Part shown: in pieces, positions 1 through 64,000 of the stretch | Layout: the number at the start of each line of letters is the position of its first letter | Numbering within the stretch: the stretch's first letter is position 1 | Source of the DNA: Devosia sediminis | Lineage (GTDB): Bacteria > Pseudomonadota > Alphaproteobacteria > Rhizobiales > Devosiaceae | Direction of reading: 5' to 3' | Assembly: GCF_016411825.1 (NCBI RefSeq) | Contig: NZ_JAEKMH010000004.1 | Coordinates: forward strand, 1 to 64,000 | Length of the DNA stretch: 64,000 bases | Program-made: the position numbers and the translations under genes | The notes under the pieces: model-generated | Databases searched by the model: none | The model's input: only the letters and a program-made list of their open reading frames with translations | What the model was told of the DNA's origin: nothing

Positions 1-234
1 CCAGATCCAGCTCGCAAGAACCTCGCCGTCCACGTCTCTCTTTCTTCAATTCTTCACAATGTCAAAGAGCTGACCCATCGCCGTCACCGGCTGACACGTC
101 GGAGGAAGCAGGGCTTCCATGTTCTTCAGGGAAACAGAATTCTCCGTCCGGCGAACCGGCAGATCGTCTGCCCTGTAAGATTGCGCTGATCAGTGGGAGC
201 AACTTTGAAGTGCTCGCGTCGTCAACGCTGGCGG
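1..234 (-). other. Leader of an rRNA operon lying left of the window
   Basis: This stretch lies downstream, on the minus strand, of two strong tandem promoters and contains a boxA-like antiterminator. It holds no convincing coding frame. That arrangement is typical of the transcribed leader ahead of a 16S rRNA gene, which would start beyond the left edge. No mature rRNA is visible here, so the assignment is inference from the promoter and boxA. Confidence 0.55.
55..70 (-). promoter_or_regulatory. boxA-like antitermination site
   Basis: Read on the minus strand the site is GCTCTTTGACATTGTG. It closely resembles the rRNA boxA core (GCTCTTTAACA in Escherichia coli), the NusB/NusE loading site that protects rRNA transcription from Rho. 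It sits about 170 bases downstream of the nearer promoter. Confidence 0.6.
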
Positions 235-263
235 GTTGTAGTCGAGACGTTTTGGTCTGTCAA
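235..263 (-). promoter_or_regulatory. rrn-type promoter, proximal copy
   Basis: On the minus strand a perfect -35 (TTGACA, 258-263) and a -10 of TACAAC (235-240) are separated by exactly 17 bases. CCGCC follows the -10. It points toward the boxA and the left edge. It is among the strongest sigma-70-type promoters visible in the window. Confidence 0.7.
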
Positions 264-732
264 CAACCTATTTTCGTTTTTCTGCCGTGGCTGAAACTCG
301 AAAACCTGAAACCGAAATTTGCATTTGATTTCAGAGGTTTGCTTCCAAGTTCGCCGCCGTTTGGCGCCGCGCTCTTCAGCGATGGGCGGGTTATAGTCAG
401 GCGGTTTTGCCTTGGGAAGCCCCCTTGTGACGAAAACGCCATTTTTCTCGTCAGCGGGATCTGGCCGTGTGGATAACTCGACCAAAGTACCAGTGATTTA
501 GGGCATTTCCGGCGGACCACCAAAATGGGTGCGCCGAGTACGCATTTCAAGGGCGGGCGTGACACGGTGGCGAGACGTCCCCGACTCCCAGTTTCGCCGC
601 AATTGTGCCCGATAGGCCCAGAGCATTGCTAACGCGTGCGCGCCTACGTAGGTTACGCGCGGCAACGAGGCGGCCGAGGCCGGTAGCGACCCGGCAGGGA
701 CTGATCCTGGCAACGACCAGAAGGATGGAGCG
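264..732. other. Gene-free region between rrn promoters and M23 peptidase
   Basis: Apart from the distal rrn-type promoter at 390-418 I see no supported gene. Open frames here on either strand overlap one another, lack ribosome binding sites and resemble no family. The promoter of the rightward peptidase gene presumably lies between 480 and 730, but no clear -35/-10 pair stands out. Confidence 0.5.
390..418 (-). promoter_or_regulatory. rrn-type promoter, distal copy
   Basis: On the minus strand TTCCCA (413-418) and TATAAC (390-395) are 17 bases apart. The bases around the -10, with an AAAAC stretch and a CTGAC-like motif before it and CCGCC after it, match the proximal promoter at 235-263. 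The two therefore look like a diverged tandem duplication. The -35 is weaker than in the proximal copy. Confidence 0.5.
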
Positions 733-2691
733 TTGAACGCAACGCAGAGACGACGCCATGTAGCGCTGCTGCATTCCACCGGTTACGAGGACAGCCCGGC
801 TTTGACCGTGCAGTCGACGGACGGCGAAATTCCGCAGGGGCGCGAACTCAGCTTCGCCTGGCTCACCGGCACCGTGATGACGGGCCTGACCAGCGTGCTG
901 CTGATGGGCGCGGCGCTCTATGTCTCCTTTCAGGGTCAGGACACTTTCTCCACGGCCTATGCGGCGCTCAACCTGGCGGCCCCGCGCATCGACCAGCCGC
1001 TGGCCACCGACCTGACCTCGAAAACCTCCCGCCTGCGCCCGGTTGCGGCGACCCGCTCGGACCGTGAGGTCATCGAGGCGTCCACCCGGCAGATGGTCGA
1101 AGGCCGCGAGATCATCCGCAACCAGCCTTTCGTGCGCATCAGCGCCACCCTCGCCACCACCGGTACCTCGCTTTCGGCCGATATTCCGGCCTACGACCCG
1201 GTCGCCATTCTCAACAAGACCCAGCCGATCACGAGCGTCGCCCTCGATATTGCGTCCGATGTCTATGGCACGGATGTCGACGGCGAAGTCGCCGTCAGCC
1301 AGTCGAGCCTGCCGGCCGATTTCGTGCCGGTGCGGAGCGTATCGGACCAGAGCGCGGCCGACTTCGTCCGCGGCATCGGCGGCTCGCAATTCACCGTCGA
1401 TGGCGGGCCGGCCCTTGCCTATGCCGCTCTTGCGCCTGCCGTGAGCGAACTGGGCCAGGCCGGCACGATCAGCGGCGTCGCTGAAAACGTCACGGTCGTT
1501 CCCAAGACCGCCCTGGCATCGGGCGAAAGCCTGGGGCGGACCGAACGCTTCCTCACGGTGCGCGAACTCGGCCCCTTCGGCGACACCCTGCTGCGCAACG
1601 GCTTTACCGGCGCCCAGGTCGGCATGGTGGAAAACACGCTGGCAAATCTCATCCCTGCGGGCGGTTTGCCGGCCGGCCTTCGCCTGCGCATTCTTTATGG
1701 TCCGATTTCGCAGTCGGGCGACAGCCTCGTGCCCTATCGCATGTCCATCTACCAGCCGGATGGCGCGCCGGGCGACCGGCATATCGCCACTGTCGCTCTC
1801 AGCGACAACGGCCAATATGTGGTCGGCCTGCAGCCGGACTGGGTGGATTTTCCCGCCGAGGACGTCGAGCAGATCAATGTGGGCAACCTGCCCACCATCT
1901 ACCGGTCCATCTGGGAAACCGGCCGCAAGCACGATCTCGACGACACGACCATCGAGCGCATCATCGGCATGTTCGCCTATGACATCGACATGACCAAGCG
2001 CATCACCGCCGGCGATACGATCGAAATCCTCGAGGCTGATGATGCGGGTGGAACCGGCGCGGACGAGTTGCTCTATGTGAGCCTCACCCTGTCGGGGACC
2101 AAGCGGGAATTCTATCGCTTCTCGACCGACGACGGCGTCGTTGATTTCTATGATCCCGATGGCGAGACCGGCAAGCGCTTCCTCAACCGTCGCCCCCTTG
2201 AAGGCGGCGGCACGCTGCGCTCGCGCTTCGGCTATCGCATCCATCCGATCTTCAAGACCCGCAAGCTCCATACCGGCGTCGACCTGGCCGCACGGACCGG
2301 CACGCCCATTTATGCGGCGGGCGACGGCGTCATCAGCTACTACAAGTGGCAGTCTGGCTACGGCAACAAGATCGAAGTCCAGCACGTCAACGGCTACGAG
2401 ACGGCCTATGGCCACCTCTCGCGTTTCGTCGACGGCCTGGGCGTGGGCAGCCAGGTGCGCCAGGGCCAGGTGATCGGCTATGTCGGCTCGACCGGCCAGT
2501 CGACCGGACCGCACCTGCATTTCGAAATCCTGATCAACGGCAATCTCGTGGATCCTCTCAGCGTCAAGCTGCCCAAGGACAATGTCCTTGCCGCTCAGTA
2601 CCGCGAGGAATTCGACCAGACCATCGCCCAGATCAGCGAACTGATGGCGCGCGACCCGGCCCCTGTCACCGTAGCCGCAGCGACGAACTGA
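733..2691 (+). CDS. M23 family metallopeptidase, membrane-anchored
   Basis: A 652-residue cell-wall endopeptidase of the LytM/M23 type, expected to cut peptide cross-links in periplasmic peptidoglycan or to act as a hydrolase activator. One membrane segment spans about residues 44-66 and is followed by a long periplasmic part. The C-terminal M23 domain carries the zinc ligands in HTGVD (about 513-517) and the HLHFE motif (about 594-598), so it should be active. The start is TTG with GGAG just upstream; no ATG or GTG lies in frame before the membrane segment. It diverges from the presumed rRNA operon and converges with the VOC gene, whose stop is only three bases away. Confidence 0.88.
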   Translation: MNATQRRRHVALLHSTGYEDSPALTVQSTDGEIPQGRELSFAWLTGTVMTGLTSVLLMGAALYVSFQGQDTFSTAYAALNLAAPRIDQPLATDLTSKTSRLRPVAATRSDREVIEASTRQMVEGREIIRNQPFVRISATLATTGTSLSADIPAYDPVAILNKTQPITSVALDIASDVYGTDVDGEVAVSQSSLPADFVPVRSVSDQSAADFVRGIGGSQFTVDGGPALAYAALAPAVSELGQAGTISGVAENVTVVPKTALASGESLGRTERFLTVRELGPFGDTLLRNGFTGAQVGMVENTLANLIPAGGLPAGLRLRILYGPISQSGDSLVPYRMSIYQPDGAPGDRHIATVALSDNGQYVVGLQPDWVDFPAEDVEQINVGNLPTIYRSIWETGRKHDLDDTTIERIIGMFAYDIDMTKRITAGDTIEILEADDAGGTGADELLYVSLTLSGTKREFYRFSTDDGVVDFYDPDGETGKRFLNRRPLEGGGTLRSRFGYRIHPIFKTRKLHTGVDLAARTGTPIYAAGDGVISYYKWQSGYGNKIEVQHVNGYETAYGHLSRFVDGLGVGSQVRQGQVIGYVGSTGQSTGPHLHFEILINGNLVDPLSVKLPKDNVLAAQYREEFDQTIAQISELMARDPAPVTVAAATN

Positions 2692-2693
2692 GC

Positions 2694-3035
2694 CTATTCG
2701 GGCCGGCTGACATAGACGGCCAATTCATTGCCGCCCGGTTCGCGGAAATGAAAGCGCCGTCCGCCGGGGAAATCGAACTGCGGACGGGTGATCGTGCCGC
2801 CTGCCGCCACGACCCGCTGCTCGGCAGCATCGAGATCATCGGTGCGGACCACGGCCATCGTGGCCGCCACCCGCTCGGCGCTCGCATCGACGCCGCCATC
2901 GATGCCGGCACCCTCTATCCCGTCATAGACAGGGCCGTAACTGGTCGTGCCCCAGCCGAAAGCTGAACGGAAGAACGCACTGCTCTTCTCGCGATCGGTC
3001 GAGGGGAATTCGATATAGTCCAGACGATCTGCCAC
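2694..3035 (-). CDS. VOC family protein (glyoxalase/bleomycin-resistance fold)
   Basis: A 113-residue single-domain protein of the vicinal oxygen chelate superfamily. It begins with a beta strand (DYIEFPSTD) and an alpha-helical FFRSAFGW element typical of such dimers, and ends with FREPGGNELAVY, the usual final metal-ligand region. Substrate cannot be told; members include glyoxalases, dioxygenases and resistance proteins. The start is GTG, preceded by GGAG at six bases. It starts 10 bases after the upstream DUF6157 gene ends, so the two form a likely operon. It converges tightly with the M23 peptidase gene. Confidence 0.82.
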   Translation of the reverse strand: MADRLDYIEFPSTDREKSSAFFRSAFGWGTTSYGPVYDGIEGAGIDGGVDASAERVAATMAVVRTDDLDAAEQRVVAAGGTITRPQFDFPGGRRFHFREPGGNELAVYVSRPE

Positions 3036-3045
3036 GGTCTTCTCC

Positions 3046-3447
3046 TCAGGCGCGCTTGGAGCGAAGGCCAGGGCGCTTGGTAATGTCGTCCCGGGCCATG
3101 AGTTCTGCAAAGGCGGGGCTCACCGGATCGACCAGGGCCACCCGCCCCTCCCCATCGTGATGCAGTGCCCAGCCCAGTGTCTTGACCAGCGGCGAACTGC
3201 GCAGGCACGGCTGGCCCTTCGAGAAATATTCCATCCGTGCCGGGCCGCGATCCTCCGCCTCCATCTCCTTGCGATCGGCAAAGATCTCGAACTGCAGGTC
3301 GTCGCTGGTGAAACGATAGGGATCGGCCAGGAGGCGCTCATACTGCATGGCGGCGACCGTACCCGGCTTCTTCGGCGCACCGGCCACTTCGACCGGGCAG
3401 TCCGGCGAGGGCAGGATCAGGGTATCGAAATAATTGGTCGTATGCAT
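3046..3447 (-). CDS. DUF6157 family protein
   Basis: A 133-residue soluble protein of unknown function. The N-terminus MHTTNYFDTLI and the following DCPVEVAG stretch match the DUF6157 family, as does the C-terminal SPLVKTLGWALHHDGEGR region. No signal peptide or membrane segment is seen. I chose the ATG at 3447 because it matches the family N-terminus and follows a G-rich GGGGGCGGG; an ATG four codons upstream is the alternative. It is the first gene of a two-gene unit with the VOC protein, and it lies just beyond the clpB terminator. Confidence 0.8.
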   Translation of the reverse strand: MHTTNYFDTLILPSPDCPVEVAGAPKKPGTVAAMQYERLLADPYRFTSDDLQFEIFADRKEMEAEDRGPARMEYFSKGQPCLRSSPLVKTLGWALHHDGEGRVALVDPVSPAFAELMARDDITKRPGLRSKRA

Positions 3448-3514
3448 GCCCGCCCCCATGTTCGCTATATGTTCTAATTGGGTTTGATCAGTTCGGCAAG
3501 CCCGGACGCAACGA

Positions 3515-3540
3515 AAGGGCCGGTCTTGGGACCGGCCCTT
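3515..3540 (-). terminator. Rho-independent terminator of clpB
   Basis: A perfect 11-bp stem (arms 3515-3525 and 3530-3540, GGCCGGTC core) with a four-base loop lies three bases past the clpB stop. The minus-strand tail TTTCGTT is only moderately U-rich. It separates clpB from the downstream DUF6157 gene. Confidence 0.75.
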
Positions 3541-3542
3541 CA

Positions 3543-6176
3543 TCATGGAAACGCTGCCGATCCTGCAGCGGCGTGGGTATCGCCCGTGGCGCCCGAGCGA
3601 AGAACAATACCACTATCGTCGGCATCGACCACCACGCGTCCGCCATCGCTGACCGTACCGGAGAGAATTTCCTCCGCCAGCTCGTCCTGCACTTCGCGCT
3701 GAATGACGCGCTTGAGGGGACGGGCGCCATAGGCAGGATCGTATCCCTCATTGGCCAGCCATTCGCGGGCCATGGGGGTCAGCTCGAGCGTGATGTCGCG
3801 ATCCCGCAGCAGGGATTCGAGGCGCCCGAACTGGATATCGACGATATCGCCCATATGCTCGCGGCCGAGGCGGTGGAACAGCAGGATTTCGTCGATGCGG
3901 TTGAGGAATTCCGGCCGGAACGCTGCCTTGACCGCATCGAGCACCTTGCCGCGCACCAGCTCCACCGATTCTCCGTCCTTGAGGTCCACGAGATACTCGG
4001 CACCGAGATTGGAGGTAAGGATGATGACGGTGTTGCGGAAATCGACCGTGCGGCCCTGCCCATCGGTCAGGCGTCCGTCGTCCAAAACCTGCAACAGCAC
4101 GTTGAAGACGTCGGGATGGGCCTTTTCGATCTCGTCGAAGAGCACGACCTGGTAGGGCCGGCGGCGAACGGCCTCGGTCAGGACACCGCCTTCGTCATAG
4201 CCGACATAGCCCGGGGGGGCACCGATGAGCCGGGCCACCGAGTGCTTCTCCATGAATTCGGACATGTCGAGCCGCACCATGGCGGTCTCGTCATCGAACA
4301 GGAACTGCGCCAGTGCCTTGGTCAGTTCGGTCTTGCCCACGCCGGTCGGCCCGAGGAACATGAACGAACCGATCGGCCGGTTCGGGTCCTGCAGGCCCGC
4401 ACGCGACCGGCGCACCGCCTTGGACACCGCCCTGACCGCTTCGGCCTGGCCGATGACGCGAGCGCCAAGCGACGCCTCCATGTGCAGCAGCTTTTCCTTT
4501 TCGCCTTCCATCATCCGGTCGACGGGAATGCCGGTCCAGCGCGACACCACCTGGGCGATGTCGCTGGGCTCGACGGTTTCCTTGGCCATGACCGGATCGG
4601 GTTTGCCGTCGCCATCGGCATCGTCGGCGGATGCGAGGCGCTTTTCGAGATCGGGGATGACGCCATAGGCGAGCTCACCCGCCTTGGCGAGATCACCCTG
4701 GCGCTGCGCGATCTCGAGTTGCGAGCGGGCTGCGTCGAGCTCTTCCTTGATCTTGGTCGCCCCCTGGAGGCGTTCCTTTTCGGCCAGCCACTTGGCCGAC
4801 AGCGCCTGGGCCTGCTCCTCGAGGCCGGCCAGCTCATGTTCGAGCCGTTCGAGCCGCGTCCGGGAGCCCTCGTCGGTCTCTTTCTTCAGCGCCTCGCGCT
4901 CGATCTTGAGCTGCATGATGCGGCGATCGAGCTCATCGAGAGCCTCGGGCTTGCTGTCGACCGCCATGCGCAGGCGCGCCGCCGCCTCGTCCATCAGGTC
5001 GATGGCCTTGTCGGGCAGGAAACGGTCGGTGATGTAGCGGTTCGACAGGGTCGCCGCGCTCACCAGCGCCGAATCCGCGATGCGGATGCCGTGGTGCAGC
5101 TCGTACTTTTCCTTGAGGCCGCGCAGGATGGAGATGGTGTCTTCCACCGTCGGCTCGCTCACGAAAACCGGCTGGAAGCGACGGGCCAGCGCCGGGTCCT
5201 TTTCGACATGCTTGCGATATTCGTCGAGCGTGGTGGCGCCGACGCAATGCAGCTCGCCCCGCGCCAGCGCAGGCTTGAGGAGATTGGACGCGTCCATGGC
5301 GCCCTCGCTCTTTCCCGCGCCCACAAGCGTATGCATCTCGTCGATGAAGAGGATGATCTGCCCCTCCGCCGCCTGCACTTCCGAGAGCACGGACTTGAGG
5401 CGTTCCTCGAACTCGCCGCGATATTTCGCGCCGGCGATCAGCGCGCCCATGTCGAGCGCGAGAAGGCTCTTGTTCTTGAGCGATTCCGGCACGTCGCCAT
5501 TGACGATGCGGATGGCAAGGCCCTCGGCGATGGCGGTCTTGCCGACGCCGGGTTCGCCGATCAGCACGGGATTGTTCTTGGTGCGGCGACTCAGGACCTG
5601 GATAGTGCGGCGGATTTCCTCGTCGCGGCCGATGACCGGGTCGAGTTTGCCCTCGCGCACGTCCTCGGTGAGGTCGCGGGCATATTTCTTGAGAGCATCA
5701 TACGTGTTCTCGGCCGAAGCGCTGTCAGCAGTGCGGCCCTTGCGGATGGCCTCGATAGCGGTGTTGAGGCCCTGCGCCGTCACGCCACCAGAGGCGAGGA
5801 TCTTGCCCGCATCGGTGTCCTTTTCGATCACAAGGGCAAGCAGCAGCCGCTCGACCGTGACAAAGCTGTCGCCGGCCTTCTGCGCGGCCTGCTCGGCCGT
5901 GTCGAAGACCCGCGCCAATTCGCGGCCGAGATAGAGCTGGCCGGCATCGCCGGACACTTTTGGAATTTTGTTGAGGGCCGCTTCCACACCAGCGCGGACC
6001 GCCTTGGGGTCGCCGCCGGCCCGTTCGATCAGCCCGCTGGCCATGCCCTGGTCGTCATCCAGCAGCACCTTGAGCAGGTGAACGGGGCTGAACTGCTGAT
6101 GGCCCTTGCCCAGCGCTGCGGTCTGCGCGCTCTGAATGAAGCCGCGCGAGCGTTCGCTGTATTTCTCGATATTCAA
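3543..6176 (-). CDS. clpB: ATP-dependent chaperone ClpB
   Basis: Hexameric AAA+ disaggregase that, with DnaK/DnaJ, threads proteins out of aggregates after heat stress; cytosolic. The 877-residue protein has the double Clp N-domain (about 1-150), a first AAA module with GEPGVGKT (about 207-214), a coiled-coil middle domain (about 400-530, rich in E/R/L), and a second AAA module with GPTGVGKT (about 609-616). The length fits the family. The start is TTG at 6176, read as Met in [15 protein letters not shown] lies about six bases upstream and no ATG is in frame at the family N-terminus. A heat-shock-like promoter lies upstream. Confidence 0.97.
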
Positions 6177-6282
6177 TGCAACTCTCCTTGTCTCGCCCGT
6201 CAGCGGCCCAGAAAAGGCACCGGCATGACGGCGGAAGCGTCGTTTTGAACAATGCCCGGGATCGGCACATCGTTCGCGTTCA

Positions 6283-6309
6283 GATGTAGGTATTGGCAGC
6301 CGGAACAAA
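6283..6309 (-). promoter_or_regulatory. Possible RpoH-type promoter of clpB
   Basis: On the minus strand TTTG (6306-6309) is followed after 15 bases by CCTACATC (6283-6290). This approximates the alphaproteobacterial heat-shock sigma-32 pattern CTTG-N15-CCTATNT, with one mismatch in each element. It lies about 110 bases before the clpB start, and clpB is a classic RpoH target. The match is short, so confidence is limited. Confidence 0.35.
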
Positions 6310-6446
6310 AGGGCCCGGTGGCGACATTTGTGGCGTCCGCATCTAGAGAACCCAACCAACCCGAACGTCCTAGTTAACCCGCGCGCAACGCCGCGCAGTT
6401 ACCATGGCCGGACGAAACGCTTTTGGCATGCGGGCGCGAGGGGACG

Positions 6447-7430
6447 ATGGCAGGACAGTTCAGGATAGGCGCGCTGCCGCTGGCGGTGCTGACCTACGCG
6501 GCGCTCGCCTTCGCTGTATCACCCGACACCTATGGCACCATGCTGCAATTGTATCTGCGGCAGGCCACCATATTGCCGATCCTGCTGCTGGTTGGCATTC
6601 CCGCGGCGGCGCTTGTCCTGCAGCCGAAATCGCCCATCGCGATGATATTCGATATCCTGCGTGGCGGCGCGCTGCGCCTCGGCGTGGTCATGGCCATTTT
6701 CTGCCTGGGCACCGCGGCCTTCACCACGTTCAAGCTGGCCATACCAGACTTGGTGCCTTTCTACGCCGATGCATTCCTCGCCAAGGCCGATGCGTGGTTG
6801 CATGGCGGCGATCCGGGCAATTTTGCCCATGCCATCGTACCAGCCTGGGCGCAGTATCCGCTCGCCTATCTCTATGGCCCGATCTGGTTCGTGCTCTGGT
6901 TCGGTCTCCTGGCCTTTATTGCCCTGCATCGGGACGCTGCCCTGCGCCGGCGCTACTTCTGGTCGATGAGCCTGACCATGGGGCTGATCGGCACGGTTGC
7001 GGCGACGGCCTTTTCTTCGGTTGGCCCGATCTTTTATGACGAGTTCGTCGATCCGAACCGCTTCATCGGGCTGATGGACAAGATCAGGGGTACTGCCATC
7101 GGCGACTACATGGCGCAGGCGTCCGCCTATCTCCTGACCAGCTACGAGACCGGCGCACACGCCATGGGCACCGGCATTTCGGCAATGCCGAGCATGCATC
7201 TGGCCATCGTGACGCTCAATGCCTGCATGCTGAGCGGGCTCAACCGCTACGTGGGGATCCTCGCCTGGCTCTATGTCGGGGTGATCCAGATCGGCTCGGT
7301 CTATCTCGGCTGGCACTATGCGCTCGATGGCTATTTCTCCATCGCCGCGGTGAGCCTGATCTGGTGGGCCGTGGGACGCCTGGCGCGGCGCAGCGCCACC
7401 CTGCCCCAGGCGGCGCCGGTCGCGGCCTAG
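6447..7430 (+). CDS. PAP2 / inositolphosphotransferase-like integral membrane protein
   Basis: A 327-residue polytopic membrane protein with about seven hydrophobic helices. The C-terminal half has the PAP2 phosphatase / Aur1-Ipt1 signature: PSMHLA near residue 249 and GWHYALDGY near 289, supplying the two catalytic histidines and the aspartate. Such enzymes hydrolyse or transfer lipid phosphates at the membrane face; the exact lipid cannot be told. The ATG at 6447 follows a purine-rich GAGGGGA. It diverges from clpB and ends just before a strong terminator shared with the convergent DUF4167 gene. Confidence 0.8.
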   Translation: MAGQFRIGALPLAVLTYAALAFAVSPDTYGTMLQLYLRQATILPILLLVGIPAAALVLQPKSPIAMIFDILRGGALRLGVVMAIFCLGTAAFTTFKLAIPDLVPFYADAFLAKADAWLHGGDPGNFAHAIVPAWAQYPLAYLYGPIWFVLWFGLLAFIALHRDAALRRRYFWSMSLTMGLIGTVAATAFSSVGPIFYDEFVDPNRFIGLMDKIRGTAIGDYMAQASAYLLTSYETGAHAMGTGISAMPSMHLAIVTLNACMLSGLNRYVGILAWLYVGVIQIGSVYLGWHYALDGYFSIAAVSLIWWAVGRLARRSATLPQAAPVAA

Positions 7431-7449
7431 GCGTACGTCGAAAGCAAAA

Positions 7450-7475
7450 TGCCGGGCACTGGGCCCGGCATTTTT
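7450..7475. terminator. Bidirectional Rho-independent terminator
   Basis: An 8-bp perfect stem (TGCCGGGC / GCCCGGCA) with a five-base loop is followed by TTTTT on the plus strand and flanked by AAAA, giving a U-run on the minus strand too. It sits between the convergent PAP2-like and DUF4167 genes and can end both. Confidence 0.85.
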
Positions 7476-7490
7476 CCGTTTGCGATTGGT

Positions 7491-8078
7491 CTATTCTGCC
7501 ACGTTGCCGGTGAGGAAGGCCGGCAGCGCGGCCGGAGCCTCATTGCCATTGTCGGCAGCGCCCTCGCCCCCTGCCGGACGGCGGCGGCGCGGACGGCGCT
7601 CACGCGGCTTGCGGGCGGCCTGCTCGCCCTCACCCTCGGCAGCAGCGGCAGGAACGGCTTCTTCAACCGGCTGCGGCTGGCTCTCGGCCGGACTGCCTTC
7701 ACCCTCGTTCTCGTTGCCCTGCTGCACATGCTGCTGCGGCTGGGGCGAGGAGAAACGGGAATTGATGTCGTTGGCATCGTCGTCGAAATCGACGTCGTCC
7801 TGGCTCTGGCCGTCACGTGGGCCGTTCATGGCCTGCTGGGCGGAGGAGACGATGCGGAAATAGTGCTCGGCATGCTGCAGGTAGTTCTCGGCCATCACCG
7901 AGTCACCCGAAGACTGGGCGTCGCGAGCAAGCTGCAGGTACTTTTCGGCGATATGGGCAGCGTTGCCGCGCACCTTCACGTCCGGACCGTTGCTTTCGTA
8001 ATTGCGCGACAGCGGATTGACATGCTTGCGTCCGCCATTCCGGCCACGCTGCCGGTTCTTGTTCTGGTTAGGTCTCAT
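7491..8078 (-). CDS. DUF4167 domain-containing protein
   Basis: A 195-residue basic protein. The N-terminal DUF4167 domain (about 1-85) includes the Asn/Arg-rich start MRPNQNKNRQRGRNGGRK and a helical part with AEKYLQLARDAQ and AENYLQHAEHYFR. The rest is low-complexity: acidic, then Pro/Ala/Glu-rich with an arginine-rich RRPRRRR patch. The composition suggests nucleic-acid binding, but no function is established that I know of. It commonly sits near prmC and prfA in Hyphomicrobiales, as here. A 343-base gap separates it from prmC. Confidence 0.9.
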   Translation of the reverse strand: MRPNQNKNRQRGRNGGRKHVNPLSRNYESNGPDVKVRGNAAHIAEKYLQLARDAQSSGDSVMAENYLQHAEHYFRIVSSAQQAMNGPRDGQSQDDVDFDDDANDINSRFSSPQPQQHVQQGNENEGEGSPAESQPQPVEEAVPAAAAEGEGEQAARKPRERRPRRRRPAGGEGAADNGNEAPAALPAFLTGNVAE

Positions 8079-8421
8079 CGGGTCGCTTTGTCTAACTCTG
8101 AAAGTTAAGCGTCACATCAGGGGGCTGACCGGTGCAATTTGGCCCGATCCGGCCCGTGACCCCGGCGGTGGTAAGTGCGCACCGTGCGGGGATTGGTCTG
8201 GCTTCATGAAGACCGAGTGCGGTCTGCAACGACCTACGGATTAGTCCGTCCCGTCCCTCGCGTCGCTCCGGCCCGCCGGAACCGCGCTGCTTGAAGCAGC
8301 CCATACATTTTGGATCGGGTGATCGCCGCGGCGCCCATGATGCGCCATTGACAGCAAGGGCAAACTACCCGCTTCGCCCGGATTTGACCAGCACAAACTG
8401 TGCTTTGCCTGACCGGGCCGG
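8079..8421. other. Gene-free spacer between prmC and DUF4167
   Basis: No gene is supported in these 343 bases. The only visible structure is a short inverted repeat (TAACT-CTGAA-AGTTA, about 8094-8108) just upstream of the DUF4167 start, perhaps an operator or leader hairpin. Frames on both strands lack recognisable domains and ribosome binding sites. Confidence 0.5.
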
Positions 8422-9315
8422 TTACTTGTCCTTGAAGTGGTGCGCCAAGACCACACGATCAAGGCCACCAAGGTCCTTGTGTACCGCAATATCGGCAAAT
8501 CCGTGGTCGGCGAAGAGTTTTGCGACCGCCGCGCCCTGATCGTAGCCGATTTCAACGAGCACAATACCACCAGGGGCGAGAAACCGCGCCGATTGCGCGG
8601 CGATGACCCGGTAGGGCGCGAGCCCGTCCGCCCCACCATCGAGCGCCAGGCGGGGGTCGAAATCTTTCACCTCCGGCGCCAGAGTCTCCACCACGGCGCT
8701 GGCGATATAGGGCGGGTTGGAGGTGATGAGGTGGAATTGGTCTCCCGACGCAGGCGATGAGCCCGCGGTCACCCCACCCTCAGTCCCTCCCCATCGAGGG
8801 GAGGGAGGGATCAAGGGTGGGGGGCCTACCAAGGCCTCGAACCAACTCCCCAGCGCAAAATCCAGCCGCTCCGCGACGCCGTTGCGTTCGGCATTGTCTT
8901 GCGCCATGGCCAGTGCGTCGGGATTGAGGTCCGTGGCCAGACCTGTCGCATCCGGGCGATTGGCAAGGACGGCGATGGGGATGCAGCCCGTGCCGGTTCC
9001 CAGATCGAGAAGCCGCCCGCCGGGCGGCAGGTGCTCGAGAGCGAGGTCGACGAGAAGTTCGGTATCCGGGCGCGGCTCCAGCGTTGCGGGCGAGAGGCGG
9101 AACGGGAGCCCGTAGAATTCCTTCTCGCCGATGATCCGCGCCACCGACTCGCCGCTCATCCGCCGCTGCAGCAGGTCCGCGACCCGGAGTGCGTCGGCAT
9201 CGGTGACACCGTCCTGCTCGCGGGTGGCGAGGGCCAGGGTATCAAGGCCGAGGGCGTGGCCGGTGAGCAGTTTTGCGTCGAGCGCCGCGGTTGCGAAACC
9301 GAGCCGCGTCAGCAC
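8422..9315 (-). CDS. prmC: Peptide chain release factor N(5)-glutamine methyltransferase
   Basis: Methylates the glutamine of the GGQ motif in release factors RF1 and RF2. The SAM-binding LLDLGTGTGCI motif and the substrate-binding SNPPYI motif (about 199-204) are both present. Two oddities stand out. First, about 28 residues (about 163-190, rich in P, G and S) lie between the WFEAL strand and the NPPY strand where the family is normally contiguous; they are encoded by a palindromic repeat. Second, GTG at 9315 gives a short N-terminus without a ribosome binding site; the frame stays open upstream, and a CTG at 9363 overlapping the prfA stop as CTGA would add 16 family-like residues (a GWRDVLTRLG-type helix). 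It follows prfA. Confidence 0.9.
   Translation of the reverse strand: MLTRLGFATAALDAKLLTGHALGLDTLALATREQDGVTDADALRVADLLQRRMSGESVARIIGEKEFYGLPFRLSPATLEPRPDTELLVDLALEHLPPGGRLLDLGTGTGCIPIAVLANRPDATGLATDLNPDALAMAQDNAERNGVAERLDFALGSWFEALVGPPPLIPPSPRWGGTEGGVTAGSSPASGDQFHLITSNPPYIASAVVETLAPEVKDFDPRLALDGGADGLAPYRVIAAQSARFLAPGGIVLVEIGYDQGAAVAKLFADHGFADIAVHKDLGGLDRVVLAHHFKDK
8770..8824. repeat. C-rich palindromic repeat inserted inside prmC
   Basis: A 55-bp imperfect palindrome with outer arms CCCCACCCT / AGGGTGGGG and inner arms CCCTCCCC / GGGGAGGG. It is the same element family as the intergenic repeats at 59411-59518 and 60636-60735. Here it lies within the prmC reading frame and keeps it open, adding a Pro/Gly-rich loop before the NPPY motif. 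Confidence 0.85.
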
Positions 9316-9359
9316 ATCGCGCCAGCCGCGCCAGAGCGCGCCGATGCTGGTGCCATCCG

Positions 9360-10436
9360 TCAGTTGACCTGCTCCATGGCCGCCAGTTGTGCTGCCTGGT
9401 TTTCCGTGATCAGCGCCTCGATGAGTTCATCCAGTGCTTCGCCCGCAATGACCTTGTCGAGCTTGTAGAGCGTCAGGTTGATGCGGTGGTCGGTCACCCG
9501 GCCTTGCGGGAAATTATAGGTGCGGATGCGCTCGGAGCGATCGCCCGAGCCGACCTGGCCCTTTCGTTCGGCCGAGCGGGCCGAGTCGCGTTCCTCGCGC
9601 TGCATTTCGTAGAGGCGCGAGCGCAGCACAATCATGGCCTGAGCCCGGTTCTGGTGCTGCGATTTCATTGCCGAAGTGACGACGATGCCGGTGGGAATGT
9701 GGGTGATGCGCACGGCCGAGTCGGTGGTGTTGACGTGCTGGCCGCCGGCGCCCGAGGCGCGCATCGTGTCGATGCGGATATCCTCGTTGCGGATTTCGAT
9801 GTCGATGTCTTCCACTTCCGGAAGCACCGCCACGGTGGCGGCCGAGGTATGGATACGGCCCTGGGCTTCAGTCGCCGGCACGCGCTGGACGCGGTGCACG
9901 CCGCTCTCGTATTTCATCCGCGCATAGACGCCCTTGCCAGAGACATTGGCGATGATTTCCTTGAAGCCCCCCATTTCGCCGGGGCTTTCTTCCATGACCG
10001 TGACCTTCCAGCCGCGGGTCGCAGCGTAGCGCTCATACATGCGGAAGAGATCGCCCGCGAACAAGGCCGCCTCGTCGCCCCCGGTGCCGCCGCGGATTTC
10101 AAGGATGATGGACTTGTCGTCGGCCTCGTCCTTGGGCAGCAGCAGGATGCGAATGGACTGTTCGAATGCTTCGAGGCGCTCGTCGAGTTCCTCGATCTCG
10201 GCCTGAGCCATCTCGGCCATTTCCTTGTCGCCGCTCTTGAGCAGCGCCTCGGCCTCGGCACGATCGCGCTGCGCTTTTTTGTAGGCGGTGATTTCGCTGA
10301 CGATTTCGGAAAGGTCGGAATGCTCCTTGGAGAGCCGGGCCAGTTCATCCGGGCTCGCGCCAGAGGACAAGGCCGCCTCGATGTACTGAAAGCGGGTTTC
10401 GAGGGCGTCGAGCTTGTCCTGGGGCAGGCTGGGCAT
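9360..10436 (-). CDS. prfA: Peptide chain release factor 1
   Basis: Reads UAA and UAG in the ribosomal A site and triggers peptide release. At 358 residues it has the usual length. The codon-recognition PAT motif is seen in [12 protein letters not shown] and the catalytic GGQ in GAGGQHVN. The stop overlaps a possible CTG start of prmC, which methylates this GGQ glutamine, so the enzyme and its substrate are made from the same transcript. The gene follows ptsP with a 179-base spacer that holds a dispersed repeat. Confidence 0.98.
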
Positions 10437-10477
10437 CTTTTGTTCCTGTGGGCCAACGCCCTCGTCACAACCACCAC

Positions 10478-10566
10478 GTCATTCCGGCGCAGGCCGGAAT
10501 CCAGGCGCGAGGCACCGACCGTGTGGATGGTTCAAAACATGGACCCCGGCCTTCGCCGGGGTGACA
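10478..10566. repeat. GTCA-bracketed dispersed palindrome, copy 1
   Basis: The element opens with GTCATTCCGGCGCAGGCCGG and closes with CCCGGCCTTCGCCGGGGTGAC, two hairpins bounded by GTCA and TGAC. The same architecture recurs at 29327, 36613, 42736 and 58370. It lies between ptsP and prfA. Confidence 0.8.
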
Positions 10567-10615
10567 CCGAGCGTTTAATGAGGCTGGACGCCAACATCAA
10601 GCATTTGCGGGCGCG

Positions 10616-12883
10616 CTACCCCATGGGCAGGTTCTGCCTGTCCACCCATTCGGTGAGCAATTGCCGTATGGTGATACCATCGGCGCCGACGCTGAGGGCC
10701 TCGGCAACGGCGGCCTGGATGGGCTTCAATTCGACATTAAGCACCAGTTCCTTGATCGGGCCGATCGAGGCGGGGCCCATGGAGAGGCGGGTCATGCCGA
10801 TGGCCATCAGGGCCAGTGCCTCCATCGGGCGCCCGGCCAGCTCGCCACACATGGTGACCGGCTTGTTGTGGCGCCGGGCCGCGTCAACCACGAGGCGAAT
10901 GGCCCGGAGACGCGGCAGGGCAATGGGGTCATAGGCCTTGGACACACGCGGATTGGCGCGGTCGGCAGCCGTCAGGAACTGCACCAGATCGTTGGAGCCG
11001 ATGGAGGCAAAATCCGCCTCGGGCATGATCTGGTCAAGTTCGAACAGCAGCGACGGCACTTCGACCATGACGCCGATCTCGACCTTTTCGGGCACTTTCT
11101 GCCCGGCACGGGCGAGGCGTTCGATTTCCTTTTTCAGCACCAGCTTGGTCTGCCGGAACTCGAAGGTCTCGGTGACCATGGGCACGAGGATTTTGAGCGG
11201 CCGGCCGCGCGCCGCAAGCAGGAGGGCGCGGATCTGGGTGCGCAGGAGGCCGGGCCGGTCGAGCCCGAGCCGGATCGAGCGATAGCCCATGGCCGGGTTT
11301 TCCTCGGCCGCCGAGCGCAGGTAGGGCACGACCTTGTCGCCACCGATATCGAGGAGCCGGAACACCACCGGGCGGTCGCCGGCGATTTCCATCGCCTCGG
11401 CATAGAGGTCCACCTGCTCGTTGAGACGCGGCAGGCGGCTGGCGATCATGAACTGCAGTTCGGTGCGGAACAGCCCGACGCCGGAGGCGCCGGTATCGTC
11501 GAGCATGGGCAGGTCGGCGACGAGGCCCGAATTGTGCAGCAGCGTGATGTCGATGCCGTCGCGGGTGATGCTCGGCCTGTCCTTGAGCTCGGCATAGTGG
11601 GCACGCCGCTTGGCGGAAATCCGCACCTTGTCGACATAGGTCTGCTCGACATCGGGCGTCGGCCGCAGATGCACCTGGCCCAGCGGACCATCGATGATGA
11701 TATCGTCGCCGGTTTCGCACATGGAAACGATGGACTGCGCCTGCCCCACGGCAACCAGGCCCAGCGAACGCGCCACGATGGCCACATGGGCGGTGGCGCC
11801 ACCTTCCTCGAGCACGACGCCGCGCAGCTTCTTACGATCGTATTCGAGCAGCTCGGCCGGGCCCATATTGCGGGCGACGAGAATGGCATTGTCGGGCAGT
11901 TCGCGATGCGCGGGCTGGCTCGAATTGGTCAGGACGCGCAGGAGGCGATTGGCCAAATCGTCGAGATCGTGGAGCCGGTCGCGGATATAGGGATCGGTCT
12001 GCCTGAGCATGCGGGCGCGGGTATCGTTCTGCACGCGCTCGACGGCCGCTTCCGCCGACAGGCCGTTGTCGATCGCCTCGGCGAGACGGTTCACCCAGCC
12101 CCGGTCATTGGCGAACATGCGGTAGGTTTCGAGGATTTCCCGATGGTCCGAGGTCGGCTGCATGTCGCCATGGTCGAGCATGGCATCGATGGACACGCGC
12201 ATCGAGGCCAAAGCGGCGTCGAGGCGCTGCTTTTCGGCGTCGGTATCCTCGGCGATGAAATTGGTCACGACGACGCGGGGATCGTGAAGCACCACGGTCC
12301 CGAGGGCTATGCCATCGGTGAAGCTAACGCCGGAATACATGCGAGGCCGCCTGAGATCGATATCCGACCCGGGCTTGATCAGATTGTCGAAGTCGCTGGT
12401 AGCGATCATCTCTGCCAGGATTGTGGCCGTGGTCAGCATGGCCTCGGTTTCATCCTCGCCATAATGCCGCCGCTCGGCATTCTGGACCACCAGCACGCCC
12501 AGCGTCTGGCCGGCGCGCAGCACGGGCACGCCGAGGAAGGAATTATATTTGTCCTCGCCGGTTTCCGGCCGATAGGCGAAGGCCGGATGGCTGGGCGCGT
12601 CGTCGAGGCTCAATGGTTCGGCCTCGGCCGCGATCAGGCCCACAAGACCCTCGCCGAGGCGCAGCGTCGTCAGGTGGACCGATTCGGCCTTGAGGCCGCG
12701 TGTGGCGAAAAGTTCGAGCGCGCCGTCATCGCGCAGCACATAGAAGGAGCAGACATCGGCCCGCATATTGTCGGCGATGAGGGCGACGATCTTGTCGAGA
12801 CGATCCTGCGAAGCCAGCGGCTCCGCCATCGTCTCGCGCAATTGCCGCAGCAGCACCCTGGGGCCGCCTATGGTCGTGACCAT
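10616..12883 (-). CDS. ptsP: Phosphoenolpyruvate-protein phosphotransferase PtsP (EI-Ntr)
   Basis: First enzyme of the nitrogen-related phosphotransferase system; takes phosphate from PEP and passes it to NPr (PtsO), signalling nitrogen and potassium status. The 755-residue protein has an N-terminal GAF sensor domain (about 20-160), an EI N-terminal part with the phosphorylated histidine in GGATAHVAIVAR (about residue 366), and a PEP-binding barrel with the catalytic cysteine in MCGELAGRP (about 679). It lies between lysC and prfA, a conserved order in Hyphomicrobiales. The partner genes (ptsO, ptsN) are not in this window. Confidence 0.96.
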   Translation of the reverse strand: MVTTIGGPRVLLRQLRETMAEPLASQDRLDKIVALIADNMRADVCSFYVLRDDGALELFATRGLKAESVHLTTLRLGEGLVGLIAAEAEPLSLDDAPSHPAFAYRPETGEDKYNSFLGVPVLRAGQTLGVLVVQNAERRHYGEDETEAMLTTATILAEMIATSDFDNLIKPGSDIDLRRPRMYSGVSFTDGIALGTVVLHDPRVVVTNFIAEDTDAEKQRLDAALASMRVSIDAMLDHGDMQPTSDHREILETYRMFANDRGWVNRLAEAIDNGLSAEAAVERVQNDTRARMLRQTDPYIRDRLHDLDDLANRLLRVLTNSSQPAHRELPDNAILVARNMGPAELLEYDRKKLRGVVLEEGGATAHVAIVARSLGLVAVGQAQSIVSMCETGDDIIIDGPLGQVHLRPTPDVEQTYVDKVRISAKRRAHYAELKDRPSITRDGIDITLLHNSGLVADLPMLDDTGASGVGLFRTELQFMIASRLPRLNEQVDLYAEAMEIAGDRPVVFRLLDIGGDKVVPYLRSAAEENPAMGYRSIRLGLDRPGLLRTQIRALLLAARGRPLKILVPMVTETFEFRQTKLVLKKEIERLARAGQKVPEKVEIGVMVEVPSLLFELDQIMPEADFASIGSNDLVQFLTAADRANPRVSKAYDPIALPRLRAIRLVVDAARRHNKPVTMCGELAGRPMEALALMAIGMTRLSMGPASIGPIKELVLNVELKPIQAAVAEALSVGADGITIRQLLTEWVDRQNLPMG

Positions 12884-12951
12884 GCCTCTTCACGGCGGCC
12901 CGCACAGCCGCCCCCCTTCAAAGGACGCGGCCCGTAGTCCCCTCGACTGGG

Positions 12952-14217
12952 TCAGGCGTCCTGTCTGTCCAGACCGTAATAGGTGTGCAGCGCGCGAACC
13001 GCAAGCTCGGCATATTCTTCATCGATCAGAACCGAGGTCTTGATCTCGGACGTGGTGATGAGCTGGATATTGATGCCCTTGTCGGCCAGAGCCTTGAACA
13101 TCGAGGAGGCGACGCCGGCATGGCTGCGCATACCCACGCCCACGACCGACACCTTGGCCCCGCCCTTGGAGCCGGAAAGGCGCGCATATTCGAAGCGCCC
13201 GCCATTGTCTTCGAGCGCCTTGACGGCCTTGTCATATTCGCTGTCGGGCACGGTGAAGGTGATGTCGGTGGTGGCGCCATCGTCGGAAATGTTCTGCACG
13301 ATCATGTCGACGATGATGCCCTTGTCGGCCAGGGTGCCGAAAATGGCGGCGGCGACGCCGGGGCTGTCCTTGACATCGCGCAGGGTGATCTTGGCCTCGG
13401 CCTTGGCGAGCGTCACGCCCGAAACGATCTGCTTTTCCATGATCTCTTCCTCATCGCAGACGAGAGTGCCCGGAACGCCGGGCGTGCCGTCGGGCGCGAT
13501 CTGCGGCGCGTCCGGGTCATCGAAACTGGAGCGGACCAGGAGGCGCACCTTATGCGCCATGGCCATTTCCACCGAGCGGATCATCAGCACCTTGGCGCCG
13601 AGCGAGGCCATTTCCAGCATTTCCTCGAAGGAAATGCGTGTCATGCGCCGGGCCTTGGGCACGATGCGCGGGTCGGTGGTGTAGACGCCGTCGACGTCGG
13701 TATAGATATCGCAGCGATCGGCGCCCACGGCGGCGGCCACGGCCACGGCCGACGTATCCGAGCCGCCACGGCCCAGCGTCGTGACGCGACCATGCGGGGA
13801 AATGCCCTGGAAGCCCGTGATGACGGGCACCCAGCCATCCTTCATCCGCTTGTCGAGCTCGGTGGGATCGATACCGGTAATGCGGGCGGTGCCATGGGCG
13901 TCATCGGTATGGATGGGCACCTGCCAGCCGGCAAAGCTGCGCGACTGCACGCCCATTTCCGAAAGCACGATGGCCATGAGCCCGGCAGTGACCTGCTCGC
14001 CTGAGGCGACCACGGCATCATATTCGCGCGCGTCGTGGAACTTGCTGGCCTCGTTGACCCAGCCGACCAGCTCATTGGTCTTGCCGCTCATGGCCGAAAC
14101 GACCACCGCGACTTCGTTGCCGGCGTCGATCTCGCGCTTCACATGGCGCGCCGAGTGGCGGATGCGTTCGATATTGGCCATGGATGTGCCACCGAACTTG
14201 ACGACGATACGGGCCAA
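12952..14217 (-). CDS. lysC: Aspartate kinase
   Basis: Phosphorylates aspartate in the first step toward lysine, threonine, methionine and diaminopimelate. The 421-residue protein has the N-terminal KFGGTS nucleotide-binding motif, the kinase core, and two C-terminal ACT domains (from about 265) that usually confer feedback inhibition by lysine and threonine. The start is TTG at 14217, giving [12 protein letters not shown] and preceded by GGGGAAG at a good distance; the longer open frame lacks family resemblance. It is transcribed leftward ahead of ptsP and diverges from the secreted-protein gene at 14415. Confidence 0.97.
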
Positions 14218-14414
14218 TTGCTTCCCCGGAAATCTGAAGGGCCGACCGCCGAACCCGGCGGTACGCTTGTTGTTGGGCGCGGACATACGACAAACGCGAA
14301 TGCCGATCAATGGGCATCCCGGCATCAGCGCCGCGACATGATCAAAGTGAAGTATTGACCGCCAGGTTGTTTCGATAGTCTGTTGCCATCATGTAATTCT
14401 GGGGGAGAAACAGG

Positions 14415-15677
14415 GTGAAGCGGTATTCGAGATTGGCGGCGATCTTGCCATTGCTGGCAATGCCGGCTTTTGCGCAGGATGCGCAGATGCAGGCCTTCAC
14501 CGATTTTCGCACGGCAGTGGCCCTCGACGACAAATGTCATTTCCTGGCCTTCTTCGAGCGCCACCGCCTCGGCGCCATCGAAGAGAAACTGCTCGAACCG
14601 CTCTCCTTCTACGGCGCCTATACTGCGGGCAAACTGACCCAGGAACAGTATCTGGAACAGTATGATGACCATGACGCGGCCGCACGAGAGGCGGCAGCGG
14701 GCATCGACTGCGCCGACGCGGCGCGGACCAGCAGCATGATCGTGCCGCTGCGCGGCCAGATCGCGCAGATGGTCTATGCCGACCTGATGATCGCCTACCA
14801 GTTGGGAGAGATCACCGCCGAGCAGCAGAATGCCGCAATGGCCTACGAAAACATGATCGGCCCGCTCTACGGCGAGGCGAACTGGCCGAGCTTTGTCCAG
14901 TCGGCCAGCGTCCTCGCCCGCTCCCTGATCGACGAGGCCAATACCGGGGATACCGGCTACAGCATTTTCGGAGACGACAGTCTCGGCGGTCTTGGTGGCG
15001 CCGGCGGGCTCATTGGCGACGGCGATCCCTATGGCTTTTATGCCGAAGGAGAAAACGGCTTCTATCTCCAGTCGCTGATCGATAGTTCGCTCGGCGTCGC
15101 CGATACGATCCTCTTTGAAATGATCGCGCAGCAATTCGGCTATCGTCGCATTGAATCCGCCACACCCGGAGAGAGTTGGTTCCGCGACCAGCTTGCCACG
15201 CCCACTTTCGAGCCGGTCTTCGACCTGCTCGACCTGCCGGGCCGCTACGAGGCGCTGGGCATGGGCACGCGGTTCTACGCCGTGCTCGGCGTCAGCATGG
15301 GCGATGAAATGCGGCTGATGACCTTTGGCGAGGGCGCCGACCGCATGCGCGACGGCACCGTCACTTTTCTCGTGCACCCGCCCAAGGAGGGCTTGGCGAT
15401 ACAGGGATACGACCTGGTCCGCTCACAGGAGTGGTGGGACGGCGCCACCCGCTACGAGGGGGAACTGGTGATCGATACCTGCCTGGGTGGCCCCTGCTTT
15501 GCCATGCCTGCCGCTCTTCTCGAGGCGCTCGCCACCGCGCCGTCGGGTACCGAATACCGCTTCTTCTTCAGTGACCAGCCGGAGGGCTTCGAAACGGTGC
15601 CCGACGATCCGCGCGTCCAGAGCGGCTGGAACTACAAGGCGGTCTATCGCCGGGAGATGCTCGCAGCCGGCTCCTGA
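14415..15677 (+). CDS. Secreted protein of unknown function
   Basis: I do not recognise this 420-residue protein. It starts at GTG after a GGGGGAG stretch and opens with a clear Sec signal peptide (basic MKRYSR, hydrophobic core, AFA-Q cleavage after about residue 20). The mature part is acidic and mostly soluble, with a Gly-rich loop (about 190-205) and four cysteines. The region after residue 260 is predicted to be beta-rich and contains FLVHPPKEG and EYRFFFSD. No membrane segment follows the signal, so it should be periplasmic or exported. It lies alone between divergent lysC and co-directional ubiG, 66 bases from the latter. Confidence 0.7.
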   Translation: MKRYSRLAAILPLLAMPAFAQDAQMQAFTDFRTAVALDDKCHFLAFFERHRLGAIEEKLLEPLSFYGAYTAGKLTQEQYLEQYDDHDAAAREAAAGIDCADAARTSSMIVPLRGQIAQMVYADLMIAYQLGEITAEQQNAAMAYENMIGPLYGEANWPSFVQSASVLARSLIDEANTGDTGYSIFGDDSLGGLGGAGGLIGDGDPYGFYAEGENGFYLQSLIDSSLGVADTILFEMIAQQFGYRRIESATPGESWFRDQLATPTFEPVFDLLDLPGRYEALGMGTRFYAVLGVSMGDEMRLMTFGEGADRMRDGTVTFLVHPPKEGLAIQGYDLVRSQEWWDGATRYEGELVIDTCLGGPCFAMPAALLEALATAPSGTEYRFFFSDQPEGFETVPDDPRVQSGWNYKAVYRREMLAAGS

Positions 15678-15743
15678 TGCGACGCGGCGGCGTCTTGCCC
15701 ATGCCACGATGGCTGGGTCATATGGCGGGCAAAGGAGCCCGCC

Positions 15744-16487
15744 ATGACCGCCACCACCGTCAATGACGCAGAAGTCGCAAAATTCACGTCCATGGCCGAG
15801 GAATGGTGGGACCCCAAGGGCAAGTTCAAGCCGCTGCACAAGTTCAATCCGGTGCGTCTCTCCTATATCCGCGACCACCTGATCCGCCAGTTCGGCCGCG
15901 ACGCCACCTCGATCCGGCCCTTCGAGGGCATCAGTATCCTTGATGTCGGCTGCGGCGGGGGCTTGCTGTGCGAGCCGCTGACAAGGCTGGGCGCCACGGT
16001 GACCGGCATCGACGCGGCCGAGCGCAATATCGCCATTGCCAGGATCCACGCCGAGAAAGCAGGACTCGCCATCGATTATCGCGCCACGACTTCCGAGGCG
16101 CTGGTGGCGGCTGGGGAACGTTTTGACGTCGTGCTCAACATGGAAGTGGTGGAGCATGTCGACAATGTGCCGCTCTACATGAAGAGCTGCGCCGACCTCG
16201 TGGCGCCGGGTGGCCTCATGTTCACCGCGACGCTCAACCGCACCGCCCGCTCCTGGGCCTTGGCTATTGTGGGGGCTGAGTATGTGCTGCGCTGGCTGCC
16301 GCGCGGCACCCATGACTGGAAGAAGTTTCTGACGCCGGAAGAGATCGGCGCGCAATTGCGGCGCAATGGCCTCAAGGTGATCGACCAGACCGGAGTGACC
16401 TTCAATCCGCTGGCCGACGAATGGCGCGCCTCGGCGGACATGGCGGTCAACTACATGGTGCTGGCCGAGCGACCCGCTGCCGCCTGA
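15744..16487 (+). CDS. ubiG: Ubiquinone biosynthesis 3-O-methyltransferase
   Basis: SAM-dependent O-methyltransferase acting twice in ubiquinone synthesis. The 247-residue protein has the family start ([19 protein letters not shown]), the SAM motif ILDVGCGGG, an acidic motif II around [10 protein letters not shown], and MEVVEHV. A strong AAAGGAG precedes the ATG. Its usual neighbour in related genomes is lysC, which lies about 1.5 kb upstream on the other strand, separated here by the unknown secreted protein gene. Confidence 0.96.
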
Positions 16488-16554
16488 CACGACGAGACCG
16501 GCCGCCCTGGGGATGGCGACCGGTCCGCTTGCTACGGTCTGACCGGAGGCAGGA

Positions 16555-17469
16555 TCAGAACACGTAGACCATCAGCGTCGACCCCTGCCGGTGAACGCCA
16601 AGCACATGGCCTGGCCGGTACTGGGTACGGCTGAGGGCGGCGTTGATCAGGGGGTCCTGCGCCACGGCGCCCACCATGTTGTGGTAGTTGCCGTTGGAGG
16701 CGAGCCAGGCCGCAACCTGGCGCCGCAGATCGGCGCAGACCTTGATCGGAACGAGCTGGATGCCGATGGCGCGATGCCAGTCGCGCATGCTGGTCTTGTT
16801 GAAGACGTCGACCAACTGGTTGGTGTTGTAGCCTTCGCAGGCAGCATTCATACCGGACGAACCGGACGTGGTGTTGCGGGTAATGATCGACCCATTGCCG
16901 CCATTGTTGCCGCCGGCGCCATTGTTGCCGTTATTGCCATTGGAGCCGTTGCCCCCGCCATTGCCGCCATTGCCGTTGCCGCCGTTTCCGCCGTTACCGC
17001 CGTTTCCACCGTTCCCGCCATTGCCACCGTTACCGCCATTGCCGGCATTGGGCAGGCCGATATTGACGTCGATGAGGTTGGGGCCGCCGACATTGACATT
17101 GGCGTCGATGTCGCCGAGGTCGAGATCGACGTCGACAATGCCCTGGGGACCCAGGACCTGGGCGCCGATGACAGGATCATTGGCCCCGACATTGGCGGTC
17201 ACAAGCCCGTCGCTGCCTCCGAGGCCGAGATTGACGAGTCCGGAATTGCCGGCATTGCCGGATTCGAGGGTAATCAGGGCGCCGCTGTCCCCGCCACCGA
17301 TGACGCCCAGGACGCTGGAATTGTCCGAGCCGCCGCCGAGCACACCACCAAGCAGGCCGCCATCGCTGGAGCCACCCAGAACACCACCCAAGAGGCCCTC
17401 GGCCGACGCGATGGATGGCATCAACACGACCGACACCATGACGGCCGCAATCATACGCTTGTACAACAT
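16555..17469 (-). CDS. Secreted Asn/Gly-repeat protein
   Basis: A 304-residue exported protein with a signal peptide (MLYKRMIAAVMVSVV, cleavage near SASA-E). The N-terminal half has LLGGVLGG-type repeats and alternating acidic/hydrophobic strands (VDVDLDLGDIDANVNV). The middle (about 147-200) is a tandem run of NGG triplets. The last 100 residues form a distinct domain starting with two-cysteine CEGYNTNQLVDVFNK and ending in VHRQGSTLMVYVF. Function is unknown; a surface, matrix or metal-binding role is only a guess. The ATG at 17469 is preferred over one two codons upstream because GGGAG is then six bases away. Confidence 0.72.
   Translation of the reverse strand: MLYKRMIAAVMVSVVLMPSIASAEGLLGGVLGGSSDGGLLGGVLGGGSDNSSVLGVIGGGDSGALITLESGNAGNSGLVNLGLGGSDGLVTANVGANDPVIGAQVLGPQGIVDVDLDLGDIDANVNVGGPNLIDVNIGLPNAGNGGNGGNGGNGGNGGNGGNGGNGNGGNGGGNGSNGNNGNNGAGGNNGGNGSIITRNTTSGSSGMNAACEGYNTNQLVDVFNKTSMRDWHRAIGIQLVPIKVCADLRRQVAAWLASNGNYHNMVGAVAQDPLINAALSRTQYRPGHVLGVHRQGSTLMVYVF
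16969..17050. repeat. 9-bp tandem repeat coding NGG triplets
   Basis: A run of nine-base units of the type CCGCCGTTN / CCGCCATTG, read on the minus strand as AAT-GGC-GGC variants. The third codon positions vary, so the units have diverged at DNA level while the Asn-Gly-Gly pattern is kept. Such tracts can change length by slippage. Confidence 0.8.
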
Positions 17470-17771
17470 GATCATCTCCCAATGAGGCGATGGCGCGTGC
17501 CACCGTGATTGAGAGCATCGGCCGGTCTCCGATCCCGGAAATCCGAACTTCTACCTACTCGCACCCTGCCGAGCGTCCGGGTGGTAAACCGACCTAGTTA
17601 AAGCGGGCCCCGGCCATTGATTCATAACGCTTTTCTTCGGTAACCATAGGCACAAGCCCCGCCAGAACCAGTCCTGGCAAGGGCCTGGAACTGTCGGAAA
17701 AGCTTCCATTTCGAGCTGGCAAAGACGTCCGGACGGCGGGAAAACTCATGCCGCCCGAACGCCGCTGCTGA
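17470..17771. other. Gene-free spacer upstream of the Asn/Gly-repeat protein
   Basis: About 300 bases without a supported gene. It should contain the promoter of the leftward repeat-protein gene and the 3' end of the YciI-family transcript. I see no clear terminator hairpin and no convincing -35/-10 pair. Confidence 0.5.
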
Positions 17772-18137
17772 TCAGAAATTGGCGCCGCCGGCGATTTCGC
17801 GCAGTTCGAGCACAAGGCCGGGAATACCGTTGTCGATATGCATCTGCATGAATTCACCCGCCAGGGCGGCGGCCGCATCCATATCGGGCGCCTCGAAGAC
17901 GGCATAGCCGCCGAGGACTTCCTTGGTTTCGGAGAACGGACCGTCGGTGACGATGATGGTGCCGGTATGGCCGCTGAGGCGCCGCCCCTCCTCGGCGCCC
18001 TTGAGACCACCGGTGGAAATGAGGGCGCCCGAAGCGATGCGGCTGTCCATCCAGGGGCCCATCGCGTCCATCAGGCCTTGCGAAATGTCCTCGGGCTTGA
18101 GATCGGCGGGGGGAATGATGCTCATGAAGTAGCGCAT
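17772..18137 (-). CDS. YciI family protein
   Basis: A 121-residue single-domain protein of the YCII-related (DGPF) family, a ferredoxin-like dimer fold. Recognisable features are the start MRYFMSIIPP, the GGLKG loop, VTDGPFSETKEVLGGYAVFEA and a C-terminal helix. Members in other bacteria are often paired with ECF sigma factors, but none is adjacent here. Enzymatic role unknown. AAGGAGG six bases before the ATG fixes the start. It diverges from ilvD across a 182-base region. Confidence 0.88.
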   Translation of the reverse strand: MRYFMSIIPPADLKPEDISQGLMDAMGPWMDSRIASGALISTGGLKGAEEGRRLSGHTGTIIVTDGPFSETKEVLGGYAVFEAPDMDAAAALAGEFMQMHIDNGIPGLVLELREIAGGANF

Positions 18138-18192
18138 GAAAGGCCTCCTTTGGGCTGGGTTCGCGATACTGACACGGGGGCAACGGACGCGC

Positions 18193-18235
18193 TTCGACAA
18201 TTTCGACACAAACCGAACCGTACGGTACGGTACGG
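18193..18235. repeat. Short tandem repeats between yciI-like gene and ilvD
   Basis: Two copies of TTCGACA nine bases apart (18193-18199, 18202-18208) are followed by three copies of TACGG (18221-18235), which also form a palindromic CCGTACGG. They lie in the divergent promoter region and may be a regulator site; no regulator is identified. Confidence 0.5.
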
Positions 18236-18319
18236 ATATTCCTTGCTGTCGCCTTGGAATGGGTCTAAGAATTCCGACCACTCAACCGGCCCCACCGGTA
18301 TCGCACCGAGGATTTCGTC

Positions 18320-20173
18320 ATGCCCGTCTATCGTTCCCGCACCACCACCCATGGCCGCAACATGGCCGGCGCGCGTGGCCTCTGGCGCGCCACTGGCATG
18401 AAGGACGGCGACTTCGGCAAACCCATCATCGCGGTGGTCAATTCCTTCACCCAGTTCGTGCCCGGTCACGTGCACCTGAAGGATCTCGGCCAGCTCGTGG
18501 CCCGCGAGATCGAGGCGGCCGGTGGCGTGGCCAAGGAATTCAACACCATCGCGGTCGATGACGGCATCGCCATGGGCCATGACGGCATGCTCTATTCGCT
18601 GCCCAGCCGCGATATCATCGCGGACTCGGTGGAATACATGGTCAACGCCCATACTGCCGACGCCATGGTCTGCATTTCCAATTGCGACAAGATCACCCCC
18701 GGCATGCTCAATGCCGCCATGCGGCTCAACATTCCCGTGGTCTTCGTGTCCGGCGGGCCGATGGAAGCGGGCAAGGCCATCGTCAAGGGCAAGCTGCAGG
18801 CGCTCGACCTGGTCGACGCCATGGTGATGGCCGCCGACGACCACTATACCGACGAGGAAGTGCAGGCCGTCGAAGAAGCCGCCTGCCCCACCTGCGGCTC
18901 CTGCTCGGGTATGTTCACCGCCAATTCCATGAACTGCCTCACCGAAGCGCTGGGCCTCAGCCTGCCGGGCAATGGCTCGACCCTCGCCACCCATTCGGAC
19001 CGCAAGCGCCTGTTCCAGGAAGCCGGACACCTGATCGTCGATCTCGCCCGCCGCTATTACGAGCAGGAAGACGAAAGCGTGCTGCCGCGCTCGATTGCGA
19101 CCAAGGAGGCTTTCGAAAACGCCATGGCGCTCGATATCGCCATGGGCGGCTCGACCAACACCGTGCTCCATATCCTGGCCGCGGCCCATGAAGGCGGCGT
19201 CGATTTCACCATGGACGATATCGACGCACTGAGCCGTCGCGTCCCGGTGCTCTCAAAGGTCGCGCCGGCCAAGAACGATGTCCACATGGAAGACGTGCAT
19301 CGCGCCGGCGGCATCTTTGCCATCCTCGGCCAGCTCGATCGCGCCGGCCTCATCAACCGCAAAGAACCCACTGTCCACGCCGCGACCATGGGCGACGCCA
19401 TCGACAAGTGGGACATTTCCCGCACCAATTCGGAAGCGGTGCGCAATTTCTACTTGGCCGCGCCCGGCGGCGTGCGCACCACGGAAGCCTTCTCCCAGTC
19501 CAACCGCTGGGCCGAGCTCGATACCGACCGCACCAATGGCGCGATCCGCTCGCCGGACAATCCGTTCTCCAAGGACGGGGGCCTCGCCGTGCTCAAGGGC
19601 AATATCGCTCTCGACGGCTGCATCGTGAAGACGGCGGGCGTCGACGAATCCATCCTCAAATTCACCGGCCCGGCCCGCGTCTTCGAAAGCCAGGATTCGA
19701 CCGTCAAGGCGATCCTCTCCAACGAAATCAAGGAAGGCGATGTCATCGTCATCCGCTATGAAGGCCCCAAGGGCGGCCCCGGCATGCAGGAAATGCTCTA
19801 CCCGACGAGCTACCTGAAATCGAAGGGCCTGGGCAAAGCCTGCGCATTGCTGACCGACGGCCGCTTCTCCGGCGGCACTTCGGGTCTTTCTATCGGCCAT
19901 GCTTCGCCTGAAGCGGCCGAAGGCGGCGCCATCGGCCTTGTCCGCGAAGGCGACATCATCGAAATCGACATCCCCAACCGCACTGTGAACGTGCTGGTGA
20001 CCGATGCCGAGATGGCCACCCGCCGCGCCGAGCAGGATGCCAAGGGTTGGAAGCCCGAGCATCCGCGCAAGCGCAAGGTAACCACGGCCCTAAAGGCTTA
20101 TGCGGCACTGGTGACCTCAGCCGCCAAGGGCGCCGTGCGCGATACCGCCGCCATCGACAAGCTCTGGAACTGA
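18320..20173 (+). CDS. ilvD: Dihydroxy-acid dehydratase
   Basis: Dehydrates dihydroxy acids to the 2-oxo acids that become valine, isoleucine, leucine and pantothenate. The 617-residue protein has the iron-sulfur ligands in NCDKITPG and in [18 protein letters not shown], and the C-terminal GRFSGGTSG region. Length and both Fe-S regions match the longer, typically [4Fe-4S] enzymes. ATG follows a GAGG motif. It stands alone: no other ilv gene is in the window. Upstream short repeats could bear on its control. Confidence 0.97.
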
Positions 20174-20274
20174 GCCCGCGCCGGTCGGGTCGACGCGAAG
20201 GATAAAATTGTAGCGATATCCCGAGCCCTTCCTTCAGGGCCGGCACCTAGTGTGCCGGCAACCTGGAGACAAGA

Positions 20275-20427
20275 ATGTCGGCACTTTCCAAAAAACTTCT
20301 TCCCCTCGTCAGTGGCGGCGCCCTTGCTGGCGCTGCCTGGGTCGCCCTGAGCGGCTACCCGGCCGACATGTCACTGATCGGTACCGGCGTGGTGCTGTGC
20401 TTTGCACTCGTGCTGATCTATCGCTGA
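20275..20427 (+). CDS. Small membrane protein, 50 residues
   Basis: A short open frame with a good ribosome binding site (GGAG, six bases from ATG) and GC-rich codon use like its neighbours. The product starts MSALSKKLLPLV and has two short hydrophobic stretches (about 8-26 and 33-49) joined by a GYPAD turn, ending in a single arginine. No family is recognised. It follows ilvD by 101 bases on the same strand and could be its own unit. Confidence 0.55.
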   Translation: MSALSKKLLPLVSGGALAGAAWVALSGYPADMSLIGTGVVLCFALVLIYR

Positions 20428-20546
20428 TCGCCGGGCCGCAAACGCCAGCGGTGCTTTCATGCGACAATCGCGTGACAAGCCCCCATTGCAGTGCTAGTAC
20501 CCCGCCCAGCCAACCAGCGGCCTGCCAAGGTCTGCTGGCCTGGTCA

Positions 20547-20583
20547 GGCTCGATAGCGGGGATTCCACCCTCCCTATCGAGCC
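20547..20583. repeat. Perfect 10-bp inverted repeat
   Basis: Arms GGCTCGATAG (20547-20556) and CTATCGAGCC (20574-20583) enclose a 17-base loop, 21 bases past the stop of the leftward aldo/keto reductase gene. There is no U-run on either side, so it is not a classical terminator. It may stabilise the 3' end of that mRNA. Confidence 0.6.
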
Positions 20584-20603
20584 GACCCTAATCCCCCAAA
20601 TCG

Positions 20604-21470
20604 TCAGCGCCTGCCGATTGCGTCGAGCGCCGCAAAGTCCTCGTCGCTGAGGTCGATCGCGGCTGCGGCGACATTGTCCTCGAGATGCTTGACCTTGCCC
20701 GTCCCCGGAATGGGCAGCATGACGGGCGAACGCTTGAGGAGCCAAGCCAGCGCGATCTGGCTGCCGCTGGCGCCATGCTTGTCCATGATCGCGCGCGCCT
20801 TGTCGTGGCCCTCGACCAGGTCGCCGCCGGCCAGCGGGAACCAGGGGATGAAGCCGATGCCATTGGCTTCGCAATAATCGAGCACATCTTCGCTCTGCCG
20901 ATTGGCGAAATTGTAGAGGTTCTGCACCGTGGCGACCTTGAAGTACTTGCTGGCCTCCTTGATGTCGGCAACGCTGACCTGGGAAAGGCCGGCATGGCGG
21001 ATCAGCCCTTCCTTCTGCATGGCGGCGATGACTTCGAACTGGTCCTGGCGCGGCGTCTTGCCGTCGATGCGATGCAATTGCCAGAGATCGAGGCGTTCGA
21101 GTTTGAGCCGGCGAAGGCTGGTCATCACGCCTTGGCGCAGGAATTCGGGCCGGCCGACCTGGTGCCACTCATCGGGACCGGTGCGGGTGAGCCCGGATTT
21201 GGTGGCGACGACCGTGCCTTTGTCATAGGGCGCCAGCGCCTCGCCGATCAGCTCCTCGCTGATATAGGGGCCATAGCTTTCGGTCGTATCGATGAAATCC
21301 ACGTTGAGCCCGGGCAGGCGCTTGAGCACGGCAATGGCGTCGGCATGGCTTTCCGGTGGACCCCAGATGCCCTTGCCAGTGATGCGCATGGCACCGAAGC
21401 CGAGGCGGTTGACCTCGAGGTCGCCGCCAATGGCAAAGCGCCCCGACAGGGAGGCGTCGAGTTTGGTCAT
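20604..21470 (-). CDS. Aldo/keto reductase
   Basis: A 288-residue NADPH-dependent oxidoreductase with a TIM-barrel AKR fold. The catalytic tyrosine (ESYGPYIS), lysine (ATKSG) and histidine (QLHRID) are visible, and the C-terminal [13 protein letters not shown] segment supplies the cofactor-binding loop. The substrate is not predictable; close relatives are often annotated simply as oxidoreductases. GGAG lies eight bases before the ATG. It is the last leftward gene after the YjbR gene, separated by 33 bases, so it may be part of that operon. Confidence 0.9.
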
Positions 21471-21503
21471 GTCAGAGTCTCCAATGGTATTGAATAAAGG
21501 GCG

Positions 21504-21857
21504 CTAGGCTATGCCCAGTTCCGTACGGAGTTTCTTGGTGAGGCCGGTAGCGATTAGCGCGTGCGAGCGGGACGCATAGGCGAAAAGATCGGCCTCGGTG
21601 AGATCGGACCCCTGGACGACACTCACCCATTGCCGCTTGGCGAAATAGGCGGCCTGCTCGACCCCGTCGAGCGCGGTCAGGATATCAAAACTGTCCTCGC
21701 CACATTTGAACACCAGGCGATGCGGCGCCGCGTCGGAGAGAAGACAGAAGACCTTGCTGCCGACCTTGGCGATATGCGCCTCCCACTGATCGACAAACGT
21801 CACGCCGGGCAGGGCGGCGAGCGCCGCATCGAAGCCTTTGCGCTCATAGAGGCTCAA
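21504..21857 (-). CDS. MmcQ/YjbR family DNA-binding protein
   Basis: A 117-residue protein of the YjbR/CyaY-like fold group. Visible features are the central KVFCLL and FKCGEDSF strands and the C-terminal RSHALIATGLTKKLRTELG helix; relatives usually have a YxLV segment followed by a Lys/Arg-rich helix. DNA binding is proposed for the family but poorly studied. The start is TTG, whose last two bases form the stop of the upstream DUF1178 gene (TTGA), which implies translational coupling. Confidence 0.82.
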   Translation of the reverse strand: MSLYERKGFDAALAALPGVTFVDQWEAHIAKVGSKVFCLLSDAAPHRLVFKCGEDSFDILTALDGVEQAAYFAKRQWVSVVQGSDLTEADLFAYASRSHALIATGLTKKLRTELGIA

Positions 21858-22276
21858 TTGTCGTCGCCCACGTCAGGCAGGGGCAGGAAATCGACGCCAT
21901 CTTCGATCAGGCCAGCCACCTCTTCATGCGTCGCCTCGCCATAGATGCCGCGCGCTTCTGTTTCCTCGAAGTGGATCTTGCGCGCTTCCTCGGCAAAGCG
22001 GGGGCCGACATTCTCGGCCTCACTCACGACCTTCTGGCGATAGAGCCGCAGCATCTCGCGGATCTTTGCCGCCTCGGGATGGGCTGCCGAAAGCGGCACG
22101 CGCCCGGTATCGGTGCGCGCCACATTGGGGGCCATCGGGGCCTTTTCGACATGCGCATCACCGCACTGGGCACAGGTGACGATGCCGCGCGCCTGCTGCT
22201 CGTCATAGGCGGCGGCGTTCTTGAACCAGGCCTCGTAGCGATGGCCGTTGGAGCACTGGAGTGCATACTGGATCAT
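21854..22276 (-). CDS. DUF1178 family protein
   Basis: A 140-residue protein with the family start MIQYALQCSNGHRYEAWF and a zinc-ribbon-like set of cysteines (C8 and the CAQCG pair). The C-terminal part is acidic. Function is unknown; a metal-binding adaptor role is plausible from the cysteines. The start overlaps the stop of the amidohydrolase gene as ATGA, and its own stop overlaps the next start as TTGA. Confidence 0.88.
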   Translation of the reverse strand: MIQYALQCSNGHRYEAWFKNAAAYDEQQARGIVTCAQCGDAHVEKAPMAPNVARTDTGRVPLSAAHPEAAKIREMLRLYRQKVVSEAENVGPRFAEEARKIHFEETEARGIYGEATHEEVAGLIEDGVDFLPLPDVGDDN

Positions 22277-23100
22277 GCCTGCGCACCCGGCAGGGCAAAG
22301 TCCCGCGCATTAGCCAGCGCCGGCACCCTGCCCCGCGCCTCGGTGACGGCGGCAGGATCGATCTCGGCGACCAGCACGCCCGGCTCATCATGATCGAGCT
22401 CGGCAATGACCTTGCCCCAGGGATCGACAACCAGCGAATGCCCATAGGTGGCGCGACCATTGGCATGGGTGCCGCCCTGTGCCGCAGCAATGACATAGGA
22501 GCCGGTTTCGATGGCGCGGGCGCGCAACAGCACATGCCAGTGCGCCTGGCCTGTGGGCACGGTGAAGGCGGCCGGCACCGCGATGAGATTGGCCCCGGCA
22601 TTGGCGAGGGCATTGTAAAGCCGTGGAAAGCGCATGTCGTAGCAGATGGAAAAGCCGAGAGTGAAGTCGCCGACCGGGGCCGTCACCGCCCGCTCGCCGC
22701 CCTTGTAGGTGGCGCTTTCGCGATAGGCGTTGAGCCCAGCGATGTCGGCGTCGAAAAGATGGATCTTGTCATAGGTCGTTACCTGCGCTCCGTCCGATCC
22801 GAACAGCACCGAGCGGTTTGCGAAGCGCCCGTCATCGAGCGGGATCGGCAGCGAGCCGATATGGACGAAGATGCCGTGCTGTTTCGCCAGTGCCCCAACC
22901 ACCGCCAGCTGCGGGTGACCCTCGAACGGCGCGGCGACGGAGCGGAGCTGGTCGCGGTTTTCCGGAAAGATCAACGTGACTTCGGGCGTCAGCGCATAGC
23001 GCGCGCCCTGCGCTGCCGCCTCGGCCAGGAGAGGCTCCAGCGCGGCAAGATTGGCGTCGGGATCGAGGCCCGATCGCATCTGAATTGCGGCGATTTTCAA
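22273..23100 (-). CDS. Carbon-nitrogen hydrolase family protein (Nit-like amidase)
   Basis: A 275-residue nitrilase-superfamily amidohydrolase of the Nit1/Nit2 branch, whose characterised members act as omega-amidases or repair deaminated glutathione. The catalytic triad is seen in TPEV (Glu), YDKIHLFD (Lys) and ICYDMRFP (Cys). The start is TTG at 23100, giving MKIAAIQMRSG; no ATG matches the family N-terminus. It begins four bases after grxC ends and overlaps DUF1178 by four bases. Pairing with a glutaredoxin is consistent with a glutathione-related repair role, an inference. Confidence 0.9.
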   Translation of the reverse strand: MKIAAIQMRSGLDPDANLAALEPLLAEAAAQGARYALTPEVTLIFPENRDQLRSVAAPFEGHPQLAVVGALAKQHGIFVHIGSLPIPLDDGRFANRSVLFGSDGAQVTTYDKIHLFDADIAGLNAYRESATYKGGERAVTAPVGDFTLGFSICYDMRFPRLYNALANAGANLIAVPAAFTVPTGQAHWHVLLRARAIETGSYVIAAAQGGTHANGRATYGHSLVVDPWGKVIAELDHDEPGVLVAEIDPAAVTEARGRVPALANARDFALPGAQA

Positions 23101-23104
23101 GGCG

Positions 23105-23359
23105 TTACCGGGCCAGCAGGGGATCGAGGCCGCCCTGGCGATCGAGCGCGGCCATGTCGTCATAGCCGCCTACATGGGTGTCGCCGACAAAGATCTGCGG
23201 CACGGTGCGGCGGCCGTGGGCGCGCTGCGTCATCTTCTCGCGCAGATCGGGGTCGAGCACGGTGATCTCGGTATAATCGACGCCCTTGTCGCTCAGCAGC
23301 GCCTTGGCGGCGTGGCAGTAGGGGCAGGTGGGCGTCGTGTAGATTTCGACCTTGGCCAT
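23105..23359 (-). CDS. grxC: Glutaredoxin 3
   Basis: An 84-residue thioredoxin-fold glutathione-disulfide oxidoreductase with the dithiol active site CPYC near residues 12-15, the cis-proline loop TVPQIF and the glutathione-binding GGYDD motif. It is cytosolic and reduces disulfides such as that of ribonucleotide reductase. It heads a compact leftward unit with the Nit-like amidase, DUF1178 and YjbR genes, and follows comF by 36 bases, so comF may drive it. Confidence 0.95.
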   Translation of the reverse strand: MAKVEIYTTPTCPYCHAAKALLSDKGVDYTEITVLDPDLREKMTQRAHGRRTVPQIFVGDTHVGGYDDMAALDRQGGLDPLLAR

Positions 23360-23395
23360 GGTGTTTTCGGCTCCGGAAATCAGGGGGTTGATCCT

Positions 23396-24193
23396 TTATA
23401 TGGGTAGATCCTCGCCGATGACAACGCGGGCAAAGGTCAGAATGTTCACCTCGCCGACGCCGGCGCGCTTGAGCACCCGCGTCACCGCCTTGACGGTGGC
23501 GCCGGTGGTATAGACGTCGTCGACGAGGACCAGGGGCCGGCCGTGGACCCGCTCGATGAACGATGGATGAACGGCAAAGGCGCCCTGCACATTGCGCAGG
23601 CGCCCATCGCCCGAAAGTCCCACCTGCTGGCGAGTATTGCGATGGCGCCGGACAAGGTGCGGATCGACCGCGAGGCCCGTGAGGCGAGCGACTTCGCGGG
23701 CCAGCAGCATGGACTGGTTGTAGCGCCGGAAACGCAGGCGGCTGGCATGGAGCGGCACCGGCACGAGGATGGGCCGTGCATCCCAGAAATCGCGGCCTGC
23801 AGCAACCATCAGCCGGGCGCAGAAGCGCGCCAGCTCCGGGCGGTCGCCATATTTGAGACGGCTGACCAGGGTACCGGCAATGTCGCCGTAGCAGACGGCG
23901 GCCCGGGCCCGCTCGAACGGAGGCGGGTCGGCCAGCGCCTCGGCCGAGTGGGCGCCCGGCCCCATATCGGCATCGAAGGGAAGTCCCAGCACCGGGCAGA
24001 GCGGCGCGGAAATCCGCCTCAGCCCGGCAAAGCATTGGGGGCACAGACCGTCGCTGGTCGTCAACGGCGCCTGGCAGGCGATGCAGGCGGGCGGATAGAG
24101 CTGATCGAGCAGCACGCGACCGATAGCGCCGAGGCCCTGCCCCAGCCGCGCCCCCAGGCCGATCTCTTTGACTTCCCCAAGCCTGCTGTTCAT
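23396..24193 (-). CDS. ComF family protein (phosphoribosyltransferase-like)
   Basis: A 265-residue protein with an N-terminal double zinc-ribbon (CIACQAPL and CPQCFAG) and a C-terminal type I phosphoribosyltransferase domain with the PRPP loop VLVDDVYTTGAT. ComF proteins take part in DNA uptake in naturally competent bacteria; in alphaproteobacteria they are widespread without proven competence. The ATG at 24193 gives a family-like length; the frame stays open far upstream but that part is antisense to the methyltransferase gene. The two genes diverge with only 45 bases between starts. Confidence 0.9.
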   Translation of the reverse strand: MNSRLGEVKEIGLGARLGQGLGAIGRVLLDQLYPPACIACQAPLTTSDGLCPQCFAGLRRISAPLCPVLGLPFDADMGPGAHSAEALADPPPFERARAAVCYGDIAGTLVSRLKYGDRPELARFCARLMVAAGRDFWDARPILVPVPLHASRLRFRRYNQSMLLAREVARLTGLAVDPHLVRRHRNTRQQVGLSGDGRLRNVQGAFAVHPSFIERVHGRPLVLVDDVYTTGATVKAVTRVLKRAGVGEVNILTFARVVIGEDLPI

Positions 24194-24238
24194 AAGGGCG
24201 ATATTGCCCCTGACGCGGCCTTGGCGAAAGCCCCTTCC

Positions 24239-25069
24239 ATGACCACCCCGCCCCGCCTCTTTGATGACGCCAAGATTGTCCGCAACCTCGCCCGGCGACC
24301 GGGTGGCGACAATTTCGTGCGCGACCTCGTGCTGGAGGACCTGGCCGATCGCCTCAGCGCCTATAAGCGCGATTTCACCCACGCCGTGCTGATCGGGCCG
24401 GACGCCGCCATCCTGCCCGCGACGTTGTTCACCGCCAACGGGCCGGTTGCTGCGCAGCGGGTGGAGGCATTCTCCGGCGCCGACTTCCCCGATCTGCCCG
24501 AGGGCGAGCAGGACCTCATCGTTAGCTTGTTGCACCTGCAGGCAGTCAATGACGTGCCCGGCCACCTGGCGCGGCTGCGGCGGCTGCTCAAGCCCGATGG
24601 CCTGCTTATGGCAGCCTTTGTCGGCGGGGAAAGTCTCACGGAACTGCGCGAAGCCTTTCTCACGGCCGATCTGCAGGTTTCCGGCGGCGCCTCGGCCCGT
24701 GTGGCGCCCATGGCGCAGGTGCGCGATGCTGGCGCCCTGCTGCAGCGCGCCGGCTTTGCACTGCCGGTTGCCGATGTCGAAACCCATCGCGTGCGCTATG
24801 GGACGCCCTTTGCGCTGATGGCCGAACTCAAGGCGCTCGGCGCCAGCAATCCACTGGCCGACCGGCCCCGGCGATTTGCCACGCGGACGCTGCTCGCGGC
24901 TGCCGCCCAGGCCTATGCGGAGCGCGACAGCGACCCCGATGGAAGGGTGCGCGCGACGCTGGAAATCATCTGGATCGCCGGCTGGGTGCCGCATGAAAGC
25001 CAGCAGAAACCACTGCGGCCCGGCAGCGCCACCGTGAGCATGAAGGATATTCTGGGAGGCAAGGCATGA
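24239..25069 (+). CDS. Methyltransferase-like protein, NDUFAF5/BioC type
   Basis: A 276-residue protein resembling the SAM-dependent methyltransferases related to BioC and the mitochondrial complex I factor NDUFAF5. Recognisable parts are the start with FDD and KIVRNLARR, the LLHLQAVNDVPGHLARLRRL region and LKPDGLLMAAFVGGESL. The usual glycine-rich SAM loop is degenerate (AVLIGPDAA in place of VLDLGCGTG), so activity is uncertain. Ribosome binding site is weak. Its stop overlaps the start of the P-loop kinase gene as ATGA. Confidence 0.83.
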   Translation: MTTPPRLFDDAKIVRNLARRPGGDNFVRDLVLEDLADRLSAYKRDFTHAVLIGPDAAILPATLFTANGPVAAQRVEAFSGADFPDLPEGEQDLIVSLLHLQAVNDVPGHLARLRRLLKPDGLLMAAFVGGESLTELREAFLTADLQVSGGASARVAPMAQVRDAGALLQRAGFALPVADVETHRVRYGTPFALMAELKALGASNPLADRPRRFATRTLLAAAAQAYAERDSDPDGRVRATLEIIWIAGWVPHESQQKPLRPGSATVSMKDILGGKA

Positions 25070-25614
25070 CGGACCTCGTCGCCGGTCAAATCCTGCTGCT
25101 GTCCGGCCATCCCGGCTCGGGTAAGACCACCACCGCCGAGGCACTGGCGCACCGGCCCGGCGTGCCCAAGGTGCACCTCCACTCCGATGATTTCTGGGGC
25201 TATATCAAGACCGGCCTCATTCAGCCCTGGCTGCCGGAATCGCACCGGCAGAACCAGATGATCATGGACATTGCGGCAGGCGTCGCGGGCACCTATGCCC
25301 GTAACGGCTATGCCGTCGTGCTCGACGGGGTCATCCGGCCCTGGACGCTGCCGCATTTCGAGGCCCTCGGCCTGGCCCTGCACTATGTGGTGCTGCGCAC
25401 ATCCGCCAATGAGGCCGTGGCCCGCTGCGTCCGACGCGGCGGCGACAGCCTCAGTGATCCGGATGTGGTGGCGTCCCTCCACGCTGAATTTTCCGATCTG
25501 GGCGAATACGAAGGTTTCGCCCTCGACGTCGGTGGGCGCGGCCGCGACGACGCGGTCGATCGGGTGCTGGAGGCCATGGCGTCAGGCGCTCACCTGCTCA
25601 CGCGGAGCGGCTAA
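25066..25614 (+). CDS. P-loop kinase-like ATPase (zeta-toxin/gluconokinase type)
   Basis: A 182-residue nucleoside-triphosphate-binding protein. The Walker A motif GHPGSGKT (about 15-22) is near the N-terminus; HSDDFWGYI looks like the substrate-binding aspartate segment of zeta-like and small-molecule kinases; VVLDG is the Walker B-like strand; RCVRRG is a lid arginine region. The phosphorylated substrate is unknown. No antitoxin gene lies beside it, so a housekeeping small-molecule kinase is likelier than a toxin. It is translationally coupled to the methyltransferase-like gene. Confidence 0.8.
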   Translation: MTDLVAGQILLLSGHPGSGKTTTAEALAHRPGVPKVHLHSDDFWGYIKTGLIQPWLPESHRQNQMIMDIAAGVAGTYARNGYAVVLDGVIRPWTLPHFEALGLALHYVVLRTSANEAVARCVRRGGDSLSDPDVVASLHAEFSDLGEYEGFALDVGGRGRDDAVDRVLEAMASGAHLLTRSG

Positions 25615-25712
25615 CCAAAAATTATCCATGTACCGCTAGGGCTGGAGCCGAGACCCCGAAGGGGCCACCGGAGGACCAATTCCAGACCGCAGAAGGCGGG
25701 CCCAGGGGTAAT

Positions 25713-27725
25713 ATGTCGCTCAAACATCTGCCGATCCTCCAGAAGTTCCTGCTGACGATCATGGTCATGGCGGTTGCCGCCGTGGTCCTCGGCGCCGTCA
25801 GCTGGCGCGAAATCACCAGCCTGCGCGATACCATGCTGACCGTCGGCGCCAAGGAAGAGGCCGCCCGCGAAGCCATGGACCTGCGCATGGACATCATCGC
25901 CATTTCGCGCATGACCTATCAGCTTGCGGCAGCACCCGAGCGCACCGAGGACTTCGTTGCCGAAGCTGCCCGCCGTACCGAGGAAATGCGCGCCCGCTTT
26001 CCCATCATCGAAGCGGCTGCCGATGCCGAGGAAATGCGCCTGCTTGGCGACGTAAAGCCGGTGCTGGACGCCTATTTCGGCAAGATCGACGCCATGCTGG
26101 CGACCACGCCGGCCGGCAACCCGGCCGCGATCGGCGCCGCGCTCGAAGAAGCGCTGGCGGCCCAGAAAGTGGTAACCGATACGGTCAAGCTCTATTCGAC
26201 CTATTCGGGTGAACTGATGGCCGGGATGCGCGAGCGCGCCGAGGCTGGCTCCAACCTTGCCCTAATCGTCGTGGTCGCCACGGCCGGCATCGGCGTTGCG
26301 CTGGGCCTCGTGCTTTCGATCCTCATCGGCCGCCGCACCATTGTCGCGCCGGTCAAGGCGCTGACCGACAAGATGGGCCACCTGGCCGAGGGCAATCTCG
26401 ACATCACCATCGAGGAAGCGACCCGTCGCGACGAAATCGGCGCCATGGGCCGGGCGGTGGAAGTGTTCCGCGAAAATGCCCGCCAGATCGCGGCGCTCAG
26501 CGCCGAGGAACAGGAGCGTGCCCGCTCGCTCGCCGACCGCGCCCAGGTCATGGACAGGCTGGCCACCGAGGTGCACACCGCAGTCGATGCGGCGGCACAC
26601 GGCGATTTTTCCTGCCAGGTCTCGACCAATTTCGGCGATGACGGCTTCAACGCCATCGCCACCAGCGTCAACGGCCTCATCGAAACCGTCGATCGCGGCC
26701 TCACGGAAAGCGGCGCGGTGCTGTCGGCCCTGGCCAAGGCGGATCTCGAACCGCGCGTCGAGGGTCACTATGAAGGCGCCTTCGCCAATCTCAAGGACGA
26801 CACCAATGCGGTGGCCGAGCGCCTAACCGAGATCGTGACGCGGCTGCGCGCCACCTCCCGCACCCTCAAGACCGCCACCGGTGAAATCCTCTCCGGGACG
26901 AACGACCTGGCCGAACGCACGACGCGGCAGGCGGCCACCATTGAGGAGACCTCGGCGGCCATGGAACAGCTCGCCGGCACGGTGCAGCAGAATGCCAAGC
27001 GCGCCGGCGACGCCAGCCAGGCGTCCGGCGCATTGACCCGCGAAGCCGAAGAGGGCGGGCTGGTCATGTCCGAGACCACCGCCGCCATGGAGCGCATTTC
27101 GGCTTCCTCGGCATCGATCTCCAACATTATCGGACTGATCGACGACATCGCCTTCCAGACCAACCTCCTGGCGCTCAACGCCTCGGTGGAAGCGGCGCGC
27201 GCCGGCGAGGCCGGCAAAGGCTTTGCTGTCGTCGCGGTGGAAGTGCGGCGCCTGGCCCAGAGCACGGCGGAAGCCTCGCGCGAGGTCAAGCACCTGGTCG
27301 AACAGAGCGCCGGCGAAGTGGCCAGCGGCTCGCGCCTCGTCGTCGACGCCGCCGAAAAGCTGAACCTCATGCTCGAAATGGCGCGCACCAGCCATGGGCT
27401 GATGGACGGAATTGCCCGCGACAGCCGCGAACAGGCTTCGGCCATCGACGAAGTGGCCGTGGCCGTGCGCCAGCTCGACGAAATGACCCAACACAATGCG
27501 GCGCTGGTCGAACAAACCAACGCGGCCATCGAGCAGACCGAAGGCCAGGCCAGTGAACTCGATGGCATGGTCGACATCTTCTGTCTCAAGGCCGGGGCGG
27601 CGGCACAGCCACAGGCAACAGTGCGCAACCAGCCGGTCGAACCACCGGTTGCCCGCCCCGCAGCCAGCCCCCGCTACCTGAGCCAGGGCGGCGCGGCGAT
27701 TTCAGCCGATTGGGACGAGTTCTGA
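25713..27725 (+). CDS. Methyl-accepting chemotaxis protein
   Basis: A 670-residue chemoreceptor. Membrane segment one spans about 12-31, followed by a four-helix-like periplasmic sensor of about 150 residues, membrane segment two at about 181-203, a HAMP domain (about 204-257), a second HAMP-like linker (about 280-340), and the cytoplasmic signalling domain (about 385-620) with the conserved hairpin tip around DIAFQTNLLALNASVEAARAG. Alanine/glutamine-rich methylation helices flank it. The C-terminus ends ADWDEF, not a CheR-docking pentapeptide. No che genes are nearby, so it is an orphan receptor. A strong terminator follows. Confidence 0.95.
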   Translation: MSLKHLPILQKFLLTIMVMAVAAVVLGAVSWREITSLRDTMLTVGAKEEAAREAMDLRMDIIAISRMTYQLAAAPERTEDFVAEAARRTEEMRARFPIIEAAADAEEMRLLGDVKPVLDAYFGKIDAMLATTPAGNPAAIGAALEEALAAQKVVTDTVKLYSTYSGELMAGMRERAEAGSNLALIVVVATAGIGVALGLVLSILIGRRTIVAPVKALTDKMGHLAEGNLDITIEEATRRDEIGAMGRAVEVFRENARQIAALSAEEQERARSLADRAQVMDRLATEVHTAVDAAAHGDFSCQVSTNFGDDGFNAIATSVNGLIETVDRGLTESGAVLSALAKADLEPRVEGHYEGAFANLKDDTNAVAERLTEIVTRLRATSRTLKTATGEILSGTNDLAERTTRQAATIEETSAAMEQLAGTVQQNAKRAGDASQASGALTREAEEGGLVMSETTAAMERISASSASISNIIGLIDDIAFQTNLLALNASVEAARAGEAGKGFAVVAVEVRRLAQSTAEASREVKHLVEQSAGEVASGSRLVVDAAEKLNLMLEMARTSHGLMDGIARDSREQASAIDEVAVAVRQLDEMTQHNAALVEQTNAAIEQTEGQASELDGMVDIFCLKAGAAAQPQATVRNQPVEPPVARPAASPRYLSQGGAAISADWDEF

Positions 27726-27732
27726 GGTTTTG

Positions 27733-27760
27733 GGGGCGGCACTTCGGTGCCGCCCCTTTT
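27733..27760 (+). terminator. Rho-independent terminator after chemoreceptor gene
   Basis: A perfect 10-bp GC-rich stem (GGGGCGGCAC / GTGCCGCCCC) with an ultra-stable TTCG loop is followed by TTTT, eight bases after the stop codon. Confidence 0.92.
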
Positions 27761-27827
27761 CGTTGCGCGAACCCTTCCGGCATCGACTGGCTGATCGTAT
27801 CGTCGGCGGCGGACCCGGGAGGCAGGC

Positions 27828-28217
27828 ATGAAAGAATGCAGAATCGTGCGCGGCGAGGCGTTTCGCGGCAAGCAGGGCATGGATTACTTTGCCGGCATCT
27901 CGGCCGAGAGTGCCGGCTCGGAGGGCATCTGCATGCATATGCTGGTGCTGCCGCCCGGGGGCAAAGCCAAGCCGCATTACCATGAAAGCCATGAAACGGC
28001 GATCTTCCAGCTCGAGGGCTCGACCTCGTTCTATCATGGGCCCAACCTCGAATTTCTCGATGAGGTGCGGGAGGGCGACTATGTCTATATCCCCGCCGGC
28101 GTGCCGCACCAGCCCTTCAACCCTACCGACAGGATGGCGCGCGCCCTGATTGCCCGCACCGATCCCAATGAGCAGGAAAGCGTCGTGCTGCTGCCCGAGG
28201 CGATGAGCCGGCTCTAG
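27828..28217 (+). CDS. Cupin domain-containing protein
   Basis: A 129-residue single beta-barrel cupin. Metal-ligand histidines are visible in KPHYHESHE (first cupin motif) and in IPAGVPHQP (second motif). Substrate is unknown; small cupins may be isomerases, dioxygenases or binding proteins. A strong GGGAGG lies five bases before the ATG. It stands between a terminator and the siderophore-binding gene, which starts 72 bases later. Confidence 0.87.
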   Translation: MKECRIVRGEAFRGKQGMDYFAGISAESAGSEGICMHMLVLPPGGKAKPHYHESHETAIFQLEGSTSFYHGPNLEFLDEVREGDYVYIPAGVPHQPFNPTDRMARALIARTDPNEQESVVLLPEAMSRL

Positions 28218-28231
28218 GGCGGCACGAAACA

Positions 28232-28246
28232 TGATTGTTGTTCTCA
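28232..28246. promoter_or_regulatory. Possible RirA (iron-responsive) operator
   Basis: TGA, nine bases, TCA: an exact match to the TGA-N9-TCA core of the iron-responsive operator known from rhizobial RirA targets. The flanks CA and TA make it a near-palindrome. It lies 44 bases before the siderophore-binding gene, where an iron repressor would act. The core is short, so chance is possible. Confidence 0.45.
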
Positions 28247-28289
28247 TATGCGCTAGGAGCCTTCGCATCCTTCATGCGGAGACTTCTCC

Positions 28290-29246
28290 ATGCGTCGCTT
28301 CTGTCTCACTGTCGTTGCCGGAATGCTGCTGGCCAGCCCTGCCTGGGCCCAATCCTTCCCGGTCACCCTCACCCACGCCAAGGGCGAAATCACCATTGCC
28401 GCCGAGCCGCAGCGCGTCTTGTCGCTTGGCCTCAATGACCAGGACTTTCTTTATGCCCTGGGCGTGGCGCCGGTGGCTGTGCATGAATGGTGGGGCGAGC
28501 AGCCCTACGCCACCTGGCCCTGGGCCGAGGAGGCGCGGCTGGCTCTTAGCGCCGAACCCGCCGTGCTGATGGCCTATGAGGCCGACCTCGAATGGATCGC
28601 GGCGCAAAAGCCGGACCTCATCGTCGCGACCTATTACGAACTGGACGAAGCCACCTACGAGCTCCTCAGCCAGATCGCGCCCGTGGTGGCGACGCCGGAA
28701 GGCTTCAAGGACTATGGCGCGCCCTGGCAGGAACAGCTCGAGTTGATTGCCCTCGCCACATCAGGCTCGACCGAAAAGGCCGATGCGATCGCCGCCGAGC
28801 TCGATGCGCAACTGGCAGCCATCAGGCAGGACTATCCGCAATTTGCCGAGCACACCGCCTCCATGGCCGACCTGCGTGAAGGGCAGTTCACGCTCTGGGC
28901 CCGGGAGCATGCGCCGACCCGCTTCCTCGAAAGCCTCGGCTTCAGCTTCCCCGAGGCGCTCGACGCCCAGGCCGACGAGGCCGGCTGGATCTATCTCAGC
29001 GCCGAAAAGGCCGACGAACTCGACCTGCTCGATGTCGTCGTCTGGCCCAATGGCAAGAGGGAAGAAGTCGAAGCCATTTCCACCTATGCCAATACGCGGC
29101 TCTTCAAGGAAGGACGCTCGGTGTTTCCCGGCGAAGGCGAGGATGCGCTGGCCGCCGCGCTGTGGTTCTATACACCGCTTTCGATCGGCTATGCGGCCGA
29201 GCATTTCGCGCCGAAGCTGGCAGCGGCGCTCGATACGGCGGAGTGA
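28290..29246 (+). CDS. Iron-siderophore ABC transporter substrate-binding protein
   Basis: A 318-residue periplasmic binding protein of the FhuD/FepB class (Peripla_BP_2). The Sec signal peptide (MRRFCLTVVAGMLLASPAWA) is followed by the family strand VTLTHAKGEITI, RVLSLGLNDQDFLYALGV, and the long inter-domain helix. It should deliver ferric siderophore to a membrane permease. No permease or ATPase gene is next to it, so those partners must be elsewhere. A RirA-like box upstream fits iron control. Confidence 0.9.
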   Translation: MRRFCLTVVAGMLLASPAWAQSFPVTLTHAKGEITIAAEPQRVLSLGLNDQDFLYALGVAPVAVHEWWGEQPYATWPWAEEARLALSAEPAVLMAYEADLEWIAAQKPDLIVATYYELDEATYELLSQIAPVVATPEGFKDYGAPWQEQLELIALATSGSTEKADAIAAELDAQLAAIRQDYPQFAEHTASMADLREGQFTLWAREHAPTRFLESLGFSFPEALDAQADEAGWIYLSAEKADELDLLDVVVWPNGKREEVEAISTYANTRLFKEGRSVFPGEGEDALAAALWFYTPLSIGYAAEHFAPKLAAALDTAE

Positions 29247-29253
29247 GGTTCAC

Positions 29254-29295
29254 CCCCACCTGGCCTCCCCCTGAAACAGGGGGAGGGACCGATCG
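29254..29295. repeat. C-rich GGGGAGGG-type repeat
   Basis: Contains CCTCCCCCTGAAACAGGGGG and an adjoining CCCCCACC, matching the C-rich palindrome family seen in prmC and around cobS. It begins a few bases past the stop of the siderophore-binding gene. Confidence 0.65.
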
Positions 29296-29326
29296 GGCTT
29301 GCCGCGGGTTCTTGGTCGCCCACCGT

Positions 29327-29402
29327 GTCATTCCCGCGAAAGCGGGAATCTCCGTTGATGATCCACGGCCAAAACAGGGGTTCCCGCTTTCGCGGGAATG
29401 AC
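29327..29402. repeat. GTCA-bracketed dispersed palindrome, copy 2
   Basis: Opens with GTCATTCCCGCGAAAGCGGG and closes with CCCGCTTTCGCGGGAATGAC, so the two ends are also inverted copies of each other. Same architecture as the copies at 10478, 36613, 42736 and 58370. Confidence 0.85.
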
Positions 29403-29425
29403 TCTGTGGCTGAGACATAAAAATA

Positions 29426-29452
29426 GGGCCGGTGTCACCACCGGCCCTTTTT
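29426..29452. terminator. Bidirectional Rho-independent terminator
   Basis: A 9-bp stem (GGGCCGGTG / CACCGGCCC) with a TCAC loop. TTTTT follows on the plus strand and AAAAATA precedes it, giving a U-rich tail on the minus strand. It ends carD transcription 22 bases after its stop and can also stop rightward read-through. Confidence 0.9.
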
Positions 29453-29473
29453 CATTCAACTCGAAATAGCTGC

Positions 29474-30043
29474 TTACGCGGCAGCTTCTTCGTCGCTTTC
29501 GGCTTCAGCCGCGTCGGCCTTGGTGCGCTTCGGGCTCTTGGCGAGCTGCTTTTCGATGAGCTGCACGGCTTCAGTCAGCGTCAGCTTGCGCACGGCGCCG
29601 ATCTCGCGGCTCATGCGATCCATGGCTTGTTCGAACAGTTGGCGTTCCGAATAGGACTGCTCGGGCTGCTCTTCGGAGCGATAGAGATCGCGGACCACTT
29701 CGGAAATGGCGATCAGATCGCCCGAATTGATCTTGGCTTCGTATTCCTGGGCGCGGCGCGACCACATGGTGCGCTTGACGCGGGCACGGCCGGTGACGGT
29801 ATCGAGGGCCTTCTTGACTTCATCTTCCTCGGCCAGCTTGCGCATGCCGACAGACTTGACCTTGGCAACAGGCACGCGAAGGGTCAGCTTGTCCTGCTCG
29901 AAGCTGATGACGAACAGCTCGAGGGTCAGGCCAGCGACTTCCTGTTCTTCAATGGCGGTGATCATACCGACGCCATGGGCGGGATACACCACGTGTTCAC
30001 CCGTCTTGAACCCGAGCCGCTGCTGCTGCTTCTTGGCTACCAT
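29474..30043 (-). CDS. carD: CarD family transcriptional regulator
   Basis: A 189-residue RNA polymerase-binding protein. The N-terminal CdnL/TRCF-like domain (about 8-70, with GEHVVYPAHGVGMI) binds the beta subunit; the following helical domain (about 75-160, with RAQEYEAKINSGDL and AVQLIEKQLAK) contacts promoter DNA and stabilises open complexes, notably at rRNA promoters. The tail is acidic and alanine-rich. AAGGAG lies ten bases before the ATG. A hairpin with a U-run lies in the upstream gap. Confidence 0.94.
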   Translation of the reverse strand: MVAKKQQQRLGFKTGEHVVYPAHGVGMITAIEEQEVAGLTLELFVISFEQDKLTLRVPVAKVKSVGMRKLAEEDEVKKALDTVTGRARVKRTMWSRRAQEYEAKINSGDLIAISEVVRDLYRSEEQPEQSYSERQLFEQAMDRMSREIGAVRKLTLTEAVQLIEKQLAKSPKRTKADAAEAESDEEAAA

Positions 30044-30401
30044 ATCCTGGAACTCCTTGTTGACGCCCCAATCGGCAGGTTCCCTGCGGCAAGGACCTGC
30101 CTTCCTACTTGTTTGGCGCCCGACCTGGGCGCGCACGCGCAATCAAACCCACTGTCGTCCCGAATCCGCTTTTTTCGGGAACGCCACGCATCCACTTTGT
30201 CTGGTGTCAAAAAAATCGTGCCTTGCGGCACGGGCTGGGTGAAGGGCTCAACTGCATATGGTGGGACCATAGCACAATTTTTCAGCAGAATCAAAAAGAA
30301 CGAATCAGCCAGTGCCAGCGGGGCCGCCGATGGGGCGACCCTATGTGACGAAAGCGCGACAAAGCCTTGCCGCGTCTGGAGATTTGCCTGATGACCCGGC
30401 C
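30044..30401. other. Gene-free spacer between carD and fdxA
   Basis: About 360 bases, AT-richer than the flanks, with no supported gene. It contains a terminator-like hairpin on the minus strand (30209-30232) and probably the carD promoter. Frames on both strands have no recognisable domain. Confidence 0.55.
30209..30232 (-). terminator. Terminator-like hairpin upstream of carD
   Basis: On the minus strand a 6-bp stem (CGTGCC / GGCACG) with a GCAA loop is followed by GA and seven T. It lies 170 bases past the fdxA stop and about 170 bases before carD. It most simply ends fdxA transcription, or it could attenuate carD if the promoter lies to its right. Confidence 0.65.
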
Positions 30402-30740
30402 TCAGTCGCCCTCGCCCGGGGCTTCCGAGAAGTACTTGGCAAGCTTGCCGTCCTCGCCGTCACGCTCTTTTGCTTCCGGCAGGGGATCGCGGCGCTCGGT
30501 GAGATTGGGCCAGGCGGAGGCGAACTTGCGATTAAGCTCCAGCCACTCGTCGAGACCGCTTTCGGTATCGGGCTTGATCGCCTCGGCCGGGCATTCGGGT
30601 TCGCACACGCCACAATCGATGCACTCGTCCGGATGGATCACCAGCATGTTCTCGCCCTCATAAAAGCAGTCCACCGGACACACTTCCACGCAGTCGGTAT
30701 ATTTGCAGGCGATGCAATTGTCGGTGACGATATAGGTCAT
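30402..30740 (-). CDS. fdxA: Ferredoxin FdxA (3Fe-4S/4Fe-4S)
   Basis: A 112-residue seven-iron ferredoxin. The N-terminal part has the cysteines in [17 protein letters not shown] and the second cluster in [12 protein letters not shown]; the C-terminal extension ([28 protein letters not shown]) is typical of the Azotobacter-type FdI family. It is a soluble electron carrier. It lies downstream of the S4 and helicase genes on the same strand with a 153-base gap. Confidence 0.95.
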
Positions 30741-30893
30741 CTAGGAGGCGATCCCATGTAAATGCGGCCTGACCCCTGGGGCAGGTCAGCCCGCCTGTCT
30801 CAACGGGACCGGTGCTAAACCGTTTTCTTGGCGCCCGCAAGGCTGTCCGAGGGGACGGTTTGGCGCAGGCGCGCCCGGATGCGGAATGACTGT

Positions 30894-31304
30894 CTAGTCC
30901 TCGTGGTCCCCGGACAGGCGATCGGTGTCGCGGCGCTCCTTTTTGGTCGGGCGGCCGGCGCCGGGCGGGCGTTCGGCGATCGCCGCCTCATAGGGCGAAC
31001 GCTCGGCCTTCGGCACGGGCGGGGGCGATATGTCCTCGTAAAGGCCCTGCGCCTCGTTGGCAGGACCGCGGCGGGTGCCGGGATCGAGAATGCGCCAGAC
31101 CACGATGCGATTGTGCAGCGACATGGTCAGCACGTCGCCGGCCCCAACCTTATGATCGGTGCGTTCGGTGCGTTCGGAATTGACCCGGATGGCGCCGCTC
31201 TCGATGATCTTCTGCGCCAGGGTGCGCGACTTCACGGCGCGCGAGAAGAACAGGAACCGGTCGAGCCGCTCCTTGCGGAGCGGTGTTTCGCCCGGCCCTT
31301 CCAA
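30894..31304 (-). CDS. RNA-binding S4 domain-containing protein (Hsp15-like)
   Basis: A 136-residue protein with an N-terminal S4 RNA-binding domain (about 10-65: RLDRFLFFSRAVKSRTLAQ then GAIRVNSERT). This is like Hsp15, which rescues stalled 50S subunits carrying peptidyl-tRNA. The C-terminal half is charged and proline-rich. The start is TTG two bases after the helicase stop, with AATAGGAT before it, so the two genes form an operon. Role in ribosome rescue is inferred from the family. Confidence 0.88.
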   Translation of the reverse strand: MEGPGETPLRKERLDRFLFFSRAVKSRTLAQKIIESGAIRVNSERTERTDHKVGAGDVLTMSLHNRIVVWRILDPGTRRGPANEAQGLYEDISPPPVPKAERSPYEAAIAERPPGAGRPTKKERRDTDRLSGDHED

Positions 31305-31306
31305 TC

Positions 31307-34291
31307 CTATTGCCCGTTGGGCGACTTGAGCGCCATCAGCTTGGCGAAGGGGCTATCCGGATCGAACGCCTTTTCCTTGCGCTCGTCGCGCGGCGGCTGG
31401 AAGCGGGCACGTTCACCCTTCTGGTCATCCGGCCGGCGATTGTCCGGCCGCCCCTTGCCCTTCTGCAGGTGCCGGGCCTTGGACAGGTCCTGCACCTCGC
31501 CCTCGGGGCGGCGCGGGCCCTTGCCCTGCCGCGGCCGGTCATGGCGCTTGCCCTGCTGGCCTTCGGCATCGCCCTCACGGCGCGGACGGCTTTCGGACTG
31601 GCGGCCACGGTGATTGTTGTCGTTGTGGCGACGGCCGGCGGGGAACCAGATCTCGTCGAATTCCGGCTCGGCGGGTGCGGCATCTGCCGGCGCCGCGTCG
31701 GGCACCGCGCCCTCGGCAACGGCCGGCACTTCGGTTTCAAGCGCGGCGGGCGCCGCTTCGTCGACCGGATCGACGCCGGCCGGCGCGGCATCGAGGCTGG
31801 CCTCGAGCGCCGGTACTTCGGCCGAGGCTTCCGCCGGAACGGCCGCGGGGGCCTTGGGCGTACGGCGGACGCGATAGCCCAGCGAGGTCAGGATCGAGGC
31901 GAAATCTTCACCCGAGCAACCGAGCAGGCTGGTCATTTCGACGGTGACGCGGAAGCCGTTGCCCTCGGCGGCGCCGGCCGGCAAGTCGCCGGCATAGGGG
32001 CGCGCGGCATCGAGCGCGATCAGCGGACGGATGATGTCGGCCAGGCGCTCGAGGATATCGACGCGGACGGCGCGGCCGCCGGCCACCTTGAAGCCGGCGA
32101 TTTCATAAAGGCGGGTATCGACTTCCGGATCGACCACGAAGGAGGTGCGGCCCGAAAGCACGATATGGGGGATGTCGGTGACGCCGGGCTGGCGGATGCC
32201 GCCATGCTTCAATGCAAAGAGGATCAGCGCCAGTTCGCGCGGGGCGGGCTTGAGGCTGAGCGGCAGGTAGATGTGATAGGCACCAAACTTGATGCCGAGC
32301 TTCCTGAGCTTGCCGCGGACATCCTGATCGAGCCCCTTGACCTCGTCAGCCACGCCGGCGCGCGGCAGTAGGCCGATATGTTCGAAGAGCTGGTAGGCCA
32401 GGCCACGGGCGGTGCCATCGAGATCGGCCGGCGCTTCCAGCGCCATGACCTGTTCGAGCACGGTATTGATGTGGTGGCGCAGCCAGAGCGAGAGACGATC
32501 CTGGACCTTTTCAAGATCGGGACCGGTCAGCGTCTCGTCGGCCAGCATGATGATGCGCGGGCGATAAAGGCTGTCGCCCTCGGCCAGCTCGGCGACGATC
32601 TCGCCGCGCCAGCGCAGGCGGCCGTCGGTCGCCAACACGAATTCTTCATTTGGCGAACCGGCCAGGCGTTCGGCACGATGGCGCATCTCCGGGGCGACCA
32701 CTGAGTCGGCGGCTCCACGCAGGCCTTTGGCGTCCACGTCGCCATCGTTGCGGGCCAGGGTGAAGCGGAAGCCTTCAAGCGTGCCGATGAGGTGGCCTTC
32801 CAGCCGCACTTCGCCGCGCTCGGTAATTTCGGGAGATACCATACGTTTGTCTTTCAGGTGGCGGAGCAACACGCTGGTGCGCCGGTCGACGAAGCGCTGG
32901 GTGAGTCGCTCGTGCAGAGCGTCACTCAGGCGATCCTCAATGTCTCGCGTCTTTTCGCGCCAATAGGTAGGGTCTTCAAGCCAGTTTTTACGGTTCGCGA
33001 CAAAGGTCCAGGTCCGGATCTGCTTGATCCGATTGCTGAGTGTGTCAATGTCGCCCTCCGCATTGTCGCAAAACCGCACCTGCTCGGCAATCCAGTCTGC
33101 CCTGACCGATCCAATTCGTCTCAAATCCGAATAAATGCGGGTGACAATCTCGCCATGCGCGGCCGGTGATATCCCCTGATAGTCGGGAATCTGGCAGCAT
33201 TCCCAGAGCAGTTTGACCGCATCATGGCCGCGCGCCAGCGCTCCGGCTTCGTTGCGCGCGACGAATTCGAGCGCATGCTGGTCCTTCGCGACCGGCACAC
33301 GGGTCAATGTCCAGTCATCCGGCGCCTCCTCGAGCGAATTGCGCAGGCGCTCGATGGAGGAGAAATCGAGCTTGCTGTTGCGCCATTGCACCTGCCGGAT
33401 CGGCTCGAAATCATGGGTTTCGAGCTGGACCACCAGTTCCTCGTCGAAATTCTCGGTGCCGCCGGTGACGCCAAACGTACCGTTATGCCGGTGCCGGCCG
33501 GCGCGGCCGGCAATCTGGCCGAGCTCCGCCGGGGTCAGCGGCCGGCTCTGGTGGCCGTCAAACTTGGTGTCGTCGGCAAAGGCCACGTGGTGGATGTCGA
33601 GATTGAGGCCCATGCCGATGGCATCGGTGGCGACGAGAAAATCGACATCGCCATTCTGGTAGAGTGCGACCTGGGCATTGCGGGTGCGGGGGCTGAGGGC
33701 GCCCATCACGACGGCCGCGCCGCCGCGCTCGCGCCGGATCAGCTCGGCAATGGCGTAAACCTGGCGCGCCGAAAAGGCGACGATGGCCGAGCGGGGCGGC
33801 TGCCGCGAAATCTTCTTGGAGCCGGCATAGGTAAGCTGCGAAAAGCGCGGCCGATCGATGATTTCGACATGCGGCACCAGTTTCTTGACCACATTGGCCA
33901 TGGTGCCGGCGCCCAGCAGCAGCGTTTCATGAAAGCCGCGAGCCTTGAGGATGCGGTCGGTAAAGACATGGCCGCGATCGAAATCGATGGCGGTCTGGAT
34001 TTCATCGATGGCGACGCAATCGACATGGATGTCCATCGGCATGGCTTCCACCGTCGCCACCCAATAGCGCGGCTTGGCCGGCACGATGCGTTCTTCGCCG
34101 GTGATCAGCGCCACGGTCTGCTCACCCACCCGCTCGACGACACGCTGATAGACCTCGCGGGCGAGCAGGCGCAGCGGCAGGCCGATCATCCCGGTGGGAT
34201 GGGCCAGCATGCGCTCGATGGCGTAATAGGTCTTGCCGGTATTGGTCGGTCCGAGGATGGCCTTGACCGACTGGGAAGGAGAAAAGGTCAT
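31307..34291 (-). CDS. SUV3-like DEAD/DEAH-type RNA helicase
   Basis: A 994-residue superfamily 2 helicase related to mitochondrial SUV3, which works with RNA-degrading enzymes. Motif I is GPTNTGKT (about 14-21), motif II is DEIQ (about 95-98), and motif VI is in QIAGRAGRH (about 264). A SUV3-type C-terminal domain follows, then an Ala/Pro/Glu-rich linker (about 780-870) and a basic RG-rich tail (SRPRREGDAEGQQGKR) likely to bind RNA. It is co-transcribed with the S4 gene. The coding segment at about 32830-33190 is clearly lower in GC than the rest, suggesting mosaic origin. Confidence 0.92.
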   Translation of the reverse strand: MTFSPSQSVKAILGPTNTGKTYYAIERMLAHPTGMIGLPLRLLAREVYQRVVERVGEQTVALITGEERIVPAKPRYWVATVEAMPMDIHVDCVAIDEIQTAIDFDRGHVFTDRILKARGFHETLLLGAGTMANVVKKLVPHVEIIDRPRFSQLTYAGSKKISRQPPRSAIVAFSARQVYAIAELIRRERGGAAVVMGALSPRTRNAQVALYQNGDVDFLVATDAIGMGLNLDIHHVAFADDTKFDGHQSRPLTPAELGQIAGRAGRHRHNGTFGVTGGTENFDEELVVQLETHDFEPIRQVQWRNSKLDFSSIERLRNSLEEAPDDWTLTRVPVAKDQHALEFVARNEAGALARGHDAVKLLWECCQIPDYQGISPAAHGEIVTRIYSDLRRIGSVRADWIAEQVRFCDNAEGDIDTLSNRIKQIRTWTFVANRKNWLEDPTYWREKTRDIEDRLSDALHERLTQRFVDRRTSVLLRHLKDKRMVSPEITERGEVRLEGHLIGTLEGFRFTLARNDGDVDAKGLRGAADSVVAPEMRHRAERLAGSPNEEFVLATDGRLRWRGEIVAELAEGDSLYRPRIIMLADETLTGPDLEKVQDRLSLWLRHHINTVLEQVMALEAPADLDGTARGLAYQLFEHIGLLPRAGVADEVKGLDQDVRGKLRKLGIKFGAYHIYLPLSLKPAPRELALILFALKHGGIRQPGVTDIPHIVLSGRTSFVVDPEVDTRLYEIAGFKVAGGRAVRVDILERLADIIRPLIALDAARPYAGDLPAGAAEGNGFRVTVEMTSLLGCSGEDFASILTSLGYRVRRTPKAPAAVPAEASAEVPALEASLDAAPAGVDPVDEAAPAALETEVPAVAEGAVPDAAPADAAPAEPEFDEIWFPAGRRHNDNNHRGRQSESRPRREGDAEGQQGKRHDRPRQGKGPRRPEGEVQDLSKARHLQKGKGRPDNRRPDDQKGERARFQPPRDERKEKAFDPDSPFAKLMALKSPNGQ

Positions 34292-34382
34292 TGCGCTCTA
34301 TGTAGGGTCTTCCGGCAAGGCTTGCGAGAGGCTTCGTCAACGCGTTCCAACACGGGACGGTTCTGACACAGATTTGTCACGA

Positions 34383-34484
34383 GCCTTAACGGCGGGAACG
34401 CAACTGGAACGAAACAGAACCGAATCGGCGCGACACGCCAAATCCGCATTTGTTCACGGCTAGATGTGGTGGCCGACCGACCCG
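34383..34484. repeat. Diverged direct repeat, left copy
   Basis: Shares with 34895-35002, in the same order, GCCTTAAC, GGAACGAA, AGAAYCGAATCGG-like, CGCCAAAT-like, a TTTGTTC motif and a terminal CGACCGACCC. Spacing between blocks varies by a few bases. Confidence 0.6.
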
Positions 34485-34894
34485 ATTCTCCACAAGCAGG
34501 GGTCTGCTGGGTCGCGGCATCACCGCCAACGGCCAAAACGCCTTCACACTGGTTGCCAGAGACTTAATTTCGGGCGGATTGGCTCAAATCTCAACGGAAG
34601 GTAAACGTCGTCTCCGCCAAGATTTTCTCCTTCTTCACGCCGTCACGCCGGTGTGACAGGGGGCTCTTGAGCCGGAATTACGAAAAAGCCCGTTGACGTG
34701 CCGCAATGGCACAGCGGTGACGCCGTCGCAGCCGGCTGCCCGCATGGATTCTCGACACTTGCGGAGAGCACCCTGTCCAGTTTCGACCCCAGGGCCCCGC
34801 CCGTGCCTCGCGCGGCGGATTTCAGCACCAAGGGCGAAAGCCGGGTGGCACCATCGTCCTGTTCCGGCACGATTTGGCGCCGGATTGCGATCTG

Positions 34895-35002
34895 GCCTTA
34901 ACCTTGAGGCCAAAGCCGGAACGAACGGAGACAGAATCGGGCCGGAATCGCCAATGCGGCTTTGTTCTCCACCACATATGGCGTAGCGCGGCGACCGACC
35001 CC
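34895..35002. repeat. Diverged direct repeat, right copy
   Basis: Same ordered blocks as the copy at 34383-34484, from GCCTTAAC to CGACCGACCC, with scattered substitutions and small indels. Conservation of the ends and of TTTGTTC argues for duplication rather than chance. Confidence 0.6.
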
Positions 35003-35231
35003 ACTAGAGGGGACAAGTGCTTGCCGGAACAGACGAAATCCCGTTCAGACGAATGAATTTCGAGTTAATCCGGCCTGGTTTCGGTGCTTTCCTGCCATGG
35101 CGTTACCGCGCAAGACGGCTGCCAAGCGCGGGCATTAACCGATGCACCCCGGCCAGCCGGGCGCACGGACGTGTAAAATTGGCAAAAAAGCTTTTGACCG
35201 TCACAAATCGGGACAGCGGTCCTGCTGCCGA

Positions 35232-36014
35232 TCAGCTTTCGGCGCGGGTCAGCACGATGGACAGGTCGCCCATGCTGGTGCCGATATTGACGCGATAGGG
35301 AATGAAATAACCGGTCGCCCCGAGCGGCGCATACCAGAGGATCATGCGGCTGGTCTCGGCCATATAAGTCGTCATTTCCGAGCTTTCGAAATGCCCGGAG
35401 ACCGGCTGGTACTTGAGCGAGCAGGCAACCAGCGGCCCCTGATAGCCGGTGCGCGGCGAGGTGGCCTCGTCATTGTCGAGGAAGTTGAGCGCGATGTTGA
35501 AGCGCTCGACGCCGGTAAATATCTTGAGCGTACGCTCGCAGAGGCTCCTGTCGAGCCCATCGGCCTTGAGCACGAAGGCGGAGAGGAAATCGCCGACCCC
35601 GGTCAGTTGCGCGCGTTCGAGCGGCACCCGGTCATAACTATCGAGAACCGGCGGATTGACCTGGAAGGCGGTGACGTTGCGGCCCTCGTAATCGACATTG
35701 GCCGTGAAGAGTTCGCCATTGGCGCGGGTTTCGAGCGCGAAATTCTGCGACTGGAGGGTCGCGCCGGAGGAAGACCCGGTGGCCTGCGCCGTGGCGGTGC
35801 CGCTGGCGACGATGGTGCCGAGCCCCGCGACACGCGCCGACAGATCGAGCCCGTAGCGCCGGCCGTCGTCATCGAGATCGATATCGATGACCGCGACATT
35901 GATGCCGCCCACCGTGACCGCATAGCTGGCGCGGGCATCGACCTCGGCGGCCGGGACCGAATGGGCGGCAAGAGGGGCAAGCACGGAGCAAAGGACAAGG
36001 GCGGTACGGATCAC
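35232..36014 (-). CDS. DUF3108 domain-containing secreted protein
   Basis: A 260-residue exported protein. A signal peptide (MIRTALVLCSVLAPLAAHS, cleavage near AAE) is followed by the beta-rich DUF3108 domain, with opening ASYAVTVGGINVAVIDIDLDDDG and closing GYFIPYRVNIGTSMGDLSIVLTR. Such proteins resemble outer-membrane-associated or periplasmic beta-barrel-like folds; function is not established. Start is GTG at 36014, the first codon that leaves an intact signal. It diverges from rpmB. Confidence 0.85.
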   Translation of the reverse strand: MIRTALVLCSVLAPLAAHSVPAAEVDARASYAVTVGGINVAVIDIDLDDDGRRYGLDLSARVAGLGTIVASGTATAQATGSSSGATLQSQNFALETRANGELFTANVDYEGRNVTAFQVNPPVLDSYDRVPLERAQLTGVGDFLSAFVLKADGLDRSLCERTLKIFTGVERFNIALNFLDNDEATSPRTGYQGPLVACSLKYQPVSGHFESSEMTTYMAETSRMILWYAPLGATGYFIPYRVNIGTSMGDLSIVLTRAES

Positions 36015-36145
36015 GTCGGGACTTCTCGGCTGGGGCTGCCCGTGCAAGACAGAGGCCGGGCAGGTCGAATCAGTGTTTGACCCCAAAGTGCCGCTCCCTC
36101 CGGGCCGAAGCAAGGCGCTCGCGGGCCTTTGAGTCGGCCTTCGGG

Positions 36146-36174
36146 TTGACGCGCCGCCCACTATTCTCTAAAGA
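36146..36174 (+). promoter_or_regulatory. Promoter of rpmB
   Basis: TTGACG (36146-36151) and TAAAGA (36169-36174) are 17 bases apart, a good housekeeping sigma promoter. Transcription would start near 36181, about 75 bases before the L28 start codon. Confidence 0.65.
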
Positions 36175-36254
36175 CCCGCTCGATTTCATCACAATCGAGG
36201 CCCGTAGCGGTATTGCCGCCACGCAGGACCTTTACACAAACAAGGATATCACCA

Positions 36255-36539
36255 ATGGCACGTCGCTGCGAATTGACCGGCAAGGGCGTTTTGATGGGCA
36301 ACACTGTTTCGCACGCCCTCAACCGTCACCGCCGCCGCTTTCTCCCCAACCTGATCAACGTCACGCTGATCTCCGAGACGCTGGATCGTCCGGTCAAGCT
36401 GCGCGTCTCCGCTGCAGCCCTGCGCACCGTTGAGCACCGTGGCGGCCTCGATGCCTTCCTGCTCAAGCAGGACGACGCCGACCTGTCGCCGCTGGCCCTG
36501 GGCATCAAGAAGGAAATCCGCGCGGCCCAGGCCGCCTGA
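36255..36539 (+). CDS. rpmB: 50S ribosomal protein L28
   Basis: A 94-residue protein of the large ribosomal subunit, with the family start [21 protein letters not shown] and the RRRFLPNL motif. It has the alphaproteobacterial C-terminal extension (length about 95, longer than the 78 residues of Escherichia coli). AAGGAT precedes the ATG. It is a monocistronic unit with its own promoter and terminator. Confidence 0.98.
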
Positions 36540-36561
36540 GCGATTTCCGCTTAAAGTTTCG

Positions 36562-36597
36562 ACCGCGTGGTGGGCGACTGCCACGCGGTTTTGTTTT
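36562..36597 (+). terminator. Rho-independent terminator of rpmB
   Basis: A 9-bp perfect stem (ACCGCGTGG / CCACGCGGT) with a ten-base loop, followed by TTTTGTTTT, 22 bases after the stop codon. Confidence 0.9.
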
Positions 36598-36612
36598 GGG
36601 CTCTCCACCTTC

Positions 36613-36716
36613 GTCATTGCCCGGCTTGACCGGGCAATTCAGACGATGCGACAGCGCCCCTGGACTACCCGGTCAAGCCGGGTAGTGACGACTGCGGGAA
36701 AATCCCGCTCAATGAC
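36613..36716. repeat. GTCA-bracketed dispersed palindrome, copy 3
   Basis: Contains GTCATTGCCCGGCTTGACCG and an inverted partner ending CCGGGTAGTGAC, then a further GCGGGAAAATCCCGC hairpin ending AATGAC. It lies between rpmB and yhhQ. It is a sequence variant (GACC instead of GAAG loops) of the copies elsewhere. Confidence 0.75.
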
Positions 36717-36768
36717 GACATCCGCGCCGGTCTTTTGCCGGACTGCGGTAAATTGAAGGTACAGTCTG

Positions 36769-37404
36769 ATGCTGTCTCGTTTCCTGGTGGCCGTGGCCGC
36801 CATGGTGGCCGTGGTCACCGCTTCCAATATCCTTTTGCAGTTTCCCGTCCAGGTGACACTGGGCGGCGTCAACCTGGGTGACATTCTCACCTGGGGCGCC
36901 TTCACCTACCCCATCGCCTTCCTCGTCACCGATCTCTCGAACCGGGCCTTCGGTCCCGCCGGAGCGCGCTGGGTGGTGGTCGCCGGCTTTGCGGTAGCCG
37001 TGGTGCTTTCGGTCTGGCTGGCGACGCCGCGCATTGCCATCGCCTCGGGCACGGCATTCCTCGTGGCGCAACTGCTCGACGTGTCGATCTTCCACCGGCT
37101 GCGCAACAGCGCTTGGTGGCACGCGCCGATGTTCTCCTCGCTGGTGTCCTCGGCGCTGGACACGGTGATCTTCTTTTCGCTGGCGCTGGCACCGGCGCTG
37201 GCCGGCATCGACTTCTTCTTCGGCATGGAAGACGGCTCGCTCGGCTTCCCGGCGCCGCTCTTGGGCGTCGGGCCGGAGGTCGAGCTCTGGCAGTCGCTGG
37301 CCCTGGGCGATTTTCTCGTCAAGCTGGGCATGACCGTGCTGATGCTGGCGCCCTACAAGACCGTACGCGATGTACTGCTGCGCGGCGTACCCAGCCGCGC
37401 CTGA
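36769..37404 (+). CDS. Queuosine precursor transporter (YhhQ/VUT family)
   Basis: A 211-residue integral membrane protein with about six helices, of the YhhQ (DUF165) family that imports 7-deazaguanine precursors for queuosine in tRNA. The conserved FTYPIAFLVTDLSNRAFG and the FLVAQLLDVSIFHRLR stretch, with its family-typical Asp residues, are clear. The gene ends 21 bases from convergent dsbB. No other queuosine gene is in the window. Confidence 0.92.
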   Translation: MLSRFLVAVAAMVAVVTASNILLQFPVQVTLGGVNLGDILTWGAFTYPIAFLVTDLSNRAFGPAGARWVVVAGFAVAVVLSVWLATPRIAIASGTAFLVAQLLDVSIFHRLRNSAWWHAPMFSSLVSSALDTVIFFSLALAPALAGIDFFFGMEDGSLGFPAPLLGVGPEVELWQSLALGDFLVKLGMTVLMLAPYKTVRDVLLRGVPSRA

Positions 37405-37425
37405 CGCCTATCGGTACCGGCGACG

Positions 37426-37932
37426 CTAGGCGCGGTTCCGCCGGTACTGCACCACCATGGCCCCGATCAGCAACAGCGTGACGGCGCCCGAGACCAGCGC
37501 GTTGTAGCCGGCCAGAGAGATTCCGAGGAAGCGGAACTGCACCACGTCACAGCCGATGATGGGCTGGAGATTGGTCAGCGATTCGAGCGAAATGCTACCG
37601 CCAGTGGCGGCGCCGCTGCAGGCGGTCGGGCCGGGCCAGAAACCCCATTCGACGCCGGCATGGTAGACCCCAAGATAGGTGCCCCAGGCAAAAAGCGCAG
37701 TGACGATGCCCATGCCCGCGTACCAGGCAGGCAGAGGCAGGCGGTTCCAGAATACGAGGACCAGCGCCAGGAGCGGCAGGCCCCAATAATAGGGCAGGCG
37801 CTGCTCGAGGCAGAGAGCGCAGGGCTGCAGACCGCCGAAATACTGCGAGCCGAGCGCGCCGAGAATGGTGGCGAGGCCAAGGATGAAGGCAAGACCGGTG
37901 AGGATCTTGTCGAGGGGACGGGCAGTGGTCAT
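37426..37932 (-). CDS. dsbB: Disulfide bond formation protein B
   Basis: A 168-residue inner-membrane protein with four helices that reoxidises DsbA by passing electrons to ubiquinone. The first redox pair is the CALC motif in QPCALCLEQRLPYY; the second pair is the cysteines of TACSG and IGCDV in the second periplasmic loop. ATG at 37932 gives the family N-terminus; a GTG three codons earlier is the alternative. It lies downstream of the DUF72 gene on the same strand. Confidence 0.93.
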   Translation of the reverse strand: MTTARPLDKILTGLAFILGLATILGALGSQYFGGLQPCALCLEQRLPYYWGLPLLALVLVFWNRLPLPAWYAGMGIVTALFAWGTYLGVYHAGVEWGFWPGPTACSGAATGGSISLESLTNLQPIIGCDVVQFRFLGISLAGYNALVSGAVTLLLIGAMVVQYRRNRA

Positions 37933-38010
37933 GTGAGACACTCGATGTGACGCTGAGCAAGGCCAATAGGCTCAGCTTGCGGCAAAATCCAGACGCAAAC
38001 GCGTCCGTGA

Positions 38011-38841
38011 TCAATCGGTCGGCAGGCTGATGCCAAGGGCCTTTCGCAGGGCCGTGGCATTGGCCGGGGCGTGCAGTTTGTCCTCGTGGACGAAATAGGC
38101 ATAGACGTCGCGCCCGCCATCGCGCCAGCCGCCAATGGTCCGTGCCCAATCGGCAATGTCGGCCTCGCCGTAGCCGGCCGCATCGGGCCGGGCCGGGCCC
38201 TGGAGCCGGCAATAGGCGAAATCGGCCGTCAGCTCCCGCGCCGGATTTTCCACCGTATCGGCAATCACCCGCGCCACATTGTGCCGGGTAAGGAGCGCAT
38301 TGACCTCCGCCTTGTCGAAGCTGGGATGACGCGGCTCGATGGCATGGCGAATTTTCCCGACCCCAGTGGCATCGAGATAAGGCTCCTGCTTTGCACCGTC
38401 GGCCTTGCCGGCCAGGGCCAGGTAGCTTTCGATATCCCTGGGCAGCAGTTCGAGAAAGGCCGAAAAGCTCGCCGCGTCATAGGCGAGGTTGGGCGGCAAT
38501 TGCCACACGAAGGGCCCAAGCCGGTCGCCCAGCGCCAGCGGCCCCGAGGCAAAGAAATTGGTCAGCGGCTCGGCGCAGTTCTTGAGGCGCTTGATATGGG
38601 TCACCAGTTGCGGACCCTTGATCGAGAACTGGAAGCCCTCGGGGGTCTCGCCCGCCCATTTGAGAAAGCTCGCCGGCTTCTGGTTGGCGCGGAAGGTAGC
38701 GTTGATCTCGATGCCGGTGAGGTGGCTGGCCGCATAGGCCAGTTCCTTTTTCTGCACGAGACCGGCGGGAAAGAAGGTGCCGCGCCAGGGCTCGAACACC
38801 CAGCCGGCGGTGCCGGTGCGAACGGTTCCCGATGTGCTCAT
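38011..38841 (-). CDS. DUF72 domain-containing protein
   Basis: A 276-residue TIM-barrel-like protein of the YecE/DUF72 family. It shows the signature opening GTAGWVFEPWRGTFFP, the EINATF strand, FSIKGPQLVTHIKRL and the RHPSF segment. Function is not established, although the fold hints at a nuclease or isomerase. A strong GGAGGGA lies five bases before the ATG. It diverges from the nuclease-fold gene with about 150 bases between starts. Confidence 0.9.
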   Translation of the reverse strand: MSTSGTVRTGTAGWVFEPWRGTFFPAGLVQKKELAYAASHLTGIEINATFRANQKPASFLKWAGETPEGFQFSIKGPQLVTHIKRLKNCAEPLTNFFASGPLALGDRLGPFVWQLPPNLAYDAASFSAFLELLPRDIESYLALAGKADGAKQEPYLDATGVGKIRHAIEPRHPSFDKAEVNALLTRHNVARVIADTVENPARELTADFAYCRLQGPARPDAAGYGEADIADWARTIGGWRDGGRDVYAYFVHEDKLHAPANATALRKALGISLPTD

Positions 38842-38995
38842 TTCTGTCCCTCCGATGCGCCCAGCTTGGCCGGGCCGTTGCCAATTGGCAATGGTTGGCG
38901 GGAAAGCGCGCCGGAATGACGCCGGGACGCAATCTCCCATCCTTTTTTGCCGCAATTGGGTGCATGGTGATCCGCACGTTCAAAGGGTCGTTTGC

Positions 38996-39808
38996 TTGCG
39001 CCGCGCTACCATCGCCACCATGACTGCCACCATGCTGATCGGGCTCGATCCGGCTGCCGCGCAGGCTTGCGAGACCTTGCGCCTGGTGCCGGGCGGCACG
39101 GTCACGCAGGTCACCGATGGCGATACGCTGGTGCTCGATTCGGGCCTCGTGGTGCGGCTGATCGGCACCCAGGCGCCCAAGCTGCCGCTGGGACGCGAAG
39201 GCTTCCCCACCTGGCCACTGGCGCCCGAAGCGCAGGCGGAGCTGACGGCCCTGGCTCTCAACCGCAGCGTGACGCTGGGCTATGGCGGCGAGGAAGTGGA
39301 CCGCTATGAGCGTGCCCTGGCTCATGTTTTCGTCGAAACCGGCACCGACACGCCGGTCTGGGCGCAGCAGCACATGGTCGAAAAGGGGCTGGCGCGGGTC
39401 TACTCCTTCCCCGACAACCGGCAATGCCTTGATCAGCTCCTGGCGGCAGAAGGACGTGCGCGCGCCGAACGGCTTGGCATCTGGGCCGATCCCTATTACA
39501 GCGTGCGTGCGGCGGATCGTCCCTCCCAATTGCTGGACCTGGCAGGACATTACGAGCTGGTGGAAGGCCGGGTCTTGCTGGCCGACCAGAGCGGCTCGCG
39601 GGTCTATCTCAATTTCGGCCGGTTCTGGAAGGAAGACTTCACCGCGGTGATCGAAGCCCCTGCCCTGAAGCTCTTCAGCGGCGATGGCCGGGATCCGCTG
39701 TCGCTGGAAGGCGCGCTCGTGAGGGTGCGCGGCTGGGTGGACGTCCGGGATGGTCCACGCATCGAAATCACGCATCCCGAGCAGATCGAGGTTCTCGCGA
39801 GGCCATGA
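38996..39808 (+). CDS. Thermonuclease-fold (SNase-like) secreted protein
   Basis: A 270-residue exported protein with an SNase-like domain (about 28-150): VTDGDTLVLDSGLVVRLIGTQAP and DRYERALAHVF correspond to the staphylococcal nuclease core, keeping both active-site arginines. The canonical IDAPE calcium/base segment reads TQAPK, so the usual Asp and Glu are missing. The start is TTG at 38996, which alone yields a proper signal peptide (MRRATIATMTATMLIG, cleavage near AQA); AAAGGG lies eight bases upstream. Its stop overlaps the M48 protease start as ATGA. Confidence 0.85.
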   Translation: MRRATIATMTATMLIGLDPAAAQACETLRLVPGGTVTQVTDGDTLVLDSGLVVRLIGTQAPKLPLGREGFPTWPLAPEAQAELTALALNRSVTLGYGGEEVDRYERALAHVFVETGTDTPVWAQQHMVEKGLARVYSFPDNRQCLDQLLAAEGRARAERLGIWADPYYSVRAADRPSQLLDLAGHYELVEGRVLLADQSGSRVYLNFGRFWKEDFTAVIEAPALKLFSGDGRDPLSLEGALVRVRGWVDVRDGPRIEITHPEQIEVLARP

Positions 39809-41283
39809 CCGCGCAATTGGGTAAAAGGGTTTTGCGGACCGCAATGATGACCGTCAGCCTCGTGGCTTTGACGGCCTGTTCGTCGCTGGTCGGGTCCAAT
39901 GTCAACGTGGCGCGCACCGGTGACAATCCGGCGCCCACCGTCGTGCCGCAGGGCACCGAGCCGGATGATGCCGTGCTCGGCCTGCGCGAGCATCCGCGCA
40001 TCGTCGCGGCCTATGGCGGGGTCTACGAGGACCGGCAGGCCGAAATCATGGTGGCGCGCATTGTCGGACGCCTGCTGGCGGCCGCCAACCAGCCCAATGC
40101 CAAGTTCCAGGTCACCATTCTCGATACCTCGGAGGTCAATGCCTTCGCGCTGCCGGGCGGCTATATCTACGTGACGCGCGGCATCCTGGCGCTTGCTTCC
40201 GACACCAGCGAACTGGCGGCTGTGCTGGCGCACGAAATCGCCCACGTCACCCTGCGCCATGCACGGGCCCGGACCGACCGCACCAGGCAGACGCAGATCG
40301 TCGACCGCGTCATTACTGGCATTTTCGGCGGCGACACCTCGACCGACGCCACCGCCAACCGCACCCGCGAACAACTCGCCGCCTTCAGCCAGAACCAGGA
40401 ACTCGATGCCGACAAGGAAGGCATCAAGTTTGCCGGTAAGGCCGGCTTCGACCCGCAGGCCGCCGCGCGCTTCCTCGGCGTCATGAGCCGCTTTGCCGCC
40501 TTCTCGGCCGGCGCGGCCAGTGGCGGGGAAGGGTTCCTGTCCTCTCACCCCTCGACGCCCTCGCGCATCGAGACGGCCCTTTCCACGGCGCGGGGCATGT
40601 TTGGCTCGGCCGAAGCCGGCGAAACCGATCGCGAAGCCTATCTCTCGGCGATTTCGGGCCTCACCTTCGGCGACAGCCCGTCTCAGGGCTCGGTGGTCGG
40701 CCAGCGCTTCATCCACCCGGCCAACAAGTTCACCTTCACCGTGCCGCAGGGCTATACGCTTCAGACCTCGCAGAGCGCGGTGGTAGGCGTTGCCGGCGAT
40801 GGCGAAGCCGTGCGCTTCGACAGCGCCCAGGTGCAGGAGAACATGTCGCTCACCGACTATCTCAAGTCCGGCTGGATTGCCGGGCTCAAGGCGGAGACGG
40901 TGACGGCGCTCGAGCATAACGGGCTCGAAATGGCCTCGGGCCTGGCCCAGACCGATCAGTGGTTCTTCCGCGTGGCGGTGATGCGGCACAATGGCGACGT
41001 GTATCGCTTCATCTTCGCGGCCAAGGCCGACAGTCCGCGCTTCCAGCAGGGCGCCGATGCGACAATCCAGAGCTTCCGCCCGACCACGGCGGCGGACCTG
41101 GCGCAGATCCGCCAGTTGTCGATCCGGCTGGTGACGGCCCGGGCCGGCGACAATGCCGACCGGCTGGCCGGCCAGATGGCCGACATCGCCGGCGGGCGCG
41201 ATCTCTTCTATATCCTCAACAACCTCTATCCCGGCGACCCGGTAGTACCGGGGCAGCGCTACAAGATCGTCGGGCGGCCCTGA
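39805..41283 (+). CDS. M48 family metalloprotease, lipoprotein
   Basis: A 492-residue periplasmic zinc protease of the BepA/LoiP type, likely in outer-membrane protein quality control. A lipoprotein signal ends at LTACSS. The active site HEIAH (about 148-152) and the third ligand in DADKEG are present, and the NAFALPGGYIYVTRGIL strand is typical. A further C-terminal region (about 290-492) contains a beta-rich segment and ends with a LysM-like stretch (GRDLFYILNNLYPGDPVVPGQRYKIV, part of it). It is coupled to the nuclease-fold gene by a four-base overlap. Confidence 0.92.
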   Translation: MTAQLGKRVLRTAMMTVSLVALTACSSLVGSNVNVARTGDNPAPTVVPQGTEPDDAVLGLREHPRIVAAYGGVYEDRQAEIMVARIVGRLLAAANQPNAKFQVTILDTSEVNAFALPGGYIYVTRGILALASDTSELAAVLAHEIAHVTLRHARARTDRTRQTQIVDRVITGIFGGDTSTDATANRTREQLAAFSQNQELDADKEGIKFAGKAGFDPQAAARFLGVMSRFAAFSAGAASGGEGFLSSHPSTPSRIETALSTARGMFGSAEAGETDREAYLSAISGLTFGDSPSQGSVVGQRFIHPANKFTFTVPQGYTLQTSQSAVVGVAGDGEAVRFDSAQVQENMSLTDYLKSGWIAGLKAETVTALEHNGLEMASGLAQTDQWFFRVAVMRHNGDVYRFIFAAKADSPRFQQGADATIQSFRPTTAADLAQIRQLSIRLVTARAGDNADRLAGQMADIAGGRDLFYILNNLYPGDPVVPGQRYKIVGRP

Positions 41284-41314
41284 GCTGCCTGATCAGCGAC
41301 GCGACTGGAGGGCT

Positions 41315-41512
41315 TCAGAGGTCTTCCATCGCCTCTGAGATGACATTGGCGGCTCCGCCCGCGCCGGTGCCGAGGATATTGCCCAGGCTATTGCCGACGA
41401 CGGTAAAGGTGGCGATCAGGGCCACGCCAATCAGGGTGCCGAGCAGGGCATATTCCATGGCCGTCGCGCCACTCTCGTCGGCTGCAAATCGCCTGATTGC
41501 TTGCGCCAGCAT
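41315..41512 (-). CDS. Flp family type IVb pilin
   Basis: A 65-residue prepilin. The short leader MLAQAIRRFAADESG is followed by ATAMEYALLGTLIGVALI, with cleavage by a TadV-type peptidase expected after the glycine and the hydrophobic polymerisation helix beginning there, including the conserved Glu-Tyr pair. GGAG lies nearby upstream of the ATG. No tad/cpa secretion genes are in the window, so this is an isolated pilin. It lies 32 bases past the mutT stop on the same strand. Confidence 0.9.
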   Translation of the reverse strand: MLAQAIRRFAADESGATAMEYALLGTLIGVALIATFTVVGNSLGNILGTGAGGAANVISEAMEDL

Positions 41513-41544
41513 GGTCGCTCCGTGCACTTGTGGCCTTCTGGCCA

Positions 41545-41952
41545 TCACAGAAGATCGCAGAGGGCCGCGATCAGGGGTTCGTCTGCCGGCGGCATGGGAT
41601 AATCCCTCAAGGCCTGCGGGCGCACCCATTTGAGGGCAATATGCTCGCGGGCCTCGGGAGTGCCCTGCCATCTCCGGCAGACGTAAAGTGGCATCAACAG
41701 GTGAATGTTTTCGTAAGCGTGGCTGACGAAGGAAAGCGGCGCGAGGCAGGCTTCCTTGGTCTCGATGCCCAGCTCTTCATGGAGTTCGCGGATCAGCGCC
41801 GCTTCCGGCGTTTCACCCGGCTCCACCTTGCCACCGGGAAATTCCCACAGGCCGGCCATGGACTTGCCTTCCGGCCGCTGGGCAATCAGCACCCGGCGGT
41901 CGGTGTCCACGAGGGCGCAGGCGACGACCAGCAGCAGCGGTTTGGCGCTCAC
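41545..41952 (-). CDS. mutT: MutT-type Nudix (deoxy)nucleoside triphosphate pyrophosphohydrolase
   Basis: A 135-residue Nudix hydrolase that removes oxidised nucleotides such as 8-oxo-dGTP. The Nudix box GGKVEPGETPEAALIRELHE and the following ELGI are complete. The C-terminal half has the substrate-pocket SHAYENIHLLMPLYVC segment. Start is GTG overlapping the stop of the GNAT gene (GTGA). The order argJ, GNAT, mutT is conserved in related genomes. Confidence 0.93.
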   Translation of the reverse strand: MSAKPLLLVVACALVDTDRRVLIAQRPEGKSMAGLWEFPGGKVEPGETPEAALIRELHEELGIETKEACLAPLSFVSHAYENIHLLMPLYVCRRWQGTPEAREHIALKWVRPQALRDYPMPPADEPLIAALCDLL

Positions 41953-42707
41953 TTGGCTTCTCCCGGAATGCGGTATGCGTAGTCGTACTGGTGGGCATAG
42001 CCGAGGCCGGCATAGAGCGCCTTGGCGGCCGCGTTGTCCGCCTGCACATTGAGCGCTGCAAATTTCGCACCTTCTCCGCGGGCCCAATAAAGGCCCGAGC
42101 GCATCATGGCGCCGGCAAGACCCTGCCGCCGCCGGGTGGGATCGGTGACCACATTGCCGGTAATGACGATGCCGTCGGCCACCGCCATGATCGAGGAGGC
42201 AACCGCCTCGCCATCGCGCGTGAGGACGACGCCGACCGCCGGGACCTGGAACACGGCGAGGAGGTTTTTCATCGCCGTCATGGCGGCATCGTCATAGCCC
42301 TGGAGGCGCTGCGCCACGGCGAGAAATTTCGGATCGAGAACCGGCAGGTACTCGGCGCCGGAATCGGGCTCGTGCTCGCCCAGCTCCATGGCATAGAGAT
42401 GGGAGGGGTCGATTTCGACCCAGCCGGCCTCCGCCAGCGTCGCATTGAGCTCGGGGCTCGACAGGGGCGTGATGCGAAAGACCGGCTTGATCTTGCGGAT
42501 CACCATCCAGGTGCTTGCCGAGATCACCCTGATATCGGCGTCCTCGAAATCATCGGGATCGAAGCACTGGGTGGAATTGGCACGCTTGGTATAGCCCCCT
42601 GCGGCGCGGCGGACCCAGGAACCGTCCCATTTTTCCTCGATGCCCGGCCAGGCCTTGAGGCCGGCGCGCTCGAAGCTTTCGACTGTGGGGAGGGTGGATG
42701 ATGTCAT
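41949..42707 (-). CDS. GNAT family N-acetyltransferase
   Basis: A 252-residue acetyl-CoA-dependent acyltransferase. The N-terminal 130 residues are family-specific (start ESFERAGLKAWPGIEEKWDGSW). The C-terminal GNAT domain has the acetyl-CoA loop with RRRQGLAGAMM (about 208-218) and the terminal QADNAAAKALYAGLGY motif. Substrate unknown. It lies between argJ and mutT in a leftward unit; the argJ-GNAT spacer of 134 bases holds a dispersed repeat. Confidence 0.9.
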   Translation of the reverse strand: MTSSTLPTVESFERAGLKAWPGIEEKWDGSWVRRAAGGYTKRANSTQCFDPDDFEDADIRVISASTWMVIRKIKPVFRITPLSSPELNATLAEAGWVEIDPSHLYAMELGEHEPDSGAEYLPVLDPKFLAVAQRLQGYDDAAMTAMKNLLAVFQVPAVGVVLTRDGEAVASSIMAVADGIVITGNVVTDPTRRRQGLAGAMMRSGLYWARGEGAKFAALNVQADNAAAKALYAGLGYAHQYDYAYRIPGEAK

Positions 42708-42735
42708 GATCTATTTCCGTATTCATCCACCGGCT

Positions 42736-42804
42736 GTCATCCCGGCGCAGGCCGGGATCCATCCTGAGATCGCGGGATGGGCCCCGGCTCAAGGCCGGGG
42801 TGAC
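42736..42804. repeat. GTCA-bracketed dispersed palindrome, copy 4
   Basis: Opens with GTCATCCCGGCGCAGGCCGG and closes with CCCCGGCTCAAGGCCGGGG then TGAC. It lies between argJ and the GNAT gene, within one likely transcript. Confidence 0.85.
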
Positions 42805-42841
42805 AGTCGAGGGTGAGGCAAGGCCTCCGAAAGGGCTGAAA

Positions 42842-44077
42842 TCAGCTCCGGTAGTCGCCATTGATGGTGATGTAGCCATGGGTGAGGTCGCAGGTATAGA
42901 CCGTGGCACTCCCCTCCCCCAGGCCCAGGCTGACGGTGAGTTCGAGGTCCTCGCCCTTCATATAGGCGCTGGTGGCCTTTTCGTCGTAACCGGCGGCGCG
43001 TTCACCATCCTTGGCCACAAGCAGATCACCGAAGCGGATGGACAGCTTGTCGCGATCGGCGGGCTCGCCGGCCTTGCCCACGGCCATGACCACGCGGCCC
43101 CAATTGGCGTCCTCGCCGGCAATGGCGGTCTTGACCAGCGGCGAGTCGGCAATGGCCTTGGCGATGCGGAAGGCACTTTCGTCGGAGACGGCGCCCTCGA
43201 CATGGACGGACACCTGCTTGGTCGCGCCCTCGCCATCGCGCACGGTGAGAATGGCGAGCTCGAACAGCACGTCGAACAGCGCTTCGCCGAAGAACTGCGC
43301 CCGCGGGTCGGACAGGCTGGTGATCGGCTCGACTTGGGCCTTGCCGGTGGCGAAGGCCAGCAGCGTATCTGAGGTCGAGGTGTCGCTGTCGACGGTGATG
43401 GAATTGAAGCTTTTCTGCACATGCTCGCTGAGCAGCGCCTGCAGCACATCGGCCGCGATGGGCATGTCGGTGACCACGAAGGAGAGCATGGTGGCCATAT
43501 CGGGCGCGATCATGCCCGAACCCTTGGCAATGCCATTGATGCGAACTTCGACATCGTCGAATTCGAGCACCGCGCCCGCCAGCTTGGGGAAGGTATCGGT
43601 GGTCATGATCGCCTTGGCCGGCTCGATCCAGGGCAGCGCGTTCATCCGCGTCGCCGCCTGATCAAGGACGCCGTCGAACTTGCTGGCATCGATCAGCTCG
43701 CCGATGACGCCGGTCTGGGCGATGAACACTTCCGAGGCCGGGCAGCCGAGCGCCTTGGCGGCGATATCGGCAATATGCTGGACGCTTTCGCGCCCCTTCA
43801 TGCCGGTAAAGGCATTGGAATTGCCCGAATTGACGACAAGGCCGCGCGCCTTGCCGCCCGGCAGGTTGGCCCGGCAGAGGTCGACCGCAGCCGACGAACA
43901 TTTGGAGCGGGTCAGGACGCCAGCAACCGTGGTGCCCTCGTCGAATTCCATCAGCAGGACGTCTGTGCGGTTCTTGTACTTGATGCCGGCTTCGGCCGTG
44001 GCAAAGCGCACGCCCGCGATTTCGGGCAGGTCCGGATAGGACTGGGGGGCGAGGGGCGAAACCGGAATTGCAGCCAT
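42842..44077 (-). CDS. argJ: Bifunctional glutamate N-acetyltransferase / N-acetylglutamate synthase
   Basis: Carries out the first and fifth steps of arginine synthesis, recycling the acetyl group from N-acetylornithine to glutamate. The 411-residue precursor self-cleaves before the nucleophilic threonine in [13 protein letters not shown] to give alpha and beta chains; the oxyanion-hole threonines in AQTGVIG are also visible. ATG at 44077 with AAGG upstream gives the family N-terminus. A long inverted repeat lies about 140-195 bases upstream. Confidence 0.97.
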
Positions 44078-44519
44078 GGTCAGAACCTTGCGAACGATTG
44101 GTGCTCCGGTGTGCCTCAAAGGTGTGACGTGCGCAAGGCAGGAGCGGGCGAAGCTTTCGGCAAGTTGTGGCGCCGGTCGGCTGTCGGCCTCCGGTTGGAC
44201 GGTTGTTCGACGGACCCCGAGGCGGATAGCGCCCCATGAGAACAAAAAATGAGACGCCTACCGCCTCGGGGCGCCGGTTTTTGGAACTGTCCGGCGGCGG
44301 GGGATCGCTCGTCCCGTCGCGGCCGGACTGGAACCTGTGGGACAGGCAAAAACCCCACCCGGCTCACCCGGCCACTGTTCGCCTGCAGGCCGCCGCGCCG
44401 GGAGATGCGGGGCATTATGGGGGACGCTCCGAAAGCGGGGATATCTTTGTCGCATGCGGCGGACGTAGAACGCTCTTAGGCTCGCGCGGAGGCGCAAGGT
44501 GCGCAAGGCGGCGTCGAGG
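44078..44519. other. Gene-free spacer upstream of argJ
   Basis: About 440 bases with no supported gene. It should hold the argJ promoter and the 3' end of the betT-type transcript, although no U-tailed terminator is visible for the latter. The main feature is the long inverted repeat at 44215-44271. Confidence 0.55.
44215..44271. repeat. Long inverted repeat upstream of argJ
   Basis: Perfect 11-bp arms CCCCGAGGCGG (44215-44225) and CCGCCTCGGGG (44261-44271) enclose 35 bases. Pairing can be extended by an inner TAG / CTA after a one-base bulge, and the loop holds an A/T-rich ACAAAAAATG run. It could be an RNA stem in the argJ leader or an operator. Confidence 0.65.
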
Positions 44520-46520
44520 TCAACTGCCCGCCGGGTGCTCGGGCGCGGCGTGCACGAGCTGAACTTCAGGCGACTGAACCAGTTGCAGATAGCGCTCGAA
44601 CTGGGCGAGCACGTCCGAAATCAACTGGTCGCGGTGCAGGCCCATGATGTCATAACCGCGGCCGCCACTCGAAAAATAGGTGCGGGCCTCGTAGCGCTGT
44701 TCGGGCTTGCTGGCCGCCATGGGCGAGAAATTGGCAAGCGGCTCCGAGACGAGGCTGACGCCATAGACGAAGTCGCGCACATTCTCGGCCGGTGAGCGCA
44801 GTTCGAGCGTCCCATCGGGTTGCTGCTGGACATTGGCCGGCCGGCCACGGCGGGTCAGTTCCTCGGCGACCTGATCCAGTGCCGGACGGACTTTCTTGCC
44901 CATATATTCGAGGACGTCGCGCCGGCTTGGTGCATTGAGCATCAGCGACAGCCGCCTCTGCCAAGTGAGGCCCGCGGCAGGCTGGTTGGTGACGGGTGAT
45001 GGGGCGACGAGAGCGATCTGGGCATATTGCTGGGCCAGGTCCGATCGCATGCCCTGTATCAGGGACCATACCAAGGCCAGAAGGACGAAGGTGAATGGCA
45101 GGGCGGTCGCGATTGTAGCCGACTGCAAGGCGGTCAAGCCGCCCGCCAGCAACAGCGAACCGGCGACCACCGCTTCCATGACACACCAGAAAACCCGCTG
45201 GAGCGTGGTGGTTTCGGTTTCGCCGCCTGCGGAGATGGCATCCATGACCAGCGAGCCGGAGTCGGCGCTGGTGACAAAGAAGATGCCGACGAGGATGACC
45301 GCGAGGGTCGAGGTTACCATCGGCCAGGGCAGGTACTGGAAAAAGACAAACAGGCCGGTCGACACATCGGTGGTGATCGCCTGGCCCAGGGCGCCGGCAG
45401 CAATACCGGTATCGATGAAAATTGCGGTATTGCCGAAGACGGTCATCCAGAAAAAGGTGAAGCCTGCTGGAATGAACAGCACCGCACAGACGAATTCGCG
45501 CACCGTACGGCCGCGCGAGATGCGGGCGATGAACATGCCGACGAATGGCGACCAGGAAATCCACCAGGCCCAGTAGAACAAGGTCCACGCATCCACCCAG
45601 GGCGTGGGCTCATAGGCATAGATGTTGAACGTGCGCAAAACCAGACGGTCGAGATAGAGACCGATATTCTGGACAAAATCGCGGAACAGCTCAGCCGTTG
45701 GCCCGACGAGGAGGACGAACAGCATGAGGCAGATCGCGACGACAAGATTGGTTTCGGACAGAATCCGCACCCCTTTATCGAGCCCAGTGGTGACCGAAAG
45801 AATGGCAAAGCCGGTCACGATGATGATTAACGGAAGCTGGATGGTCGGGCCGGCGGGCCAGCCGAGCAGGAACGACAGGCCGGCATTCATCTGTGTGACG
45901 CCCGTACCCATGCTGGTGGCAATGCCGAACATGGTGCCGACGATGGCGAAGATATCGACGGCATGGCCGATGGGCCCGTTGATCCGCTCCTTGAGCAGCG
46001 GGTAGAGGCCGGAGCGAATGGTGAGGGGCAGGTTGTAGCGGTAGCCGAAATAGGCAAGGGCAAGGCCAACCACGGCATAAATGGCCCAGGCGTGGATGCC
46101 CCAATGGAAGAAGGTAATGCTCATGGCCTCGCGCATCGCCGCGACCGAACCGGGCTCTCCGGTCGGTGGCGCGAGGAAATGGCTCATGGGCTCGCCCACC
46201 CCATAGAACATGAGGCCGATCCCCATGCCGGCCGCAAACAGCATGGCTATCCACGAGGTGAACTTGAAATCCGGCTTGGAATCGTCCGGTCCAAGCTTCA
46301 GGCGGCCGTAGCGACCGAGGCAAAGAAGCAGCACCGTAACCAAGAAAATGCCGGCGGCCAGCAGGTAAAGCCAGCCGAACCAGCTCAGAATGAGCACCTG
46401 CATGGCGCCAAAAATCTCGCCTGCCTGGTCGGGCAGGAAAATGCCGACTGCAAGGAAAAGTCCGATGATCAGCAACGCCCCCCAGAATACGGGTGGGTTG
46501 ATGATGAATGGCTTGAGCAT
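44520..46520 (-). CDS. BCCT family choline/glycine betaine transporter (BetT-like)
   Basis: A 666-residue secondary transporter with 12 membrane helices, of the betaine-carnitine-choline family. The opening [30 protein letters not shown] and the tryptophan-rich [19 protein letters not shown] segment (substrate site) are diagnostic. A cytoplasmic C-terminal tail of about 150 residues with [19 protein letters not shown] is like that of BetT-type choline carriers, where the tail has been linked to osmotic sensing. Start is ATG at 46520. It follows a small membrane protein gene under a TetR-type control region. Confidence 0.92.
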
Positions 46521-46621
46521 GAGGCACCTATGACGCAGGGCACCTGATGCGGTGTTTTGGTTAGGAGGCGCCTCAGGCCAAAGGCGCCAGAGCCAGTTTG
46601 GTTCCGTCGCGGAACTTAGCG

Positions 46622-46855
46622 CTAGTTGGCCTTGGCAGGGCGACGTCCGGCGATGAAAGCGCCGAAGCGGGTGGTGATGAAGGGAACGATGAAGAAGACG
46701 ATGGTGATGGCCATCAGCGGCACAATGATGAAGCTGCGCTGCCAGAATTCCCAGCCGGGGGTGAGCAGGCTGATGAGGGTCGCATAGGCGACAACGACGG
46801 GATAGACGGCAAAGCTCATGAGGAAAGCCATGCGGGCGCGGGCGGAGAGAGACAT
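46622..46855 (-). CDS. Small two-helix membrane protein
   Basis: A 77-residue protein with two hydrophobic helices (about 8-31 and 38-62) and a basic C-terminus (AGRRPAKAN). Its layout recalls DUF2798-like proteins, but I cannot assign the family firmly. AAAGG precedes the ATG. It is the first gene after the operator-bearing promoter and lies about 100 bases ahead of the BetT-like transporter, so it is probably co-expressed and may be an accessory subunit, which is inference. Confidence 0.68.
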
Positions 46856-46869
46856 GAAGCACCTTTAAT

Positions 46870-46884
46870 GAAACGCTACGTTTC
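46870..46884. promoter_or_regulatory. Palindromic operator O2 of the betT module
   Basis: Perfect inverted repeat GAAACG-CTA-CGTTTC. Centre to centre it is 25 bp from the second palindrome at 46894-46910. It covers the predicted start point of the leftward transcript. It is the expected site of the divergent TetR-type regulator. Confidence 0.8.
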
Positions 46885-46886
46885 GT

Positions 46887-46915
46887 TATGTATCGAAACG
46901 AGCCGTTTCGTTCAA
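46887..46915 (-). promoter_or_regulatory. Promoter of the small protein / BetT-like genes
   Basis: On the minus strand TTGAAC (46910-46915) and TACATA (46887-46892) are exactly 17 bases apart. The spacer is filled by operator O1, and operator O2 begins three bases after the -10. Repressor binding would block RNA polymerase directly. Confidence 0.75.
46894..46910. promoter_or_regulatory. Palindromic operator O1 of the betT module
   Basis: Perfect inverted repeat CGAAACG-AGC-CGTTTCG, sharing the GAAACG / CGTTTC half-sites with O2 at the same three-base spacing. It lies between the -35 and -10 of the leftward promoter and 44 bases before the regulator's start codon. Confidence 0.82.
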
Positions 46916-46953
46916 GTCTTTTCTTTGCATTCTTTTTGACCGATATATGGGCC

Positions 46954-47580
46954 ATGAACAGTACCCAGCCCGAGACCGAAGACAGCGAAGACGGCACGCG
47001 CCGCTCCATTGGCGCGCGGCGCAATCCGGCCAGCCAGGAAGCCATTCTCGATGCCGCCGAAGCGGTGTTGCGCGAAGGCGGCATTGCCGGCTTTTCCATC
47101 GAGGCCGTGGCGCGGCGGGCCCGGGCCGGCAAGCCCACCATCTATCGCTGGTGGCCGCATCGCACCGCGCTGATGCTCGACGTCTACCGGCGCTTCAAGA
47201 ACACCAAGGGCTTTCCCGACACCGGCACCTTGCGTGGCGATCTCGTCAGCCTGCTCGACAATCACCTCCTGGGCTTTTGGAACAACAGCCTCTGCGGCAC
47301 CGTCTATCGCGCCATCGTCGCCGAAGCGCAGACCGACAGGGAGGCGGCCAAGGTCCTGATCGCCTACCAGGCCGACCGCAAGGCCTATTCGGCGCGCATT
47401 GTCGAACGGGCCAAGGCGCGCGGGGAAGTGCCGGAGGACACCAATTCCGCGCTGGTGATCGACCTTGTCGTTTCCTATGCCTGGCATCAACTGCTGCTGG
47501 GCCAGCTCGACGCGGCCCTGGCCGAAGCGCCCGCCGTCGTCGACCTCATCCTCCGCGGCGTGGCGGGCTACAAGGGATAA
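46954..47580 (+). CDS. TetR/AcrR family transcriptional regulator
   Basis: A 208-residue repressor-type regulator. The N-terminal helix-turn-helix (about 22-68) includes [31 protein letters not shown], recognition helix PTIYRWW. The C-terminal ligand-binding domain resembles the TetR_C_11 type and is not clearly BetI. It is transcribed divergently from the small membrane protein and BetT-like genes, and two matching palindromes lie between them. The effector is unknown; choline, betaine or a related quaternary amine is a reasonable guess. Confidence 0.92.
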
Positions 47581-47583
47581 AGA

Positions 47584-47608
47584 AAAGCCCGGCGCTGGGC
47601 CGGGCTTT
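47584..47608. terminator. Shared terminator hairpin
   Basis: A 10-bp stem (AAAGCCCGGC / GCCGGGCTTT) with a five-base loop sits between the convergent regulator and parvulin genes. The minus-strand tail CTTTTCTTTA is U-rich, so it mainly serves the parvulin transcript; the plus-strand tail is poor. Confidence 0.75.
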
Positions 47609-47631
47609 GAGCTTTGGCCTGAGGCTCAGGA

Positions 47632-48621
47632 TTACTGCGGAGCGGCTTCCGTAGTGGCGTCCGCGGGAGCGGCGCCTTCCGGGGCAGCCGCACCGGCGGC
47701 CGCAGCCTCGGCGGCTTCCTGAGCGTCGAACTTGGCCTTGAGCTCGGGATCGACGATGTCGACGGTGACCCCGCCCATCAGTTCTTCCACCTTCTGGGTG
47801 AAGGTTTCCATCAGGAGCTGGTTCTGGATCTGTGCGGCGACCTGTTCAAAGGTCGGCGGCGCGGACTGGCGCTTTTCCTCGAGCCGGATGATGTGCCAGC
47901 CGAACTGCGACTGCACCGGCGCCGAGACGTCGCCCGGCTCGGCCAGCGCGAACACGGCTTCTTCGAACGGGGCGACCATCATGCCCTTGCCGAAAAACCC
48001 GAGATCGCCGCCATTGGCCGCGCCCGGATCGATGGAATTGTCGCGAGCGAGGGTTGCAAAGTCGGCGCCGCCATCGAGTTCGGCCTTGAGCGCATTGGCT
48101 TCTTCCTCGGTCTCGACCAGGATGTGGCTGGCGCGCACTTCGTCGGCCGGCACAAAGGTGCTGACGAATTCGTCATACTTGGCCCGCACCGCCTCTTCGG
48201 TCACGGCGCCGGCAATGGCCTCGGCGAAATAGGCGCGGCGCAGCGCACGTTCTTCGAGATATTCGCGACGCTGGGCAAAGAGCGGGGTCTGGTCCATGCC
48301 GGCATCACGCGCCGCCTGCGACATGACCTTCATGTCGATGAGGATGCGCACCAGGAAGGCGCGGCGCTCTTCGGGTGGCATCTGCGCCAGGTCCTGCGCC
48401 ATGTCTTCGGCGGCAAAGGCCAGGTCGCCCTCGGTGATGGACTGGTCGCCGATGGTGGCGACCACGGTGGCCGGATCGACGGCCGGCGCGGTTTCGGCAG
48501 GGGCCGCCGCTTCATTGGCAGGCGCCGGGGCATCCTGCGCCACGCTCGACAGGACCGGTACGGCGACGAGCAGGGCGGCGAGGCTGGCGGCGCGCAGAAG
48601 GCGCTGGGTCGGGTTCGACAT
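47632..48621 (-). CDS. Peptidylprolyl isomerase, parvulin type (periplasmic)
   Basis: A 329-residue exported PPIase/chaperone of the PrsA/SurA-like kind that helps fold secreted and outer-membrane proteins. A signal peptide (ending near SSVAQD) is followed by a Pro/Ala-rich linker, a SurA-like N-terminal helical region (about 50-145) and a parvulin domain (about 155-250) with VRASHILVETEEEA, GGDLGFFGKG and FGWHIIRLEE. The C-terminus is alanine-rich low complexity. It diverges from secA, the motor that exports it. Confidence 0.93.
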   Translation of the reverse strand: MSNPTQRLLRAASLAALLVAVPVLSSVAQDAPAPANEAAAPAETAPAVDPATVVATIGDQSITEGDLAFAAEDMAQDLAQMPPEERRAFLVRILIDMKVMSQAARDAGMDQTPLFAQRREYLEERALRRAYFAEAIAGAVTEEAVRAKYDEFVSTFVPADEVRASHILVETEEEANALKAELDGGADFATLARDNSIDPGAANGGDLGFFGKGMMVAPFEEAVFALAEPGDVSAPVQSQFGWHIIRLEEKRQSAPPTFEQVAAQIQNQLLMETFTQKVEELMGGVTVDIVDPELKAKFDAQEAAEAAAAGAAAPEGAAPADATTEAAPQ

Positions 48622-49021
48622 GGGATTACGTGCTCCTTGGCCGGACCACTAGAGGCCGGCATGGTCAGAAAGTTGTCGGCCCGAACTCGCATGGCAAGTG
48701 GGCCAAACTGTGCCGCCTCGGCCGGCATTTGCCGGCGCCATAACCAGAGCGCAATACGCGGCCGGTCAAAAGGTTGCGAAGGTGTGGCCGATTTCGGATA
48801 CGTTGACAAGCCAGACCCCCAATCTTACATCTCACCCGCTTTTCAACAGAGCCTGGGGAGAGGCTGCGCCCGTTCGGGCGGCGCTCGCCAGGCGATAATC
48901 CGCATCGGGAACCGAGAAGGGTTCCCCAAGTTGTGACGAGGCGAAACGAGGCCCGCCAGCGCCCGCTCCGGCAGGCAGCCCGCCCCACCAGCCCCGCCGC
49001 TCACAAACAAAGGACCACACA
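48622..49021. other. Divergent promoter region of secA and the parvulin gene
   Basis: Four hundred bases without a supported gene. It holds the strong rightward promoter at 48803-48831 and a GGGAACC / GGTTCCC hairpin (48907-48926, six-base loop) in the resulting secA leader. I see no obvious secretion-monitor (SecM-like) reading frame. Confidence 0.6.
48803..48831 (+). promoter_or_regulatory. Promoter of secA
   Basis: A perfect -35 (TTGACA, 48803-48808) and -10 TACATC (48826-48831) are exactly 17 bases apart. Transcription would begin near 48838, giving a secA leader of about 185 bases that contains the hairpin at 48907-48926. Confidence 0.75.
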
Positions 49022-51718
<2,697 letters not shown>

Positions 51719-51742
51719 GGGCGTGAGGACCGGATGGACTAG

Positions 51743-51768
51743 AAAGGGCGGCCTTGTGCCGCCCTTTT
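51743..51768 (+). terminator. Rho-independent terminator of secA
   Basis: A 10-bp stem (AAAGGGCGGC / GCCGCCCTTT) with a five-base loop ends in TTTT, 24 bases after the secA stop. Confidence 0.9.
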
Positions 51769-51798
51769 CGCGTCTGCCATCCTGCGCTAGCCTCAGGC

Positions 51799-52209
51799 AT
51801 GACCCACACCCACCTCATCGAGCAGGCCAGCGCGCTGCTCAAGCCCCATACGACCGGCGCGGGCCGGCTGATCGGCGATGTGGCTGCCGTGGTCGTCTCG
51901 GAAGGCGGCACGGTCTATGGCGGGGTCTGCGTGGACACGGCCAGTTGGGGCCTCTGTGCCGAGCGCAGTGCGCTGGCGGCCATGGTCAGCGCCGGGGAAT
52001 ATCGCTTCCGCTCGGTCGTCGCCGTATGGCGCCATCCCGAAACCGAAGCCCTTCATGTGCTGCCGCCCTGCGGGGTGTGCCGCGACTTCATGCGCCAGCT
52101 CGACGACGCCAATCTGTCGGCACTGGTGATCCTGGGACGGAACAGCGGCAAGACGCTGGCCGAGCTCCTGCCCGAACACGCCTGGCCGGCGCCGCTCTCG
52201 GACGGCTGA
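51799..52209 (+). CDS. Cytidine deaminase-like protein
   Basis: A 136-residue zinc-dependent deaminase of the cytidine deaminase/blasticidin S deaminase branch. The zinc-binding motifs are complete: CAERSAL (ligand Cys and catalytic Glu) and PPCGVCRDF. It may salvage cytidine or deoxycytidine, or act on a cytidine-containing antibiotic; the two cannot be separated by eye. ATG at 51799 follows AGG. It converges end to end with the 226-residue membrane protein gene. Confidence 0.85.
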   Translation: MTHTHLIEQASALLKPHTTGAGRLIGDVAAVVVSEGGTVYGGVCVDTASWGLCAERSALAAMVSAGEYRFRSVVAVWRHPETEALHVLPPCGVCRDFMRQLDDANLSALVILGRNSGKTLAELLPEHAWPAPLSDG

Positions 52210-52890
52210 TCAGCAGTTGACGCGGATCTCCGCATAACCCGTCAGCCCCTCATCGCCACCGGAGGTGACCGCCAGGGTACAGGCCGGCAGGCCCGGCAGC
52301 GGCGTGGTGCCGCCCGAAGCGACCGAGGTGCCGTCGCTGAGCGTGATATAGCCATTGGCGACGGCGCTGACCGTGACCTCGGCATCCTGGTCGCAGATTG
52401 GGTAGCTGTCACCGGCCGCGACAAGCAGGCGCATGCCGGCCGGCAGGCAGTCCTCGGCGGGAGTGCTGGCCGATGCGGGCGCTTCGCCGGACTGGGGCGC
52501 AGCACCGGTGCCGGGCATGGGCACGGTGGTGCCCAGCGCGCCCTGCTCGAGCGCCGTGAGCCGATCGCCGAACTGGGCGAGGTCGGCGCCGGGGCTATTG
52601 CGCGCATAAAGATCCAGGCTGACGCGCAATTGCGCGACTTCGGTCGATAGTCTCAGGATTTCCTTCTGCCCTTCGCCATAGCTCCAGGCGGCAAAGCCCA
52701 ATGCCACGAGGCCCGCGGCGAGGCCGCCGAGACCCATTGCGATGCCCCAACGGCCGCTCGTTTTTGGGGCGGGCGTGGGCGGTGGTGGAGAAGGTAACGG
52801 CCCCCCGCGCTCCGAAGCGAGCGGACGCATGTCGGGCGTCACCGTGACCCGGGCACTGTTTGCCGGTGCGACACTCTCTGGCTGGTCCAC
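52210..52890 (-). CDS. Single-pass membrane protein of unknown function
   Basis: A 226-residue protein with a Pro-rich cytoplasmic N-terminus (LPSPPPPTPAPK, about 32-43), one membrane helix (about 49-70), a short coiled-coil-like helix (EILRLSTEVAQLRVSLDLY) and a periplasmic domain with four cysteines (in AEDCLPAG, YPICDQ, LPACTL and the terminal VNC). No family is recognised. Start is GTG with GGAG eight bases upstream. It follows the L,D-transpeptidase gene region on the opposite side; the two genes are not overlapping and the spacer is under 100 bases. Confidence 0.7.
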   Translation of the reverse strand: MDQPESVAPANSARVTVTPDMRPLASERGGPLPSPPPPTPAPKTSGRWGIAMGLGGLAAGLVALGFAAWSYGEGQKEILRLSTEVAQLRVSLDLYARNSPGADLAQFGDRLTALEQGALGTTVPMPGTGAAPQSGEAPASASTPAEDCLPAGMRLLVAAGDSYPICDQDAEVTVSAVANGYITLSDGTSVASGGTTPLPGLPACTLAVTSGGDEGLTGYAEIRVNC

Positions 52891-52984
52891 TCTGCGTCTC
52901 CGAATTGGGCCTTACTGCCCTTTCACCCAAGTGGGGCCGAAGCGGGGCAGGGACAAGCCCGATGCCGGAAGAGCGGCGGAACCG

Positions 52985-54022
52985 TCAGGGCCGCTGCGTC
53001 GATGGCGTCGGCAGGCTGGCCGGCTTGCCCGAAATCACCGGGGCAAGGTTGGGATCCTGGCCCGGATTGCCACCAAAGAGCCCACCGATATTGGTGCCGA
53101 TGCCGGAGAAGAAGCCGTTGACTGCCTCGCCGCGCGCCTTGAGCGCCGCCTCCTCGGCGGCCTTGCGTTCGGCGGCCTGCTGCGCGGACGCCGCCTTGTT
53201 GGCCAGGTCGGCCTCGTCGGCCTGCAGCTTGGCGGTCAGCGCCGCATTCTGCACGGAGGGCGGGCAGATGCCGGCGGCATCGAGCGGGCCGGCGCTGGAA
53301 GGATTGAAGATGTACTGCTTTTCGCAAACGTCCCAGACCGGCGGGGTCTTGGTCAACTCGAAATAGTCGTGGCCTTCCTTGATGTCCTTCCAGAAGTCCA
53401 TATGCGGGCTGGTGGAATGCTTGGCCATATTGGCGGTGGTCATGCGGAAGGGGAAAATCTGGAGCTGGAAGCTGGTATTGCCGCCGCGGAAAGTTTCGCG
53501 CGCCAAGGCATAGATCTCGGCAATGCCCTCGTCGGTCATGGCGTAGCAGCCGCGCGAGGAACAATCGCCATGCACCATCAGGTCAGATCCGGTGCGGCCA
53601 TGCACGCGGTCGAACTTGTTGGGAAAGCCGGTATTGAAGGCCAGATAGTAGCTCGAGCGCGGGTTCATCAGCCCCGGCGTGATCGTATAGAAGCCTTCGG
53701 GGCTCTGCCGGTCGCCTTCCTTGAACTTCGGCCCGAGATCGCCCGAATAGGCGCAGATCTCATAGGTCTTGAAGAGGCGATAGGTGCCCCCGCTGGTCTT
53801 CTTCCAGACTTCGAGCGTGGATTCTTCCTTGAAGATGCGCACCATCATGCCCTCGGCGGGCGACGATCCCATATTGCGCAGACCCTGCACCACGCCGCCC
53901 GAAAGCGGAATATTATGGCGGTTGTCGCCGCCCTTGACGAAGTTGGAGCAGGCGGCAAGGCCAACACCGAGCCAGAGAACGATCACGAAGGCGCCGAGGC
54001 GGTGAAAAAAGGTGGCAGTCAA
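52985..54022 (-). CDS. L,D-transpeptidase family protein (YafK-like), lipoprotein
   Basis: A 345-residue cell-wall enzyme. A lipoprotein signal ends at GLAACSN. The YkuD-type catalytic domain (about 55-200) shows RIFKEESTLEVWKK, the conserved VHGDCSSRGCYAMTD with the catalytic cysteine, histidine and arginine, and the SFQLQIFPFRM segment of YafK relatives, some of which are peptidoglycan-lipoprotein amidases (DpaA). The C-terminal part has an Ala/Glu/Lys-rich helix (about 275-300) and a Gly-rich tail. A terminator upstream separates it from accA. Confidence 0.9.
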   Translation of the reverse strand: MTATFFHRLGAFVIVLWLGVGLAACSNFVKGGDNRHNIPLSGGVVQGLRNMGSSPAEGMMVRIFKEESTLEVWKKTSGGTYRLFKTYEICAYSGDLGPKFKEGDRQSPEGFYTITPGLMNPRSSYYLAFNTGFPNKFDRVHGRTGSDLMVHGDCSSRGCYAMTDEGIAEIYALARETFRGGNTSFQLQIFPFRMTTANMAKHSTSPHMDFWKDIKEGHDYFELTKTPPVWDVCEKQYIFNPSSAGPLDAAGICPPSVQNAALTAKLQADEADLANKAASAQQAAERKAAEEAALKARGEAVNGFFSGIGTNIGGLFGGNPGQDPNLAPVISGKPASLPTPSTQRP

Positions 54023-54041
54023 AACGATCAGCCCGTCAGTG

Positions 54042-54060
54042 AAAAAGCCCGCAGCCGGGC
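54042..54060 (-). terminator. Rho-independent terminator of accA
   Basis: On the minus strand a short stem (GCCCG / CGGGC, four-base loop) is followed by TTTTT. It lies about 175 bases after the accA stop and 20 bases before the L,D-transpeptidase start. The stem is short, so strength is uncertain. Confidence 0.55.
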
Positions 54061-54235
54061 GAAAAGGTTAGCGCAATATGAGCCCATGCGGTGAACGAAG
54101 CCTTTACCACGCGGCTTTTGCCGCCGGAAGCAGCCTCCGATCACACGGATGTGTGCCATCCGGCCAAGAAAAATGCCCGCAGGCCTGAGCCGACGGACAT
54201 TTTGAAATCGAAGGGCGGACCGGGGCGGCTGGTCT

Positions 54236-55189
54236 CTAGAGATTGGTGCCGATGGCGAGGAATTTTTCCCGGCGGTGCTCGCGGGTTTCGAGCCGCGACT
54301 TGCCGGCAAAATCCTTGAGGAAAGTACCGATGGCGCCGCCCGTCGCCTCCATGATCGCACCGTGGTGGCGATGCGCTCCGCCAGCCGGTTCGGGGATGAT
54401 GGCATCGATCACGCCGAAACCGAGCAGGTCCTGGGCAGTAATCTTCTGGGCCGTGGCCATGTCCTGGGCGCGCGCGGCGTCGCGGAACAGGATCGAGGCG
54501 CCGGCCTCGGGCGAGATCACCGAGTAGATCGAATTTTCCAGCATCAGCACGCGATTGGCGGTGGCAATGGCAATGGCCCCACCCGAACCGCCTTCGCCGA
54601 TGATGATGGCAAGGTTCGGCACGCCCAGTTCGAGACCCTTTTCGGTGGAGCGGGCAATGGCCTCGGCCTGGCCGCGTTCCTCGGCACCGATGCCGGGATA
54701 GGCGCCAGCGGTGTCGACCAGGGAAATGACTGGAATGGAAAAGCGGTCGGCCATGTCCATGATGCGGACGGCCTTCCGATAGCCTTCGGGATTGGCCATG
54801 CCGAAATTGTGCTTGAGGCGCGTCTCGGTGGAATTGCCCTTTTCCTGGCCGAGAATGGCGACGGGCGTGCCGTTGAAGCGGCCGAAGCCGGCCTGGAGGG
54901 CTGCGTCTTCGCCATATTTGCGGTCGCCGGCCAGGGGCGTCCATTCGGTGATCAGCGAGCGCACATAATCGGAAAAATGCGGCCGCTGCGGATGGCGCGC
55001 GACCTGCGTCTTCTGCCAGGGCGTCAGCTTGCGATAAATCTCGACCAGCGCCTCGTCGGCACGCGCGGAAAGACGGGTGACTTCCTCGTCGATGCTGACG
55101 GCCTGATCCGTGGCGGCCAGCGATTTCAGTTCGGCGATCTTGGCTTCAAGATCGGCGACCGGCTTTTCAAAATCGAGATAAGACTGCAT
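54236..55189 (-). CDS. accA: Acetyl-CoA carboxylase carboxyltransferase subunit alpha
   Basis: Transfers carboxyl from biotin to acetyl-CoA with AccD, the first step of fatty acid synthesis. The 317-residue protein has the helical N-terminus (MQSYLDFEKPVADLEAKI) and the crotonase-like core with VDTAGAYPGIGAEERGQAEAI and GEGGSGGAIAI (oxyanion region). Start is ATG at 55189. It lies downstream of xerD on the same strand with a 156-base gap, a common order in this group. Confidence 0.97.
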   Translation of the reverse strand: MQSYLDFEKPVADLEAKIAELKSLAATDQAVSIDEEVTRLSARADEALVEIYRKLTPWQKTQVARHPQRPHFSDYVRSLITEWTPLAGDRKYGEDAALQAGFGRFNGTPVAILGQEKGNSTETRLKHNFGMANPEGYRKAVRIMDMADRFSIPVISLVDTAGAYPGIGAEERGQAEAIARSTEKGLELGVPNLAIIIGEGGSGGAIAIATANRVLMLENSIYSVISPEAGASILFRDAARAQDMATAQKITAQDLLGFGVIDAIIPEPAGGAHRHHGAIMEATGGAIGTFLKDFAGKSRLETREHRREKFLAIGTNL

Positions 55190-55345
55190 CCCACCGCCCG
55201 TAAGGGTCATCGTTTCCGGCAAGGCCCAGCGGCCCATGCGTGATTGGCCCGCTGCTCTTGCCCTTTAAAGTGGCCGGAAAGTGGCGACGGAGCAATGGCA
55301 AGTCAAGCTTCGGGCACGAAATGATTGGGATTCACATATCCGCAT

Positions 55346-56254
55346 TCAGCCATTGGCGAGCGGATGGTGGCTTTCCACGAGGCTGCGCAACTTCTCGTCG
55401 AGCACATGGGTATAAATCTGCGTTGTGGAAATATCGGCGTGCCCGAGCAGCATCTGCACCACGCGCAGGTCCGCACCACCGGCCAGGAGATGACTGGCAA
55501 AGGCGTGGCGCAGCACGTGCGGAGCGACCCGGTTCGCAGAAATACCGGCGCGGGCCGCCAGCGCCTTGAGGTCCCGCGCAAAGACCTGGCGGCTGAGATA
55601 GCCGTCCTCGCCCTTGGCCGGAAACAGGAACGGTCCGGCTTCGAGCGTCTTGACCCAGAGCCGCACCGCATCGCGGGCGCGGTCGTTCATGGGCACGACG
55701 CGCTCCTTGTTTCCCTTGCCGACGACGGTGAGAAAAGCGCCCTCGCGCATCACCGCAGAGCGGCGGAGGCTCACCAGTTCGGACACGCGCAGGCCCGTGG
55801 CGTAGAGCAGTTCGAGCAGCACATAGAGCCGCAGCGACGCGACTTGCCTGTCCGTTTCGGCCGCCTCATTGGCCTCTCGTTCGGCAAGGCTCAGCAGCCG
55901 GTCGACCTCCGATACCGAGAGGACCTTCGGCAAGGCGCGGCGTGACTTCGGGCTGGCGACGATGCGGGTCGGGTCGTCCCCGCGCAGGCCATCGGCGCAG
56001 AGAAACTTGTGGAACTGGCGGATGGCGGAAAGGTGCCGGGCGCTCGAGGACGCCGAAAGCCCCTCGCCCTTGAGATCGTCGAGCCAGGCCGTCACCGTCT
56101 CGCGCGGCGCGGTGAGGAGGGTCTGGCCTTTCGAAGCAACAAAATCGGCATAGCGCCAAAGGTCGCGGCGATAGGCCTCGATGGTGTTGGCCGCCGCACC
56201 GCGCTCGGCGCTCATCATTTCGAGAAAACTCGAAATCAGGTGCCCGCCGCTCAT
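55346..56254 (-). CDS. xerD: Site-specific tyrosine recombinase XerD
   Basis: Resolves chromosome dimers at dif with XerC. The 302-residue protein has the SAM-like N-terminal domain (about 5-90) and the catalytic domain with Arg in ATGLRVSEL, Lys in GKGNKER, HVLRHAFASH, LLGHAD and the nucleophile Tyr in TQIYTHV. All six catalytic residues are visible. Length and position before accA indicate the housekeeping recombinase, not a phage integrase. Its ATG overlaps the stop of the small membrane protein gene (ATGA). Confidence 0.94.
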   Translation of the reverse strand: MSGGHLISSFLEMMSAERGAAANTIEAYRRDLWRYADFVASKGQTLLTAPRETVTAWLDDLKGEGLSASSSARHLSAIRQFHKFLCADGLRGDDPTRIVASPKSRRALPKVLSVSEVDRLLSLAEREANEAAETDRQVASLRLYVLLELLYATGLRVSELVSLRRSAVMREGAFLTVVGKGNKERVVPMNDRARDAVRLWVKTLEAGPFLFPAKGEDGYLSRQVFARDLKALAARAGISANRVAPHVLRHAFASHLLAGGADLRVVQMLLGHADISTTQIYTHVLDEKLRSLVESHHPLANG

Positions 56255-56475
56255 TGGGCGGTGCTGGGCTCGGATGTCACATTGGGCTGCGGCAGGGCCG
56301 CGCCGGCACCACCACCACCCTCCGGCCCCGTCTCGCCCAGCAGATCACGCGTCGGAATGCGCTGGCTGACTTCCTTGGGCGTCGGCTCGACAAAGGTGAC
56401 GAGCGCGAACATGCCCGCAAAGACCAGGCCGCCGAGAAAAAGCAGGACAATGACGAGGCGGATCAGCGAGGGCAT
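56251..56475 (-). CDS. Small conserved membrane protein upstream of xerD
   Basis: A 74-residue protein with one N-terminal helix (about 4-28, SLIRLVIVLLFLGGLVFAGM) followed by a short conserved segment, FVEPTPKEVSQRIPTRDLLG, and a low-complexity Gly/Pro/Ala tail. Similar short proteins are found in this position between aroK and xerD in related genomes, but no function is known to me. Its stop overlaps the xerD start by four bases. It diverges from aroK across 170 bases. Confidence 0.75.
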   Translation of the reverse strand: MPSLIRLVIVLLFLGGLVFAGMFALVTFVEPTPKEVSQRIPTRDLLGETGPEGGGGAGAALPQPNVTSEPSTAQ

Positions 56476-56645
56476 AAAGAGCTTCCGATTGGGTCGGGTG
56501 CCAACACTTTAGAGGCAAAAGGTTGCCGTTCTGTTGTCCCGCCAGCTTGACCCAAGCAGGTGGGCAAAGCAACCGCGACATGGGGTGTGCTTGACAGTGG
56601 GGGCCCGGACCGGTTGATAGCGACCAGGAGCGGAGGGCGCGGCAG

Positions 56646-57227
56646 GTGACGAGATCCGATGGCGGTGGACGGCAGGGCCGTGCCAAGGCGCTGGCCAACC
56701 GGCTCGACGGCAGGCCCGTCGTCCTGGTTGGCATGATGGGCGCGGGCAAGACCACGGTCGGCCGGCGCCTCGCCAATCGCCTTGGCCGCCAGTTCATCGA
56801 CAGCGACGAGGAAATCGAGCGCGCCGCGCAGATGACCATTCCGGAAATCTTCGAGCAGCGCGGCGAAAGCGAATTTCGCGCCGGCGAGATGCGGGTCATC
56901 GCCCGGCTGCTCAAGGAAAAGGACATCGTGCTGGCCACCGGCGGCGGCGCTTTCGTCAATCTCGATACGCGCGCCCTGGTCAAGGCCGAGGCCGTCTCGG
57001 TCTGGCTCAAGGCCGATCTCGACGTGCTGTTCGAGCGGGTGTCGCGCCGCTCCAACCGGCCGCTGCTCAAGACCGCCGACCCCAGGGGGACGCTGGAAAA
57101 GCTGATCGCCGACCGCTACCCCATCTACCAGGAGGCCGATGTCACGGTGTTCAGCCGCGACGTGCCGCAGGACAATGTCGCCGCCGACGTCATCGGCGCG
57201 CTGCTCGACCATCTCAAGACCCGATAG
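56646..57227 (+). CDS. aroK: Shikimate kinase
   Basis: Phosphorylates shikimate in the pathway to chorismate. The 193-residue protein has the Walker A GMMGAGKTT (about 29-37), the shikimate-binding DSDEEIE, the GESEFR arginine and the GGGAFV segment, and the lid arginine region SRRSNRPLL. Start is GTG with GGAGGG upstream; a short N-terminal extension before the kinase core is common in this order. It is followed seven bases later by aroB, an operon of consecutive pathway neighbours. Confidence 0.96.
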   Translation: MTRSDGGGRQGRAKALANRLDGRPVVLVGMMGAGKTTVGRRLANRLGRQFIDSDEEIERAAQMTIPEIFEQRGESEFRAGEMRVIARLLKEKDIVLATGGGAFVNLDTRALVKAEAVSVWLKADLDVLFERVSRRSNRPLLKTADPRGTLEKLIADRYPIYQEADVTVFSRDVPQDNVAADVIGALLDHLKTR

Positions 57228-57234
57228 GCATTCC

Positions 57235-58350
57235 ATGGCCAGCATTGACCACACAGTCCACGTCGCCCTCGGCGAGCGCGCCTATGACATTCTCATCGGT
57301 CCGAAACTGATCGACGAGGCCGGCGCGCTCCTGGCCGAAAAGTTTCCCGGCCGCCGCTATGGCATCGTCACCGACGAAACGGTAGCCAAGGCGCAATTGC
57401 CGCGCCTCGTCGCCGGACTCGAGACGGCGGGCCTATCCTATGACACCATAGTGCTGCCCGCAGGCGAGGCCACCAAGTCCTATGCCATGCTCGAACGGGT
57501 GGTCGAGGGTCTGCTTGCAGCAAAACTCGAGCGCGGCGACCTGGTGATTGCGCTGGGCGGCGGGGTCATCGGCGACCTGGCCGGCTTTGCCGCATCCATC
57601 ACCCGGCGCGGCATGGATTTCGTGCAGATCCCCACCTCGCTTCTCGCGCAGGTGGATTCCTCGGTCGGGGGCAAGACGGGTATCAATTCGCCGCATGGCA
57701 AGAACCTGGTCGGCGCCTTCCACCAGCCAAAACTGGTGCTGGCCGACCTCTCGGCCCTCGATACCCTGGCGCCGCGCCAGTTCGCCGCCGGCTATGCCGA
57801 AGTGGTCAAATATGGGCTGATCGACGACCCCGATTTCTTTGAATGGCTCGAGGCCAATCGCGCCGAGATTTTCGCCGGCGGCCCGGCGCGCGGCGAGGCC
57901 ATAGCCCGCTGCTGCGCCCACAAGGCGCGTGTGGTCATCGAGGACGAAAAGGAAACCGGCGTCAGGGCCCTGCTCAATCTGGGACACACCTTCGGGCATG
58001 CGCTCGAAAAGGATACCGGCTATTCCGACCGGCTGCTGCATGGCGAGGGCGTTGCCATCGGCATGGTGCTGGCGCACGGCTTTTCGAGCCGACTTGGCCT
58101 GGCTCCGGGGCAGGACAGCGGCCGCGTCGCGGCGCACTTGAAGCTCGCGGGCCTGCCCACCACATTGGCAGATATCCCCGGAACGCTGGGCTCGACCGAT
58201 GTGCTGATGGCCGCTATTGCCCAGGACAAGAAGGTGACGCGCGGCGCGCTGACCTTCATCCTCACTCGCGGCATCGGCCAGGCCTTTATCGAGAAGAACG
58301 TCGATCCAGAAAAGGTTCGGGCATTCCTAGAGGAGAAGCGCTCCATCTAG
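57235..58350 (+). CDS. aroB: 3-dehydroquinate synthase
   Basis: Converts DAHP to 3-dehydroquinate, second step of the shikimate pathway; needs NAD and a divalent metal. The 371-residue protein has the NAD-binding GGGVIGDLAGFAA motif, IPTSLLAQVDSSVGGKTGIN, and the metal ligands in GYAEVVKYG and LLNLGHTFGHALE plus LLHGEGV. ATG lies seven bases after the aroK stop. A dispersed repeat lies downstream, then bolA on the opposite strand. Confidence 0.97.
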   Translation: MASIDHTVHVALGERAYDILIGPKLIDEAGALLAEKFPGRRYGIVTDETVAKAQLPRLVAGLETAGLSYDTIVLPAGEATKSYAMLERVVEGLLAAKLERGDLVIALGGGVIGDLAGFAASITRRGMDFVQIPTSLLAQVDSSVGGKTGINSPHGKNLVGAFHQPKLVLADLSALDTLAPRQFAAGYAEVVKYGLIDDPDFFEWLEANRAEIFAGGPARGEAIARCCAHKARVVIEDEKETGVRALLNLGHTFGHALEKDTGYSDRLLHGEGVAIGMVLAHGFSSRLGLAPGQDSGRVAAHLKLAGLPTTLADIPGTLGSTDVLMAAIAQDKKVTRGALTFILTRGIGQAFIEKNVDPEKVRAFLEEKRSI

Positions 58351-58369
58351 AGCCGCCACCCCCACGATT

Positions 58370-58437
58370 GTCACCCCGGCGAAGGCCGGGGCCCATCCTG
58401 AGATCTCAAGTTGGATCCCGGCCTTCGCCGGGATGAC
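58370..58437. repeat. GTCA-bracketed dispersed palindrome, copy 5
   Basis: Opens with GTCACCCCGGCGAAGGCCGG and closes with CCCGGCCTTCGCCGGGATGAC; each half forms a hairpin and the halves also pair. It lies between convergent aroB and bolA, where it may stop both transcripts. Confidence 0.88.
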
Positions 58438-58466
58438 AGCCGGTGGTTGATTGGGCATAAGACGCC

Positions 58467-58730
58467 TCACGTCGTCGGCAGCACCTCGATTGCGAGGGCA
58501 TGCACGCGGGCTTTCAATTCATCGTCAAGCGCATCCATGACCGCGCGGTGTTGCGCAACGCGGCTCATCCCGTCAAAATTGCGGGTCGCGATTCTGACAC
58601 GAAAATGGGTTTCACCACCTTCGCGCCAGCCGGCGTGGCCGTGATGGGACATCGATTCATCGATCACCTCCAGGTGGGTGGGCGAGAATCGCTCGGTGAG
58701 CTTGGCGCGGATCGTGTCCGTCATGGACAT
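58467..58730 (-). CDS. BolA family protein
   Basis: An 87-residue BolA-like protein; members work with monothiol glutaredoxins in iron-sulfur traffic and affect shape and stress responses. It shows the class II KH-like core: AKLTERFSPTHLEVIDES, then HHGHAGWREGGETHFRV with the histidine ligands, and the final ALAIEVLP. ATG at 58730 follows AGGAG at ten bases. It diverges from the J-domain gene 45 bases away, a conserved pairing in Hyphomicrobiales. Confidence 0.94.
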   Translation of the reverse strand: MSMTDTIRAKLTERFSPTHLEVIDESMSHHGHAGWREGGETHFRVRIATRNFDGMSRVAQHRAVMDALDDELKARVHALAIEVLPTT

Positions 58731-58775
58731 GGCTTTGCGTCTCCTGACAGTCTGCAAGAGATCTAACTAGGCACA

Positions 58776-59399
58776 ATGAAACTGCAATCCAAGCTCTTCG
58801 ATAACATTCGCATCCGTTCGCGCCGGGAAGAAAAGCCCGAGCCGGTGGACGTCGCCTGCGATTGGGAAGGCTGCGAAGAGCCCGGCGAGTTCAAGGCGCC
58901 CAAGGGCGTGCGCTCGGAGGGCCAGTACCACCACTTCTGCCTCGAGCATGTCCGGCACTACAACAAGGCCTTCAACTATTTCGCCGGCATGAGCCCGGAG
59001 GAACTGGACGAGGCCCTGCATGCCCCGCCCAAGGCCGAATCGCGCTCGACCTTTGCCACCGGCAATCCCGGCACGGCGCGGGCGGCAGGGCGCAACGCCG
59101 CCAAGCCGGGCGACAAATATGGTGATCCGTTCGGGGTCTTCGCGCGCTATCGCTACCAGCAGAGCAAGCGCCCGGCGACCGAGCGGGTCAAGCCGCTCAA
59201 CGAGCCCGACCGGCGCGCGCTCGAAACCCTCGGCATCATGGGCCACGCCAAGTCCGACGACATCAAGGCGGCCTACAAGGCGCTGGTCAAGAAACACCAC
59301 CCCGACGTCAATGGCGGCGACGCCTCGTCCGAAGAGCGCCTGCGCACCGTCATCGCCGCCTATTCCCACCTCAAGAAGCAGGGTTTCGTGACGCGGTAG
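58776..59399 (+). CDS. J domain-containing protein (DnaJ-like)
   Basis: A 207-residue DnaK co-chaperone candidate. The N-terminal part has a zinc-finger-like C and H set (CDWEGCEEPG and HHFCLEHVRHYN); the C-terminal J domain (about 145-207) has the essential HPD in KKHHPDVNGG and a helix I starting ALETLGIMGHA. The order N-terminal domain then C-terminal J domain is like the alphaproteobacterial DjlA-type or CobS-linked J proteins. It sits upstream of cobS, as in related genomes. A C-rich repeat follows. Confidence 0.9.
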   Translation: MKLQSKLFDNIRIRSRREEKPEPVDVACDWEGCEEPGEFKAPKGVRSEGQYHHFCLEHVRHYNKAFNYFAGMSPEELDEALHAPPKAESRSTFATGNPGTARAAGRNAAKPGDKYGDPFGVFARYRYQQSKRPATERVKPLNEPDRRALETLGIMGHAKSDDIKAAYKALVKKHHPDVNGGDASSEERLRTVIAAYSHLKKQGFVTR

Positions 59400-59410
59400 C
59401 GCGGGGCCGC

Positions 59411-59518
59411 AGCCCCCCACCCTTGATCCCTCCCCACAAGGGGGAGGGAGACGATGGACACCGGCGCGCCAGTCCTGCGCCTCCCTCCCCTTGATGGGGA
59501 GGGAATGAGGGTGGGGTG
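59411..59518. repeat. C-rich palindrome pair between J-domain gene and cobS
   Basis: Two arms, 59411-59451 (CCCCACCCTTGATCCCTCCC) and 59480-59518 (its inverted counterpart ending GAGGGTGGGG), enclose a short spacer and can form one long hairpin; each arm also has an inner CCCCxxxGGGG hairpin. Same family as the element inside prmC. Confidence 0.85.
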
Positions 59519-59630
59519 ACGTCTCGCGCTGATCCAGGCAATGCCCATCCCAAGGCTACCCGCCCCGTCACAATGCTGCTATAGAGCCACCGCCCGCCAG
59601 ATTTTATCCAGCCATTCCAAGAGCCCGACC

Positions 59631-60614
59631 ATGACCCAGTTCGCCAATCTGCCCGACCACGACTACAGCGCGCGGGAAATTTTCGGCATCGATACCGACA
59701 TGGTGGTCAAGGGCTACAAGGACCGCACCGACCACGTGCCGCCCGTCGATCCGGATTACCTGTTCGACCGCAACACCACGCTCGCCATCCTTGCCGGCTT
59801 TGCCTACAACCGCCGCGTCATGGTTCAGGGCTATCACGGCACCGGCAAGTCGACCCATATCGAGCAGGTCGCCGCCCGCCTCAACTGGCCGCTGGTCCGC
59901 GTCAATCTCGACAGCCATGTGAGCCGTATCGATCTCGTCGGCAAGGACGCGATCGTGCTCAAGGACGGCAAGCAGATCACCGAATTCCGCGACGGCATCC
60001 TGCCCTGGGCGGTGCAGAACAATGTGGCCCTCGTGTTCGACGAATATGACGCTGGCCGCCCGGACGTGATGTTCGTGATCCAGCGCGTGCTCGAACAGTC
60101 GGGCCGCCTGACGCTGCTCGACCAGAACCGCGTCATCGTCCCGCACCCGGCCTTCCGCCTGTTCTCGACCACCAATACCATTGGTCTGGGTGACACGTCG
60201 GGCCTTTACCACGGCACGCAGCAGATCAATCAGGGTCAGATGGACCGCTGGAGCATCGTCACGACGCTCAACTACCTGCCGCATGACAAGGAAGTCGGCA
60301 TCGTGCTGGCCAAGAACAAGGCCTATGGCGAGACCGAAAAGGGCAAAAAGCAGGTGGCCAACATGGTGCGCCTCGCCGACCTCACCCGTTCGGCCTTCAT
60401 CAATGGCGACATCTCCACCGTCATGAGTCCGCGCGGCGTCATCACCTGGGCCGAAAATGCCGTGATCTTCGGCGGCGACATCGGCTTTGCCTTCCGCCTG
60501 ACCTTCCTCAACAAGTGCGACGAACTCGAACGCCCCGTCGTGGCCGAGTTCTACCAGCGCGTGTTCGGCGAAGACCTGCCGGAAAGCTCCGCCAACCTTG
60601 CTGTAATGGCCTGA
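59631..60614 (+). CDS. cobS: Aerobic cobaltochelatase subunit CobS
   Basis: AAA+ subunit of the aerobic cobaltochelatase CobN-CobS-CobT, which inserts cobalt into hydrogenobyrinic acid a,c-diamide during vitamin B12 synthesis. The 327-residue protein has the family N-terminus with [17 protein letters not shown], Walker A GYHGTGKS (about 78-85), Walker [12 protein letters not shown] and sensor segment [12 protein letters not shown] at 59631 is chosen by alignment; the ribosome binding site is weak. cobT follows 163 bases later with a repeat between; cobN is not in the window. Confidence 0.96.
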
Positions 60615-60635
60615 CACGAGGCATGGACCCTCTTG

Positions 60636-60735
60636 CTCCCCTCCCCCTTGAGGGGAGGGGCTGGGGGTGGGGGTCCATCGGGTAACCACTGATCCACCCC
60701 CTCCCCGACCCTCCCCTCAAGGGGGAGGGGGCGCA
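60636..60735. repeat. C-rich palindrome pair between cobS and cobT
   Basis: Two inverted arms, the first with CCCCTCCCCCTTGAGGGGAG and the second with CCCTCCCCTCAAGGGGGAGG, flank a spacer containing GGTAACC. Same C-rich family as at 59411-59518 and in prmC. It lies inside the likely cobS-cobT transcript. Confidence 0.85.
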
Positions 60736-60777
60736 GGTGTGACGTCCAAGCGCCAGTCCCAACCGACGAGCGTATTC

Positions 60778-62664
60778 ATGGCAACTCCCCCGCGCAGCAA
60801 GCCCAACAAGCCCGATCAGACCCAGGCCTTCAAATCGGCCATGGGCGCCACGGTGCGCGCTATTGGTGGCAAGGCTGATCTCGAGGTGACCTTTACCGCC
60901 GACCGGCCGCTGCTCACCTCGGACAAGGCGCGTCTTGCCAACCTGCCGCGCCTTCCCACCAAGCGCGACATTGCCATTGCCCGCGGCCAGGGCGACGCCA
61001 TGGCTATGCGCCTCGCCAGCCACGATCCGGAAACCCATCGCAAGCGCAGCCCCATCGACCCGCAGGCACGGGCTGCATTCGATGCGCTCGAACAGGCGCG
61101 CGTCGAGTCGCTGGGCTGTATCCGCATGCCGGGCATGACCGGCAATATCCATGAAATGCTGGAAGACCGGCTGTTCCGCGCCAATTTCGCCGAGGTCGAT
61201 GACAAGGGCGATGCGCCCCTTGCCGAGGCCTTAGGGCTGATGCTGCGCGAAAAGCTGGCTGGGGTGGAAGTGCCACCCTCGGGCCATGCGCTGGTCGATC
61301 TGTGGCGCAATGAGATCGAGAGCAAGGCCGGCACATCCATCGACGCGCTGCTCGACAGCTACGAGAACCAGGACGAATTCTCGCGCCTGGCTCGCAAGGT
61401 GCTGCGCGACCTGAACCTCATCGCCGAAAGCGACATGCAGGACCCGGCCGACGCCGAGGAAGAGGCACAGGACCAGGAGCCCGAACAGGACGACAGCTCC
61501 GACAAGGCACCCGAGCAGGGTGAGGGCGAAAACGAGCAGGCCGAGAGGGACGAGGATCAGCAGGCCGGCGAGAGCGAGGAAACCGGCGACGTCGAAGGCA
61601 TGGAAGCCGACATGGCCGATGCCGACGAGGATGCCGAGGCCGAGGCAGGCGAGGACGCGCCCATGCCCCCGCCCGCCAAAGATGGCGGCGAGCGGCTGAC
61701 CAACCAGTTCAACTACAAGGTGTTCACCACCAAGTATGACGAGATCGTCAAGGCGGCCGAGCTGTGCCCGCCCGACGAACTCGACCAGTTGCGCGCCCTC
61801 CTCGACAAGCAGCTCGAAAACCTGGCTGGCGCCGTGGCGCGGCTGGCCAACAAGCTGCAGCGGCGCCTGATGGCCAAGCAGAACCGGAGCTGGCAGTTCG
61901 ACCTCGAAGAGGGCCTGCTCGATACCGCACGCCTCACCCGCGTCGTTACCGATCCGCTGCAGGCGCTGAGCTTCAAGGTCGAAAACGACACCGATTTCCG
62001 CGACACCGTGGTGACGCTGCTGATCGACAATTCCGGCTCCATGCGCGGCCGGCCGATCACCATTGCGGCGATCTGCGGCGACATTCTCGCCCGCACGCTG
62101 GAGCGCTGCGGCGTCAAGGTCGAAATCCTCGGCTTCACCACCCGCGCCTGGAAGGGCGGCAAGAGCCGCGAGGCCTGGCTCGAGGCCAATCGCCCGCCCA
62201 ATCCGGGCCGCGTCAACGATATCCGCCATATCATCTACAAGGCCGCCGACGAACCCTGGCGCCATGCAAGGCGCAATCTCGGGCTGATGATGCGCGAGGG
62301 CCTGCTCAAGGAAAACATCGACGGCGAGGCGCTCGAATGGGCCCGCAAGCGCCTGATGGCCCGCCCCGAGCAGCGCCGCATCCTTATGGTGATCTCGGAC
62401 GGCGCGCCGGTGGACGACTCGACCCAGTCGGTCAATGCCGGCAACTATCTCGAAGCCCATCTCCGGCAGGTGATCGAGGATATCGAGACCCGCTCGCCCA
62501 TCCAGCTCGTGGCCGTGGGCATCGGCCACGACGTGACGCGCTATTATCGCCGCGCCGTGACCCTGCTCGATGCCGAGGAACTGGCGGGCGCCCTGACCGA
62601 CGAACTGGCTTCGCTGTTCGACGAGGAAATGCCGGCCCAGGCGAGGCGACGGGGACGCGCATGA
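60778..62664 (+). CDS. cobT: Aerobic cobaltochelatase subunit CobT
   Basis: Partner of CobS in the cobalt-insertion complex; like the BchD subunit of magnesium chelatase it carries a von Willebrand A domain. The 628-residue protein has an N-terminal AAA-like region, a very acidic linker (about 225-300, dominated by D, E and Q), and the C-terminal VWA domain (about 405-620) with the metal-ion-dependent adhesion motif [10 protein letters not shown] and [12 protein letters not shown] at 60778 gives [18 protein letters not shown]. Its stop overlaps the next gene as ATGA. Confidence 0.96.
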
Positions 62665-63674
62665 TTGCGCGGCCTGCCCTTGCTGCTGCATTGCTGCTGC
62701 TGGCGGGACCCGCCGCGGCGGTCGATGCGACGGTGAGCGCCGCGCCGGTAACGAGCTTTCGCGGCGCCGGTCTCGATATGCCGGTCGATCGCTTGATCTT
62801 CCGCGGCGGGCTCACCCTGCAAAGCCAGGACGATACCTTTGGCGGCCTCTCCAGCGTCAGCCAGACGGGGCCGGAACAGCGCATCACCTTTGTCACCGAC
62901 CGCGGCAATTTTGTTGCGGGGCAACTGGCCTATGACCAGGCCGACCGGCTGATCGGCCTCATCGGCGTCACCATCGAGCCGATGCAGAATTCGGGCGGCG
63001 AGGTGCTGCCGCGCCAATATGCGCGCGATGCCGAGGGCATGGACACGATCTGGCGCAATGGCGAGGCGGTGGCCGTCCGCGTCGGCTTCGAGCATCTCAC
63101 ACGCGTCGCCGATTTCGCCATTACCGACGGCAAGCCCGGCGGCCCGGCCCGGGAAATCTCCATTCCGCAATGGCTGACCGACCTCAGGACCAATGAAACC
63201 CTGGAATCGGTCTGCATCGCCCCGCCCGCCTCGCCGATTGCCGGCTCGACCCTGCTGATCGCCGAGGAAGCGCTGGACGAGAACGGCAATCACCGTGCCG
63301 AACTGCTCGGCCAGAACGACAAGGGCCCGCTGACTTACGTCAACAGCCCGATCGTCAACCCGACCGACTGCAAGTTCCTGCCCAACGGCGACCTCCTGGT
63401 GCTGGAGCGCGGCGTCTCGCTCTTCGCCTTCGTCATGAATCTGCGGCGCGTGCCGGCATCTGAGGTGCGGCCCGGCAACCTGATGGAGGGCGAATTGCTG
63501 CTCTCTGCCCAGGGCGGCGAGATCGACAACATGGAATCGCTGATGGTGCACCAGACGCCGGGCGGCGAAACGCGCATCCTCATCGGCTCGGACAACAATT
63601 TCAACGATTGGCAGCGCACCTTACTGCTCGAATTTGCCCTGCCCGATCAGGGCTCGAGCTCGATATCCCAGTAG
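62661..63674 (+). CDS. Esterase-like activity of phytase family protein
   Basis: A 337-residue secreted beta-propeller-type protein. The signal peptide is [20 protein letters not shown]. The mature protein has repeated strands such as [22 protein letters not shown], the [14 protein letters not shown] motif and [19 protein letters not shown] near the end, as in the phytase-like esterase family. Substrate is unproven. ATG overlaps the cobT stop (ATGA), an unexpected but conserved link. Its 3' end overlaps the convergent HNH gene by 28 bases. Confidence 0.87.
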
Positions 63675-64000
63675 AGATAGTCCAGCCAGCTCTGGTGCAG
63701 GTGGTTGGGCGGGAAGGCGCGGCCGTTATTGTGCAGGTCATGCACGGTGGGTGCGTAGGGCGCCTGGTGCGGGAACATCTTGATTTCGCTGGGCAATCTG
63801 TTGGCCTTTTTCAGATTGCAGGGCGCGCAGGCGGCCACGACATTCTCCCAGGTGGTCAAGCCGCCCTTGGAGCGGGGAATGACGTGGTCGAAGGTCAGGT
63901 CATGGGTCGAGCCGCAATACTGGCACTGGAAGCGATCGCGCAGGAACACGTTGAAGCGCGTGAAGGCCGGATGGCGGGCAGGTTTGACATATTCGCGCAG
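63647..64000 (-). CDS. HNH endonuclease, partial (5' end beyond window)
   Basis: The visible 117 residues are the C-terminal part of an HNH nuclease that continues past the right edge; the frame is open to the last base (LREYVKPARHPAFTRFNV upstream of the domain). The zinc/HNH core is complete: CQYCGS, LTFDHVIPRSKGG and ACAPCNLKKANR. Full-length relatives in this order are about 185 residues. A start at 63949 is possible but would drop conserved sequence. The role is unknown; it is widely conserved in Hyphomicrobiales and not tied here to a mobile element. Confidence 0.9.
   Translation of the reverse strand: MREYVKPARHPAFTRFNVFLRDRFQCQYCGSTHDLTFDHVIPRSKGGLTTWENVVAACAPCNLKKANRLPSEIKMFPHQAPYAPTVHDLHNNGRAFPPNHLHQSWLDYLYWDIELEP

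Follow-up and report, generated by a model that had tools for sequence, protein, structure and literature searches.

The palindromic elements of Rickettsia (RPE) and Wolbachia are about 100-150 bp long, belong to several families and lie in frame in conserved genes, where they are solvent-exposed, according to the consulted portions of four reports (PMC10969869, PMC2229807, PMC3767692 and PMC4224334). The portion of PMC3767692 at hand also places different RPE groups at nearby positions in orthologues, hotspots of insertion being among the possibilities it raises. REPs were found inside genes of several species, some of these being the only decorated gene of the species, and different REPs occupy about the same site of recB in two Xanthomonas species, as stated in one section of PMC3733652. 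From the precedents in PMC3767692 and PMC3733652 the kind of phenomenon is known, and different repeats at one in-gene site have been seen before, while a single loop refilled throughout a genus by repeats of several kinds was not found in the literature search. Outside subscription journals, the search brought up neither repeats in PrmC nor palindromes within genes of Devosia.

In the soil bacteria of the genus Devosia, the surface loop of PrmC that leads from the WFEAL helix into the FDLIxSNPPY strand is probably, at a rough probability of 0.7, a site where palindromic repeats land and turn over repeatedly. Comparison of the sequences showed that repeats of several kinds lie in frame in this loop in about a third of the species, that sister species differ in them, that trimmed forms exist and that the repeats have multicopy relatives in their own genomes.

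The repeat of the prmC gene analysed here, named family A, resembles RPE in being a multicopy palindrome (106 bp for the full element, 193 hairpins against 1 for the reversed pattern) and in lying in frame in a conserved gene. RPE were reported in many unrelated genes, whereas in Devosia one loop is refilled and none of 87 other repeat clusters (a sample, six genomes) lay in frame in a gene. Because spread into many unrelated genes was unmet in this sample, the Devosia repeats were kept apart from the RPE class. As judged from the published descriptions, they work like the Rickettsia palindromic elements, but probably in the form of a one-loop hotspot. An earlier sequence-only reading of this DNA had proposed the Rickettsia likeness, which held for in-frame palindromes but, in the clusters sampled, not for spread into other genes. 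With regard to intragenic REPs, prmC is not named in the section of PMC3733652 consulted, and the Devosia pattern differs in being genus-wide and involving several kinds of repeat.

The prmC gene and the family A repeat

The window covers the initial 64 kb of contig 11 in genome G000, and loci of named Devosia are among its PrmC relatives within the genus. The following features were identified in it.

8422..9363, minus strand: prmC (release factor N5-glutamine methyltransferase), from the open frame and the curated family model
8707..8736, minus strand: strand 210-215 and the catalytic NPPY (residues 216-219), intact, downstream of the insert
8719..8838, minus strand: variable region of 40 aa lying between the WF and NPPY codons
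8770..8824, minus strand: in-frame 55-bp palindrome, encoding residues about 180-198 (GPPPLIPPSPRWGGTEGGV), an internally deleted family A copy by reading
59413..59518, no strand: full-length family A repeat, 106 bp, two hairpins, intergenic, upstream of the presumed cobS; reference copy
60638..60730, no strand: related C/G-rich repeat variant, between the presumed cobS and cobT

The frame of prmC stays open from 9363 to 8422 on the minus strand with the palindrome included, and the protein scored 259 bits with TIGR03534, above the curated cut-off of 199.1, so the earlier statement that the palindrome keeps the frame was correct. The N-terminal PrmC domain (PF17827) is present, the sequence is similar to solved HemK/PrmC chains, and N216, P218 and Y219 of the catalytic NPPY are invariant in 49 aligned sequences. 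By family model, sequence and fold the protein is a full-length PrmC/HemK, and it differs in a loop that is disordered in the model and about 25 residues above the median of element-free Devosia. Only one other PrmC match was listed for G000, a weak one (E 4e-9, residues 116-170).

The frame opens with CTG (9361-9363), a codon outside the usual start codons, which overlaps the prfA stop. An in-frame CTG overlapping TGA (CTGA, 9360-9363 in the window) directly precedes the conserved GxLWR in 63/63 Devosia loci where this motif was found, six more loci being without the motif. The overlapped TGA was the prfA stop in the Devosia examples printed, and ATG, GTG and TTG were absent between CTG and GxLWR in 58 loci. 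The gene prmC may start at the CTG and be coupled to prfA termination.

The AlphaFold2 model of the window PrmC (49 sequences) had a mean pLDDT of 90.9, with values below 50 for residues 186-206, and the closest solved structure was E. coli PrmC with RF1 (2b3t_A, rmsd 2.2, TM 0.80/0.90). Modelling had been suggested as the way to judge exposure of the loop, and here the loop is predicted to be disordered and the rest of the enzyme fold intact. In the model the loop joins strand 210-215 at its N-terminal end, NPPY comes after its C-terminal end, and the SAM motif follows strand 117-121. The parallel Rossmann sheet is an established topology. With the loop before strand 210-215, and NPPY and the SAM motif after their strands, this topology argument puts the loop of the model on the face opposite the active site. 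It had been thought that PrmC tolerates a loop beside its substrate pocket; the tolerance is borne out, but a place beside the pocket is not supported by the model, in which the loop lies at the opposite strand end.

The stretch 8770-8824 is a near-perfect palindrome of 55 bp, and the loop DNA folded as RNA gave -64.7 kcal/mol against a dinucleotide-shuffle mean of -50.6 (z -3.6). As the sequence-only reading had recognised, the palindrome is of the same family as the intergenic repeats of the window, with 95% identity over 41 nt to one half (59480-59520) of the repeat beside cobS. We take the genes beside these intergenic repeats to be cobS and cobT. Family A copies in G000 start with ACCCCCACCCT, end with AGGGTGGGGTG and contain two hairpins, and identity drops beyond the ends; the inner span of complete copies is 100-101 bp, the cobS copy being 106 bp overall. 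These ends are inverted terminal repeats, as in MITEs, and unlike GTAG/CGTC-tagged REPs the family A ends examined have neither GTAG nor CGTC. The family has spread, as had been supposed, with about 190 hairpins in G000, where the pattern CCTCCCN{3,14}GGGAGGG was found at 271/225 places against 3/3 for the reversed control.

The nearest family A relatives of the prmC copy in a sample of G000 match it over 39-58 bp at about 90-97% identity. The prmC copy has both outer ends and one hairpin, so we read it as the 106-bp repeat shortened by an internal deletion. An encoded loop of about 28 residues had been described; the insert is coding, and the sizes are about 19 residues for the palindrome (180-198) and about 34 for the loop (176-209, the residues between WF and strand 210-215).

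At gathering thresholds, Rfam matched nothing in the window. A second palindromic family (GTCATTCCGGCGCAGGCCGGAATCC type) was seen at four window sites (10478-10566, 29320-29409, 42723-42788 and 58369-58450), and an inverted repeat of 32 nt with a 17-nt spacer, unlike family A, lies at 36611-36691.

The prmC loop in Devosia and beyond

A PrmC match was present in 75/75 Devosia genomes, and the stretch from WF to NPPY was read by script in 69 and by eye in 3, while G048, G054 and G059 had no readable prmC and were left out of the counts. Two of the genes read by eye, G056 and the frameshifted G004, had short loops. The G004 gene (L126) lies in frameshifted pieces in a 6-contig genome, which may be a sequencing error or a broken gene. 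In the third, G012 (L132 and L133), two contigs stop within repeat sequence at the loop, which suggests that the repeat interrupted the assembly. Assembly artefact as the source of the inserts was ruled out, as elements are present at this place in one-contig genomes (among them G013, G016, G028 and G053).

Recognisable palindromic repeats were found in the loop of 23 of the 69 script-read genes, or 24 of 72 with the genes read by eye. The WF-NPPY length was 30-116 aa (median 53) in the 23 carriers and 13-29 aa (median 15) in the 43/69 without a recognised element, 36 of which had 13-18 aa; E. coli PrmC has 13 residues there, counted from the alignment. Short family B remnants were present in 3/69 loops (G043, G037 and G023). 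All inserts read are in frame. The longest loop, of 116 residues, was observed in G022 (L140), with two different multicopy repeats in tandem.

Six kinds of repeat were distinguished by motif: family A in 10 genomes (half copies included, as well as the doubtful G019, assigned solely by its likeness to half of the G053 insert), B in 8 besides the three remnants, C in 3, a further kind in G013 and a tandem pair in G022. Stretches of 35-49 bp at 77-89%, consisting of short C/G-rich hairpin sequence, are common to A, B, C and the two repeats of G022, and thus the kinds are not all independent; the G013 repeat gave no sequence match to the other five.

Five of the six kinds are multicopy in their own genomes. 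Besides the prmC insert, G013 contains a further copy with 94% identity over 111 bp along with numerous partial ones, and its sister G014 carries the G013-type repeat elsewhere in the genome, with family A in prmC. For family C in G036, at least 39 copies besides prmC were found at 79-85% among the 40 of 206 candidates that were scored; nearly all of them span about nt 9-128 when aligned to the query of 162 nt, and the element boundaries thereby fall inside the loop. In G022, nt 14-159 and 195-314 of the loop match two separate multicopy repeats. Family B copies were assessed by pattern counts only, with medians of 49.5 in the 14 genomes bearing B or C (remnants included), 12.5 in A-bearing and 3 in empty genomes. 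Without correction for kinship, family B copies were more numerous in B/C carriers than in the rest (p 4e-7), A plus B counts differed between genomes with any element and none (p 0.0015), and family A copy number showed no significant increase in the genomes bearing A (p 0.15).

Wherever a Devosia loop was examined for this, repeats of its own genome matched it, which supports the tie between loop and repeats that had been proposed. An old protein feature unconnected with repeats would explain that the position in the protein is always the same. This explanation has hardly any credibility, since the loop DNA has multicopy matches within its own genome and the loop is absent in the 228 genomes checked outside Devosia (58 of other Devosiaceae genera and 170 of other families of the same order), where no comparable loop was found. 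The contrary case that the sequence-only reading had named, the same loop in distant families with no likeness to repeats, was thus not found in these genomes, and its proposed mapping across Devosiaceae placed long repeat loops in Devosia and none in the 58 other-genus genomes. Of 61 genomes from other Devosiaceae genera, 58 were covered, and their PrmC match was never more than 10 residues longer than the query; for the 140 covered of 239 other-family genomes the excess was at most 16 residues, anywhere in the protein. Of the other 99 genomes of these families, 3 gave no match, and 30 chosen for weak first matches were read by eye, with lengths no more than 7 residues beyond the model span, G207 excepted. 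The partial match of G207 was rejected as a long insert, being a frameshifted gene with an ordinary loop.

The long loops could form strong hairpins in 19/23 cases (z -2.3 to -12.1). The loops of G019, G031, G046 and G047 had ordinary folding energy (z -0.1 to -1.2), and the last three each had a 21-23-nt hairpin. The hairpins within one family keep a constant codon phase. Both the strong hairpins and this phase would agree with inserts kept for a function, either as an RNA hairpin tuning prmC translation or as a peptide loop making a new contact. This is quite improbable, as no element was recognised in 43/69 species, loop sequence and length vary widely and the loop is predicted to be disordered.

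Probable recurrence and turnover of the inserts

The tree of PrfA and PrmC without the loop was a quick one with 30/67 inner branches poorly supported, so supported neighbours weigh more than the tree as a whole. Element carriers are scattered over the tree, a tree with the 23 carriers held in one clade was rejected (p-AU 1.8e-72), and the element must have changed between presence and absence 16 times or more. Several well-supported sisters differ: G057 has A and G058 has B (support 100), G067 has A and G066 none (support 99), and G013 has its own kind and G014 has A (support 92). In addition, G035, with half of B, was grouped with G033 and G069, both without element (support 99). The deep-branching G025, G002 and G030 have short loops, and G022, likewise deep, has the longest.

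Left ends could be located for 17 inserts, and 16 of these lie 9-16 nt after the WF codons, G064 being at 27; G051 and G035 are half copies, and G019 and G038 gave no left end. Alignments to other copies begin near loop nt 17-19 in G013 and 9-14 in G022. Filled and empty loops, compared by eye for a target-site duplication, were too diverged to define one.

Some prmC inserts of one kind are very alike between species (G009/G064 94% over 121 bp, G049/G058 85% over 135 bp, G014/G073 84% over 128 bp), and the G009 insert resembles the G064 insert more than it does the best-matching intergenic copy of G009 (81%). Together with the constant codon phase, this suggests common descent or exchange for some of the inserts. 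A history in which Devosia ancestors received one old insertion or a few, which were passed on and later replaced through recombination with other repeats or lost by deletion, with few new ones, would account for this likeness, for the similar insertion point and constant phase, and for the family B remnants in G043, G037 and G023, and the hairpin stretches common to most kinds could guide the exchange. Such a history is conceivable, yet we hold it for the less probable one: the G013 repeat is unlike the other kinds and 94% identical to a copy in its own genome, the loops were short in the genomes checked outside Devosia, and deep G025, G002 and G030 are short-looped, though deep G022 has the longest loop.

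When the 69 Devosia PrmC were aligned, no insertion of 4 aa or more was found elsewhere in the protein. Codon scores on both flanks placed 0/87 other repeat clusters in frame in a gene, and the same procedure recovered the prmC copy. The 87 clusters comprised 57 from six Devosia genomes, mostly the first listed places and thus a non-random sample, and 30 from a continuous 400 kb of G000; the codon score can miss genes. A count of in-gene copies had been suggested, and in this sample it came to the prmC copy, with none in frame among the 87 other clusters. A second candidate flagged by the score (L202, 9582-9654) was rejected, as it lies between two ORFs on the other strand, presumably DUF559-like and hydantoinase-like.

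Pure tolerance would mean that repeats insert at random everywhere and that the PrmC loop is a rare survivable site, with no targeting and with older palindromes irrelevant. It fits the lack of inserts elsewhere in PrmC, the frame kept by all inserts read, as selection requires, and a loop that the model shows as disordered and not at the catalytic end. Tolerant surface loops are common in proteins, yet this one is occupied in a third of the species while 0/87 other sampled clusters lie in frame in a gene, and the left ends are clustered within a few nucleotides, so tolerance by itself seems unlikely.

For the preferred reading, in which the loop is a permissive point of repeated landing and turnover, the elements would be drawn from the repeat pool of the genome itself and would either insert or replace a resident element by exchange. 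Frame-breaking copies would be purged by selection, and surviving copies would shorten via deletion between the palindrome arms, giving forms like the window copy, the half copies and the short hairpin remnants. The remnant palindrome may favour the next arrival. The encoded peptide, rich in Pro, Gly, Ser, Glu and Arg, would be a disordered passenger opposite the active site, neutral or nearly so. Insertion sequences entering REPs, as described in the consulted part of PMC1525189, give a precedent for palindromes as targets.

A stronger form is a true landing pad, in which different repeats would be directed to one point by a resident palindrome or by the WFEAL-codon sequence, and the cycle of arrival, trimming and replacement would outpace the evolution of the surrounding protein; we put this forward tentatively, as a doubtful extension. 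Neither the recurrent acceptor loop across the genus nor the apparent internal deletion of the window copy had been noticed in the sequence-only reading.

Protein-coding palindromes are best known from Rickettsia and Wolbachia, where old single insertions and hotspots are hard to separate. Devosia offers one loop with many states in a genus with cultured species, by which the question of insertion or hotspot becomes testable: comparison of strains, enzyme assay with and without the loop, and comparison of the turnover rate with the rate of protein change are all feasible for the Devosia loop.
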